Shown here in pieces: positions 1-41,379 of a DNA stretch of 41,379 nucleotides. Numbering within the stretch: the stretch's first letter is position 1; every line of letters begins with the position of its first letter. The notes under the pieces are model-generated. The model was not told where the DNA came from. It saw nothing but the letters and a program-made list of their open reading frames with translations, and ran no database searches. A program made the position numbers and the translations under genes. The stretch is from a virus, in the IMG/VR virus record IMGVR_UViG_3300037487_001088, positions 1-41,379 of that record; one strand, written 5' to 3'.

Positions 1-54
1 ACAAAAAAGAGATTTAATACTCCATAAATGGATGATTAATGATCCCATTTGGGA

Positions 55-273
55 TTATTCTGTGGCATATTTTCGGTAATCTTTCCCGGTCGAAAATTTT
101 GGAGTTGCTTGTGCCATGCGGATCACCTCTTCCGGTTTATGATGTGGACAGTGCCATAATACACGACCATCCCCGCATTTTGTACCGCAGCCTCTTTGTA
201 TGAGTATTTCCCGTTTCTCGTCCGGTAACCGGGCCCCGCAGCATACACATACGCGCTGGACCTTGCCGATCAT
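55..273 (-). CDS. Small Cys/His-rich zinc-type protein
   Basis: This is a 72-residue protein with a CVCCGAR motif near the N-terminus, a second cluster CGTKCGDG and then HCPHH, a pattern that suggests one or two bound zinc ions. It has no membrane segment and I do not recognise the family. It is the last gene in this transcription direction within the window, and its ATG overlaps the stop of the preceding gene by 4 bases. Function is unknown; nucleic-acid or protein binding is the usual guess for such proteins. Confidence 0.7.
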   Translation of the reverse strand: MIGKVQRVCVCCGARLPDEKREILIQRGCGTKCGDGRVLWHCPHHKPEEVIRMAQATPKFSTGKDYRKYATE

Positions 274-425
274 TCAATCACCAAAACCAATTCTGTATGT
301 GAGGGGCACTTTCCAGATCCGCATGTCATAGGATGTCCTCCCTTTTGCTTCGAGAAAAACCACATCCAAGTATCGACATAATCCAACGTTTGAACCCATC
401 CGCAATGTGGGCACTTTAGTATCAC
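270..425 (-). CDS. Small zinc-ribbon protein, GTG start preferred
   Basis: A 51-residue protein with CPHCGW near its start and a second Cys pair, CGSGKC, fitting a zinc ribbon. The frame stays open to an ATG at 455, but a GTG at 425 has a GGAG motif about 10 bases upstream and overlaps the stop of the upstream gene (GTGA), the coupling seen throughout this operon. I therefore prefer the GTG. It overlaps the next gene by 4 bases. Function unknown. Confidence 0.65.
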   Translation of the reverse strand: MILKCPHCGWVQTLDYVDTWMWFFSKQKGGHPMTCGSGKCPSHTELVLVIE

Positions 426-559
426 GGTTTCACTTTCTCCGGTTTGTTGCTGCATACGTATTCATCACTCTTATACGGTCCCTGACAACGCCCATTGGGA
501 GCGCCACACCGGGATATTCCCCGGCTGTTCTTGGAATCGTGCGGGCATTGGAGTGTCAT
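422..559 (-). CDS. 45-residue Cys-rich protein
   Basis: A very short frame with Cys at residues 5, 20, 27 and 38 and basic, polar sequence between them. It begins in a 4-base ATGA overlap with the interrupted gene upstream and ends in a GTGA overlap with the next gene. The spacing argues that it is really translated. It is probably a small metal-binding protein; the family is not recognised. Confidence 0.55.
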   Translation of the reverse strand: MTLQCPHDSKNSRGISRCGAPNGRCQGPYKSDEYVCSNKPEKVKP

Positions 560-798
560 GGTGCACCCCTCAATGTTTCAACGCGATAATGATCTGGGAG
601 ATATGCCCAATTCCCGCACTCGTCGAGCATATACCATGTTTCGCCATCAGTCAATAGGCACTCAATATCACAATATGTTAATCTGTCATCCAGCCCGGCA
701 TCCAGACACAGAGTAGATAATCCGAATACCGCAGGATCTGGATTGTATCGGTCAATATAAATTTTACCATTTCAGATATCTGTTATTCTGTATGTCAT
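556..798 (-). pseudogene. Small gene interrupted by an in-frame TGA at codon 9
   Basis: The ATG at 798 has a strong ribosome-binding site (GGAGAGGAG) and overlaps the upstream stop by 4 bases. After eight codons there is a TGA at 772-774, yet the same frame then runs open for about 70 codons of protein-like, Asp/Leu-rich sequence (KIYIDRYNPDPAVFG onward). Its natural stop overlaps the next gene's ATG. Both ends are therefore in register with the operon. The simplest reading is a nonsense mutation or a sequencing error; readthrough or recoding is possible but nothing in the sequence proves it. Function unknown. Confidence 0.6.
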
Positions 799-911
799 CT
801 TTTTCTCCTCTCCTGTTCTTTCTTATAATCATCGCGCTGCTTTCTCTGGCGTTCTCTTCCGGCTTCTGTTTGACACGCAAGGTGATGTAGATGCAGGGGG
901 AACCCGATCAT
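795..911 (-). CDS. 38-residue basic protein
   Basis: The start at 911 is chosen because it forms an ATGA overlap with the antirepressor stop; the frame extends further upstream only by overlapping that gene. The N-terminus has a His/Cys cluster (HLHHLAC) and the remainder is a highly charged Arg/Lys/Glu helix. Its stop overlaps the next start by 4 bases. Small basic proteins with one His/Cys cluster are common in archaeal viruses. Function unknown, possibly nucleic-acid binding. Confidence 0.55.
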   Translation of the reverse strand: MIGFPLHLHHLACQTEAGRERQRKQRDDYKKEQERRKR

Positions 912-1735
912 AATCCCGCCCGGATCTGTGCTGTGCCGTATAGATGTTCCCGGATTATCCTGACAATATCTGGATTCCATTTCCACTGATACCCGGAATG
1001 TGAGCTGCCATTCGGATTAATCGTGGTAAATGGTAGATTTTCACCATATCCTCTGCCAATGTTTGTAGGTTGCCATTGAGTTACAGCCCAATATTGGAAT
1101 CCCAGCTGCGAGAGTAACTGATTAATGGTTTTGTTTGACATGGTGAACTCATTTCCGATCTGTGTTGCGTTCAGGTATCCCGGCGGCTGTGCTCTATCTT
1201 TCCGCACCAATCCTTTCAGCCATGACAGGTCCGCCCCGGTCTCGCTCTCAACCCGTGCGAGTGCTACAGTAGTCATGATCCCCCGGTCAACATGTGCAAA
1301 CTCGACCATTGCATCTGCGATATTCAGATGTGAGCGTACCATTGCCTCAATAGCATCATCGCGGGGAATGGGGATTGTTTCACCTTTAACAACCTTTGAA
1401 AGTGTTGAGGCCGCCCACTCTTGGAAATCTATAATCCTCTTTCTTCTTACCGGATCCTTGACACGGGCATAATCCACTTTCATCAGCATCGCGGTAACAC
1501 CATCGTGATTAAGGCAGATCTGTTCTTGTGACGTTCCTTGAGGTGTTGCTAAATTTACCTTACCGCTCCACTTTCCGACGATCTCTTCATTGCGGTGAAA
1601 GAGTTTCCGGAGTCCTGATCGGTCATGCGTGATACCATCTGCAATGTCATTAAGTGGGATCATTGGTTGTCCATTATGCTTAACCACACGCACCCGGATT
1701 CCTTGAAAGGATTCAATTGTTACTATGTCAGTCAT
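908..1735 (-). CDS. ant: P22-type phage antirepressor
   Basis: A 275-residue protein. Residues about 8-115 match the P22 antirepressor N-terminal domain: a GIRVRVV strand, a PLNDIADGI segment, then conserved text around LNHDGVTAMLMK and the helix RRKRIIDFQEWA. The C-terminal half (from about 185) reads like a winged or helical DNA-binding domain (YLNATQIGNEFTMSNKTINQLL). Proteins of this family bind and inactivate the phage repressor, or act as regulators of early genes. It lies late in a short operon that begins at the 2293 promoter. Its presence suggests a temperate virus with a repressor, which I do not see in the window. Confidence 0.85.
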   Translation of the reverse strand: MTDIVTIESFQGIRVRVVKHNGQPMIPLNDIADGITHDRSGLRKLFHRNEEIVGKWSGKVNLATPQGTSQEQICLNHDGVTAMLMKVDYARVKDPVRRKRIIDFQEWAASTLSKVVKGETIPIPRDDAIEAMVRSHLNIADAMVEFAHVDRGIMTTVALARVESETGADLSWLKGLVRKDRAQPPGYLNATQIGNEFTMSNKTINQLLSQLGFQYWAVTQWQPTNIGRGYGENLPFTTINPNGSSHSGYQWKWNPDIVRIIREHLYGTAQIRAGL

Positions 1736-1974
1736 AATACCGGCTCCGGTTCGTTATATGCACAATCTCCAGTGCAATGCTCGAATAGTTCACATGCACG
1801 GCAGGAGAACGGGCTTTTGCGGGGCGTTTTCTGTTTTTCTGGATTTTGGTTTATGAACCTGCTTAATCGGTTCATCTCTTCCGGGATATGCGGCCATAGT
1901 TGGATTACCGTTCTGATTTTCCACACGGACCCGACATCCTCTCTTTCGAGGATCTGAATGATTTGCTCTTTCAT
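1732..1974 (-). CDS. 80-residue protein with C-terminal Cys cluster
   Basis: The start at 1974 is chosen because it has a GGTGG motif just upstream and an ATGA overlap with the preceding gene; the frame is open further upstream. The N-terminal half looks helical and may be winged-helix-like (QIIQILEREDVGSVWKIRTV). The C-terminal part has a four-Cys cluster, CRACELFEHCTGDC, of the type that binds zinc or an iron-sulfur cluster. It directly precedes the antirepressor with a 4-base overlap. Function unknown. Confidence 0.6.
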   Translation of the reverse strand: MKEQIIQILEREDVGSVWKIRTVIQLWPHIPEEMNRLSRFINQNPEKQKTPRKSPFSCRACELFEHCTGDCAYNEPEPVL

Positions 1975-2138
1975 GGTTCCACCTTTGGAGAATATACGAT
2001 ATCCCCCGGCATTAAGGTAATCTTGCAATCCTTTTTGATGACGACACAATAATACGCATCGGCCATCTTTGCCTTAGTAGGGACACAAATGCGGTATCCC
2101 TGCTTTTTGCTACCAAATACAGTATATGGTTTGTTCAT
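1971..2138 (-). CDS. 55-residue protein, possibly AbrB-like fold
   Basis: Too short for most gene finders but flanked by ATGA overlaps at both ends. The sequence alternates short strands with KKQGYRICVPTKA, then CVVIKKDCKITLMPGD, which is compatible with a small beta-barrel or swapped-hairpin (AbrB/SpoVT-like) regulator. That is only a shape argument; I cannot confirm it. It is the second gene after the early promoter at about 2340. Confidence 0.5.
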   Translation of the reverse strand: MNKPYTVFGSKKQGYRICVPTKAKMADAYYCVVIKKDCKITLMPGDIVYSPKVEP

Positions 2139-2293
2139 GGGTATGCCCTCACTTCTGTACGGAGATAATAATATCCGTTGTTCGTAAGATTTCGGATTTC
2201 GTCGTTCTCCATAAATTTTACGGGGATATCAACGGTTTTTTCCATAAGGGGATGTCCCGGTTTCTGGAAATGGACTTTTAACATTAATCCCAT
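2135..2293 (-). CDS. 52-residue early protein, paralogue of the gene at 25088-25249
   Basis: First gene after the early promoter at 2315-2346. It is clearly related to the 53-residue protein at 25088-25249: both share K-x-x-FQKPG, an (I/V)P(V/I)KF strand with N/D pairs, and a C-terminal GYYY-x-x-TEV. Such a match over the whole length with different codons shows true paralogy. A GGA-containing sequence lies about 14 bases before the ATG. No known family is recognised. Being promoter-proximal in two operons suggests an early, possibly regulatory or anti-host role (inference). Confidence 0.65.
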   Translation of the reverse strand: MGLMLKVHFQKPGHPLMEKTVDIPVKFMENDEIRNLTNNGYYYLRTEVRAYP

Positions 2294-2354
2294 TTTTCAC
2301 ACGTCCTTTTTGTTATACTACCATATGGTAACTATAAGCATATAAACATATGGT
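2294..2354 (-). promoter_or_regulatory. Archaeal early promoter with palindromic operator-like site
   Basis: On the minus strand a TATA box (TTTATATGC, 2338-2346) sits about 27 bases upstream of the expected transcription start near 2315. It carries a perfect palindrome ACCATATGGT (2320-2329) between TATA and start, and a partial copy ACATATGGT (plus-strand 2346-2354) at the upstream edge of the TATA box. The plus-strand block atactacc, then eight bases, then actataagcatataaa is shared almost exactly with the promoter at 25386-25418. The palindrome is well placed for a repressor to block polymerase. Confidence 0.65.
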
Positions 2355-2356
2355 TT

Positions 2357-2374
2357 TTAATTAAAAAAGAGTGT
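2357..2374 (-). terminator. Oligo-T terminator
   Basis: A run of six T on the minus strand (2363-2368) follows the stop codon of the gene ending at 2375 and immediately precedes the next TATA box. Archaeal RNA polymerase terminates at such T-runs without needing a hairpin. It separates two early operons. Confidence 0.5.
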
Positions 2375-2545
2375 TTATTGTTTCATCTGTTCCGTCAATG
2401 ATAACGGGGTTGTGGTATCCAGAGGTTTAAGTTGGCCGGGTTGATACGATCCTGATGTGCTGGATTTCCGTATTGCTTCCCGCTTCAGGTATGCTGCATA
2501 GGGGGGGTACGGTTCTTCGGTAATCGTCCATGTGCGGGCGGGCAT
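2375..2545 (-). CDS. 56-residue protein, unknown
   Basis: A short frame starting one base inside the stop of the DUF3850-like gene (TGATG) and ending just before an oligo-T terminator. It is rich in Pro, Thr and Tyr (EEPYPPYAAYLKREA) and looks mostly unstructured after residue 28. It is the last gene of its operon. No function can be assigned. Confidence 0.5.
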   Translation of the reverse strand: MPARTWTITEEPYPPYAAYLKREAIRKSSTSGSYQPGQLKPLDTTTPLSLTEQMKQ

Positions 2546-2817
2546 CAAACGGTCCTCCGTTGCAGCACTTCACAACCCATTGCGCAATATCCCGGAGAGA
2601 GACCGGAAAACTCTCCCGGAGCGATCATGTAATCCACAGAACACAGCATTTCCCGCCCGGTATAAGTATTGTCGTTAGGGTTATATTCCCGTGACCAGAG
2701 AACATCCCCCAGATTATAACCCCTGTCCTCCCGTCTAATCTCAAAGGGTTTATTCCCGTTCCACATATCGGAAAAATAGGGATTGATTGTTTTTATTTCG
2801 TGCATCTGTTTTGTCAC
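2545..2817 (-). CDS. DUF3850 / ASCH-like RNA-binding domain protein
   Basis: A 90-residue protein that matches the DUF3850 pattern: HEIKT followed by YF-x-x-M, KPFEIRREDRGYNLGD, then WSREYNP and YTGRE, with a later strand pair. DUF3850 belongs to the ASCH/PUA-like fold and is found in phages, usually as one complete domain of this size. It is thought to bind RNA or modified nucleotides. It overlaps the coiled-coil gene upstream by 4 bases and the next gene by 1 base. Family assignment is good; biological role in the virus is unknown. Confidence 0.8.
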   Translation of the reverse strand: MTKQMHEIKTINPYFSDMWNGNKPFEIRREDRGYNLGDVLWSREYNPNDNTYTGREMLCSVDYMIAPGEFSGLSPGYCAMGCEVLQRRTV

Positions 2818-3686
2818 GGTTTTCGCGGCCTGCCTTTCTTGACCATCATATCAACGTGCTTGTCCATGCTGAACCCGCTTCGCCCGTTGGCATCCTTCGG
2901 CGCATTGGCATCCATCTTCATTGCGGCAATCTCCTTCTTGTATCCGGGAGTTTTCTTAATCCGGTCATCCCGCTCCCGGTCAAGTATCCCCTGCACCTTC
3001 CCAAGAAACGCCTTCTGTTTGAGGATCTCGTCCATCATATTATTGTGAACCGGGATGAGATTGTGCATCTGGATTTTCAGGGTGTCAACGTCCCTTACCA
3101 GCGTTTTGATATTCTCTGCGTATTGTTCCATGACGATCTTTGAGAAGGGAGAATTATAGACAATCTCCTGCAACTGTGCGATCTGTTTGTTGGTTATTTC
3201 TGCATACTTTATCAGATCAATTCCCGGACTCTTGATCCCGGCCATCTGTGTTTTTAGGATCTCAACATCCGGGATTGATTTCAGGAACACGGTGTTTGAT
3301 TCTTCAAGCTCTGCAATCCGTTTCAGCATCCCGGCACCGGCTTCACATTTGCAGGTTGACAGTTGATCTACCGTTTCGGATAGTGCCTCTATGCTCTCAT
3401 CATGATCTGTCAATCGTCGGTTCTGATCTTGCTGCGCCCTTCCCTCGAATTTTAACAGCTCTTCCAGTTTCGCAATCCTGATAGAATGATTATGAATCGG
3501 GCCATCGTTCAATTTATAGTTTAATGAACCCTCTATTTTCTCAACCTTCTTTACCAGTTCAGTGAATTGCGGTAAGAGGTCATGCGCTAAATGTGCCTCA
3601 CCATGCCGTCTAATCGTGGCGTTGAGGTCTTTGATCTCCTTCATTAACATCCCGTTAATGATTCTTTGATTGGCTTTAAATTTCAT
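2814..3686 (-). CDS. Long coiled-coil protein
   Basis: A 290-residue protein that is nearly all charged heptad-like helix, with breaks around residue 110 (CKCE) and residue 150. The last 30 residues form a basic, flexible tail ending KKGRPRKP, which resembles an AT-hook-like DNA-contacting tail. There is no signal peptide or membrane segment. It lies in an early operon, so a structural tail role is less likely than a DNA-organising or scaffold role (inference). No family recognised. Confidence 0.65.
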   Translation of the reverse strand: MKFKANQRIINGMLMKEIKDLNATIRRHGEAHLAHDLLPQFTELVKKVEKIEGSLNYKLNDGPIHNHSIRIAKLEELLKFEGRAQQDQNRRLTDHDESIEALSETVDQLSTCKCEAGAGMLKRIAELEESNTVFLKSIPDVEILKTQMAGIKSPGIDLIKYAEITNKQIAQLQEIVYNSPFSKIVMEQYAENIKTLVRDVDTLKIQMHNLIPVHNNMMDEILKQKAFLGKVQGILDRERDDRIKKTPGYKKEIAAMKMDANAPKDANGRSGFSMDKHVDMMVKKGRPRKP

Positions 3687-3835
3687 GGTTGCATCCCTCC
3701 GGGTATCTCTGCGAGTGTTGATTGTCTGTTCTTATTGCGGGACTGTGCGCACTGGTTTGTGAGCGCCTGCCAGAGTTTCAATAGAGGGAAGCATCGGGTT
3801 TCATAGACGCACCTGGAGCACTGTTCGCGGGTCAT
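3683..3835 (-). CDS. 50-residue Cys-rich protein
   Basis: Bounded by ATGA overlaps on both sides. It has CSRC, then Cys at residue 15 and Cys at residue 29, which could bind zinc or an iron-sulfur cluster. The tail is polar. It is one of many small CxxC proteins in this genome. Function unknown. Confidence 0.55.
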   Translation of the reverse strand: MTREQCSRCVYETRCFPLLKLWQALTNQCAQSRNKNRQSTLAEIPGGMQP

Positions 3836-4683
3836 GGGAAATCCCTCCGTATTGAATCGGTCATCTCTTTCGCTGCCGTGTAAATCATTTCTATCATTCC
3901 CTCGAAGTTATCCCCGCCCGGTGCTGAACAGAACATTGCCACATCGGCGCATACTTTGAGAGATGACTGCATGATAATCGCGGGTTCATTTTTTGCCACA
4001 AACGGTTTCCCGCCATACCCGGACTTCTGCGATACCGGCCAGTTATCCGGCTTCTTGTAGTATGTCTGGTCAATCACAACCCAGAGATCCCCGGACTTCT
4101 CCGCTGAGATTGAGACAAAGAACCACTGCTTTAGTTTCTCCATCTTCTTGACAAGATTTCCTTTCCACATCATCTCATGGTGCTTGCCGTCAATATCCTT
4201 GACTGTGAGAGAGTGCGCCCCCGCATCAAACGCCGTGATCTGTCCCTGGACTACCTTGATCCCGGATTCAAGCGGTTTATCTTTCGGTTGTTCCTTCGCT
4301 TCTTTGCTCTTGGCTGCCATCTCTTCAGCGTGCGCTCTCTCCCTTTGCGCTTCATCAGCCCGGGCTTTCAGGGCCGCAACCTCTGCTTCGGGCATTACTT
4401 CTTTCGGGCTGCTTGAGGATTGGTTCGGAACGGTGAACCCGGCTGCCTTCATCTTCTGTGCCGTCGTAAATCCATCACCCGCTTTCTGTGGTGCTGCTTT
4501 CTTTGCCCGCCAGATCTTCTTTATCCGGTTCTCCTCATCCAGTTCATACTCTACCTGATACCCGCGTTCTAATTTCTCCAGAAACGGGTATGTTTTGGGA
4601 ATGCACACGAATGGCACATCGTCAATCCGAGCGATCATTTTACCGTCATCGCTCATTCCTTTATCACTTAATTCGCCTATCAT
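3832..4683 (-). CDS. Protein with two OB-like segments and a charged linker
   Basis: A 283-residue protein. Residues about 10-62 and 140-210 each look like a small beta barrel (for example VVQGQITAFDAGAHSLTVKD then KLKQWFFVSI), separated by an Ala/Glu/Lys helical linker at 65-135. The C-terminal 60 residues look helical. An OB-fold, nucleic-acid-binding role such as a single-strand DNA-binding accessory is a reasonable guess but is inference from shape only. It overlaps both neighbours by 4 bases in an early operon. Confidence 0.55.
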   Translation of the reverse strand: MIGELSDKGMSDDGKMIARIDDVPFVCIPKTYPFLEKLERGYQVEYELDEENRIKKIWRAKKAAPQKAGDGFTTAQKMKAAGFTVPNQSSSSPKEVMPEAEVAALKARADEAQRERAHAEEMAAKSKEAKEQPKDKPLESGIKVVQGQITAFDAGAHSLTVKDIDGKHHEMMWKGNLVKKMEKLKQWFFVSISAEKSGDLWVVIDQTYYKKPDNWPVSQKSGYGGKPFVAKNEPAIIMQSSLKVCADVAMFCSAPGGDNFEGMIEMIYTAAKEMTDSIRRDFP

Positions 4684-5408
4684 TTCCTTACAACTCCGTA
4701 AGATATGGTTTCCTTGACCAGCACCACACCGGGAGCCGCTGCCAGAGCAACCGGATTAACTACCTTGTCAACCACTCCGAGCGGGATCTTCTTTCCAAGT
4801 TGCGTGAGTTGCCGTTCCAGTTCCCGCCGTTCAATCGCGCAACAATCCGCGAACTCTTCGGGGAATACCTTCGCAAACTTGTCAATATCCAGCGTCCGGG
4901 TTTTGCGGTATTTCTCCTCAATCCTGAAGGCTCCCTCCTCGTTAATGTTGTTCTTTACCGCATAGTTAAGGGCTGCCGTTCGTTCCTCCCTGATACGTGC
5001 AAGGGCGCTCTCCATCTTGGCGATGATGTTGTCGCACTCGTAGACTTTGGTGAGCGGGTCCCTGATGGCGATCTCTGGCAGGGGATTGTGTATGAGGCTC
5101 TGTGCCTCGTCCATTGTGCTCATGCGTCCTCTCTCCTCTGATGGCAGATCAGATCCCCTTTGTTGTCCTCGTGCTCCTGTTGTGAGTATTCCGGTAATCA
5201 TGGTGTGAGTGAGTGCCCGTTTCTGTTCGGCTTCAGCGTCTATAATCGGGCTTCGGGAAAAGGTGAAGTGAGCACATGATCCGACAGTGATTCCTGCCCT
5301 CTCGCGCTCAACCATCATCCCGCATACAAACTTCTGCCCGGCATCAGGACCGTCCTCTTGTATGCTCTCTTTGCGGGCGCACCTTCGGCAGATACCAGAA
5401 GCGGTCAT
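4680..5408 (-). CDS. Zinc-ribbon N-terminus joined to a helical domain
   Basis: A 242-residue frame. Residues 7-46 have CRRC then C(28)GMM and C(45), a zinc-ribbon-like set. Residues about 95-242 form a separate, mostly helical domain (DPLTKVYECDNIIAKMESALARI and so on). An internal ATG at 5123 has an excellent ribosome-binding site (GAGGAGAGAGG), so the helical part may also, or only, be made as a 147-residue protein. The long start overlaps the AbrB-like gene by 4 bases, which supports it. Function unknown. Confidence 0.6.
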   Translation of the reverse strand: MTASGICRRCARKESIQEDGPDAGQKFVCGMMVERERAGITVGSCAHFTFSRSPIIDAEAEQKRALTHTMITGILTTGARGQQRGSDLPSEERGRMSTMDEAQSLIHNPLPEIAIRDPLTKVYECDNIIAKMESALARIREERTAALNYAVKNNINEEGAFRIEEKYRKTRTLDIDKFAKVFPEEFADCCAIERRELERQLTQLGKKIPLGVVDKVVNPVALAAAPGVVLVKETISYGVVRK

Positions 5409-5560
5409 GGTTTTCCCACCGGTTCATAAGTCATCGTTCCATTCGGCTCAACATAGAGTGCAAAATCCCCCGTTATAGTTGAGGGAACTTTAATAGACTG
5501 CTCATTCCGGCCAAGTCTACGCACCTTATACACCCCATAATATTTCCTTTCGGACTTCAT
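5405..5560 (-). CDS. 51-residue AbrB-like protein, first gene of an early operon
   Basis: Short frame starting very close to the predicted transcription start, so probably leaderless. The central sequence KVRRLGRNEQSIKVPSTI resembles the N-terminal half of an AbrB/SpoVT swapped-hairpin DNA-binding domain, where a V-x-x-x-G-x-(Q/R)-x-x-(I/V)P pattern is typical. This would make it an early regulator, but the resemblance is modest. It overlaps the next gene by 4 bases. Confidence 0.55.
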   Translation of the reverse strand: MKSERKYYGVYKVRRLGRNEQSIKVPSTITGDFALYVEPNGTMTYEPVGKP

Positions 5561-5659
5561 ACAATATTATATGTTGGTGTATGAGTATATATAACTTCTT
5601 AAACGATATTTCACCGTCATAAAAAAGTATATTATCTCGTACTGGATATATGGATAATC
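5561..5659. promoter_or_regulatory. Divergent promoter pair
   Basis: The gap between the minus-strand operon (start 5560) and a plus-strand gene (start 5660) holds two TATA boxes: minus-strand GTTATATATACTC at 5583-5595 and plus-strand GTATATTA around 5627-5634. Each is about 30 bases from its ATG, so both transcripts would be nearly leaderless. The minus promoter's plus-strand text tatgagtatatata matches the two other early promoters (tataagYatataaa). Confidence 0.6.
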
Positions 5660-5827
5660 ATGCAAAACAAAAATAGTAATGGGTTTTATGCCCCGCCACG
5701 ATATTATATCATGCTGTTCTGCGGGATCACTCTTATCTTTGCCGGGTTTGGGGCTACTGCGTTCGGGACTTTCTTTTTCATTGCGTCTGTAATTACGTTA
5801 GGAATACAGATGCAGTTTACGGGTTGA
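5660..5827 (+). CDS. 55-residue membrane protein on the opposite strand
   Basis: One of only two convincing plus-strand genes. After a polar N-terminus (about 16 residues, including APPRYY) there are two hydrophobic segments, around residues 17-33 and 35-50, with Gly/Ala/Phe-rich helix packing. The upstream TATA box and ATG spacing suggest a leaderless mRNA. It converges with the minus-strand gene at 5817-5990, and their 3' ends overlap by 11 bases. It may be a small membrane protein acting on the host envelope, for example in immunity or exclusion (inference). Confidence 0.6.
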   Translation: MQNKNSNGFYAPPRYYIMLFCGITLIFAGFGATAFGTFFFIASVITLGIQMQFTG

Positions 5828-5990
5828 CTGGCACCCCATCCTCTTTTTTCTGTGCAGTTTGTGGAATTGATTGATAGGCGATAATCACCAGTGCCTTTGC
5901 TGCCTCATCGATTGGAAATGAGCCATTAGCAGTGTATTCTAATGTCCCGTCGTCTTTTTGGTTTTCAATAATAGTGAGTGTTCTGATCAT
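5817..5990 (-). CDS. 57-residue protein after the tail genes, unknown
   Basis: A short frame with a good ribosome-binding site (GAGGAGGG) 5-10 bases before the ATG. It follows the tail-tip gene directly. The sequence has a strand-rich N-terminus and one amphipathic helix (IDEAAKALVIIAYQSI). It ends 11 bases inside the convergent plus-strand gene, so it marks the end of the late transcript. Function unknown. Confidence 0.55.
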   Translation of the reverse strand: MIRTLTIIENQKDDGTLEYTANGSFPIDEAAKALVIIAYQSIPQTAQKKEDGVPVNP

Positions 5991-5999
5991 TTTCCCTCC

Positions 6000-7826
6000 T
6001 CATGGATGGTCGTATATTACATGAACGTGCCCGGACGAATCAACCCAACTCAAATCGTCTCCATTTGGAGAGTATAGGTAAGAGTACGTCCCGTCTCCCC
6101 CATACAGGTTCATTTTGGGGGAGTATATATACGCGGATCCCGCACGAATATATCCATACGCCACAATATCCTTAAAATTTGCACCCCCGGCACCGGTAAT
6201 CTGCCATCCGGTATCTCCGGGAGAATAAGACGGGGTTTGTATCGTTCCCTCTACTGTTAGAATGCTTCCCGAAGAGATCGTACATGTTGCAATTGTCCCT
6301 CTCACAATAACATTAGAAAATTCAGCACTGCCATCCCCATTAATCTGCCATCCTGCCGATCCCGCTGTATATGTCGTGCTTTTAACCGCGCCGTTAATTG
6401 TCAGTACGGATCCGGATGCAATAGAAGTTGTGTATAGCGTCCCTCTGATTTTTACCGAGTTAAACTCTGCGTCACCGTTTGCTTTTATTTGCCATCCTGA
6501 TGTGTCAGCAACGTAATTCCCGCTCTTGATAATCGAATCCCCACCAGTGGTTCCAAGCGTGATCGTCTTTGCATTGAGGGTTGAGGTTTTGATAGCGTCT
6601 GCGGTGATGGTGTTCGCGGTGATCTGCCCTCCGTTAATCGTTGTCACTCCGGCAGAAGCCCAGCCAGAGATCTTAACACCCCCCAAAATCTCAACCTGTC
6701 CGGCAGATATTTGAACGGCTACATTGTTCACTAATGATGCCGTCTCTGCGGTGTTCGCTATCAGGTCTGCAAGGCTCTTGGTAGCGTTTGCCAGTTCCAG
6801 CGATATTTCTTCCGGCTTTGATAGGTTCGTTGTAACCTTTACAATCTTGACATTGACATTCAACCCCAACCCGGTGATCGGATCAATAAGATCAGAATTG
6901 ACTACCCGGACGATCTGCCCGATCTCGAAACTCTCGTAATCGAAAGAGAAGTCCGGGTGCTCTGCAAGGTTCACGGCATCAACCGTGTAGGAATAGACCG
7001 GATCTTTGTATTCAGCCAATACCTTTTGCGCCCATTTCAGCAGGGTTGATGGATGGGTGATGCGCTTATCGGTAATCCTCCGGGGATGCACGCCATATGC
7101 AAGTTGTGATGCTGCATTCTCAATATACTCGTAGGTTTCCCCAGCATCAATGAGGTTAAGTTGTACCTCCTTCTCTCCGTATCCATACGCGTAGAGTTTG
7201 TTGGTGATGCTGGTGAAATCCCGTTTCCGGGTTACGCCCTCCATGTTTTTTGCGTATCGGATCTCTCTCGTGGGCGTGGTTGTGGATGGCTCGTTATACC
7301 AGTTGAAATGGCGATCCTCATCCACCTCGATGTATCCCCCCAAATAACTCACGCATTGCTGAAACGCTTTCAGGAGATTGACATTTTCCACCGCTATGCA
7401 GAATGTCGTTGTTGGCTGGATAGTTCCGACCGTGATCGCGGGTGTGCGGGTCTGAAGTGCAAGCAGGGCAGTGACTATCGCAGTAGGTGTTTTCGGTGTG
7501 GCTGTGGTATCATACGAGATGTTCTCTTCATCTACCAGTTGCACCATCGCTCCTGCATAGTTACAGGCGATCACTTTCCCTGATGCGGTCCATTGATCGG
7601 TTGCATCTTCAAGCGTGTAGAGTCCCTCGAATCGTGATTTAAGCGTGTTCCAAATCTTGACCTCATACGCAGTTGTCAGGAATGTTGTTTTTGCATCGTC
7701 TGCCGGTAAGGAGAATGAGAGCGTTGGGGCTGCGTTCGCCTCTTTTGTTAGCGAGATGTCGAGTGCATTTTCAAGGTATGCCGACTTTACCCCTGCGGTT
7801 GTAAACGCCCAGATCTGATATGTCAC
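6000..7826 (-). CDS. Tail-tip / tail-associated protein with C-terminal repeat modules
   Basis: About 609 residues from a GTG at 7826, which lies just after the upstream stop and has a GGGGTGG ribosome-binding site. An ATG at 7841 or a longer start at 7904 are alternatives that overlap the adhesin gene. The N-terminal half resembles baseplate-hub/Tal proteins of siphoviruses (strands, a D-x-Q-x-T-A-S-G-K motif, KAFQQCVSYLGGYIEVDEDRHFNWYN). After about residue 420 come hub-tail text (INGGQITANTITADAIKTST) and three related beta modules, each containing GWQI-x-G-x-G-x-A-x-F-x-x-(V/I). This part likely forms the trimeric tip that contacts the host. No catalytic lytic motif is obvious. Confidence 0.75.
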   Translation of the reverse strand: MTYQIWAFTTAGVKSAYLENALDISLTKEANAAPTLSFSLPADDAKTTFLTTAYEVKIWNTLKSRFEGLYTLEDATDQWTASGKVIACNYAGAMVQLVDEENISYDTTATPKTPTAIVTALLALQTRTPAITVGTIQPTTTFCIAVENVNLLKAFQQCVSYLGGYIEVDEDRHFNWYNEPSTTTPTREIRYAKNMEGVTRKRDFTSITNKLYAYGYGEKEVQLNLIDAGETYEYIENAASQLAYGVHPRRITDKRITHPSTLLKWAQKVLAEYKDPVYSYTVDAVNLAEHPDFSFDYESFEIGQIVRVVNSDLIDPITGLGLNVNVKIVKVTTNLSKPEEISLELANATKSLADLIANTAETASLVNNVAVQISAGQVEILGGVKISGWASAGVTTINGGQITANTITADAIKTSTLNAKTITLGTTGGDSIIKSGNYVADTSGWQIKANGDAEFNSVKIRGTLYTTSIASGSVLTINGAVKSTTYTAGSAGWQINGDGSAEFSNVIVRGTIATCTISSGSILTVEGTIQTPSYSPGDTGWQITGAGGANFKDIVAYGYIRAGSAYIYSPKMNLYGGDGTYSYLYSPNGDDLSWVDSSGHVHVIYDHP

Positions 7827-7827
7827 T

Positions 7828-8793
7828 TTACGCCACCCCATTGATTTTCGCAATACTGGCTTTGGCAACTCCGCAGACTTTTGATACGCCGGAATACGTG
7901 ACACCGCAGAGTTTCGAGATGTTGGTTGTTACAAGAGTGTACCGTATAATTACGATACCTGAACCACCATTACCCCCGGCGCCGTCCGTTGCACATCCTC
8001 CACCACCACCACCTGTATTAGCAGTGCCTGAATGACCCGGTGAACCGGCAGAGTAGACATGTCCATCTCCTCCACCATCCGCGCCAGTGCCGGCGGTGCC
8101 AGAATTTGTTGAACCTCCACCACCACCAGCAACGCGAGTTGTATTTGCAGATTCTCCTAATATAGTAGAGGCGTCAAAACCGGCACCACCATTCCCACCA
8201 GCCCCGGCTTGGTAATCCTGACCAACTGCCGAATATCCTCCGCCACCTGCGGCATTATATGGAGAGCCACTCGAACCACTACCCCCCGCCTTACCCTCAG
8301 TTCCTGTTCCAGCGGCACCAGTAATACCGCCCTGATAACCACCACCGCCACCAGAACCGCCCGATGCGGGATCAGTAGACGTGTAATATCCGCCATATCC
8401 TCCACCGTGGGCTGTGATTAAATCGGTTCCTTCTGTAGTACCAGAACCAACTTGTATAATGGAATTTCCACCATTTGCCGGTGTGGTTGTACCGGTGCCG
8501 CCATTACCTACTGTAATAGTTACCGTTCCAGAAACAGCAAAGTTTTTGGTTGCGGAATTTTCTTTAACTCCACCTGCACCACCCCCGCCGCCTTGATTCT
8601 TCCCTCCGCCTCCCCCTCCAGCTACTTCAACATACTCAATACTGGTTACACCGGTTGAATCCCACGTTGTCGCTCCATTTCCGGTTCGATAAGTATATTT
8701 TTTGATTATTGTACCTGCATCCGCTCCACTACCTGTTCCGGTATCGCAGTAACAGTTGCCGTCGTTCTGGTTACCACTCCATGAGAATGTCAT
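7828..8793 (-). CDS. Glycine-rich adhesin
   Basis: A 321-residue protein about one third glycine. After a small N-terminal domain it has EYVEVAGGGGGG, then repeated GGGG, GGSG and GGNGG stretches ending GGSGIVIIRY, the classic layout of phage glycine-rich adhesins that fold as polyproline-II helix sandwiches. The last 30 residues hold three copies of an S/A-K-x-x-GV-like motif. It lies between the tail fibre genes and the tail-tip gene. It probably sets host range by binding the archaeal cell surface. The start at 8793 overlaps the upstream stop by 4 bases. Confidence 0.75.
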   Translation of the reverse strand: MTFSWSGNQNDGNCYCDTGTGSGADAGTIIKKYTYRTGNGATTWDSTGVTSIEYVEVAGGGGGGKNQGGGGGAGGVKENSATKNFAVSGTVTITVGNGGTGTTTPANGGNSIIQVGSGTTEGTDLITAHGGGYGGYYTSTDPASGGSGGGGGYQGGITGAAGTGTEGKAGGSGSSGSPYNAAGGGGYSAVGQDYQAGAGGNGGAGFDASTILGESANTTRVAGGGGGSTNSGTAGTGADGGGDGHVYSAGSPGHSGTANTGGGGGGCATDGAGGNGGSGIVIIRYTLVTTNISKLCGVTYSGVSKVCGVAKASIAKINGVA

Positions 8794-9017
8794 TTTAACC
8801 TCTCAACGAATCGGCGAATCTTATCTGCATACTGTTTATTCGCGGCGTAAACAACGAGTGAACCTTGAGATGAGGTCAGCCATGTGACAGTACAGTTTGA
8901 GTTGTTGATCTGATTGTACTCGTCGTGGTGGAGAGCCGCCGATTGAAACATATCTTCCCGAAGTTTCTCAATCACCGGCTTCTCTACCCATATCCCTTCT
9001 ACGAACTGTCCGGGCAT
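8790..9017 (-). CDS. 75-residue tail-region protein, unknown
   Basis: Mixed alpha/beta sequence with no membrane segment. Its N-terminus (M-x-G-x-F-x-x-G-x-W-x-E) and C-terminal basic helix resemble the unrelated-context protein at 25658-25912, so the two may be distant paralogues. It sits between the 363-residue fibre protein and the adhesin, with a 4-base overlap on the adhesin side. It could be an adhesin chaperone or adaptor; this is inference from position. Confidence 0.6.
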   Translation of the reverse strand: MPGQFVEGIWVEKPVIEKLREDMFQSAALHHDEYNQINNSNCTVTWLTSSQGSLVVYAANKQYADKIRRFVERLK

Positions 9018-9021
9018 GGTA

Positions 9022-10113
9022 TCACGTTATAGTAATCCAAGTGTTATCAGGCTTGAATAGAATAATGTCTGCGGTCAATGCTCGTCCAACAATCTGAACA
9101 TTCTTTCCGGTTCCGGGTGCTGTTGCTGTTAATGCACCGGGAGTTCCAGAGGCATAGAGAGCTGCACCGGGTGTCCATGTCGTCCAATCATCTTTTCGTG
9201 CAATTCCTACAAGCAAGAACAATCCTGATGCGTCTGCACTTATAGTTGCGATTGCCATACAGACAACGGGCATAGTTGCTTCTGCATCCGAATCTGCAAG
9301 TGCCGCTTCTCCATCAGAGTTGATGAAACACACATCTCCGAAGGCTACGTTGGCATGTGCCGTAAGAGTAACGGTTATGCCTGATGATGTGAGGTCAGTA
9401 CCGAGTGCCTTGACCACTTTGACGCTCTTTCCATCTGCAAGATCAATTCCATTTGCAGTTGCGAATCTGCTTGTATCCGAAGCGTGGACGTGATCCCGGT
9501 GCGCTGCCACAACTGCGGTGCCGGGTCCGGCTGTCCCGTTCATCTCGGGGTTTGTTGCGTCGAATATAGCCTTGTTAGTATATGCCGTTTCACCGTTTGC
9601 AATCCCTACCACATTCAGGAGATTTGCCGCTGGTGCAACAGCTTTCACGACAAGACCGTGATTTGTGGTGTTTGCATTCAGATCAGTGTTGTCATCTGGA
9701 GTGCCGAAATCATCGAGTTTCCGGCTTGTTGCTGCCTTCCCGCTTTCGTGGGCCGCGATATTATCACAGATCTGATCGTAGATACCTGTGGAAAACATAA
9801 CGGCGATCTTCGTGCCGGACCCCCACGCAACACCCGCTCCTATCGTTCCATCAGCCTTTACGCCCCGCGTTGCAGTGGTGAGATTGCCGGGGCCTGATGT
9901 TGCTGATGCACCCGTGATTGTGATCTCTTCGGTTGCGGTTACAGTTGCATCGTCATACCCGATCACAATTCCCTTTGTGATTAAAACCCCGTCTGCGTCG
10001 TGAAATACAGAGGTTTCTGCCACCGGGATCGTGGTGACACTATCATTAATTCCTGCTGATAGCGTCGTGGGTACTGAGTTCTTTTTGAGTTTTGCTAATG
10101 CTGCATAAGTCAT
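9022..10113 (-). CDS. Tail fibre / surface structural protein
   Basis: A 363-residue beta-rich protein, low in Cys and aromatic residues and high in Ala, Thr, Gly. Residues 12-110 read as a virion structural domain (GINDSVTTIPV, then VIGYDDATVTATEEITITG and TRGVKADGT). The centre contains AAHRDHVHASD, a motif typical of phage tail-fibre segments. The last 120 residues resemble capsid-cement or fibre tip beta domains (GDVCFINSDGEA, GIARKDDWT). It follows the 194-residue repeat protein in the tail cluster. Likely a tail fibre; the exact class is not certain. Confidence 0.65.
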   Translation of the reverse strand: MTYAALAKLKKNSVPTTLSAGINDSVTTIPVAETSVFHDADGVLITKGIVIGYDDATVTATEEITITGASATSGPGNLTTATRGVKADGTIGAGVAWGSGTKIAVMFSTGIYDQICDNIAAHESGKAATSRKLDDFGTPDDNTDLNANTTNHGLVVKAVAPAANLLNVVGIANGETAYTNKAIFDATNPEMNGTAGPGTAVVAAHRDHVHASDTSRFATANGIDLADGKSVKVVKALGTDLTSSGITVTLTAHANVAFGDVCFINSDGEAALADSDAEATMPVVCMAIATISADASGLFLLVGIARKDDWTTWTPGAALYASGTPGALTATAPGTGKNVQIVGRALTADIILFKPDNTWITIT

Positions 10114-10119
10114 GCTTTG

Positions 10120-10704
10120 TTACACGCTCCTGTCTTTTTTGGTTACGGTTAATGCGAGGGTTCTTGCACCAAGCACATCTGTATAAGTGACGGTGCTTGT
10201 GTTGGGTGCAATAATCGGAAACTCACCAGTAAACGACGCGATATTATTCACACCGTCGTTTATCACCGTGAAATCGCGCCCGTCAATACAGATCGTTTTT
10301 CCGACTGCTAACGATCCTGCAAACGTGAATGTGAGGGTTCCGTAAACAAACAGAACCCCGCTTGCATCTGCCTGGATGTTGCCTTCACCAGAGAGATACA
10401 CATATTGCGTAAGGCTGCCAGTACCATCCTCATACTGTTCACCAACACCGGATAAGATAGCGTCGATTGATAGTTTCCCTGTCGAATCTACGGTAACGTT
10501 TCCTTCACCAGAGAGATTAACCGCCCCGATAAGATATCCCAATCCGGATACCTGCACGCTGCCAGTACCAGAGAGATATATAGCACCCACGAACATGTCG
10601 CCAGTGCCATACACCTGCACATTCCCCGTCCCATAAAGGTATATGATGGTTTTCCCGGATCGGTCGATAGGACTTCGATCCATTCCGTCCCTATCGAGTC
10701 GCAT
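10120..10704 (-). CDS. Repeat-rich beta protein of the tail
   Basis: A 194-residue protein with about six short tandem repeats of the form (L/V)SG-x-G-x-(V/I)-x-(V/A)-x-(G/S)-x-G in residues 20-125, likely a small beta solenoid. The C-terminal part (VGKTICIDGRDFTVINDG, then FPIIAPNTSTVTYTD) resembles the beta-sandwich found at the end of distal tail proteins and fibres. It is placed between two fibre-type genes. It probably forms a shaft or connector in the fibre complex. Confidence 0.6.
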   Translation of the reverse strand: MRLDRDGMDRSPIDRSGKTIIYLYGTGNVQVYGTGDMFVGAIYLSGTGSVQVSGLGYLIGAVNLSGEGNVTVDSTGKLSIDAILSGVGEQYEDGTGSLTQYVYLSGEGNIQADASGVLFVYGTLTFTFAGSLAVGKTICIDGRDFTVINDGVNNIASFTGEFPIIAPNTSTVTYTDVLGARTLALTVTKKDRSV

Positions 10705-10715
10705 CCAGATCCTCC

Positions 10716-11120
10716 TTATACCCTGGTGCTTCTGATCTTACATTCTCCGATGTTGAACTTTACCGGATCCGTGTCTGCCACTGCCCGGGCGGGGGCTAAC
10801 AGCCCTGTTGCCAGCCGGGTTCCTCCCGTAAGTGCTGAATAGATTGCGAAGTGCGTAATTGTACCCCACCCGCCGGATCCCGCAGTGCCGAAATCAATCA
10901 CCGCACTATTCGCAGACGTGACGATTTCCCCGGCGGTCGTTGCCGCCCCAAATGTGGTCGCTTCCCGTGCGTATCCGGTGCCGGATACCTCAGCACCCCC
11001 GCTTAATGGGTCTCCTACCCAGAGCGAGCAGTAAATCCCTGCAGGCTGACTCATTGCCGATGCTGTCAATAAGTGGTCCTGTAAATCTTCGAGTGTTGCG
11101 GTTACAATGCCTGTTGCCAT
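10716..11120 (-). CDS. Phage tail fibre protein (small family)
   Basis: A 134-residue protein matching a widespread siphovirus family: YCSLWVGDP, then G-x-EVSGTGYAREATTFGAA, NSAVIDFGTAGSGGWGTITHFAIY, and LLAPARAV. Proteins of this family are complete at this length and encoded beside distal tail or fibre genes, as here (4-base gap to the Dit-like gene). Family resemblance is strong; the role within the tail is a fibre or adaptor component. Confidence 0.75.
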   Translation of the reverse strand: MATGIVTATLEDLQDHLLTASAMSQPAGIYCSLWVGDPLSGGAEVSGTGYAREATTFGAATTAGEIVTSANSAVIDFGTAGSGGWGTITHFAIYSALTGGTRLATGLLAPARAVADTDPVKFNIGECKIRSTRV

Positions 11121-11123
11121 GTT

Positions 11124-11702
11124 TTATGCCTCCAAAGGATACTCAATCGTGATCGTAAATCCGGTTACCGGGACGGTCCCGTTGTTCTTTATGCAGATTT
11201 TCGCGGGTGTGCTGGTGTTGCCGCTTGACGTTACTGATAGGGTTGTCCCGCTGGTTGTGATGTTCGCTGTGGTGCTATCCTCCACCTCATACGCATACGG
11301 GTCATCTGCCACCAAGTTCAGCGTAAAATCACTACACCCCACCCATGCCCGGTCAAACGGTAATTGACCGCAATAATGGACAGTATATGTGAGCGCCGGG
11401 GAGTCATCGAACACTAATAATAGTTTTCTTGGTTTGCCATATACGTCGGTGAGTATGCGGGCAAACGCCCTTATAAGTACATCAAGGGCAGCTGCATCAG
11501 CACAATCCTGAAACCTGCAGGGCAGATTAAATGAACGAGGCCCGACATCAGATCCGAACCAATACGATCCTGCTTTGCCGGTGATCTCTGCTACCCGATC
11601 ACGTGTTTCGGGTAGCATCGGTTGTCCCGGAGAATACGAGAGAGTTATCCCGTATGTGCTCGCAGGGAATCCGTTGAGGGTGAATCCCCCATTATCGGTC
11701 AT
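11124..11702 (-). CDS. Distal tail protein (Dit-like)
   Basis: A 192-residue protein following the tape measure gene with a 4-base overlap, the usual place of Dit. It opens with a strand-rich segment, has DVGPRSFNLPCRF and a helix (AALDVLIRAFARIL), then KPRKLLLVFDDSPALTYTVHY and FTLNLVADDPYAYE, as in Sipho_tail/Dit proteins, and ends with a galectin-like beta domain (residues 140-192). Dit forms the hexameric hub at the tip of the tail tube. Confidence 0.8.
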   Translation of the reverse strand: MTDNGGFTLNGFPASTYGITLSYSPGQPMLPETRDRVAEITGKAGSYWFGSDVGPRSFNLPCRFQDCADAAALDVLIRAFARILTDVYGKPRKLLLVFDDSPALTYTVHYCGQLPFDRAWVGCSDFTLNLVADDPYAYEVEDSTTANITTSGTTLSVTSSGNTSTPAKICIKNNGTVPVTGFTITIEYPLEA

Positions 11703-13219
11703 GCTCCAGCCCCCCTCCCTCTATTCTGCCTGCCGATAAGGGTATAGAGATTACGGGCGATTTGCTCCTCATTGCCAGTGAATGTGCAATCCTTAAACAC
11801 AATATCTCCTCCGACCTTGCCCCCTGCGTTGCTACCTGTTAGGGGTACAACGGCTTCGGGTCCTGCCTCCCCAATCATGGCAATCGTGGGCTGTGTGACA
11901 ATACCACCAGCCGCCAGCCGGGGGATTTCGGATAGGTGAAACCCAATAGACTGCCCCCCAATAAGTGGCACCCAACTCGGTACTGAGAAGTTCAGGAGAT
12001 TCAACCCCCGGATCATGGTGTTGATACCGTCAATTACGATATTTACCGCCCATTTCATTGTGGCAACAATGCCTTCCCAAACAACCCCCGCCACTTCTCC
12101 AAGTGCCTTAAACGTCTTTGAGATTACCCCGAATTGTGTTTCGAGGTAGATTAATCCCAGAACCAGCGCTGCAACTGCTGCAATCACCAGCACAATCGGA
12201 TTAGCTGCAAGGAAAATCATCGCAGTATTCACACCCCCGATCAACATCGGGAGTTGAGTAAGTCCCAGAAGCATAGGGCCCCCAATAGAGAGCGCGGCCC
12301 CGACCCCGTCGAGCGGTTCCAGCATTGACCCGGCTGATAATTTCAGTTCATCAAATACATTTTTGACTTTATCTGTTGTACCGATAGCGCTGTCCGCTGC
12401 ATCTGCATACTTTTGCGTGAGCCCCCCGGCGCTTTCGATCTCTGTTTTGTATCCGGTGACTGACTCTTTTGTGATTCCGAGCGACGTGTAAAGTGCATCA
12501 ACATCGCCTTTTGAATCACCAACTGCCGATCTGAATGCCTTTGTTGCCGCTGCACCCTGGTATCCCGCGTCATTCAGGGATAGCATGATCGCTTCTGCAT
12601 CTTCCATGCTCAACCCCATATCATTAAGTTTCGGACCAAGCGTGGACATTGTGCTGGTGAAATCAGAGAGTTCGATGGTGCTGTTCTTTGTCAGGTATGT
12701 GAGTCCATCAATATGGTCCCCGACCTGTTCCAGCGGGATATCGAACGCATTAAGAGCGGGGATGAGTGAACTGGTGACGGTTGCGGCGCTGTTGCCGGTT
12801 GCATCTCCGAGCGTATCCATGCTTTTAGATATGGCCTGCAACTGCTCATCGCCCCGGACCCCTGCACGGGCAAGGAGATCGAAGGTTGCGGTTACATCAT
12901 CCAGCGGGAATCCTGCATCAGAGGTTGCCAGCGCCATTTCTCTTATGGCTTCTGTGGTGGTTCCAAGCGTGATCGCAGTCCCGGCAAATTCGGCATTGGT
13001 TTTCTTTGCATCGTCGGTGAGGGCAACGATTGAGATCCCTACTGCCGTCATACCCAGCGCGATCTCTTTGGAGTTGCCTTTTATGGCGGTAGTGAATGCT
13101 CCGAATCGGCTCTCTGTCTTGGTGAGTTCGGTGTCTGTTTCGGCTAACCCTTTTTTAAGACCGCTGGTATCCGCTTCTATGGGGAACGACAGCCCCTTCG
13201 CAAATCCTTCAAATACCAT
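11699..13219 (-). CDS. Tape measure protein
   Basis: About 506 residues from the ATG at 13219, chosen because AAAGGAGGCGGG precedes it; the frame extends to 13255. The N-terminal half is a PhageMin_Tail (TP901-type) domain: helices with TGTTTEAIREMALATSDAGFP and ATKAFRSAVGD. Residues about 300-400 hold hydrophobic helices, including a strong membrane-like segment (ANPIVLVIAAVAALVLGLIY). Near the C-terminus is AGGIVTQPTIAMIGEAGPEA, a tape-measure signature. At roughly 0.15 nm per residue the tail would be about 75 nm, short for a siphovirus. It follows the tail chaperones. Confidence 0.88.
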   Translation of the reverse strand: MVFEGFAKGLSFPIEADTSGLKKGLAETDTELTKTESRFGAFTTAIKGNSKEIALGMTAVGISIVALTDDAKKTNAEFAGTAITLGTTTEAIREMALATSDAGFPLDDVTATFDLLARAGVRGDEQLQAISKSMDTLGDATGNSAATVTSSLIPALNAFDIPLEQVGDHIDGLTYLTKNSTIELSDFTSTMSTLGPKLNDMGLSMEDAEAIMLSLNDAGYQGAAATKAFRSAVGDSKGDVDALYTSLGITKESVTGYKTEIESAGGLTQKYADAADSAIGTTDKVKNVFDELKLSAGSMLEPLDGVGAALSIGGPMLLGLTQLPMLIGGVNTAMIFLAANPIVLVIAAVAALVLGLIYLETQFGVISKTFKALGEVAGVVWEGIVATMKWAVNIVIDGINTMIRGLNLLNFSVPSWVPLIGGQSIGFHLSEIPRLAAGGIVTQPTIAMIGEAGPEAVVPLTGSNAGGKVGGDIVFKDCTFTGNEEQIARNLYTLIGRQNRGRGAGA

Positions 13220-13221
13220 TT

Positions 13222-13614
13222 TTACTTCCCGCCTCCTTTCGTAGCGCCCACCCATTGCAGCATCGTCGAATAGATATGTTGCATCCGGGTTTCTCGGACT
13301 TCCGCATCTGGGGCGTGTGCCGGCTCCGCGTGCGATTTTGTGGGTTTAAAGTAGTCTGATGGTTTCTTGGTTGTGCCGGTTTTCTTTACTGACACTGTGG
13401 GGATACCATTCTGTAAGATCGCCGCAATCAGTCCAACCCGTTCGTTTTCCATCTTTACAATCTCCTTTTCCCGTTCGATCTTCGCTTCGATGTATGGCTG
13501 GAATTCGGCAGGGGTGAGATCCCCGAACTCTGCCGGGGTCAATCCACCGATTCCATAGGCTGCCCGCTCGATTTCCCGGAATGTTTCCCGGAAACTGCGG
13601 GGGGCGGTGTCGGG
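13222..13614 (-). CDS. Tail assembly chaperone T part, made by -1 frameshift
   Basis: This frame has no ATG or good ribosome-binding site of its own; its first usual start would be TTG at 13542. It is open upstream back to a slippery A AAA AAC in the preceding gene, and reading back by one base gives KKPDTAPRSFRETFREIERAAYG continuing into GLTPAEFGDLTPAEF. The resulting G-T fusion would be 242 residues: 112 from G and 130 from T. As in lambda gpG/gpGT, it sits directly before the tape measure gene (2-base gap) and should guide the tape measure during tail assembly. The Thr-Pro-Ala-Glu-Phe text and helical body fit this family. Confidence 0.75.
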   Translation of the reverse strand, partial: PDTAPRSFRETFREIERAAYGIGGLTPAEFGDLTPAEFQPYIEAKIEREKEIVKMENERVGLIAAILQNGIPTVSVKKTGTTKKPSDYFKPTKSHAEPAHAPDAEVRETRMQHIYSTMLQWVGATKGGGK

Positions 13615-13949
13615 TTTTTTGTATCATCCTTCCCGCTTTTTCCAAGCCATCCGGATGATTCGATAATCCCCTTCATAGCTTTCCCGAACATCTCCATACC
13701 GTTCTCTGATATGTAGCGTTCACAGAGATCCCCGGCCTGTTCAATGGTGATTCTGTCAGCGCCGTACGCGTTAATACAGCACCAGATTAAGCCGCGATAA
13801 GCTACAAAGTTCTTTGAGTCTGCCGTGCCTTTGAGGAGTTCTGTGACGGGCCCGATCTGGTCGTCGAACATGCACATGGCATTGAACGAGACCCGCAGGT
13901 TATAGACCCTTCCACCTGCCTCAAAAACTGTGTGTTTCCTGCCGTCCAT
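13539..13949 (-). CDS. Tail assembly chaperone (gpG-like)
   Basis: A 136-residue protein located between the tail tube and tape measure genes. It begins with a beta segment then a helical domain (YNLRVSFNAMCMFDDQIG, FVAYRGLIWCCINAYG, AGDLCERYI), as in small tail assembly chaperones of siphoviruses. The C-terminal 35 residues are Pro/Ser/Lys-rich and mostly come after the shift site, so they may be disordered in the unshifted product. The A AAA AAC heptamer at codons 110-112 lets some ribosomes move into the T frame. Confidence 0.78.
   Translation of the reverse strand: MDGRKHTVFEAGGRVYNLRVSFNAMCMFDDQIGPVTELLKGTADSKNFVAYRGLIWCCINAYGADRITIEQAGDLCERYISENGMEMFGKAMKGIIESSGWLGKSGKDDTKNPTPPPAVSGKHSGKSSGQPMESVD
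13583..13620 (-). promoter_or_regulatory. Programmed -1 frameshift site in the tail chaperone genes
   Basis: On the minus strand the heptamer A AAA AAC (13614-13620) is in the correct register (X XXY YYZ) of the upstream gene. The T frame is exactly -1 relative to it and has no stop between. A small perfect hairpin GTTTC-CGG-GAAAC lies at 13583-13595, 18 bases downstream, with a second near-palindrome just after it. The layout matches known bacterial phage shift sites; use in an archaeal host is inference. Confidence 0.72.
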
Positions 13950-13960
13950 ACATCACCTGA

Positions 13961-14701
13961 TTACGGGTGCGCAGTGGTTCCGCCGTGTACTCGTATCCAG
14001 TAGATCTTCGGGGTTTTGTTCAGTTCCGATACTACGATTGATACATACGTGACCTTCCCGGCGCCCGTGTTGATTGTAACAGCACCAGATGCAACTCCGG
14101 TTGCTACCACAGTGCCATTGACATAGATGGTGCCTGCCGTTGCGGTTGGAGTGATTGCAATGCTGGTATCATCCACATAGGCTTCGAGATCATACTCATA
14201 GACCGCCGCCGCCGCTGCAGGTGAAGGAGTGAGTGCGTTGCTGTCGTTATCCACAACCGAGAAGAACGGGGTTGTCAGCCCGGCAGCCCATGTGGTTACG
14301 GGGGTTATCCTGCCGTTTACCGTGACTTCCATGTCGAGGTATGCAAGCCCGTCATCTTCTGTCAGGACGCACTTGGCGATCTGCCCGCTGAATGAGAACG
14401 AGTGCCCGCCGCTGTGGAAGTCTGGAGGCATGACAACCATCCATGTATCCATATCACGGTCATAGATATCCGTCCGCAGGGTTTCCTGTGCGGCTGAACC
14501 CGTGTACATGACACGGAACCCCAGATTGTCGTGGTTAATCCATGTCACCAGTTTAGTCATTACCCCGCCGATATTGTTCTGCGAGCGGGTTTCCTTTTCA
14601 GTTGCCGTTGCGCCTGGGTATTTTGGCTGATCCATTTCCCCGATAACAAGGCCATTCTGGAGGATGAATACCCCCAGAGTTGATCCAACTTCTTCTGTCA
14701 T
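13961..14701 (-). CDS. Major tail tube protein with Ig/cadherin-like C-terminus
   Basis: A 246-residue protein in the expected place between tail terminator and chaperones. The N-terminal 160 residues are a beta-rich tube domain (GGVMTKLVTWINHD, MDTWMVVMPPDFHSGGHSF, YLDMEVTVNGRI). An Ala linker (AAAAA, about 165) leads to an 80-residue C-terminal domain resembling the cadherin-like beta-sandwich (DTSIAITPTATAGTIYVNG, ending with IYWIRV). Such Ig-like add-ons decorate the outside of phage tails and may bind sugars or surfaces. Identity as tube protein rests mainly on position and size. Confidence 0.72.
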   Translation of the reverse strand: MTEEVGSTLGVFILQNGLVIGEMDQPKYPGATATEKETRSQNNIGGVMTKLVTWINHDNLGFRVMYTGSAAQETLRTDIYDRDMDTWMVVMPPDFHSGGHSFSFSGQIAKCVLTEDDGLAYLDMEVTVNGRITPVTTWAAGLTTPFFSVVDNDSNALTPSPAAAAAVYEYDLEAYVDDTSIAITPTATAGTIYVNGTVVATGVASGAVTINTGAGKVTYVSIVVSELNKTPKIYWIRVHGGTTAHP

Positions 14702-14720
14702 TTTCTCAATTCCTCACTTT

Positions 14721-15131
14721 TTATTTGTGATAATCATAATGCACGGTGAAATCGCGGTGCTCCATGTAGAGCGGGATCTCATCGTTCGAATCCGGCATAC
14801 CGCCGGCATCCCTGATACTGACAACATACACAGTAGAAGTGCCAGCGGTAAGGATGGAGTTCTTGCAGCGATGCAACGAATCGGCGATGAGTTCTGATAG
14901 GTTCTCTTCCGGGCCTATGGTAGACGACCACGCCGTACACTGAACCCGCATATGCCCGTATCTGCCGGTGTTCGTATCGGCATCACGGGCTTTATCAACC
15001 CGGTCAACCGTGATAGCGGGGAAGGTTGGAGATACGGGCAGTTTCTTCCGATATACCCGCGTGCTCACAACCGCCGCCACTGAGGTATCGGCTTTCAGGC
15101 GGGTGATTACTGCAAGAACAACGTCACGCAC
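14721..15131 (-). CDS. Tail terminator protein
   Basis: A 136-residue protein. It opens with a helix typical of tail terminators (DVVLAVITRLKADTSVAAVV), then VYRKKLPVSPTFPAITVDRV, a strand with MRVQCTAW, and a closing YMEHRDFTVHYD strand, as in DUF3168/gpU-type proteins. It overlaps the HK97 gp10-like gene by 8 bases and precedes the tail tube gene, which is the canonical order. It would cap the tail and join it to the head. Confidence 0.78.
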   Translation of the reverse strand: MRDVVLAVITRLKADTSVAAVVSTRVYRKKLPVSPTFPAITVDRVDKARDADTNTGRYGHMRVQCTAWSSTIGPEENLSELIADSLHRCKNSILTAGTSTVYVVSIRDAGGMPDSNDEIPLYMEHRDFTVHYDYHK

Positions 15132-15489
15132 GGCCTAACGCCTCCAGATAAGTTTTCTGGTATTTCTGCCAGTTCTGATCGAGAGGGGGGCGGAAGTATG
15201 GGCGGGCGGATTGGTTATAAACCCGTCCGAGTTTGTCCTTATCGGCAAACCCATATTCCAGTCTGCGGGCATAGGGGAGATCCGTTCCGACAAGTGCCGA
15301 TTTAAAATCTACCATCTGGACGTGGATCGACCTGCGGAGCGTTCCGGTATCATACGGGGCACCGGCTTTGACATCGTTTGCATACTCTTGAGCGGTAAGT
15401 TTCAGGGCGGTTTTCTGGTTTTTCTCTGCCAGTTTCTCAAGGTCGTCAAATGCTTTCTTAAGTTCCTTCATGCCCTTGATTTCAACCAT
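15124..15489 (-). CDS. HK97 gp10-like tail completion protein
   Basis: About 121 residues from the ATG at 15489 (a GTG one codon earlier is possible). Signature text of the HK97_gp10 family is present: an N-terminal helix, then KAGAPYDTGTLRRSI, LVGTDLPYARRLEYGF, and ARPYFRPPLD at the C-terminus. It acts in joining head and tail. The ATG is coupled by one base (TGATG) to the stop of a 19-codon mini-gene rather than to the larger gene upstream. Confidence 0.85.
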   Translation of the reverse strand: MVEIKGMKELKKAFDDLEKLAEKNQKTALKLTAQEYANDVKAGAPYDTGTLRRSIHVQMVDFKSALVGTDLPYARRLEYGFADKDKLGRVYNQSARPYFRPPLDQNWQKYQKTYLEALGRA

Positions 15490-15548
15490 CACGTCCCCCG
15501 CTGCTCTGCTATCAGGGAGTATCCCCCATTCTCACCGTTGCCGTTCAT
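15489..15548 (-). CDS. 19-residue coupled mini-cistron
   Basis: The ATG overlaps the stop of the coiled-coil membrane gene (ATGA) and the stop overlaps the ATG of the gp10-like gene (TGATG). The peptide begins MNGNGENGGY. It probably carries ribosomes across the 57-base gap; whether the peptide itself has a function is not known. Two similar mini-genes occur at 24369 and 26259. Confidence 0.4.
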   Translation of the reverse strand: MNGNGENGGYSLIAEQRGT

Positions 15549-15925
15549 GTTTTCCCCAGGTATGGAATCAACTGCGATGCCAAGAACAGGACCGCCGATA
15601 TGAGGGTCGTGATCGCCATTCCAAGGATCGCCATGAAGAATTTATCAAAGCGGTCTGACAGCGTTGTAAGGAACTTCTCGAGCCGGTCATTAAGAACATC
15701 AAGGCGCTTGTTTGTTTCCTTGATCTGATTCTCAAGGGATGCAACGGTTTTCTCGTAAGAGATAGCCACAAGTTCTGCGTCCTTGCCGAACTGGATTACC
15801 AGCTTATTATTCTCCTTTCCGGCGTTCACCTCTGCCTCCCTGACAGCCTCAAGGATCTGCTTCTCAAGGCTCCTCATGGCTTCCGAGAGATCAACCCGCT
15901 TAACGAAATTCGAATCCTCCATCAT
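15545..15925 (-). CDS. Coiled-coil protein with C-terminal membrane anchor (XhlA-like)
   Basis: A 126-residue protein. Residues about 12-90 form a charged coiled coil (heptads through ETNKRLDVLNDRLEKFLTTL) and residues 97-122 a hydrophobic membrane segment (FFMAILGMAITTLISAVLFL). This order matches haemolysin XhlA-type and DUF1640-like proteins of phages. XhlA proteins assist holins, but here the gene lies among head-tail joining genes with 4-base overlaps on both sides. It could act in lysis or in membrane contact during particle assembly or entry. Role is uncertain. Confidence 0.6.
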   Translation of the reverse strand: MMEDSNFVKRVDLSEAMRSLEKQILEAVREAEVNAGKENNKLVIQFGKDAELVAISYEKTVASLENQIKETNKRLDVLNDRLEKFLTTLSDRFDKFFMAILGMAITTLISAVLFLASQLIPYLGKT

Positions 15926-16479
15926 GATGCCCTCGCAAGTGTGCAGGTGTAATTAAACGGTGCTGTCGTGCTCCGGGCATACGCTGGAGTGACAGAGTTA
16001 ATCCCGAATGTTCCGACGTATCCTACCGCTGTGCATGTGATAGTATCCCCTTCGGCAACCGTCACCGCCCCGTCAAGCAATACTTTAAGAGTAGTTTCCC
16101 CATAGAGAGATACCCCGCCCGCCGTCCTGACCATATCCTGCGATGAGAAGAACCGGCATGTTACTGTGCTGTCTGCATTGGTGGTCGTTGGCTGCCCGTA
16201 TTCGTCAAGGGTTTGCGTGATAACGCCGTTAACAATTGCCGCTCCCGGGACTGTGCCATTATCGCTGATTACCTCATCGTTTTGAAAGGTTCCGGTGATG
16301 GTATGCAGCGTTAAACTGCCGGATGCTATACTGCCAATGGATACAATTATAGCGGTTGCGTGGGATGTTGCGCCGGTAAGCGTTTTTCCCACGGTAAATA
16401 CTGCCGTGCCGCCATCGTATCCGAGCGTGTAAACCTGCTTTGTGCTGTGCAGGGTTCCGGTGTGAACCATCCCCTTCAT
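15922..16479 (-). CDS. Head-tail joining region protein, beta-rich
   Basis: A 185-residue protein between the connector and the coiled-coil gene. The N-terminal 100 residues contain a module often seen in virion proteins (GGTAVFTVGKTLTGATS, then SGSLTLHTITGTFQNDEVI). The C-terminal part has more strands (SLYGETTLKVLLDGAVTVAEGD). Gene order suggests the head-closure or stopper protein, but the sequence is not diagnostic. Overlaps of 4 bases at both ends tie it to its neighbours. Confidence 0.55.
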   Translation of the reverse strand: MKGMVHTGTLHSTKQVYTLGYDGGTAVFTVGKTLTGATSHATAIIVSIGSIASGSLTLHTITGTFQNDEVISDNGTVPGAAIVNGVITQTLDEYGQPTTTNADSTVTCRFFSSQDMVRTAGGVSLYGETTLKVLLDGAVTVAEGDTITCTAVGYVGTFGINSVTPAYARSTTAPFNYTCTLARAS

Positions 16480-16919
16480 TCGATCAACTCTGAGAAGAAT
16501 ACCGGCGGGGTTGATTGGTCTAACCGGAAGTCTTTCATATCAGCATCAGAACGGGTGATTTCAGAGGTTTCAGTATAGTTGGTCTGTTGCCGTCCGAGTT
16601 CTTCTGCCATTCGTGCATATGCCTGTTCTCGTAGATACTTTGCCGCTCCGAAATGATCGGATACACCGCTCTGGGAATAATCCCCGGCTGAATATGCGGT
16701 TGGGTTTTCCCCGGTGACGTTGAACCGTTCAGCTACTCGTGCACGGGTGAGAAACACAGATATAATCTTTGCTGCCGTCGTTGTTGGGGAATATGATCCC
16801 CGCGCTGCAAAGTATTGGGTAATCTCACTATCTGAATCCGCGATCATGTATCCCAGATCGGCATCGGATACCACTGTGCCAACATAGACTTTTACATCCG
16901 CTGCTACACAATACGCCAT
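16476..16919 (-). CDS. Head-tail connector / adaptor protein
   Basis: A 147-residue, mostly helical protein. It starts CVAADVKVYVG, followed by SDADLGYMIADSDSEITQYFA, like gp6-type or DUF1320-like head-tail adaptors, which open with an ADV/ADL helix and contain a D-x-x-I helix. It is encoded downstream of the spike-like gene and upstream of the joining protein. It should form the ring below the portal. Confidence 0.7.
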   Translation of the reverse strand: MAYCVAADVKVYVGTVVSDADLGYMIADSDSEITQYFAARGSYSPTTTAAKIISVFLTRARVAERFNVTGENPTAYSAGDYSQSGVSDHFGAAKYLREQAYARMAEELGRQQTNYTETSEITRSDADMKDFRLDQSTPPVFFSELIE

Positions 16920-18281
16920 TTAGACCGCCTCCAGCCATCCACGATACGCACACGTGCAAATCGCATCAGCATTCGTAGCATCCCCAATAACTGACATTTT
17001 AAGGTCGGTTCCTGTGGGAAATTTTATCGGGAAATCCAGATTCATGTTATACGCTGAATCCTGAATTCCGATCTCGTAATAGGGATAGAACAGGCTGGAT
17101 ATTGCTTGTGATTGGTCGTCATAGGTTGCTCGCAGCGTGAAACGTGCATACCGCCCGCCCGCTGAATTACCAACAGAACACGATAATTGAGATATGTATA
17201 GCGTTTTGTCAACAGGGACAGTATAGATGCTGTTCCGAGCGCGGGTATTTCCGATTGCAATTCTTGAGAAGATTGTTCCTAATGTGATGTGCCGAATGTC
17301 GATGGTTCCGGCTGCCGATCCTCCCGTGCCTGCCGTCAGAACCCGGAACGCATTAATCCGGTAAATGTCAGTTGCGACGGTTGGAACTGCAACGGTTCCT
17401 GTGAGCGTCAGGACTTCGGTTTTCTCAACGAATGCTGATGTGAGATACCAGATTTTAATTGTTAATGCTCCGGTTCCCGCAGCCGCATCCGCTGTACTTG
17501 AAGAGACAACTTCCATCCTCTGTGCTGCTGTGGGGAATACATACATTCCACCAACAACCCACATGTCCTCTTCGGCCGCATCTACATCTCCATTAAATCC
17601 GGTCTTGAAAAAGGGGGTGTGCCCTGATATCTGCCCTTCTGCCACATCGTATCCGTAAGGCATTGAACCCACCCGGAGTTTAAGGTCTGTGGTGAGCGGA
17701 TTGCTTGTGAGCGTTACAGATTTCAGGTCGGTTGCTTGTAGTGCTGGCAGAACAACTGGAATTGATGATGCTGCGAGCGCTTGGCCTTGTGCAGGGATCT
17801 TATCAGTGTTCGTTTTAACGCTTGCAAGATTCCCGCCCGTTTCTTCAGCGTAATTGGTAATGGCTGGAATCGGGGTTAATGTGGTTATCTGTGCTGCCGG
17901 AAGCACTACGGGGATTGAACCCGCTGCAAGTGCTTGACCTTGAGCCGGTATCTTATCCGTGCTTGTTTTAATCGCTGCAAGATTAATATCGTCAGTGGCA
18001 ATGCACATCCGCTGCGTTCCCGCACTGTTATTCCCTGCATTTACGGCAGTAGCTGTTCCCGCCACTTTCTCAATGTCAGAGGTGAATGTGCTGCCCGAAA
18101 CTGATACCGATAAAACGCCCACATCAACAGGCAATTTAACACCCGGTGATATAACCGCGAACTTCTGCAACCCGCTTTCCATGAACGGGATGATCTGCGA
18201 GTAAACATCATTGGCTATGGCTTCCTGTGCTGTTTGCGCCTCTGCAAATGTCAGATATGGCGTTACAGTCCAGTTAACCAT
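16920..18281 (-). CDS. Large virion surface (spike or decoration) protein with internal repeat
   Basis: A 453-residue protein in the head gene cluster. Residues about 105-140 and 155-190 are two copies of a module with TDKIPAQGQALAA and SIPVVLP, commonly seen in virion decoration or spike proteins. The C-terminal 220 residues are a beta sandwich-like region (TIDIRHITLGTIFSRIAIGN, YARFTLRATYDDQ). No enzyme motif is visible. It probably decorates the capsid or neck. The two module copies are also visible as DNA similarity at 17745-17830 and 17895-17985. Confidence 0.6.
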   Translation of the reverse strand: MVNWTVTPYLTFAEAQTAQEAIANDVYSQIIPFMESGLQKFAVISPGVKLPVDVGVLSVSVSGSTFTSDIEKVAGTATAVNAGNNSAGTQRMCIATDDINLAAIKTSTDKIPAQGQALAAGSIPVVLPAAQITTLTPIPAITNYAEETGGNLASVKTNTDKIPAQGQALAASSIPVVLPALQATDLKSVTLTSNPLTTDLKLRVGSMPYGYDVAEGQISGHTPFFKTGFNGDVDAAEEDMWVVGGMYVFPTAAQRMEVVSSSTADAAAGTGALTIKIWYLTSAFVEKTEVLTLTGTVAVPTVATDIYRINAFRVLTAGTGGSAAGTIDIRHITLGTIFSRIAIGNTRARNSIYTVPVDKTLYISQLSCSVGNSAGGRYARFTLRATYDDQSQAISSLFYPYYEIGIQDSAYNMNLDFPIKFPTGTDLKMSVIGDATNADAICTCAYRGWLEAV

Positions 18282-18287
18282 TTTAAA

Positions 18288-18434
18288 TCACGCGCCCTTC
18301 TTAACGATTACGAATTTCTGTCTGCCGTCCACTACCGGGAATCCGGTTGATACGATTTTGGTATCATCGATTAACTCAATCGCCGCCTCGAATGCCGCAT
18401 AAGTGTCGTAGATATCAGAGAGGCAGGTTGTCAT
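18288..18434 (-). CDS. 48-residue protein in the head cluster, unknown
   Basis: A short frame, closely packed between the preceding gene (3-base gap) and the spike gene (6-base gap). A weak ribosome-binding site (AAGGA) precedes the ATG. It has an acidic helix (YAAFEAAIELIDDT) followed by strands (FVIVKKGA). Function unknown. Confidence 0.55.
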   Translation of the reverse strand: MTTCLSDIYDTYAAFEAAIELIDDTKIVSTGFPVVDGRQKFVIVKKGA

Positions 18435-18437
18435 TCC

Positions 18438-18776
18438 TTAATTCACCCCGAACTTCTCATAGAGTGAAATCATCTTGTCAGTGAGTTTGCCCGCGCTGTT
18501 AAGTTCTGCCAGTTTCTTTTTGACAAGTTCGATTTCGGCATCTTCAAACCCAATCTCAATTGGTGTGTTTCCCGCTGCGTTCCATGATGTCCAACTCTTT
18601 GTAGGATCGGTTTCGTCCGGGGTTGATTTGATCTCAAACCGTTCAAAATCTTCAGCCGAAAATCCGACCTTTGAAACAAGATCCCGCTTCAATCGTAAGG
18701 TGATGATGTTCCCTTCACCCGGTAGCAGTTCAACAATCGTGCTCCGTTCCAGTATGTTTAACCCGATCTTTTTCAT
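18438..18776 (-). CDS. 112-residue protein in the head cluster
   Basis: The start at 18776 (MKKIGLNILERS) is preferred over the longer frame to 18833, because the longer version overlaps the preceding gene and has no ribosome-binding site. The N-terminal half is beta-rich, and the C-terminal half is a helical region (IELVKKKLAELNSAGKLTDKM). Similar small proteins with this type of helical ending occur after capsid genes in many phages. Function unknown. Confidence 0.6.
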   Translation of the reverse strand: MKKIGLNILERSTIVELLPGEGNIITLRLKRDLVSKVGFSAEDFERFEIKSTPDETDPTKSWTSWNAAGNTPIEIGFEDAEIELVKKKLAELNSAGKLTDKMISLYEKFGVN

Positions 18777-18805
18777 CTTTTCAACTCCGAAAAAATAAGA
18801 TCTGA

Positions 18806-20347
18806 TTATTCCGCCTGCATGAATGGAATCCACTTCTGCACGCCATTGACCAGAATCATGATCGTTCCGAGCTGTGTGCCGGCTGCGGTGTGCGTGTAGA
18901 TGCTCTTACCAGTTCCGTCTGCACCACTGAATGACAGGTAGGGAGTTGTTCCTACGTCGGTGTTGAGATGCAAGAGTGACTGTGCGCCTGTGCTTCCGGC
19001 TTCCTCAACAATGCTGACACCGTGACACATCTGCGAGCAGGTCCCGGCACCTTCAATGATGAAGAGACCGGCAGTGACCCATCCTTTCGTTACTGTGGTT
19101 GTGTCGAAGGTGACTTTGCCGCTGATGGCTGTCAGGTGCGCGTTTGCGCCAGTGGTTGAAACCGTGACGTTCCCGAAGGACAGATGCGACTGTACACCGT
19201 ATGCGTCCCAGATGTTGTTCGCAACTTTCACCCTGACCATGCAGGTAGCAAGCTGATGATTCGGCTGGTTTGCGGTGGATGTTGCTGTACGTAAGTAGGT
19301 TGCACCGATTGTCTCATTCCCACTTGTCCCGTGGTCAGCGATTGATGTCAGGTTGACCTGAATCGGGACGTAAGAATCTGACGGGGTGTATGAGATTGTC
19401 GAGTTGATCGTTCCGAGAGACAGGATAAAGTTGTCAAGTCCCTGTGAAACCGTGGCATTGTTGAATGTAATGCCTTTTGTGAAGTTCCCGACGAAATTGA
19501 TACCGACAGTTGCAGTGCCATCGTTGTTGATGTAGAGCATTTCCTTAGCTGCCGAGCATCCTGCTTCTTGGACAAGACTGACTGCTGAACACATCTGCGT
19601 GAACGAGCCTGCACCTTCAAGGATGAACAACCCGGCAGTCCCCCACCCGGTAGCCACTGTTGGAGTTGCCGATAGGGTAATCTTACCAGAGATCGCCGTC
19701 AGGTGTGCATTGGCACTTGTAGTACCCATGCTTGCACCGATGGTCAGATGGGATTGCAGTCCGTAAGCATCCTTGAGATTGTGCGATACGGTTGTTCTGA
19801 CCATACAGGTTGCCAGTTGACCAGTAGCAGCAAGGGCGATCCCGGTTGCCGTGCTGAAGTAAGAAGCACCTAATGTCCCGGTAACCGCGCCACCGGCAGA
19901 TACTTTAACCTGCCACGGCACGAAGGATGCGGTCAGAAGATACGATACTGCGGTATCAATATCACCATATTTGAGTACCGGTGTTCCGGTTACCCCTGCG
20001 GGTAATGCGGCTGCGTTCTGGTTGATTGTCTTACTGGTGAGCGTTTCGGTGCCGGTCAATGTTGCGACGGTAGCGGTAGCGTCCGGGAATGAGATCGTCC
20101 GGTTGTCAGTCAGTGCAGAATTTGAGAGCGTGAGCGTTTTGTTTGCCGCTCCTGCTACTGCCGTGATTGCGATCTTTCCAAGAACCGAATCGCTATCCAC
20201 TGTAAAAGTCGTGCTCGTAGTTCCAACGTCTGATATTTCAGCCGTCAATACTTCTGCCTGAATAAGTGCCAGTTCAGAAGCAATCTTTTCAAGAAGGGAT
20301 CCTTTTTCTTCCCGCAGTTCCTTTGCGGTTTTTGCTGTATAAGTCAT
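18806..20347 (-). CDS. Virion surface protein with a tandem duplicated domain
   Basis: A 513-residue protein. The N-terminal helix (KELREEKGSLLEKIASELALI) is followed by a fibre-like beta segment (TLTGTETLTSKTINQ), which is common in phage fibres. Two clearly related domains follow, about 155-300 and 340-490. Both have LATCMVR, an (N/H)-(N/L)-x-(W/K)DAYG-(L/V)QSHL core, ANAHLTAISGK, TAGLFI(L/I)EGAG, QMC and EEAG/QEAG. The domain arose by internal duplication. It follows the major capsid gene, so it is probably a capsid or neck decoration, perhaps receptor binding. Confidence 0.65.
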   Translation of the reverse strand: MTYTAKTAKELREEKGSLLEKIASELALIQAEVLTAEISDVGTTSTTFTVDSDSVLGKIAITAVAGAANKTLTLSNSALTDNRTISFPDATATVATLTGTETLTSKTINQNAAALPAGVTGTPVLKYGDIDTAVSYLLTASFVPWQVKVSAGGAVTGTLGASYFSTATGIALAATGQLATCMVRTTVSHNLKDAYGLQSHLTIGASMGTTSANAHLTAISGKITLSATPTVATGWGTAGLFILEGAGSFTQMCSAVSLVQEAGCSAAKEMLYINNDGTATVGINFVGNFTKGITFNNATVSQGLDNFILSLGTINSTISYTPSDSYVPIQVNLTSIADHGTSGNETIGATYLRTATSTANQPNHQLATCMVRVKVANNIWDAYGVQSHLSFGNVTVSTTGANAHLTAISGKVTFDTTTVTKGWVTAGLFIIEGAGTCSQMCHGVSIVEEAGSTGAQSLLHLNTDVGTTPYLSFSGADGTGKSIYTHTAAGTQLGTIMILVNGVQKWIPFMQAE

Positions 20348-20387
20348 TTTTTGTTATCTCCTGAAGTTTTTATTTCACTCTATTCTG

Positions 20388-20422
20388 CCGGGTGCGGGAG
20401 AAGCCCCCGGAAAAAAGAGGGG
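20388..20422 (-). terminator. Candidate partial terminator or attenuator after the capsid gene
   Basis: Right after the major capsid stop codon the minus strand has a T6 run (20411-20416) then an imperfect hairpin CCGGGGGC / GCACCCGG (20388-20410, 7 of 8 pairs). The T-run suits archaeal termination. Partial termination here would leave more capsid mRNA than downstream mRNA. The spike gene has its own ribosome-binding site (AGGAG) after it. Confidence 0.4.
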
Positions 20423-20425
20423 TGA

Positions 20426-21376
20426 TTAGAGGCCGTTGTCGTAGAGATACCCGTAAGCATCCTTGACGACGACAACCGAATCCATCCAGAGCTGGATGAC
20501 CGTATCGTGGGTGTCGTCCTCGAAAAACTGATGGGTATTGAGGCCGAAGTTTGGCACGGTCTTTACAACCGGTGCGCCGTTCACGACGGTTTCATACTGG
20601 ATTTCCTGCGTTGAGAATTGCGGGTCGTTGTTGTAGAACATCGCGCCCGCCGGGTGGTTCCGGTCAAGCATGAATATATCGCCGTGCGTGATTCCACTGG
20701 AGAGACCGTGCAGAATGGGTTTGCCCTCAATCGGCATGGTGAATGCATCAGTGAGAGGCACATTGATCGCTGCATCCCGATACTGTGGGATCTCGGATGC
20801 AATCAGGTATCCTTCCATCTCTCCGAGGTTCGTCTGGTCAACGAAGGCATCAGTAAGCCGATATGGATATCCTTCCCGCTTCATTGCATTCTTGAAATTC
20901 TTCATGTCTGCAATCGGGGTTGCGGTTGCTGCCGACCATACCGCTGTTGGAGTGATACCTGCATCAGTGCCGCCAGCACGCAGAACAGTATAGATCTGGG
21001 TGTTGAGGTATTCTGCCAGCCAGTATCCGACGGTCTGGTATCCGTCCATGATCATGTCACGGCCTGCCGGGAGTTTGATCGCGTCCTTATCCAGCCGGAT
21101 AGCAAGACCTTCTGCCTTGGTGATCGCGGTTGACTTGGTGATCCTCGAAATCTGCACTTCGGGGAATTTGCTGGATGGGGTAGTAAGCCGGGGAGTCTGC
21201 TTTTTGGTGTCTGCCGATGCACTACCTTTCTTCCCATACACAACCGGCATCCCTTCGGAGTTCACGAACGGTAAAAGGTCCATGAACTTCATATCGGGTT
21301 CCATTACCCGTAGAATTTCCGAGAGAACGACGGGCTGTTGCAGGAATCTGTCATTTACGCCTGAAATTTGTACCAT
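20426..21376 (-). CDS. Major capsid protein, HK97-type fold
   Basis: A 316-residue protein in the expected place downstream of protease/scaffold and decoration genes. Features of the fold: an N-terminal arm (residues 1-50), the E-loop region (SRITKSTAITKAEGLAIRLD), a long spine helix (MDGYQTVGYWLAEYLNTQIYTVL), and a P-domain/A-domain region (AFVDQTNLGEMEGYLI, and GDIFMLDRNHPAGAMF). The C-terminus is beta-rich. There is a clear gap and terminator-like sequence downstream. It forms the icosahedral shell. Confidence 0.82.
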   Translation of the reverse strand: MVQISGVNDRFLQQPVVLSEILRVMEPDMKFMDLLPFVNSEGMPVVYGKKGSASADTKKQTPRLTTPSSKFPEVQISRITKSTAITKAEGLAIRLDKDAIKLPAGRDMIMDGYQTVGYWLAEYLNTQIYTVLRAGGTDAGITPTAVWSAATATPIADMKNFKNAMKREGYPYRLTDAFVDQTNLGEMEGYLIASEIPQYRDAAINVPLTDAFTMPIEGKPILHGLSSGITHGDIFMLDRNHPAGAMFYNNDPQFSTQEIQYETVVNGAPVVKTVPNFGLNTHQFFEDDTHDTVIQLWMDSVVVVKDAYGYLYDNGL

Positions 21377-21389
21377 TTCTTTTTCCTCC

Positions 21390-22007
21390 TTAAGCCTGGA
21401 TTACAACGGTGCTTCCGGTAAATCCGACGAGTAAGGACACGGTTGCTGAACCGGATGCTGCGTAGTGGAATGAGACAAGCCCCGCGCCGCCTGATGCTGC
21501 GTCAGCACATGAGAGCGTAACAACGCCGCCCTGTAAGGCAACGGAAGCCGAAGCGTCGATCTTGAGGGTTGCTGCAACACCTGGAACGATGTTTCCAGCG
21601 GATGCACCGACAAGCACGGCTTTCATTATACCGGAAAGACCGAACCATTCAACAGTTGCAACACGGTAATACTGCCCTGCGAGCTGCTTTGCCCATGAGT
21701 TACCGGCTGCGGTATTCGGGGGTGCAACTGCGAGTTTCGGGGTGGTCCTGATGATGCCGACAATCAGAGTTCCCGCTGCAATAGCCTTTGCCACTGGGAG
21801 TCCTTTGGTTGCGTCGTAGGTGTTCTCTGTCTGAACATCCATCACTACGATATCATCCTTTTTCATCTGTGATGCAAAGATGATTCCTACATCTTCATAC
21901 CCGTCCGGGCCGGTTGTGATATCCGTAACGGTGGGTGCGCCTTCGTAAAGAATGCACGGGAGTTTAACGCCTCCGCCACTCTCGCCTGCAATTGTAGATA
22001 CTACCAT
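21390..22007 (-). CDS. Capsid decoration protein
   Basis: A 205-residue Ala/Gly/Val-rich beta protein between the protease/scaffold and major capsid genes. It includes VGIIFASQMKKDDIVVMDVQ, a central AKAIAAGTLIVGIIRT, and a C-terminal beta region. The position and content match capsid cement proteins (lambda gpD-like or larger types). It probably stabilises the shell after expansion. A good ribosome-binding site (GGAGGTAAGAG) precedes it. Confidence 0.65.
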   Translation of the reverse strand: MVVSTIAGESGGGVKLPCILYEGAPTVTDITTGPDGYEDVGIIFASQMKKDDIVVMDVQTENTYDATKGLPVAKAIAAGTLIVGIIRTTPKLAVAPPNTAAGNSWAKQLAGQYYRVATVEWFGLSGIMKAVLVGASAGNIVPGVAATLKIDASASVALQGGVVTLSCADAASGGAGLVSFHYAASGSATVSLLVGFTGSTVVIQA

Positions 22008-22013
22008 TTTCTC

Positions 22014-22409
22014 TTACCTCCGGGTGATTCTGCCGGTCGACTGCCGAAGTTCACGGGATGCTGCCAGATGATCGGTTCCATCGCCGCCTTTGTTCATGTG
22101 TGCTGAACCCTCTTCTCCCATCTTCGGGGCGCTCTTCCATCCTGCAACCTTTACCGCAAATGCGAGCGGGTCTTCGGTGCTCATCTTCTGGAGATGTGCC
22201 TTGTCTGCCGGGTCTTTGATTTCGCCGTGCGGGATAACCGTCTTTTCGAGGTTCGCCCAATCAGCATCGAACTTTTCTTTCTGCATCTGTGCTTTTGCGT
22301 CCTCGTGAGCCTTGAGCACCGCGTTCGCAGTCTCAATCTCCTTATTGAGTTTCGCAACCTGATCCGATAGTTCTTTTACTTTCGGATCTTCAACAATAGG
22401 ATCTGCCAT
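22014..22409 (-). CDS. Nested scaffold protein from an internal in-frame start
   Basis: Inside the protease/scaffold gene an ATG at 22409 follows GGAG with a 7-base spacer and begins exactly at the scaffold domain (MADPIVEDPKVKEL). This gives a separate 131-residue scaffold, as with lambda Nu3 inside gene C. The internal signal is visible; use of it is inference. Confidence 0.5.
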   Translation of the reverse strand: MADPIVEDPKVKELSDQVAKLNKEIETANAVLKAHEDAKAQMQKEKFDADWANLEKTVIPHGEIKDPADKAHLQKMSTEDPLAFAVKVAGWKSAPKMGEEGSAHMNKGGDGTDHLAASRELRQSTGRITRR

Positions 22410-23573
22410 TTTGTTTCTCCGTGTGATATTTTCAATATCCTCTTTCGTCATGTTCGTAAAAACGGTGTTTGCCTGTTTTACGACGTATGCCTGTTCAACT
22501 TCGACGGGATCGCCAAAGGTCACGTTCTCCCCGGTGAGCGTATAAGGCGTTGAATAATATTGCGCGGTATCGGGGTTCTGCCAGATTACACTATCGGGGA
22601 GCGTCATTACCGTCCATACCGTGCGTTTCATTCCATCAGGATATCTCAATCCGATTTTATCGTTGAGCGCGGTCCTGATGGTCTCGATCTGTCCTTCAAG
22701 CGATTCGTTATTAGGGACTGTGATACCGGGTTCGACTACAGATATAGCGTTCTTTTTCTCATCTGCGTTCGGAGCCGGTTCACTACCCGCCCCCATCATA
22801 TCCTCAAAGAACGTCGCAATACCGTCTAATATCCCTTTCAAACGAGCGGCATTCTTACCGGACATGACCTTTCCGGCATTGATATGTGCTGCCGGTTCCT
22901 GCGATTGTAATGTCACATTCTCATTCTCCTTTTTGTTCAATACAACAGCCATGCGGTCAACCGGCTGATCGCGTTCCGTTTCCTCAAATTCCAGTATGTG
23001 ATTCGGGATTACAGTTCCGGTTAATTTCTCACCATCATCAGGGCAAATGAACGCTGATGAATGTGAGAGTTTCCCCTCTGCCAGTAATTTGAGCGCAATT
23101 GGAACAGCCGCTTGTGACTTTTTGAGTTGCTCTTCAGTGATGAGCCCCTGTCCGAACATCCGAAGCGCCGTTGCATCCGTGTAATTTTTGGTGATCATCA
23201 GTTTTGGATGACCCGTGCCTTCGATAAAAGCATCTGACGATTCACCAATAATAGCGCCGTTAATACGGTCAAGTTCAGAATCGGGGTCTTTGGTGAAATC
23301 GCGGGGTTCCGGGTGCGATTGTGCGAATACTAACGGCGTGCCATTCCATGCGTCAATTGTTGAGGAAAACGGATCAGTGCCGAAATAGAGCCTGCCAACT
23401 TTGCGGTCAAGCCCGTGAAGAATAGCGGAGTGGGATTCGGTAGCCGTTTTTGAGAGGTGGACAGTAGGACCCAGCCGGCATTTCCCGTTCGGGCATGGCG
23501 GTTTTGTCGTCTTGTGTAAGTGGACCTTTCCCCCTGCAAGATCCGATTGATAATAAGCGCGGGTTTGGGGCAT
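22014..23573 (-). CDS. Prohead protease fused to scaffold
   Basis: A 519-residue protein. Residues 60-205 look like a capsid maturation protease of the DUF2213 kind: a PLVFAQSHP segment, a D-x-x-LDRINGAIIG strand, GKLSHSSAFICPDDG with candidate Ser around 170-173, and VIPNHILEFE with His192. An insert near 300-370 (WTVMTLPDSVIWQ, STPYTLTGENVTFGDPVEVE) is typical of such head proteins. From about residue 390 a charged coiled coil (VKELSDQVAKLNKEIETANA) is the scaffold. The ATG is about 27 bases from a TATA box, so the mRNA is likely leaderless. An internal start could yield free scaffold. Confidence 0.75.
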   Translation of the reverse strand: MPQTRAYYQSDLAGGKVHLHKTTKPPCPNGKCRLGPTVHLSKTATESHSAILHGLDRKVGRLYFGTDPFSSTIDAWNGTPLVFAQSHPEPRDFTKDPDSELDRINGAIIGESSDAFIEGTGHPKLMITKNYTDATALRMFGQGLITEEQLKKSQAAVPIALKLLAEGKLSHSSAFICPDDGEKLTGTVIPNHILEFEETERDQPVDRMAVVLNKKENENVTLQSQEPAAHINAGKVMSGKNAARLKGILDGIATFFEDMMGAGSEPAPNADEKKNAISVVEPGITVPNNESLEGQIETIRTALNDKIGLRYPDGMKRTVWTVMTLPDSVIWQNPDTAQYYSTPYTLTGENVTFGDPVEVEQAYVVKQANTVFTNMTKEDIENITRRNKMADPIVEDPKVKELSDQVAKLNKEIETANAVLKAHEDAKAQMQKEKFDADWANLEKTVIPHGEIKDPADKAHLQKMSTEDPLAFAVKVAGWKSAPKMGEEGSAHMNKGGDGTDHLAASRELRQSTGRITRR

Positions 23574-23722
23574 TAAGTATATTGGTGCTGTTCGTTAATT
23601 TATAGCATCGATAAAAAAAGGGGGGATAATCATATTAGTATAGATTTTGTATATTTGCTATATTAATTGATATTGGGGGTTATGGAACGTGCATTATTCA
23701 ATGATTGCAGGGTTTTAGGGTG
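23574..23722 (-). promoter_or_regulatory. Late promoter for the structural genes, preceded by a terminator
   Basis: This AT-rich gap has a T7 run after CCCCCC on the minus strand (23612-23618), which should end the upstream accessory transcript. Then comes a TATA box GCTATAAATTAACG (23592-23605) about 27 bases before the ATG at 23573. The late operon from 23573 downwards therefore likely starts here with almost no leader. Confidence 0.6.
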
Positions 23723-23950
23723 TCATTTAACCGCATCGCCCGGTATCATCCCCCGCTTAACTTGCATTTTCCGGATACCTTCAATTAGATAACTCGATCC
23801 AAAGAAGGTCTGATGGATAAGATCCTGGGATGCGAGATCCTCAATAAGCACATCCATATTCTCTTCAATTTGAGATTTGTGATCCGGACCTGCAAGCGAA
23901 ATGATATCTGTTATTGATTGCTTTTTCTTTTTTGTTACCACTATTAGCAC
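23723..23950 (-). CDS. 75-residue accessory protein, start uncertain
   Basis: The frame begins at a GTG at 23950 and overlaps the preceding gene by 86 bases; an ATG at about 23856 (MDVLIEDLAS) is a shorter alternative. After a Lys-rich start it reads as a helical, acidic protein (DIISLAGPDHKSQIEENMDV, SQDLIHQTFFGSSYLI). It is the last gene before the late promoter. Function unknown. Confidence 0.45.
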   Translation of the reverse strand: MLIVVTKKKKQSITDIISLAGPDHKSQIEENMDVLIEDLASQDLIHQTFFGSSYLIEGIRKMQVKRGMIPGDAVK

Positions 23951-24179
23951 CCCTTATCACTCTTATCCCGTTTCCTTCAGGGTTGGGTAACAATTCGAAC
24001 ATTTCTGCATTCTCACCCGTTCCAATTACGACTGCATTAACCGGGGCGATTATGGATTTTGCTATATTACCTTGTGCATCATAAAATACTTTCATATCAT
24101 CAACGGGGATGATTACCACACGGCCTTCTTTAATCGCTCGTTTTAATCGTTTCTTTTGAAGTTTTTTGTGCTTATTCAT
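23865..24179 (-). CDS. 104-residue protein with basic N-terminus
   Basis: The start at 24179 is chosen because GGAGG lies about 9 bases upstream; the frame is open to 24326, but that part overlaps the Cys-rich gene. The N-terminus is strongly basic (MNKHKKLQKKRLKRAIKEG), then strands with VVIIPVDDMKVFYDAQGN and AVVIGTGENAEMFELLP. It may bind nucleic acid. Family not recognised. Confidence 0.55.
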   Translation of the reverse strand: MNKHKKLQKKRLKRAIKEGRVVIIPVDDMKVFYDAQGNIAKSIIAPVNAVVIGTGENAEMFELLPNPEGNGIRVIRGANSGNKKEKAINNRYHFACRSGSQISN

Positions 24180-24372
24180 CCGGTGCATCCTCCAGCGGAC
24201 AATCCTCTCTGATACGATAATCTCCGGGGCACGGGGGATATGGGATAGAACCCTCATAATGATCTGACAATGCCGAACAATAATCCATGTCGCATGAATA
24301 TTGCTTACTAAAAGGGCAATCCCCACAAGATTGGATTATGACGATCTTGTCTTTGAGTCGGATCTGTGTCAT
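24172..24372 (-). CDS. Cys-rich small protein (metal-cluster type)
   Basis: About 66 residues from the ATG at 24372, coupled to a 16-residue mini-gene. The pattern is CGDCPFSKQ, CDMDYC, then YPPCPGDYRIREDCPL, with seven Cys. This arrangement, Cys pairs separated by 6-15 residues and a closing CPL, recurs in small archaeal and phage proteins thought to bind zinc or an iron-sulfur cluster. Function unknown. Confidence 0.6.
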   Translation of the reverse strand: MTQIRLKDKIVIIQSCGDCPFSKQYSCDMDYCSALSDHYEGSIPYPPCPGDYRIREDCPLEDAPDE

Positions 24373-24419
24373 TCCATCACATCGCAACTACCATTAAGAT
24401 TGCCCCCTGCAAAGATCAT
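24369..24419 (-). CDS. 16-residue coupled mini-cistron
   Basis: Its ATG overlaps the stop of the helix-turn-helix gene (ATGA), and its stop overlaps the ATG of the Cys-rich gene (ATGA). The peptide starts MIFAGGNLNG. It bridges a 44-base gap between two genes, like the mini-genes at 15489 and 26259. Confidence 0.35.
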   Translation of the reverse strand: MIFAGGNLNGSCDVME

Positions 24420-24598
24420 GCTTTCTTTCCCTCCAGATACCTATTGATCTCATCTTCACTGATCCGATACTCCCCGCCCCCGCGCCCATCTACCCGGGTG
24501 GCTTTCAGTTTCCCGGCCTTGATACGTGACCGGATAACCCGCTCCTGGACTCCGAGCGCCTCTGCTGCTTTGTGCGTGTTGTAATATATGGTTGTCAT
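24416..24598 (-). CDS. Excisionase/MerR-type helix-turn-helix protein
   Basis: A 60-residue protein starting MTTIYYNTHKAAEALGV, with QERVIRSRIKAGKLKATRVD and EYRISEDEINRYLEGK. This is a complete HTH_17/excisionase fold: first helix, recognition helix, then the wing with an (I)-S-x-x-E-(I) ending. It could be an excisionase or a small transcription regulator. The start at 24598 overlaps the upstream stop by 4 bases. No integrase is seen nearby. Confidence 0.8.
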   Translation of the reverse strand: MTTIYYNTHKAAEALGVQERVIRSRIKAGKLKATRVDGRGGGEYRISEDEINRYLEGKKA

Positions 24599-24759
24599 GC
24601 GTTCCCACACCCATAAAAATTTCTGCGTTCGATCCGTAATCTCTCTTCTCTCTCTTCGTTATCCTGCATTTCGGCATCTGTCGGGATCCGTTCTTTCCGA
24701 TGGAACGTTGGTCTATTTTTCCGGGTGGGTCCGTTGTCCCGTGCAATGTGGCAGGTCAT
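24595..24759 (-). CDS. 54-residue charged protein
   Basis: The start at 24759 overlaps the stop of the preceding gene (ATGA); the frame is open a little further. The N-terminal half has one Cys and two His, and the C-terminal half is a strongly charged helix (DNEEREERLRIERRNF). Function unknown. Confidence 0.5.
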   Translation of the reverse strand: MTCHIARDNGPTRKNRPTFHRKERIPTDAEMQDNEEREERLRIERRNFYGCGNA

Positions 24760-25091
24760 GCTGCAACCTTCGCCCCACATGCCCGGCATACGGTCCTGAT
24801 AATATCATCAGCACATAAGACGCGGTTAAGGTCCGTGCCCATCGCACCGCATACGCATTTACCGGGTAATGATTCCCGGTATGAAAATTCGATTGATATG
24901 TTGTCTTTCCTGCCGATGGTTTTTAGGACGATTGATTCAACAATCGAATATTCAGCGGCTGAGTACACGCGATCCCTGATTGCTACGTATATCCAGCACC
25001 GGGCTGATCCGCAACCTTTCCGGACGCTGCATTGGTACCCGGCGGCCTTGAGTGCGGATTTGATATTTTTTGATTCTTGGATTAGGGTCAT
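24756..25091 (-). CDS. LPD29-like domain with C-terminal zinc ribbon
   Basis: A 111-residue protein. The N-terminus (NIKSALKAAGYQCSVRKGCG, SARCWIYVAIRD) resembles the LPD29 domain found in large polyvalent phage proteins, with a helix then a strand pair and a GxGSAR-type turn. The C-terminal 35 residues have CVCG and CRACG Cys pairs with another Cys between, a likely zinc ribbon. It overlaps the upstream gene by 4 bases. The LPD29 call is tentative. Confidence 0.6.
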   Translation of the reverse strand: MTLIQESKNIKSALKAAGYQCSVRKGCGSARCWIYVAIRDRVYSAAEYSIVESIVLKTIGRKDNISIEFSYRESLPGKCVCGAMGTDLNRVLCADDIIRTVCRACGAKVAA

Positions 25092-25249
25092 GATGGGTTG
25101 TCCTTTACCTCGGTGTGGTAGTAATAGTATCCGCTTTCAACCAACCTCATGATATCCGGGTTGTCAGTAAATTTGATGGGGATTTCGACAGCCTTCATCA
25201 TGATCGGATACCCCGGCTTCTGAAACATTATTTTTAGTGTGATTGCCAT
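25088..25249 (-). CDS. 53-residue early protein, paralogue of the gene at 2135-2293
   Basis: It shares K-x-x-FQKPGYP, an EIPIKF strand and a C-terminal GYYYYHTEV with the protein at 2135-2293. Both lie right behind promoters of the same family. It overlaps the next gene by 4 bases. The family is not recognised; duplication at two early promoters suggests the protein or its promoter copy matters to the virus. Confidence 0.65.
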   Translation of the reverse strand: MAITLKIMFQKPGYPIMMKAVEIPIKFTDNPDIMRLVESGYYYYHTEVKDNPS

Positions 25250-25250
25250 T

Positions 25251-25388
25251 TTAGATCACATCCTTCGCGGGGCAATTGTTGAAACATTCATCAAAATCTG
25301 CAATACATTGACCTGTCACACGTCCCCAGTATCGGCAGGTTTCACAGATGGCCGGGCATTCCCTTGATCTTGCACCTTTGTTTGCATA
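25251..25388 (-). pseudogene. Cys-rich small gene without a usable start in frame
   Basis: An open frame between a TAG and the TAA at 25251 encodes a typical Cys-rich protein (ECPAICETCRYWG, then GQCIAD, DECFNNCPAKD; seven Cys), but it has no ATG, GTG or TTG before the motif. A nearly leaderless ATG at 25387, at the expected transcription start, is in the wrong frame and gives only 23 residues. A single-base change or a -1 slip near ACA AAG would join them. It is either a recently broken gene, a sequence error, or a shifted gene. Confidence 0.45.
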
Positions 25389-25420
25389 CTACCTTATACG
25401 CACTATAAGTATATAAAAGT
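25386..25420 (-). promoter_or_regulatory. Archaeal early promoter, twin of the one at 2315-2346
   Basis: The plus strand has atactacc (25386-25393), then actataagtatataaa beginning at 25402. The same two blocks occur at 2315-2322 and 2331-2346 with identical spacing. On the minus strand this gives a TATA box (CTTTTATATAC) about 27 bases from the expected start near 25388. The upstream gene ends with an oligo-T stretch (next entry), so operons are separate. Confidence 0.65.
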
Positions 25421-25439
25421 ATGTTAAATGTCTGTAAAT

Positions 25440-25455
25440 GCACTATTTAAAAAAG
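25440..25455 (-). terminator. Oligo-T terminator
   Basis: The minus strand has CCCTTTTTTAAATAG over the stop of the 17-residue gene. The T6 run (25448-25454 region) just before the next TATA box is the same arrangement as at 2363-2368. Confidence 0.45.
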
Positions 25456-25500
25456 GGTCATCTGTACGTCATCGGTGTTTATTTTGGGGTCGTCTGACAT
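25447..25500 (-). CDS. 17-residue acidic peptide
   Basis: The ATG shares one base with the upstream stop (TAATG). The peptide is acidic and ends DDVQMTLF. The last five residues resemble a sliding-clamp binding motif (Q-x-x-L-F in bacteria), but for an archaeal PCNA the usual Q-x-x-(L/I)-x-x-F spacing is not met. Translation is plausible only from its coupling. Confidence 0.3.
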   Translation of the reverse strand: MSDDPKINTDDVQMTLF

Positions 25501-25658
25501 TATTCACCTCTGAAGAATGCACCGGCGTTTGAATGACAAGCCAAACCGCATATTTTCGAGATATGTTCTGCATACCCCTGATCTGTTGAATATTCTATGG
25601 GGCATTCATCACCCTCTAATTTTGAGCATGTGTTACAATTAAGGCGGTGATCTGCCAT
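25500..25658 (-). CDS. 52-residue Cys-rich protein
   Basis: It carries CNTC, then DECPIEY and CGLACHSNAG (six Cys, two His near them), a likely metal-binding scaffold. The start is coupled by one base (TGATG), and GGAGG lies about 10 bases upstream. Function unknown. Confidence 0.6.
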   Translation of the reverse strand: MADHRLNCNTCSKLEGDECPIEYSTDQGYAEHISKICGLACHSNAGAFFRGE

Positions 25659-25912
25659 CATTTCATCCTCCGTAATGTAAATTCAAGGAAATCCAGAATG
25701 CGATATGACCTTTCACTTGCACCACGTATGACCAGTTCACCATTTAACTCATCAGAAGTAAGTGCATGTAAATTAAGCATCTCTGCAACCCTGTCAACCT
25801 GATATGCTCCCGGATTCGGTGTTTCAAGTGTGATAAGAAGCGGCATATGCGGGCCTGCCTGTATGGTGGATATGTCTTCTATCCATTTGCCTTTCTCAAA
25901 GTGTCCGGTCAT
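25658..25912 (-). CDS. 84-residue protein, unknown
   Basis: A mixed alpha/beta protein starting MTGHFEKGKWIED and ending with a basic helix (RSYRILDFLEFTLRRMK). Both ends resemble the 75-residue tail-region protein at 8790-9017. The middle has a PLLITLETPNPGAYQ strand region. No known family. It overlaps the next gene by one base. Confidence 0.6.
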   Translation of the reverse strand: MTGHFEKGKWIEDISTIQAGPHMPLLITLETPNPGAYQVDRVAEMLNLHALTSDELNGELVIRGASERSYRILDFLEFTLRRMK

Positions 25913-25924
25913 TATCTCACCGCC

Positions 25925-26107
25925 CTATTTTCCTTCTTTGTTTGCCTGATCAATAACTTCAATCAGGTGTGTTTTGAGTTGTGATACTTCATTCAATAAT
26001 TTCAATAACTTTGCGTCATCAATTACCTGCTTATTATGAGCGGCGCGAAAAACTTTATCGAAGATATTGAATTGATCATTTATACCGTCTAACACTTCTT
26101 GTCTCAT
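25925..26107 (-). CDS. 60-residue helical protein
   Basis: The start at 26107 forms an ATGA overlap with the ribbon-helix-helix gene; a GTG two codons earlier is also possible. It is predicted to be two helices (QEVLDGINDQFNIFDKVF and DDAKLLKLLNEVSQLKTHL). It could pair with the ribbon-helix-helix protein as partner, which is inference from coupling only. Confidence 0.55.
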   Translation of the reverse strand: MRQEVLDGINDQFNIFDKVFRAAHNKQVIDDAKLLKLLNEVSQLKTHLIEVIDQANKEGK

Positions 26108-26265
26108 CCGCACGTCCTCCGGTACTCCCGCAACTCTTTCAAGATCCTGATTAGCAGGTCATCGCTCGTTTCCCCTTTACACCCTTCGGAATTAAAATCA
26201 TTAAGGGTGGTTTCCGATACACGGATCGTGGTGTACTTCTTATCGGTCATCTCAATCATCACCAT
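26104..26265 (-). CDS. Ribbon-helix-helix DNA-binding protein
   Basis: A protein of 48-53 residues; ATGs at 26265 and 26250 are both in frame. The sequence TTIRVSETTLNDF, a short loop with GETSDDLLIRILKELREY, matches the archaeal ribbon-helix-helix family (antitoxin- or CopG-like): a strand TIRVSE then two helices. It is likely a small repressor. The coupled neighbour at 25925 could be its partner. Confidence 0.7.
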   Translation of the reverse strand: MVMIEMTDKKYTTIRVSETTLNDFNSEGCKGETSDDLLIRILKELREYRRTCG

Positions 26266-26297
26266 CCATAGTGAGTGATCATACTGTCGTGTTTCAT
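26259..26297 (-). CDS. 12-residue coupled mini-cistron
   Basis: The ATG overlaps the stop of the 211-residue gene (ATGA), and the frame ends within the start region of the ribbon-helix-helix gene. The peptide is MKHDSMITHYGW. It is probably a translational bridge rather than a functional peptide. Confidence 0.3.
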   Translation of the reverse strand: MKHDSMITHYGW

Positions 26298-26929
26298 GTT
26301 TTGTCCTCTATTAGTTTTGGGTCTGGCTTTCCCGTGTCGATTTGCTGTAATGATTGCTGAGCATATGCCATCATTTTCTTATCGTTGCAGAGATCATCAA
26401 GTCGCGGGGGGATGTCAACGCCATACTTTCGGAAATCAAGAGAATAGAACTTCTCATATGCACCTCTGGCCTCTTCAAACGTTCCTGCCATTACAAGCGC
26501 CCGTATTGATGACTCGCAAACATCACGCAATACTTTTGAGGGGATTTCAAGGTCGATATTCATTCGGATGTAATCCACAATTTCATATTCAAATTGTGAC
26601 GTAACTGGAATCCCGTAGAAATTTGCTCCGTCTGCTTTCCCATAATCGTTTGCTTTTCCTCCGAGCTCTATAACCTGCTCTGATCGTAGATGTTCACTAT
26701 TAATGATCTGCTCAATCTCATGTATGCGTTGGATGATCTTTTTTTTCTGGATTTCCAAATCTGTCTTTTCCCGGATTAGTTTATCCCAGCCTTTTGTTTC
26801 GAGAACTTTATTACGAGCGACCCCCCAGAAGTCTTTGATCTGGCTCATGAACCGGGAGTTTATTGCTTTAAGATCGGAGATAAGAATTTTCTCAAACCCT
26901 TCACGCTCCCTTTCAGTTAGTTTTGGCAT
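26294..26929 (-). CDS. 211-residue protein with N-terminal coiled coil
   Basis: The first gene of an accessory operon. Residues 5-90 form a charged coiled coil (KTDLEIQKKKIIQRIHEIEQ). Residues 100-210 look like a helical domain with conserved-looking ANFYGIPVTSQFEYEIVDYI and AGTFEEARGAYEKFYSL. The ATG is about 30 bases from the TATA-like sequence, so the mRNA is probably leaderless. Family not recognised. Confidence 0.65.
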   Translation of the reverse strand: MPKLTEREREGFEKILISDLKAINSRFMSQIKDFWGVARNKVLETKGWDKLIREKTDLEIQKKKIIQRIHEIEQIINSEHLRSEQVIELGGKANDYGKADGANFYGIPVTSQFEYEIVDYIRMNIDLEIPSKVLRDVCESSIRALVMAGTFEEARGAYEKFYSLDFRKYGVDIPPRLDDLCNDKKMMAYAQQSLQQIDTGKPDPKLIEDKT

Positions 26930-26967
26930 ACACTTATATTGCGTATATCCGGTATATTAATGTATTT
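26930..26967 (-). promoter_or_regulatory. Promoter of the accessory operon
   Basis: A 38-base AT-rich gap between two minus-strand genes contains TATA-like sequence (CATTAATATACC, about 26950-26961), 25-33 bases before the ATG at 26929. It allows the accessory block to be expressed apart from the head genes. Confidence 0.45.
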
Positions 26968-27162
26968 CTATCGCCGTGAAAGGTAGCCATAAATTCCCCG
27001 TCCCGTTCTTGTCCCTCCATTATATTCCCAGAAAAAAGTATTGAGCGCTTCGGCAATATCCCGGTAACTATATCGTTCCGGTTGTTTCCGGGCGGGTAAT
27101 GGGTGATGCAGGATACGGATAACGCGCTTTTCGTTATCGTTTAACGGGCGGGCAAATGCCAA
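26968..27162 (-). CDS. 64-residue winged-helix-like protein
   Basis: It starts MAFARPLNDNEKRVIRILHH, then YSYRDIAEALN and ends TGRGIYGYLSRR. The N-terminal helix, central helix-turn-helix and closing strand pair fit a small winged helix. It sits after the MuF-like gene and ends the first head operon. Function unknown; perhaps a late regulator. Confidence 0.55.
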   Translation of the reverse strand: MAFARPLNDNEKRVIRILHHPLPARKQPERYSYRDIAEALNTFFWEYNGGTRTGRGIYGYLSRR

Positions 27163-27167
27163 TCAGA

Positions 27168-27989
27168 TCACTCCTTCTTTCTCTCCCTGTATTTCTCAAA
27201 ACACCGGCACCGGACGTGCCCCGGGGGCTGCTGTACGCCCGATGAATGATACTGGTTGATGGGTATCCAGTCATCTAATTGATTGCGCTCGCAGATATCA
27301 GAAACGAGGTTGTCTTCTGAAGTCTGGTAGAACTTTTCCATCTCCACGCCCTCATCTGCAAGGCCCTGGGCGAATTCCATATTGCCCTGCTCATATGCTT
27401 GTGCGGATTCATAGACTGCAATGGTCTGCGCTCTCTCCCGGCTGAACCCATCGAACCGTTCGCTAATTTCCTTTGCCGTCTGTGTGTATGATTTACCCCC
27501 GTCAATTGCATCGGTGATGAGCGTCTTAATCTCATCCTTTGTGGTATCCTGGATTCCGGTGATGTATTTTGTGCTCCCGCCATTTTCCTTGAACCATGCC
27601 ACTGCTCGAGGATTCCCGAGATCCCATGTGCTCTTATCCGTTGGCCTGATGATCGTTTGTAACTGGAGAGCGCCTTTAATCAGCCCTTCCTGTTCTGTGG
27701 ATAAGATAAGTTTCTGAAGGGTTCCGGTCGTATCCTCACTTATGCCATCCCATATTGTATTCCAGATCTTCTCTAAATCTTTTGGCAGTTTCTGGGTCTT
27801 TGCTTCTGACGGTTCCGGGAAATGGGGTTTGAGTTTGCTTTCAAGCTGAGCGAGCACGAGCGCCTTTTGATCACGGAAGAATGCGGCGAACTTCGGAGCA
27901 GCACGACGGGCTATTTTGTCCTTCTCCAGAACTTTTTTCACGTCATTGGCGGCGGATTGGAATTTAGCGGCGGCTTCGGTGAGGGGCAT
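27168..27989 (-). CDS. MuF-like head morphogenesis protein
   Basis: A 273-residue protein directly following the portal region. The C-terminal 130 residues carry the Mu gpF signature: a helix GGKSYTQTAKEISERFDGFS, RERAQTIAVYESAQAYEQGN, and a Cys/His ending, HVRCRCFEKY, with PPGH before it. The N-terminal 140 residues are helical. Proteins of this family act inside the procapsid during head assembly. The start is coupled by one base (TAATG) to the small gene upstream. Confidence 0.82.
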   Translation of the reverse strand: MPLTEAAAKFQSAANDVKKVLEKDKIARRAAPKFAAFFRDQKALVLAQLESKLKPHFPEPSEAKTQKLPKDLEKIWNTIWDGISEDTTGTLQKLILSTEQEGLIKGALQLQTIIRPTDKSTWDLGNPRAVAWFKENGGSTKYITGIQDTTKDEIKTLITDAIDGGKSYTQTAKEISERFDGFSRERAQTIAVYESAQAYEQGNMEFAQGLADEGVEMEKFYQTSEDNLVSDICERNQLDDWIPINQYHSSGVQQPPGHVRCRCFEKYRERKKE

Positions 27990-28159
27990 TAACTACGCAC
28001 CTGAAGATCATCTGAATATTTCCGCATTTCATCCAGATCATCCCATAGAAGGGTATGCCCGTGCTTTTGCGAGTCTTTGACAGTGATATGGATGCCATTT
28101 GGCATAAATGCAACTTCAAGGCCATCGCGTGACATTATTGCTTTTCTCCATATCGTCAT
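27989..28159 (-). CDS. 56-residue protein in the head cluster
   Basis: A short frame with a GAGGGAGGG ribosome-binding site. It has strands (GLEVAFMPNGIHITVKDS) and an acidic C-terminal helix. It lies between two small genes of the portal-MuF interval. Function unknown. Confidence 0.55.
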   Translation of the reverse strand: MTIWRKAIMSRDGLEVAFMPNGIHITVKDSQKHGHTLLWDDLDEMRKYSDDLQVRS

Positions 28160-28162
28160 ATA

Positions 28163-28447
28163 TTATCCCTCCCTCAATGGACACCACGCGGGGCGGATAA
28201 TCGCGTGATTGTGGAAATCGTCTTCGGTAAACGAGATCTCTTTTTTATCCGGGGTTTTATCACAATAACAAGTTGTCCACATAGGAGGATCGTGCTTTTC
28301 CCCTTTTCCGGTTGCTGGATCAAAAGTTTCCATGTGAGATATAAAATGATTGAAATGTTCCGGGCAACAGAAATACTCATTCCATCGCGTATCCCAAGGA
28401 AAAATAGTATGATGTGGTTCGATCCATGCACCCCTAATAAAAACCAT
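28163..28447 (-). CDS. 94-residue Cys/His-rich protein
   Basis: A protein with FCCPEHFNHFISH, TTCYCDK and WCPL, six Cys and many His, which suggests a zinc site or sites. It follows the portal gene with a one-base overlap. It may be a small accessory of packaging or a moron. No family recognised. Confidence 0.6.
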   Translation of the reverse strand: MVFIRGAWIEPHHTIFPWDTRWNEYFCCPEHFNHFISHMETFDPATGKGEKHDPPMWTTCYCDKTPDKKEISFTEDDFHNHAIIRPAWCPLREG

Positions 28448-29952
28448 TATGATCCCTCTTTCGATACCTTTGCTAATTCTGATGCTGCTTTCGTCAGCCT
28501 GTTGATCGCCCCGATAGCGTCACTCTGGAGCGGTGCATCGTCCTCTTCCGTGCTGCCCTCTTCAATCCCGAGCGTAGCCTGTATAATCTTTTGTGCGGTC
28601 CTTCTCTTTACGAGCGGATTATCAGGAGTTGCTGCCATGACTTTAGAGAGGGAATCCAGTTTCTGCAATTGCGGATTATATGCCGGTGCCGGTTGCGATG
28701 CCGCTGCGTATGCCTGTTGTACCACTTGCTCTTCAGGAGTTAGATCCCTGATATCAACCCCGCCGGCCTGTGGGAGAGCGGCACGCAACAAGGCCCGGTG
28801 CTCGTTCATTCCGATTGTGCCTGATTGGTTGCCTTCACGGGCGATCTTTAGGTATAGTTCACTCTTATCCACCTGCGGGGCCGGGATGTCTGCGATAATG
28901 CGGTATCCTTTATCATAATAGCCATTATACACAAGCCATGGGTTCAGGAGCCGCCTGACATATGCCTCCAGCCATCGGTGCGTGCCGCTGATAAATGCCA
29001 TGTAGAGATCATATTCAGGACCGGATGACCCACCGATCATGGTTGCGCCGTCTTTCTGAATCAATCCCGCAGGGGTGAAGAATTGCCGGATCTCCATGCC
29101 TAACTGCGTGATGGTTTCCAATGCAGAGCCGCTTTCATTGATACCAAGATTCTCAATTGCCATGTTCGGGCGCAACTGGTAGCGGTTCGTGCTGGATACA
29201 TTGTTCACAATATTCTGGGCGAATTTCTTATCGTCACCCGTCGGATCGGAGACTTTCAAAAACCAGATCCCGCCACTGCCGTATTGATTTACTTTCTGCA
29301 TTTGCCGCATCCAACCATAGGTGAGCATTTTCACATATGGGAATATCGGCAGGATCGCGGGATTACCCCCCAACCCGCTCTTAATCGGATCGGTAAGCAT
29401 CTCAACGTTTAGGAGTTGTACAGGCTGTCCGCCCTTTGCCGGGGTCTGCCAGTATTCGATCTCCTGCGTCTTGTCGTTGATCAGGATGCCCGGTAATATC
29501 CGGTTCTTAATATACGCGGTGACATTCCCGGATTTACCGAAGGATTCGGGCGGGAGCCGCTTTAATTTCATCATCCTGAACTCGGAGCCTTCATAATCCC
29601 ATACCGGATTATGCAGAGCCGGGCCCCATTCTGCCGTGTCCCGCCATGCTCTTTGAAGTGCGAAGTTAATTGCCACATCATCAGCAAGCACCATATCCGA
29701 GAGGGAAGATGTAAGATCCGCATCCTCTTCTTTTGTCTTGAGGTTCTGCACCGATACTTTTAGGTCGTTCTGGAATAAGATCCGCTGTTGTTTGGTGATC
29801 CCCTCTTCAATGCTTTTGTTGTCAAGGACTTTGACCAATGAATCTACATTGATCGCCGGTGCTTTGAATCCTGACATTCCCGGTGCGTAATAATACGTCG
29901 TTCCCTCTTCGGGCATGTCCTTTTTCGTAATCTTCTCAATTTTCGCTGCCAT
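28447..29952 (-). CDS. Portal protein
   Basis: A 501-residue protein following large terminase by one gene. Portal-like features: DLTSSLSDMVLADDVAINFALQ helices, WDYEGSEFRMMKLKRLP, then IEYWQTPAKGG, VEMLTDPIKSG and KFAQNIVNNVS in the stem region, and a Pro/Gln-rich C-terminal tail with helices. Size is right for a portal. It forms the dodecameric ring for DNA packaging. GAGGT lies 8 bases before the ATG. Confidence 0.82.
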   Translation of the reverse strand: MAAKIEKITKKDMPEEGTTYYYAPGMSGFKAPAINVDSLVKVLDNKSIEEGITKQQRILFQNDLKVSVQNLKTKEEDADLTSSLSDMVLADDVAINFALQRAWRDTAEWGPALHNPVWDYEGSEFRMMKLKRLPPESFGKSGNVTAYIKNRILPGILINDKTQEIEYWQTPAKGGQPVQLLNVEMLTDPIKSGLGGNPAILPIFPYVKMLTYGWMRQMQKVNQYGSGGIWFLKVSDPTGDDKKFAQNIVNNVSSTNRYQLRPNMAIENLGINESGSALETITQLGMEIRQFFTPAGLIQKDGATMIGGSSGPEYDLYMAFISGTHRWLEAYVRRLLNPWLVYNGYYDKGYRIIADIPAPQVDKSELYLKIAREGNQSGTIGMNEHRALLRAALPQAGGVDIRDLTPEEQVVQQAYAAASQPAPAYNPQLQKLDSLSKVMAATPDNPLVKRRTAQKIIQATLGIEEGSTEEDDAPLQSDAIGAINRLTKAASELAKVSKEGS

Positions 29953-29978
29953 TTTTAAACCTCAATCTGTGCTTAAAA

Positions 29979-30413
29979 TCATGATTTCACCGAACGTTTT
30001 TGCCCGGAATCCTTTTTGTCGTCTGGTATCGCCGTGTATGTGAAACAGTTATGCACGTGATTGTGCATGGCTATCATAAGGTGCTCAACGCAGCACGGCT
30101 TGCAGTGATTCCGTTTCAGTCGTATCCGCTGCCTATTGCGCTCAATGCAGATCCGTTCGATCAGGTATGAGCACGATAGGGAATCACAAAAAGCATCGAT
30201 ATACTCATCGTAAGCCGGCCATCGTTCCGGATCTGGGATATCTTCGGTGAAGTCATACCCCCTATACCGATCAATAATCTCCTTTGCTTCCGACCAGCAC
30301 CCTGCAAGGTTCAATTTTATCAGATGCTGCCCGTCTTTGCAACCCCAACGGGCAAGAGTCTTTTCTCGGATAAGAATTGATACCTGATTATCAATATCTC
30401 CTTCCATCACCAT
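29979..30413 (-). CDS. 144-residue Cys/His-rich protein
   Basis: It is encoded between terminase and portal. Its features are DAFCDSLSCSYLIERICIERN, and NHCKPCCVEHLMIAMHNHVHNC with many Cys and His, a likely zinc-binding region. An ATG at 30407 overlaps the terminase stop (TGATG) and could be the true start, two codons shorter. It might assist packaging or be a nucleic-acid-binding accessory. Function unknown. Confidence 0.6.
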   Translation of the reverse strand: MVMEGDIDNQVSILIREKTLARWGCKDGQHLIKLNLAGCWSEAKEIIDRYRGYDFTEDIPDPERWPAYDEYIDAFCDSLSCSYLIERICIERNRQRIRLKRNHCKPCCVEHLMIAMHNHVHNCFTYTAIPDDKKDSGQKRSVKS

Positions 30414-31930
30414 AACTCACCGAGCCCTTCATCCCCACCAAAGAAGGAATCATCAGCACCCATGCCGAACGCATCGCTGCCAGTACCATGCCCGATAGCC
30501 TCTTCTGATGAGGGTTCGTTAGTCGGATCTCTCAATCCTTTTGCCAGTTCATTGAATGCTCCTGATAGCGTATCGACCACATCATCATGTTTGCCGTCCG
30601 GGAATGCTTCAACCTCTGCAAAGAATAAATCGTTCCACGGAGCCCGGCGGATCTTGATCAGGCCGTTATATGCTGCTCGTGATGCCGGTACCGCACGGGC
30701 GGGTTTTGAACCGGATGATGGGATACCCATATAATCCGATCCTCTGAACTGATCGCGGGCATTGAGGAAGATAACGGTCTTCCCGCTCGCACCCCCCTCT
30801 TGCTCTTCCCGGACCTTGACCCCCGGACCGTCCTGTGATGTAATGCGTTTGCGGGCGGCTTCTGTTTCTCCTGGATTATCCCTGATCCGGTAAACGTCAA
30901 GCACGTAATAGATCCCCCCGATAGCGCACATCTTAAGCCCGGCGGTCCAGTCAGGTTCTTTGCTTTTCTTACTCTTCCGGGTTGCTGCCATATCCCAATA
31001 CCTGACCGTGACGGCTTGCTTCGGGATATCTTTGTCATCTACTACATCGAACCATTCCCGCTTAAAGACGGTTCCGGCCTGTGCTCGGATCTTCCAGTTG
31101 CCCCGTAATAATCGCTCCTGTTCAATGAATGAGAGAGCCTGAAGGTTCCCGCGATATTCCGGATTGATCTTTTCGAGGTGTGGATTATCGCTGAGTTTTG
31201 CGTGGATGAATGTTACGCTCTTCGGTTGACGGTCCGGATATCTTTTTAATAGTTCTTCTGATGAATCAGCCCATACTATTTCATCAATATCGCGGATGAA
31301 CCACCGGATAACTCCTGATCGCTCTTCTATGGGGTATCCTGTTACAGGGTTAATCCACCATGAGATAAAGCCGGTTCCCCATTCACCCTTCCCGCCATGC
31401 CCCCGTACTAACCACGAATCAGAATCCGGGTTTGCCGTTGCTCGGATTACCGGCCTGACCCCGCAGGTAGACCGATTACGGGAGAACATATAGAAAAACT
31501 GGTATTCAGTAAAATGCTCTAATTGGTCAAACCCGATATGAGCGATCTGTGCTCCGTCATATCCCTGACAGGTTTTATCATACTGAAGGTGATCGAAGTG
31601 AATCCGATTATTAAACGGTGGAAATGTCCAGTCTATTTTCGGGGATTCCCTGACTGCTCCCCCTTGTGAAGGATATATTTTCCGGCTTTCATCCAGCAAT
31701 CCCCCTTCGTTTGTTATCTGTGTAGTATCCCTACGGAATAGGACGGCTCCGAATCCCCGCACTCGTTTGATATGCCGTAAGGGATCGAGTAGCAGTTCAA
31801 AGGTTTTGCCGCCCCCCGCCTGCCCTCCGTATATGATGATATCCGCAGGTGATGATAGTGCCAATGTTTGCGGGCCCGCTTGAGGTTTAATGACCTTTTG
31901 CGGTTGCTGGGGTTGCTTTGTCTCTGCCAT
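30407..31930 (-). CDS. Terminase large subunit
   Basis: A 507-residue packaging motor with an N-terminal ATPase and a C-terminal nuclease. Walker A is GGQAGGGKT (35-43), followed by LFRRDTTQI, and the Walker B region is IAHIGFDQLEHF (129-140). Nuclease residues are D313 in RYWDMAAT, E376/E378 in REEQEGG and the HDDVVDTLSGA motif (448-458). All catalytic positions are present. The acidic C-terminal tail is Gly/Asp-rich. It overlaps the small subunit by 44 bases. Confidence 0.92.
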   Translation of the reverse strand: MAETKQPQQPQKVIKPQAGPQTLALSSPADIIIYGGQAGGGKTFELLLDPLRHIKRVRGFGAVLFRRDTTQITNEGGLLDESRKIYPSQGGAVRESPKIDWTFPPFNNRIHFDHLQYDKTCQGYDGAQIAHIGFDQLEHFTEYQFFYMFSRNRSTCGVRPVIRATANPDSDSWLVRGHGGKGEWGTGFISWWINPVTGYPIEERSGVIRWFIRDIDEIVWADSSEELLKRYPDRQPKSVTFIHAKLSDNPHLEKINPEYRGNLQALSFIEQERLLRGNWKIRAQAGTVFKREWFDVVDDKDIPKQAVTVRYWDMAATRKSKKSKEPDWTAGLKMCAIGGIYYVLDVYRIRDNPGETEAARKRITSQDGPGVKVREEQEGGASGKTVIFLNARDQFRGSDYMGIPSSGSKPARAVPASRAAYNGLIKIRRAPWNDLFFAEVEAFPDGKHDDVVDTLSGAFNELAKGLRDPTNEPSSEEAIGHGTGSDAFGMGADDSFFGGDEGLGELW

Positions 31931-32441
31931 TGTCAGGTAAGATTATGATGGTTGATTCTAATTGTTCGCCATCTCTTCCGGTGATCTCCTGCCGGTGCAC
32001 ATCTCTCCAGTCTTTCGGCTGCCTGTTCTTGAGCCAGAATATCATTGATGTGGGATCCGGTAAGACTTCCTTTTCGGTAATCTCTTTACGAACCGCTTTT
32101 ACCCGCCATTCTTTACCATCCCCGTCTATCTCGGTGCGCTCGTCACCAATCTGAATGATCTTTTTTTCGGTTATTTTATACCCACAAGCACGCTTATAGA
32201 GGCTGGTTACGACTTCCTCATCGGCGTATTCTTTGCCCTTTTTTATAGTGGACAGGAATTCGGGGTTTTCTTCCATCCAGTTCTTTAAAGTGGATAAACT
32301 GACATTAATTGCATCGGCGATCTGCTGGTTTGTCTTTCCCTGCTCTGCCAGCTCTTTTACTTGTGCCGGATGTTTATTCGGGTCAAATAGGGATTTTCGC
32401 CCCCTTTTCTTTAGTTTGTCCGACGGTTTCTTTTTGGTCAT
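31887..32441 (-). CDS. Terminase small subunit
   Basis: A 184-residue protein with an N-terminal helix-turn-helix (KELAEQGKTNQQIADAINVS, then TLKNWMEENPEF), a central oligomerisation part (YADEEVVTSLYKRACG) and the usual C-terminal SMIFWLKNRQPKDWRD segment. This is the standard small terminase that recognises the packaging site. It begins 7 bases after the Mom-like gene ends and overlaps the large subunit. Confidence 0.9.
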   Translation of the reverse strand: MTKKKPSDKLKKRGRKSLFDPNKHPAQVKELAEQGKTNQQIADAINVSLSTLKNWMEENPEFLSTIKKGKEYADEEVVTSLYKRACGYKITEKKIIQIGDERTEIDGDGKEWRVKAVRKEITEKEVLPDPTSMIFWLKNRQPKDWRDVHRQEITGRDGEQLESTIIILPDNGRDKATPATAKGH

Positions 32442-32447
32442 GAAAAA

Positions 32448-33119
32448 TTAAACCTCATGCGTTGAGATGGGAATTGAACCCTCTTCTCCAGTATGGATAA
32501 CTGGCGTACTAACGCTATGTACTACCAACGCGCTTTTGTCTGTCTTTTTAGGATAGGGTTTTCTTAATGGTTCAATCTTTGCTCTCATATCTTCAGTAAG
32601 AGGATAGAGATATTTGTATTTTGGAAGTGTTTTTCTTGATCCTTGTGCGAGATGTTTCTGATCTGAATATGCGTTTTTATCATTACGGTATTTCCCATTT
32701 ATAAGGTACTGAACCATTGAAGAGGATGTACCGATATAAACCCAATTTGATGCCTGATATATCGCGCCGATGTGATCACGTTCGGGATCGGCATAAGATA
32801 TGATTAACTTCGCATCTGGATACTTTTTGACGATAAGTTTTAAGGAGATTGATATGAGACGGGATACCGGCGTTATGTGGCTTTTTAATGCAATTCTCCT
32901 TAATTCATAACAACTAAAATTATCTAATCCGAATTGTTTTCCGATATATGGGCCAATCGAATGCCCATAAATGATTGCGCCTTTATATTCATCGTTTTCC
33001 CAAACCCCAATATTATCATTGCGTCCTGATGGCGAACAGTTTGAATAGTGCCAATGCTCACATGCAAACTTTGCAGCATCGTGTCCGACCCAATCCAGTT
33101 TAAGTAGGGGAAAACTCAT
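32448..33119 (-). CDS. mom: Mom-like DNA adenine modification enzyme
   Basis: About 223 residues. It matches the phage Mu Mom family: an EHWHYSNCSPSGRND segment, then GVWEND and GAIIYG, a CYELRRIALKSHITPVSRLI segment and ISYADPERDHIGAIYQASNW. This is a GNAT-related enzyme that modifies adenine in viral DNA and blocks restriction. The last 25-28 residues (after about residue 195) are encoded by the tRNA-like cloverleaf and do not look like Mom. The start at 33119 is an ATG; a GTG two codons earlier also exists. The ParB-like gene overlaps the 5' end. Confidence 0.85.
   Translation of the reverse strand: MSFPLLKLDWVGHDAAKFACEHWHYSNCSPSGRNDNIGVWENDEYKGAIIYGHSIGPYIGKQFGLDNFSCYELRRIALKSHITPVSRLISISLKLIVKKYPDAKLIISYADPERDHIGAIYQASNWVYIGTSSSMVQYLINGKYRNDKNAYSDQKHLAQGSRKTLPKYKYLYPLTEDMRAKIEPLRKPYPKKTDKSALVVHSVSTPVIHTGEEGSIPISTHEV
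32458..32531 (-). tRNA. tRNA-Gly(UCC)-like gene or relic, inside the 3' end of the mom-like gene
   Basis: The minus strand folds as a full cloverleaf: 7-pair acceptor GCGTTGG/TCAACGC (last pair G-U), discriminator A, 4-pair D stem GTAC/GTAC, 5-pair anticodon stem CCAGT/ACTGG, a 7-base anticodon loop with UCC at 34-36, and a T stem GAGGG/CCC(A)TC with loop TTCAATT. Faults: base 33 is A instead of the universal U, the T stem has a bulged A and the D loop lacks a GG pair. It may be a decayed tRNA, a tRNA-like structure, or an integration relic. Confidence 0.6.
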
Positions 33120-33642
33120 GTCCACATTCCGGGCAAACTACCTTTTTTCTCTCATCTAATCGCGGTACTTGATCTTCTGGTATTGGGTTGAATTGTGGGT
33201 TTGCTTCCTGTAACATCCTCTTAAATTCATCGTCGTCAAATCCTGTTATGGATATGTCAAACCCCTCGGCTTTCAGTTCGCCCAACAAATCGGTTAAGCG
33301 CTGCGTGTCCCACTCTCCGCCAATGCGATTTAATGCGATGTTTGCAGCGTGTTCCTCTGATGGGGTAAGTTCTTTCAGTTCCATATCAGAGAACGCCCAT
33401 GAGTAAGCGCCTAACTGGATTGTATGCAGTTCTTTTGTTCCCTCCGCAACCAGAACTTTAAGGCGTTGGTGTCCTCCGAGTATCTTTTTTGTTTTTGTAT
33501 TGAAGATGATCGGATCTAAAAACCCGAATTTCTTAATTGATCCTTTTATCTTTTCATACTCAGGATCACCGGGTTTTAAATCTTTCCGGGGGTTCTTTGG
33601 TTCTGGTAATAGTTTTGATATGAGTATGGTTTCAGTTTGCAT
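33100..33642 (-). CDS. ParB-like domain protein with C-terminal zinc motif
   Basis: A 180-residue protein. Residues 5-95 carry the ParB/sulfiredoxin-like signature: KLLPEPKNPRKDL, KKFGFLDPIIFNTKT, ILGGHQRLKVLVAEG. This is a nuclease/NTPase-like fold used as a DNA-modification partner in phages. The C-terminus adds KVVCPECGHEFSPT, a half zinc-knuckle. The gene is coupled by TAATG to the Cys-rich gene upstream and overlaps the Mom-like gene, supporting a joint role in viral DNA modification. Role is inferred from the family and neighbours. Confidence 0.8.
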   Translation of the reverse strand: MQTETILISKLLPEPKNPRKDLKPGDPEYEKIKGSIKKFGFLDPIIFNTKTKKILGGHQRLKVLVAEGTKELHTIQLGAYSWAFSDMELKELTPSEEHAANIALNRIGGEWDTQRLTDLLGELKAEGFDISITGFDDDEFKRMLQEANPQFNPIPEDQVPRLDERKKVVCPECGHEFSPT

Positions 33643-33770
33643 TATGTCCAGTCCCGCGTCCCTAAAATTCCGTAACTGCTTACATACTTCTCGCAGGTGT
33701 CCTCGTTCTTTCTCTTATATTCGCTTGGACAAAGTTGTTGATATTTACACGATTTGCACTTCGTTGTCAT
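33642..33770 (-). CDS. 42-residue Cys-rich protein
   Basis: It carries CKSCKYQQLC then DTCEKY, a four-Cys set. The start has little ribosome-binding sequence, but the stop is coupled by one base to the ParB-like gene. It may be a zinc-bearing partner of the modification module (inference). Confidence 0.5.
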   Translation of the reverse strand: MTTKCKSCKYQQLCPSEYKRKNEDTCEKYVSSYGILGTRDWT

Positions 33771-34058
33771 GGAAGCCCGCTGAACGTTTGACCGCTCGGA
33801 CCCTCATCGCGGGCATAAATTACTGATCCCCGGCTGGGAATATTATATCTGATTATCACTTATCTCGATCCTATGGAATTGCATTTCTGGGTTTTTTTGT
33901 GTGAATGAAGACTCTGCCATGTGCTCGGTTTTTAGGGTTCTGTGCATGTTTCCGCCGGGGCTGCTCATGGTGAGCGAGGGGAGTGCCGGGGTGTGATCCC
34001 GGATAGTGGCATTCCAACGAAGGACAACTCCCACGTAAATAAAGGGGGTGATAGAGGA
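33771..34058 (-). promoter_or_regulatory. Intergenic region with candidate promoter for the modification/packaging operon
   Basis: No strong gene is found in these 288 bases. A TATA-like AGATATAATATTC lies at about 33838-33850 on the minus strand. An ATG 27-30 bases downstream (33816) opens a 23-codon frame that overlaps the Cys-rich gene. A 41-codon frame (33843-33968) is possible but has no ribosome-binding site. A C/T-rich stretch follows the holin-like gene stop and may end that transcript. Confidence 0.4.
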
Positions 34059-34709
34059 TTAATAAAGTTTCTCGTAGTCCGGCCATTTCCCGGTTGTGCG
34101 GATGGCTTCGAGACATGCAACTGATATGACTTTCCAGACGACAACTCCTGAACCAAGCCATTCCTTCCAGAGATAGTGCTTCCCACCAGTGACTATGCCG
34201 AACTCTACGAGATATTCCCACGGGCCTGAGTTGATGTCATAACGATACGTCTTAGCAGCTTCTGCTTCATCGACTGCTGCCAGAACCAATACCTGCATCT
34301 TTGCGGGGCGGTCTGATATCAGCCACTTGCGGGTCTCTGCGTTCATCTTGTTAAGCGGGTCAATCGTGGTTACTTTGTAAAACTCCGTAACTGTGAGCCG
34401 GGCTTTAATAAACGGGATGACGACATTTTCCCACGCATACAGGATGAATGTGAACAGTGACAGGTATGCCAGCCATACTCCATCAAATAATGAGGAGAAA
34501 CTTGAGAGATTGTTGAGATTGACAACTCCCGTAAATGCCATGATGAATCCGAGGATCACTGAGTAGATCGCGGTTGGTGCGAACTTCAGCCAGTCCCATG
34601 ATTCGCCGGTATCCTGTGCTTTCTTTGCGTATCGGATCAGTCCGAATACAAATGCCATTATGATCGAGATGATGATCAATTTTGTCAATTCTAAAGTGAG
34701 TTCTACCAT
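34059..34709 (-). CDS. Holin-like membrane protein
   Basis: A 216-residue protein with three hydrophobic helices, about residues 8-27, 44-64 and 75-96 (IIISIIMAFVFGLI, IYSVILGFIMAFTG, LAYLSLFTFILYAW), and a soluble C-terminal 110 residues. The size, short N-terminus and location just after the C1 peptidase and homing endonuclease suggest a holin. The long soluble tail is unusual for a simple holin and may face the cytosol. No known family is recognised. Confidence 0.55.
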   Translation of the reverse strand: MVELTLELTKLIIISIIMAFVFGLIRYAKKAQDTGESWDWLKFAPTAIYSVILGFIMAFTGVVNLNNLSSFSSLFDGVWLAYLSLFTFILYAWENVVIPFIKARLTVTEFYKVTTIDPLNKMNAETRKWLISDRPAKMQVLVLAAVDEAEAAKTYRYDINSGPWEYLVEFGIVTGGKHYLWKEWLGSGVVVWKVISVACLEAIRTTGKWPDYEKLY

Positions 34710-34713
34710 TGAA

Positions 34714-35361
34714 TTACACTTCCTTTGTTACGTAACATTTCCCATCATACTTTTCAGTAATCATCGAGGTGAAATGTTGCTCCCAATATGGGCGATTACG
34801 GTTTGTTTTCATGTGACAACTGCGACACAATGGAACAAACAAGGGAATAGTATTGTCACAACAACTTTGCTTGTTGAAATTTACGTGATGGATTGATAGT
34901 TTCTCTCCGTTTTGAGGTATGCCGCACTCGACACACCGATGCCCGAAGAATGTCCGGACCCGCTCTTTAAATTCGTTAGTGAACTTGGGGCAATATGGTT
35001 CAAACGAGATCCCCCCTTTCCAATTTGCGTTTTTCTCCCCTCGGATTTTGTCTATTACTTCTTTTGGGCGAGGGATGCCACGACGGGAAGATCCTATTTT
35101 TTCGCGCGTTTCTGGTAAAACTACATGCCCGATGTGACCTTTAGAGATATTCTCCTTGTGGGATTCTGAAAACACCCGGCCTTTGTGTCCAGCACTATTT
35201 TTCTTACACCGCTCTTCAGAGTGTTTCTCTCCAGTGTGTGCAAGACTCATCCTTTTGCGCGTTTCTTCTGTTGGATGGTGCCCCGTTAGTTTGCCTTTAC
35301 AAGCGACGGATATCCTACACTTTGTCTCCTCTGTGTGTTTGAAACCTGCGGGGCGGGGCAT
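34714..35361 (-). CDS. Free-standing homing endonuclease (NUMOD3 repeats + HNH)
   Basis: A 215-residue protein. Residues 8-115 contain about four NUMOD3-type DNA-binding repeats (H-T/P-E-E-T-x-x-(R/K)-(R/K)-(I/M)-S style text, such as HHPTEETRKRMSLAHTG). The C-terminal HNH nuclease includes HRCVECG, LSIHHVNFNKQS and CRSCHMKTN. Such mobile genes cleave near their own insertion site. Here it separates peptidase and holin-like genes with gaps of 4 bases, as if inserted between them. Confidence 0.85.
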   Translation of the reverse strand: MPRPAGFKHTEETKCRISVACKGKLTGHHPTEETRKRMSLAHTGEKHSEERCKKNSAGHKGRVFSESHKENISKGHIGHVVLPETREKIGSSRRGIPRPKEVIDKIRGEKNANWKGGISFEPYCPKFTNEFKERVRTFFGHRCVECGIPQNGEKLSIHHVNFNKQSCCDNTIPLFVPLCRSCHMKTNRNRPYWEQHFTSMITEKYDGKCYVTKEV

Positions 35362-35365
35362 ATTT

Positions 35366-36514
35366 TTACCTCTTAAACAGGTGGACTAACCACCCTATCA
35401 GAATTTGAAACCAGTTCCGGGCCGGTGCCGGGTCGGGTATGGGCTCAAGCACCAATACGAGTTCCCTAACATTTTCATCAACCGTGGCGATCTGTGCATA
35501 GTACCCCGGAGCCGTGGCGTTGATCGTGTATCTCTGCCCTTTCTCCAGCGCGATGGTTTGGGGGGCGTATCCGATGTTAACGCCGTTGACTGCGAGCATG
35601 GCGGGGACATTGGTTGTGATTGATAACGACGTATAAATCTCTCTCCCGATCTTAACATCTGCATCGTCAATAATTACCAGTCCGACGATCTGATCGATAA
35701 GTGCATGGAAGTATTGCCACGTCATGCCCCCGTAAGGATTGCAGTATTTCCCCCATGAGTGGAATAGTTTGATCCCCCTGGACGAGTACCCATAAGCGAG
35801 AATGGCATGAAAACCATCGTTCTCATCTACCTGTTCAAACCAGCCGTCACCCCCCTCCATCTGCGTGAAAGATTTACATACGGGAATTGCGAGGATTGCG
35901 AACCCTTTGGTGAATATGGCCTGTTTAATATCATCTTCTGTCATATTCCCGCCGATTGCACCATTCCCAATCATTGCCCAGCCGGTGCATTTATGGAGCG
36001 GTGCGAAGGTTGTTTCGAGTTCTGGATTTGGATTGTTGACAATTACAAATCTTCCTGTTTTATCGGTGAACCAATCCCGCTCTAATATCATCCCGCGTTT
36101 ATTCCATGCCCGAGCACAGAATTTTATATCTCCTCCGCTCGGATAGGTAATATTGCCCTCTTCTCTGCCGATGGTATAGAACCACTGATTAGAGGCTGAA
36201 TCATCGAATAAGATATCATGGATGGTCCCGGTTGGTTCGATAACATCCATCTTATACGCTGCCATCTCTTCTGCGGTTGGCATATCCTCCGGGCAGAGCA
36301 TCAGGTGAAGTAAATCATAGGCTGATGCTGTCGCAAATCCGGTACATGTTCCCCTGAATCCCTGATCCTTGAGAGCAACTTTCTTAATAAGGGGATTTTC
36401 CCATTCGTCAGGAACAACGACGGATTCAAGCGGGGATTTTGCCATCTGGATTCTGGATAATTGCCAATCGTGAGAGGTTCCGATTGGTTTTTGATCTAAA
36501 ACTGGAACTACCAT
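35366..36514 (-). CDS. C1 (papain-like) peptidase with C-terminal PEGA-like domain
   Basis: A 382-residue protein. The catalytic core has Gln51 and Cys57 in KDQGFRGTCTGFA, the same six-residue spacing as the papain oxyanion Gln and nucleophile, and His236 in GFHAILAYGYS. The usual Asn is replaced by His252 in LFHSWGKYCNPYGG. A beta domain at about 291-357 (SLSITTNVPAMLAVNGVNI, LEKGQRYTINATAPGY) fits PEGA. The end is amphipathic (NWFQILIGWLVHLFKR). There is no signal peptide. It probably cuts the archaeal S-layer or another surface protein at lysis or entry. The mRNA is likely leaderless. Confidence 0.78.
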   Translation of the reverse strand: MVVPVLDQKPIGTSHDWQLSRIQMAKSPLESVVVPDEWENPLIKKVALKDQGFRGTCTGFATASAYDLLHLMLCPEDMPTAEEMAAYKMDVIEPTGTIHDILFDDSASNQWFYTIGREEGNITYPSGGDIKFCARAWNKRGMILERDWFTDKTGRFVIVNNPNPELETTFAPLHKCTGWAMIGNGAIGGNMTEDDIKQAIFTKGFAILAIPVCKSFTQMEGGDGWFEQVDENDGFHAILAYGYSSRGIKLFHSWGKYCNPYGGMTWQYFHALIDQIVGLVIIDDADVKIGREIYTSLSITTNVPAMLAVNGVNIGYAPQTIALEKGQRYTINATAPGYYAQIATVDENVRELVLVLEPIPDPAPARNWFQILIGWLVHLFKR

Positions 36515-36574
36515 TTAGATATTGTTTATGGCGAAAAATATATAAATACCTATCGTAAAACATTTAATCAATAT
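36515..36574. promoter_or_regulatory. Shared divergent promoter
   Basis: Only one strong TATA-like stretch (ATATATAAATA, 36538-36548) lies between divergent ATGs at 36514 and 36575. Each ATG is about 27-32 bases from it. Read in both directions, it can serve both genes, and both mRNAs would be nearly leaderless. The region is very AT-rich. Confidence 0.55.
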
Positions 36575-36700
36575 ATGAAAAATAAAATATTGAGAGTGGT
36601 TAAAAAGGCGAAAGAGCGGGTTAAGCAGGCTACTCTCTCGCATTTCCCTGATGACCCCGGGTTAAGACGGCACGCCAGAATGTGTCCCTGCATCAGATAA
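36575..36700 (+). CDS. 41-residue basic protein on the opposite strand
   Basis: A short plus-strand frame with Lys/Arg-rich helix (KNKILRVVKKAKERVKQATL) and an ending with RMCPCIR. It has its own TATA box and near-leaderless start. Its end overlaps the possible minus-strand gene at 36662. It may be a small DNA- or RNA-binding peptide controlling the lysis gene next door (inference). Confidence 0.45.
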   Translation: MKNKILRVVKKAKERVKQATLSHFPDDPGLRRHARMCPCIR

Positions 36701-36832
36701 TCCGCATTTATCCCCTGTTTTTCTGGCCTTGCATCCCATCTTTGGATCTCTTGTACGCAGCTCACACTCTCCGGTAATTGATACGAAAAAGCAGGGGAAT
36801 ATATGGGTTATCGTTTCCAATATCCACCACAT
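36662..36832 (-). CDS. Possible 56-residue Cys-rich membrane protein
   Basis: A frame from an ATG at 36832 gives a hydrophobic start (MWWILETITHIFPCFFVSI) then a Cys-rich tail (ECELRTRDPKMGCKARKTGD, KCGLSD). It overlaps the zinc gene upstream by 25 bases and the plus-strand gene by 39 bases. The content looks protein-like, but no ribosome-binding site decides the start. Confidence 0.35.
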   Translation of the reverse strand: MWWILETITHIFPCFFVSITGECELRTRDPKMGCKARKTGDKCGLSDAGTHSGVPS

Positions 36833-36933
36833 CCAACCATAAAAACTTCCAGCCGTCTCCATAGGCTGATATTCCCGCAATACTCACAATACCAGAGGGG
36901 TGCATGGCGGCGGGAACAGTTACGGCATGTCAT
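36808..36933 (-). CDS. 41-residue zinc-finger protein
   Basis: The N-terminus has CRNCSRRH and CEYCGN, a compact zinc finger, followed by a short hydrophobic, Gly-rich tail. The start is coupled by ATGA to the upstream gene. Function unknown. Confidence 0.5.
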   Translation of the reverse strand: MTCRNCSRRHAPLWYCEYCGNISLWRRLEVFMVGCGGYWKR

Positions 36934-37127
36934 GGTTCACCGAACATATCTCTTACTCTGGATTCGATCTCGCATAGTTCTGAATAGAACGTGAACGCCA
37001 ACTTCTGCATACGATCATCCAGATTGTCGAGAACGTAACCGTGATGACGCATAATCTCAAGTGCGTGTGGTTGCTTCAGTTGCGCCCATCGTGCAAACGC
37101 TTCCAGTTCTTCATACGTTGGTTTCAT
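36930..37127 (-). CDS. 65-residue helical protein
   Basis: It has three predicted helices (YEELEAFARWAQLKQPHALE, DRMQKLAFTFYSELCEIES). It is bounded by 4-base overlaps in the early operon. No family recognised. Confidence 0.55.
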   Translation of the reverse strand: MKPTYEELEAFARWAQLKQPHALEIMRHHGYVLDNLDDRMQKLAFTFYSELCEIESRVRDMFGEP

Positions 37128-37279
37128 AGTACAATCTCCATCTTAACTTCCCGCAGGCTGCATACCGGACACATAACCGTATCTCCCCAATAGAAACGGT
37201 TTGAATCCAGATCGGTTTTAATACATGCAAGAGTAATTTCTGTTCCGCAATATGAGCAGATGCCTCTACGGGTTGTCAT
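37124..37279 (-). CDS. 51-residue zinc-ribbon protein
   Basis: CSYCGTE near the start and CPVCSLR near the end form a two-knuckle zinc ribbon. Overlaps of 4 bases at both ends support translation. It is one of the early small zinc proteins; partner or target unknown. Confidence 0.6.
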   Translation of the reverse strand: MTTRRGICSYCGTEITLACIKTDLDSNRFYWGDTVMCPVCSLREVKMEIVL

Positions 37280-37605
37280 GGTTCACACTCTGCTAATGAT
37301 TCCGCACGACAAATCATTTTCATTAACTTTTGCTCAGATGTGCGAACCACACTATCAGGGATTATACCATGCAATTTAAGCATGGTTATCGAGAGAGCAA
37401 TATTTTGGAATCGTAGTGCTTCCTTCTCTGATAGGTTAAATCCTTGTGCGATCAACTGTTCAGATATTGGTTTGCATAATGCTCCAAAATGTAATGAGAT
37501 TGTCATTTCAAACGAGCCGGGTTTGAATGGGGTGTAGTTGGGCTTCTGGTCAGTCATCACAAATCCCGAACCACCACTTCCACCCCTGTTTGGTTTGTCA
37601 GTCAT
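37276..37605 (-). CDS. 109-residue early protein
   Basis: After a Gly/Ser-rich start (GGSGGSG), residues 25-109 look like one helical domain with KPGSFEMTISLHFGALCKPI and LRFQNIALSITMLKLHGI. No known family. It overlaps the gene upstream by 8 bases. Confidence 0.55.
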   Translation of the reverse strand: MTDKPNRGGSGGSGFVMTDQKPNYTPFKPGSFEMTISLHFGALCKPISEQLIAQGFNLSEKEALRFQNIALSITMLKLHGIIPDSVVRTSEQKLMKMICRAESLAECEP

Positions 37606-37804
37606 CGGGCATTACCTGCCACTCTTTTGTAAGTTGACACGCAATCTCCGCCGCATACACCATCCGCTCGATCTCTCCATGCAGCCGCTTCATATTCTCC
37701 TGAAATGATTGGTGTTTCTTGGCTGAATCCGGCGGGTTGTTCGCCCGGAATTGCTCAAGCGCCCGCTCGGTTTGCTTTGCGATGTCGCTGTATGCGTCGC
37801 TCAT
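37598..37804 (-). CDS. 68-residue helical protein
   Basis: Nearly all helical and charged (SDIAKQTERALEQFRANNP, FQENMKRLHGEIERMV). It has ATGA coupling to the gene before it and an 8-base overlap with the one after. Function unknown. Confidence 0.5.
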   Translation of the reverse strand: MSDAYSDIAKQTERALEQFRANNPPDSAKKHQSFQENMKRLHGEIERMVYAAEIACQLTKEWQVMPDD

Positions 37805-37986
37805 TTCGTAACCTCTGATAACTTTACCGTTATTGGTTCAACGTGGATGTAGTTGGTTTTGAACGCTTCACCCCATCCCTCTGTGAAAATCTGTGAAAGA
37901 ATATATCGTCTTATTCCTTCCTCTCGCATAGTAGAGGGAAATTGGATTTTCATTGTCAGGGTGCGCTCTGTTATTCCGTCGCTCAT
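37801..37986 (-). CDS. 61-residue protein, unknown
   Basis: Beta and helix mixture (ERTLTMKIQFPSTMREEG, RRYILSQIFTEGWGEA). It is part of the chain of ATGA-coupled early genes. No family recognised. Confidence 0.5.
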   Translation of the reverse strand: MSDGITERTLTMKIQFPSTMREEGIRRYILSQIFTEGWGEAFKTNYIHVEPITVKLSEVTK

Positions 37987-38072
37987 TTCTTAACCTCTTG
38001 TGTGAATCGTCCTTTTGCGTCTTTCACCGTCGGAGTCTTTCGGGCATTCCGTTTCGGCTTCTGGTCACTCAT
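37983..38072 (-). CDS. 29-residue basic peptide
   Basis: A short Lys/Arg-rich frame (SDQKPKRNARKTP and DAKGRFTQEVKK) coupled by ATGA at both ends. It may bind DNA or RNA. Supported mainly by its coupling. Confidence 0.4.
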   Translation of the reverse strand: MSDQKPKRNARKTPTVKDAKGRFTQEVKK

Positions 38073-38248
38073 GGCACATCACCGACCATGAACACATCAA
38101 ACTCTTTGCCATATCCTCCATCCTCTGCAAGCCCGTATTTCTTGAAGTCGTTCTCAGATGCCTTGTAGAAATCATCACCGCTCTGATACCAGACTTCCAA
38201 TTCCTGATCCTGTGTTTTTAGGTGCTCAATTAGTTCAGATACTTTCAT
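38069..38248 (-). CDS. 59-residue protein, unknown
   Basis: The start at 38248 (MKVSELIEHL) is coupled by ATGA to the HNH-like gene; the frame is open to 38281. It has an acidic helix-strand pattern (KTQDQELEVWYQSGDDF, then GKEFDVFMV). Similar short proteins occur in phages, but the family name is not recalled. Confidence 0.55.
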   Translation of the reverse strand: MKVSELIEHLKTQDQELEVWYQSGDDFYKASENDFKKYGLAEDGGYGKEFDVFMVGDVP

Positions 38249-38865
38249 GGTTTCGCCTTCTTTGCCTTGAAATACCGGCATTTGTTCGGAGCGTTTCGGG
38301 TATTATGCTCACAGACAGCGCCGGGTGTCCTTTTACATTTCTGTTCTTGTCCTCTTCTATCGCACGAATGAGGATTCTTTTTCCGATTATTTTTTCGGGT
38401 TCGTGCTGCTTGTCGTTCTTTCTGGTCTTGTTTCCCCTGGTCATACAATTCTTTGACTTTCGGAGATCTCTTCAACATGCACTCATCGCAGATCGGTTGT
38501 CTGTCAGACTTGTAATTCTTCAGACATTCCGGGCAGATATCCGCATGGCGCTCAAAGGCACTGTTACACGTCCGGCATACAACCCGGCACATTGCCAGCT
38601 CATAATTGAGGTATAGTTCCTTTGATTTATACGCCCATCGGAAAGGGTGATCTACTGTGAGATGGACAACATATTCGTTTCCATCTTTGTTGATGGCAAT
38701 ATCGCCCTCTTTCTTCTGGCAGTTCTCGCATTTCCCTACCCGCTCTGTGTGGAATTTCATGAACTCGCGCCACTCTTCAGAACCCCATATTGCGGATAGT
38801 TTGCTGCGATTGGTTGCTGTGCTGATGGCTGCTGGGCATGTGCATGAGCGGATCGTATCGCTCAT
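38245..38865 (-). CDS. HNH-like zinc protein
   Basis: A 206-residue protein. Residues 45-115 have KCENCQ, VVHLTVDHPF and CRVVCRTCNSAFE, with further CPEC and CDEC pairs, similar to an HNH/treble-clef endonuclease with the D-H pair. The C-terminal third is strongly basic with more Cys and His (HSCDRRGQEQKCKR). It may be a nuclease or an RNA/DNA-binding zinc protein. It is coupled by ATGA to both neighbours. Confidence 0.6.
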   Translation of the reverse strand: MSDTIRSCTCPAAISTATNRSKLSAIWGSEEWREFMKFHTERVGKCENCQKKEGDIAINKDGNEYVVHLTVDHPFRWAYKSKELYLNYELAMCRVVCRTCNSAFERHADICPECLKNYKSDRQPICDECMLKRSPKVKELYDQGKQDQKERQAARTRKNNRKKNPHSCDRRGQEQKCKRTPGAVCEHNTRNAPNKCRYFKAKKAKP

Positions 38866-39008
38866 GGTTCATCCACCAAATCCGCTGTCGTTGCATTACA
38901 ACCCGGAAATGTCTGCTGTACCCCATCTTGGAATACGGGTATTTGATGATAGCAATAATCCGTAAGGGTGCAATAATCCTCATGGAGATATGCGCACTGG
39001 TCGCTCAT
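38862..39008 (-). CDS. 48-residue Cys-containing protein
   Basis: It has Cys at 5, 13, 19 and 37, with His and acidic residues near them (DQCAYLHEDYCTLTDYCYH). It is coupled on both sides by 4-base overlaps. Function unknown. Confidence 0.5.
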   Translation of the reverse strand: MSDQCAYLHEDYCTLTDYCYHQIPVFQDGVQQTFPGCNATTADLVDEP

Positions 39009-39235
39009 GGTTGCACCTCTATCATCTCGCCCGTAAATTCATAGATCCCTTCTCCCGTCCGGTTTACTCCTGACGTGAACTTTAAGAGGCGGGATATCGT
39101 GCGGGTTGATTCGTTGATCCGTTTCCCGATCTCCTGAGAGGAGAATTGATGATTACCTGTTGCTCGGGTTGCCCGGAGTGCCATAGTGAGCCGGGCCGGG
39201 ATACTGCGGGATTTAATGACGGCGAGGGGGATCAT
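39005..39235 (-). CDS. Winged helix-turn-helix protein
   Basis: A 76-residue protein with FSSQEIGKRINESTRTISRL as helix-turn-helix and a wing (VNRTGEGIYEFTGE). It is likely a DNA-binding regulator. It is similar in plan to the protein at 39867-40073. The start is coupled by ATGA. Confidence 0.65.
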   Translation of the reverse strand: MIPLAVIKSRSIPARLTMALRATRATGNHQFSSQEIGKRINESTRTISRLLKFTSGVNRTGEGIYEFTGEMIEVQP

Positions 39236-39870
39236 AGTTTCTGCTCCTTACGAATGCGTTTAATGTTCTGTGCATACGGGGATTTTTCACGCCATGCTTT
39301 TGTTCTGGTTTTGTTGTGACAGGTATGAGAGCAGAAGCGGGGAGGCGACCTCCCCGCTTTGATTGTTGCATTAAAATAAGATCTCATTACTCCGAAGGGT
39401 ATTCCACACACCGGGCAACTCATTTGGATTATTAAATTCGGGTTGAGTGCGGGGCATAACTGTTTTGCACACACCCGCTCTTTTTTTCCAACAACGCGGG
39501 AGCTTTTTTTCGCTTTCTCTTTAAATAGGAGGTCTGTTTGATAACGTGATCTATACTCTGATGTGAAACAATTGCGACATTTTGGGCCCAACCCATCTTG
39601 TGAGGTTATAGATTTTTTATAATGGTTTAAAGGATAAAACTTTCCACACGTTCCACAATGTCTAAAAATGACGCCAGTTATCTCTTTTCTGGGCCTGGCG
39701 TGCTCTATCCAAGGTATTTTGCCGATTTTTCGGGCGTACGATTCGCACGCTTTCTGGTGGCATATTTTGCACTTGCCTCCCAGCCCACTATTTAATCTTT
39801 TATTTTTTACAAAATCTGATAGGGGTTTGATCTCCCCGCATTTGGTGCATTTCTTCATCTCTCCAGTCAT
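39232..39870 (-). CDS. Protein with three tandem zinc-finger modules
   Basis: About 212 residues from the ATG at 39870, coupled to the gene before. The modules are KCTKCGEIKPLSDF...CKICHQKA, RHCGTCGKFYPLNHY...CRNCFT and SCPVCGIPFG...CSHTCHNK. The first two are of a kind found in front of phage recombination endonuclease VII-like or HNH enzymes; the last resembles a Cys-type HNH knuckle. No complete nuclease core is seen. It probably binds nucleic acid. Confidence 0.6.
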   Translation of the reverse strand: MTGEMKKCTKCGEIKPLSDFVKNKRLNSGLGGKCKICHQKACESYARKIGKIPWIEHARPRKEITGVIFRHCGTCGKFYPLNHYKKSITSQDGLGPKCRNCFTSEYRSRYQTDLLFKEKAKKSSRVVGKKERVCAKQLCPALNPNLIIQMSCPVCGIPFGVMRSYFNATIKAGRSPPRFCSHTCHNKTRTKAWREKSPYAQNIKRIRKEQKL

Positions 39871-40073
39871 GCCACTATCTCCCACACATGCGTATTCCCA
39901 TTACACCGGCCAACGTTCTTTACCCGCTCTGGTGTCAAAAACAATATCTTACCCGCGCTTCTGGCTGATGTGAGGTCGAGATCCTTTGCGATCTCATGTG
40001 CGTAGAATCTCGTGCCAATCGATTTCTCTCCAATCCATGCGAGTATTCTTTGTTCTTTGGTTGGAGGGCTCAT
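39867..40073 (-). CDS. 68-residue winged helix protein
   Basis: Residues 8-50 contain a helix, AHEIAKDLDLTSARSAGKIL as helix-turn-helix, and a terminal strand THVWEIV. It resembles the protein at 39005-39235 in plan and location. It is likely a small regulator of early genes. Confidence 0.6.
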   Translation of the reverse strand: MSPPTKEQRILAWIGEKSIGTRFYAHEIAKDLDLTSARSAGKILFLTPERVKNVGRCNGNTHVWEIVA

Positions 40074-40300
40074 GGTTCCTTCCTCACATACGCTTTACTC
40101 GGACGGTTGCAACTCTTGATCGTGCTGCATTCCACCGGCTCACCAGATAAGAGGCACATGTCACAATAGAAATCAGAGCCTTTGATAAGTTGCATTTCAT
40201 GGTATTCGCATTTACTCAGGCACTTTTTCCGGATCTCTTGTGTATGGAAACCCGTGTTTATTCCTCCTGAACTACTGTCAGTGAGTAAGGTGATATCCAT
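40070..40300 (-). CDS. Cys-rich early protein, start uncertain
   Basis: A 76-residue frame with KKCLSKCEYHEMQ, YCDMCLLSG, ECSTIKSC, six Cys and some His. The ATG at 40300 overlaps the upstream gene by 43 bases. A GGAGG motif at the upstream stop precedes in-frame codons without a normal start about 13 codons later, so the true start is unclear. Likely metal binding. Confidence 0.5.
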   Translation of the reverse strand: MDITLLTDSSSGGINTGFHTQEIRKKCLSKCEYHEMQLIKGSDFYCDMCLLSGEPVECSTIKSCNRPSKAYVRKEP

Positions 40301-40965
40301 GTGAGAGATTCGCCGAATTTTACATATACCTGTCCATCGGCAGATAGTTTCTGAACTACTCCGACCTTCCCGAAGAAGGGACTGGCCTTGCTGCCGTTGT
40401 GCCGGACGTTCTGCCCTGCATGTAGCGGCCCGTTCTTTTCTACAATGAGATTCTGGATGATTTTCTCTTGTGGACTTCGTGCGGGTTTCTCTTGGTTTAT
40501 CGCCTCATCATACATGATCCCATGCGCCTTACAGCGCGCCCATAGTCTCTGATATAGTTTCTTGTCTGTCTTGAGTAGTGACGAGGGAATCCCGTATTTA
40601 TTGAACTTTGGAGGGGCTTCCTTAACGTTATTGCTTAACGCAATTGCTTTAACTGATTGCTTAACTTCAATGCTTTGATTGATTGGTTTAATCCCCTTCT
40701 TAATCAGCTCTTCCCGCATCCTGCATACTCCGTTGCGGGTTCTTTTTGATGTAGGGAATAGTTTCTGATAATTTTTCCACGCCTGATCCTCATCTACTGA
40801 TAAGACCGCTTGCCGCTCAGCATCCGACCAAGGGCCTATAAAGAAATTGGTTTTTGCTCCTTTGATAACAGGGTGTTTCTTTTTCGGTTCTGCGGGTTGT
40901 GGTACACCAATAATGCGCTGTAATTCTTCCGGCGTTGCATCCTCAATAGTGATGTTAATTTTCAT
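40258..40965 (-). CDS. SANT/Myb-like N-terminus and SH3-like C-terminus
   Basis: A 235-residue protein. Residues about 42-92 (GPWSDAERQAVLSVDED, YQKLFPTSKRTRNGVCRM) resemble a SANT/Myb-type DNA-binding domain. The middle is flexible with helices. Residues 185-235 (HAGQNVRHNGS, GVVQKLSADGQVYVKFG) look like a KOW/SH3-type barrel. It may bind viral DNA or RNA and act as an early regulator. Confidence 0.55.
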   Translation of the reverse strand: MKINITIEDATPEELQRIIGVPQPAEPKKKHPVIKGAKTNFFIGPWSDAERQAVLSVDEDQAWKNYQKLFPTSKRTRNGVCRMREELIKKGIKPINQSIEVKQSVKAIALSNNVKEAPPKFNKYGIPSSLLKTDKKLYQRLWARCKAHGIMYDEAINQEKPARSPQEKIIQNLIVEKNGPLHAGQNVRHNGSKASPFFGKVGVVQKLSADGQVYVKFGESLTWISPYSLTVVQEE

Positions 40966-40968
40966 GTC

Positions 40969-41121
40969 TCATTCACTCCTTACCGTTTGCTGTTCCCGGA
41001 TCTGTGCCAATATGAACGGATGACACGCCGGGCAGTACGCTCTGATATCTTTCCGGGCCTTGTGATAGGGCACGATCATGTGATACGGTTTGTTGCATCT
41101 GGCACAATTTCTAACGGTCAT
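40969..41121 (-). CDS. 50-residue zinc-ribbon protein
   Basis: CARCNKPYH and CPACH form a zinc ribbon. The ATG overlaps the stop of the methyltransferase gene (ATGA). It is followed after 3 bases by the SANT-like gene. Possibly a partner of the methyltransferase, from coupling only. Confidence 0.55.
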   Translation of the reverse strand: MTVRNCARCNKPYHMIVPYHKARKDIRAYCPACHPFILAQIREQQTVRSE

Positions 41122-41379
41122 GCTTTCAGTTTCTCCTGAATCATAAACGATGTTATTGATTGCTGTTTGGTATTTGCATCAATAGATGCTTTTTTCATAT
41201 TCTCAACCGCCTGCTGGTAGTAACTTTGTTTAAGTTCAATTCCATATGCACGTCTACCCATTTTAACGGCCTGATATGCTGTTGAGCCAATACCGAGGAA
41301 TGGATCGAATACCAGATCGCCAGGATTCGTCCATAACTCAATACATCTCTCAATGACCTCGAGCTGCAGTGGGCATATA
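41118..41379 (-). CDS. DNA methyltransferase, C-terminal part (cut by the window edge)
   Basis: Only the last 86 codons are in the window. They contain PLQLEVIERCIELWTNPGD, then DPFLGIGSTAYQAV (the FxGxG-type SAM-binding motif in the order used by beta-class N4-cytosine/N6-adenine methyltransferases) and GRRAYGIELKQSYYQQAVE. The motif lies near the C-terminus, as in the beta class. It may protect viral DNA from restriction. The target sequence cannot be told. Confidence 0.85.
   Translation of the reverse strand, partial: ICPLQLEVIERCIELWTNPGDLVFDPFLGIGSTAYQAVKMGRRAYGIELKQSYYQQAVENMKKASIDANTKQQSITSFMIQEKLKA

Follow-up and report, generated by a model that had tools for sequence, protein, structure and literature searches.

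Analysis of a virus record from IMG/VR (41.4 kb; this whole stretch of DNA is referred to below as the window) revealed a gene pair encoding a papain-like peptidase and a holin-like membrane protein, which probably serves a tailed archaeal virus as its exit (lysis) module, i.e., a holin together with an S-layer protease. To our knowledge, no exit system of a holin and an S-layer protease has been demonstrated in S-layer-only archaea, and the conserved gene pair offers a concrete, testable candidate for the exit of tailed viruses from such cells. An earlier note on this DNA had proposed an archaeal lysis module at the same place; what could be established is a two-gene module conserved before the packaging genes, as seen in the related contig L186, with lysis as its candidate role, judged from sequence.

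The locus comprises three minus-strand genes with gaps of 4 nt between them. Since the flanking stretches of about 415 bp contain only small ORFs, we consider the trio a discrete unit. The peptidase and membrane protein ORFs were found at the positions given in the earlier note; the second gene does not directly follow the first, however, as a gene for an HNH/NUMOD3 endonuclease that had been missed lies between them. The features of the locus and its context genes are listed below.

30407-31930, minus strand: large terminase, a context gene; 50% identical to that of Blf4
31887-32441, minus strand: small-terminase-like protein, a context gene
33100-33642, minus strand: ParB-like protein, at which the packaging-side block begins (PF02195, 0.0032, under the cut-off)
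34059-34709, minus strand: holin-like membrane protein of 216 aa, with three predicted N-terminal membrane helices and a C-terminal domain
34714-35361, minus strand: HNH homing endonuclease with NUMOD3 motifs (PF07460, 6.7e-11; phrog_8446, 4.4e-10)
35366-36514, minus strand: papain-like cysteine peptidase of 382 aa, with a PEGA domain and a C-terminal amphipathic tail
35369-35413, minus strand: C-terminal amphipathic helix NWFQILIGWLVHLFKR of the peptidase (helix at aa 368-381 in the model)
35471-35629, minus strand: PEGA domain of the peptidase (PF08308, borderline)
35759-35761, minus strand: codon of His252 (CAC), at the position of the papain catalytic Asn by alignment
35807-35809, minus strand: codon of the catalytic His236, invariant in 30/30 sequences and present in L186
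36344-36346, minus strand: codon for Cys57, predicted to be the nucleophile (motif KDQGFRGTCTGFA), invariant in 30/30 sequences and present in L186
36539-36546, minus strand: archaeal-type TATA box TTTATATA, lying 25-32 nt before the ATG of the peptidase gene
36568-36693, minus strand: conserved small ORF of 41 aa, hydrophobic at its C-terminus, immediately ahead of the peptidase promoter

The peptidase matched phrog_16701, a family named "peptidase", with an E value of 2.7e-5, and no PF00112 match was obtained at E ≤ 0.1 in the protein scan or in a six-frame search. An AlphaFold model, computed with a 30-sequence alignment, placed a papain domain at aa 30-284, with pLDDT mostly 80-96 in this block and lower values in the loops around aa 80-110, 150-160, and 180-190; the PEGA region was not modelled, since the alignment had no depth there. 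Foldseek returned 233 PDB matches to this peptidase at E ≤ 0.001, headed by xylellain (E 6.5e-12) and followed by cathepsins and papain, and its viral matches included phage C1 peptidases and one protein named as peptidoglycan-binding. Xylellain (PDB 3ois), a papain-like protease of Xylella with 19-20% identity to the window protein, is a cellular bacterial enzyme, unlike the viral peptidase studied here, and we know of no holin-like membrane partner for it.

When the peptidase was aligned with other viral papain-like peptidases, Gln51, Cys57, and His236 were invariant in all 30 sequences, and the oxyanion-hole Gln, the Cys, and the His are also kept in the L186 peptidase. Model, structural matches, and conserved residues together bear out the papain-like fold claimed earlier. 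Absent from that account was the altered position of the catalytic Asn, which is occupied by His252 in the window and by Gly in L186, with Asn in 29 of the 29 other aligned viral peptidases. Because Cys-His-His triads and Cys-His dyads are known within papain-like families (PMC10318531), this replacement is not proof of inactivity; given the altered residue, its activity could be low or lost altogether.

The PEGA-like domain of the earlier description was recovered at borderline strength, as PF08308 scored 22.9 bits in a six-frame search and 19.4 bits in the protein scan, above and below the cut-off of 20.8 bits, respectively; the domain in the L186 peptidase scored 19.6 bits. Agreement extended to the amphipathic C-terminal end, which forms the model helix listed above with a hydrophobic moment of 0.43-0.44, and to the signal peptide, none being apparent on inspection of the sequence. 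Profile searches found no domain of the endolysin-type wall-hydrolase families in the peptidase, and a search of the window for the C71 pseudomurein endoisopeptidase was negative, in line with the reported absence of a pseudomurein hydrolase. By these profile matches, the peptidase stands outside the endolysin families, and the pair would represent only atypical members of the holin and papain families. Elsewhere among the viral papain-like peptidases, those at L138:4565-5443 (minus strand) and L183:1038-1964 end in a C-terminal hydrophobic segment, and that at L128:1177-2079 (minus strand) ends in a basic, possibly amphipathic stretch; by such sequences, C-terminal membrane anchoring may be recurrent in this group.

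Structure prediction of both proteins, a check that the earlier note had suggested, was mostly confident for the papain domain and gave a low-confidence model for the membrane protein, with helices at aa 3-34, 38-62, and 68-108. The prediction agrees with the three helices described before, and the membrane protein is alone among the window ORFs in having three hydrophobic segments at its N-terminus; what had been overlooked is a further domain of about 105 aa at the C-terminus, after the N-terminal half (~aa 1-110). Residues 13-60 matched the holin family phrog_785 with an E value of 5.3e-5, and the match to the Pfam LydA holin was weak (0.031, below the cut-off). As a control, residues were permuted inside each helix and loop; nine such helix-preserving shuffles and the reverse of the protein gave no holin match at E ≤ 0.1, which argues that the phrog_785 match exceeds what hydrophobic composition yields. 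No holin match was obtained among ten further neighbor membrane proteins, and the N-termini of the window, L186, L003, and L123 membrane proteins had no detectable homology to one another. At 216 aa, the window protein is larger than the typical holin of about 60-150 aa, and its charge pattern is predicted to fit an N-out, C-in topology that would place the C-terminal domain in the cytoplasm, a point that we counted against a function in lysis. A protein encoded upstream of the packaging genes in L003 (346-1101) also begins with three hydrophobic segments, followed by a soluble C-terminal region, and its similarity to the membrane protein of the window is weak (pairwise E 0.042).

Searches with the peptidase or the membrane protein alone against viral contigs, phages, plasmids, and genome contigs returned no usable relative, and L186 was reached solely via the alignment of diverse viral papain-like peptidases. 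Its peptidase is 30% identical to that of the window over aa 51-382, PEGA domain and tail included (E about 1e-31), and is immediately followed by a membrane protein and then by a ParB-methyltransferase and TerS, so that both the order and the slot before the packaging genes are as in the window, whose ParB-like gene is homologous to the L186 ParB-methyltransferase gene. The contig is a true relative, given that its tail module is collinear with that of the window and most genes in it are 38-67% identical. The L186 membrane protein has N-terminal hydrophobic segments, two of them clear and a third weak, with no holin match, and a PF00801 search identified in it a PKD domain, which is of surface type. 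Near-identical amphipathic tails end both L186 proteins (KKTWLQLLIEWIAALFRRK and KKSWLELLIAWILGIFGK) and the window peptidase (ARNWFQILIGWLVHLFKR); the tail of the L186 membrane protein matches that contig's own peptidase at 3.1e-5, and among 191 loci the motif occurred in these three proteins only. The L186 peptidase also carries an N-terminal extension (approximately L186:7674-7850), winged-helix-like by inspection, that the window peptidase lacks.

In the window, profile searches detected both HNH and NUMOD3 motifs in the product of the intervening gene. No HNH gene separates the peptidase and membrane protein genes in L186, and an HNH gene whose product is 54% identical lies elsewhere in that contig, between tail genes; from this sequence comparison, the most fitting reading of the window HNH gene is a mobile insertion, an intruder in a conserved unit of peptidase and membrane protein. 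No such peptidase was found in L002, L003, L004, or the Methanoculleus virus Blf4, which are closer to the window by TerL and some of whose records are perhaps fragments, and searches of the relatives for C71, papain Pfam families, and PKD_4 were negative or matched other genes. A different two-gene set is conserved before the packaging genes in L002 (5202-5897 and 6043-6804) and L004 (1183-1830 and 1988-2647); the second of its proteins has a hydrophobic segment at the C-terminal end, and the set is possibly an alternative exit module.

The peptidase gene is preceded by a perfect TATA box of archaeal type, the best-scoring site at such spacing upstream of 50 gene starts; L186 has the block TATTTATATATTT without a change, about 100 nt before the ATG. 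Since the count of the 8-mer across the whole window was not above chance, only its position and conservation carry weight. There is no Shine-Dalgarno sequence at the peptidase ATG, which points to a start that is probably leaderless. The small ORF just upstream is homologous to a 44-aa ORF that has the same location and likewise a hydrophobic C-terminus in L186 (7421-7555), with 69.6% identity over 23 aa by tblastn (E 7.7e-5), and of the 10 substitutions in the conserved block, 7 affect the third base of a codon; its product is possibly an accessory membrane peptide and a third component of the module.

Among named viruses, Blf4 has the TerL closest to that of the window (50% identity), and bacterial terminases score comparably, at about 46-53% among the other matches, so that TerL alone is insufficient to assign a host. 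The window TerL is 68-81% identical to those of four IMG/VR contigs, with collinear head genes. L002 encodes an archaeal-type PCNA (PDB match at 1.7e-30), to which the PCNA of L186 is 51% identical. On the combination of the Blf4-like TerL, the PCNA of these two relatives, and the archaeal TATA box, the sequences identify the virus as one that infects an archaeon, probably a methanogen; of the earlier proposal of a methanogen virus whose host has a protein envelope, it is the archaeal virus that these data uphold. Gene order relative to L186, with an antirepressor before the early genes, suggests that the genome is nearly complete and circularly permuted. The gene concerned, P22_AR_N antirepressor-like, lies at 908-1735 on the minus strand of the window and has a homologue at L186:2603-3298; its position suggests circular permutation.

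We propose the following course of events. The product of the gene at 34059-34709 would build up in the cytoplasmic membrane and then open it in the manner of a holin, whereupon the peptidase, synthesized without a signal peptide, would gain access to the cell surface. There, its PEGA domain and amphipathic tail would retain it at the membrane or the S-layer, and degradation of the S-layer protein, the sole wall, would cause the cell to burst. That the peptidase is proteolytic and has the S-layer as its substrate, that the membrane protein forms holes, and that both act late is what we infer, and on this evidence the candidate module would work like a holin-endolysin pair in which a protease replaces the wall hydrolase. 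We favor lysis because of the papain fold with its conserved Q-C-H residues, the phrog_785 match with negative shuffles, the pair order and slot before ParB/TerS kept in L186, the amphipathic tail at the end of both L186 proteins with a surface-type PKD domain in one of them, and the module's own TATA box, conserved in L186. The lysis genes of phage lambda are likewise located just upstream of the terminase, and the similar placement of the window locus was counted in favor as well.

Further support comes from a few bacterial viruses in which papain-like peptidases lie beside endolysins or are fused to them. Scans with degenerate DNA gave 36 clusters of viral papain-like peptidases, and neighboring genes were scanned at 35 IMG/VR loci. 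The wall hydrolases among these neighbors were Amidase_2 (twice), Amidase_3, GH108, Rv2525c-like, and M15, the L116 amidase, a third gene, being added to the tally by hand; the other neighbors included DNA polymerases and portals. With roughly two wall-hydrolase loci expected by chance, an estimate that assumes about 60 genes per contig, the enrichment is weak, concerns a minority of the 35 loci, and is not clearly above chance. Clear lysis cassettes with a papain-like peptidase are individual cases: the peptidase adjoins an endolysin in Thermoanaerobacterium phage THSA-485A and in L116, L123 has a set of holin, GH108 endolysin, and peptidase, and the 753-aa endolysin of Alicyclobacillus phage MMB025 combines papain, Ig-like, glycoside hydrolase, and peptidoglycan-binding domains. 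Shaeky and FLC9 are counter-examples with a papain-like peptidase outside a lysis setting, and because other viral members of the family are located elsewhere, membership alone is no proof of a role in lysis. That wall hydrolases occur near only a minority of the 35 loci was counted against the lysis reading, as were the replacement of the catalytic Asn by His or Gly, the L186 membrane protein with its lack of a holin match and its dissimilar N-terminus, and the closer TerL relatives in which no such peptidase was seen.

The chief rival, which we consider unlikely, is that both proteins act on the inner side of the membrane. There, a papain-like protein anchored by its tail, whether active or inactive, would join its membrane partner in cleaving or blocking host membrane proteins for superinfection exclusion, host takeover, or counter-defense, and neither would have a part in release. 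A peptidase without a signal peptide and with its catalytic Asn lost would suit such a role, the tail common to both L186 proteins would tether them to the same membrane face, and the closest relatives by TerL lack the genes, a distribution common among accessory genes. However, PEGA and PKD domains are of surface type and would be hard to explain in an intracellular role, the membrane protein is similar to a holin family, and no other lysis candidate was found in this apparently near-complete genome.

Less likely still are two roles in the virion cycle. The peptidase is improbable as an entry enzyme of the virion that cuts the S-layer from outside at DNA injection, with an unrelated membrane protein beside it: the S-layer must be crossed at entry too and the PEGA domain would suit a surface role, but the gene belongs to neither the head nor the tail module and forms a separate transcription unit with that of the membrane protein, the order of the pair is conserved in L186, and the tail genes include their own Prophage_tail tip protein. 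As for a prohead protease that processes capsid proteins, a viral peptidase near packaging genes invites the comparison, and one head maturation protease occurred among the surveyed neighbors of viral papain-like peptidases; this we regard as very improbable, since a separate gene at 22014-23573 in the head module, conserved in close relatives, has a weak head-maturation-protease match, and relatives that share the head module are without the papain-like gene.

Read as a lysis module, the pair resembles the lambda S-R and LydA superfamily III cassettes in having a holin-similar protein with three predicted helices beside a signal-less enzyme of lytic type before the terminase; unlike in holin-endolysin cassettes, the enzyme is papain-like instead of a wall hydrolase, and the putatively hole-forming membrane protein is 216 aa long and has an additional domain at its C-terminus. 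The papain-PEGA arrangement recalls the MMB025 fusion of papain, Ig-like, glycoside hydrolase, and peptidoglycan-binding domains. THSA-485A, MMB025, L116, and L123, however, also have a peptidoglycan hydrolase, whereas no wall hydrolase was found in the window, and the L116 and L123 peptidases keep the catalytic Asn, a residue replaced by His in the window and by Gly in L186. Among methanogen viruses, PeiW and PeiP of the psiM viruses are C71 cysteine peptidases for host lysis (PMC4592898), which differ from the present enzyme in that C71 was not found in the window or its relatives and that the target here would be protein. Infection of Methanosarcina mazei by MetSV induces a host cysteine proteinase, MM_RS01165, which is up at 180 min, is membrane-associated, and has been proposed to act in lysis of the methanogen (PMC9694453); unlike the virus-encoded window peptidase it is a host gene, and the likeness drawn here is one of description.

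Exit by a holin plus an S-layer protease was hypothesized for archaeal viruses by a 2015 review, which pointed out that isolated archaeal viruses had so far yielded no holin gene and that no S-layer-degrading enzyme was known (PMC4456609); the arrangement of the candidate pair matches this hypothesis, which we counted in favor of lysis. According to a survey published in 2025 (PMC12596118), only 10.9% of archaeal dsDNA viruses were found to have lytic proteins. When the text of the paper on the Blf4 genome (PMC8540584) was searched for the words holin, endolysin, and protease, none was mentioned. More broadly, and tentatively, the pair may exemplify a protease-based lysis of S-layer-only archaea, in which a holin-like protein would work with a papain-fold protease whose active site is altered to a Cys-His-His triad or a Cys-His dyad, and the tag shared in L186 would gather both at one membrane site.

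Several further features were observed on the packaging side of the locus. A Mom-family DNA modification gene in this archaeal virus lies at 32448-33125 on the minus strand (PF25680, 7.6e-38). ARAGORN predicted a tRNA-Gly(UCC) at 32458-32531 on the minus strand, within the 3' end of this mom-like ORF and immediately before the small terminase gene, and the predicted tRNA folds better than shuffled sequences (z -3.06). Beside the start of parB is a cysteine-rich, zinc-ribbon-like mini ORF of ~42 aa, at ~33645-33770 on the minus strand of the window and at L186:11423-11617.
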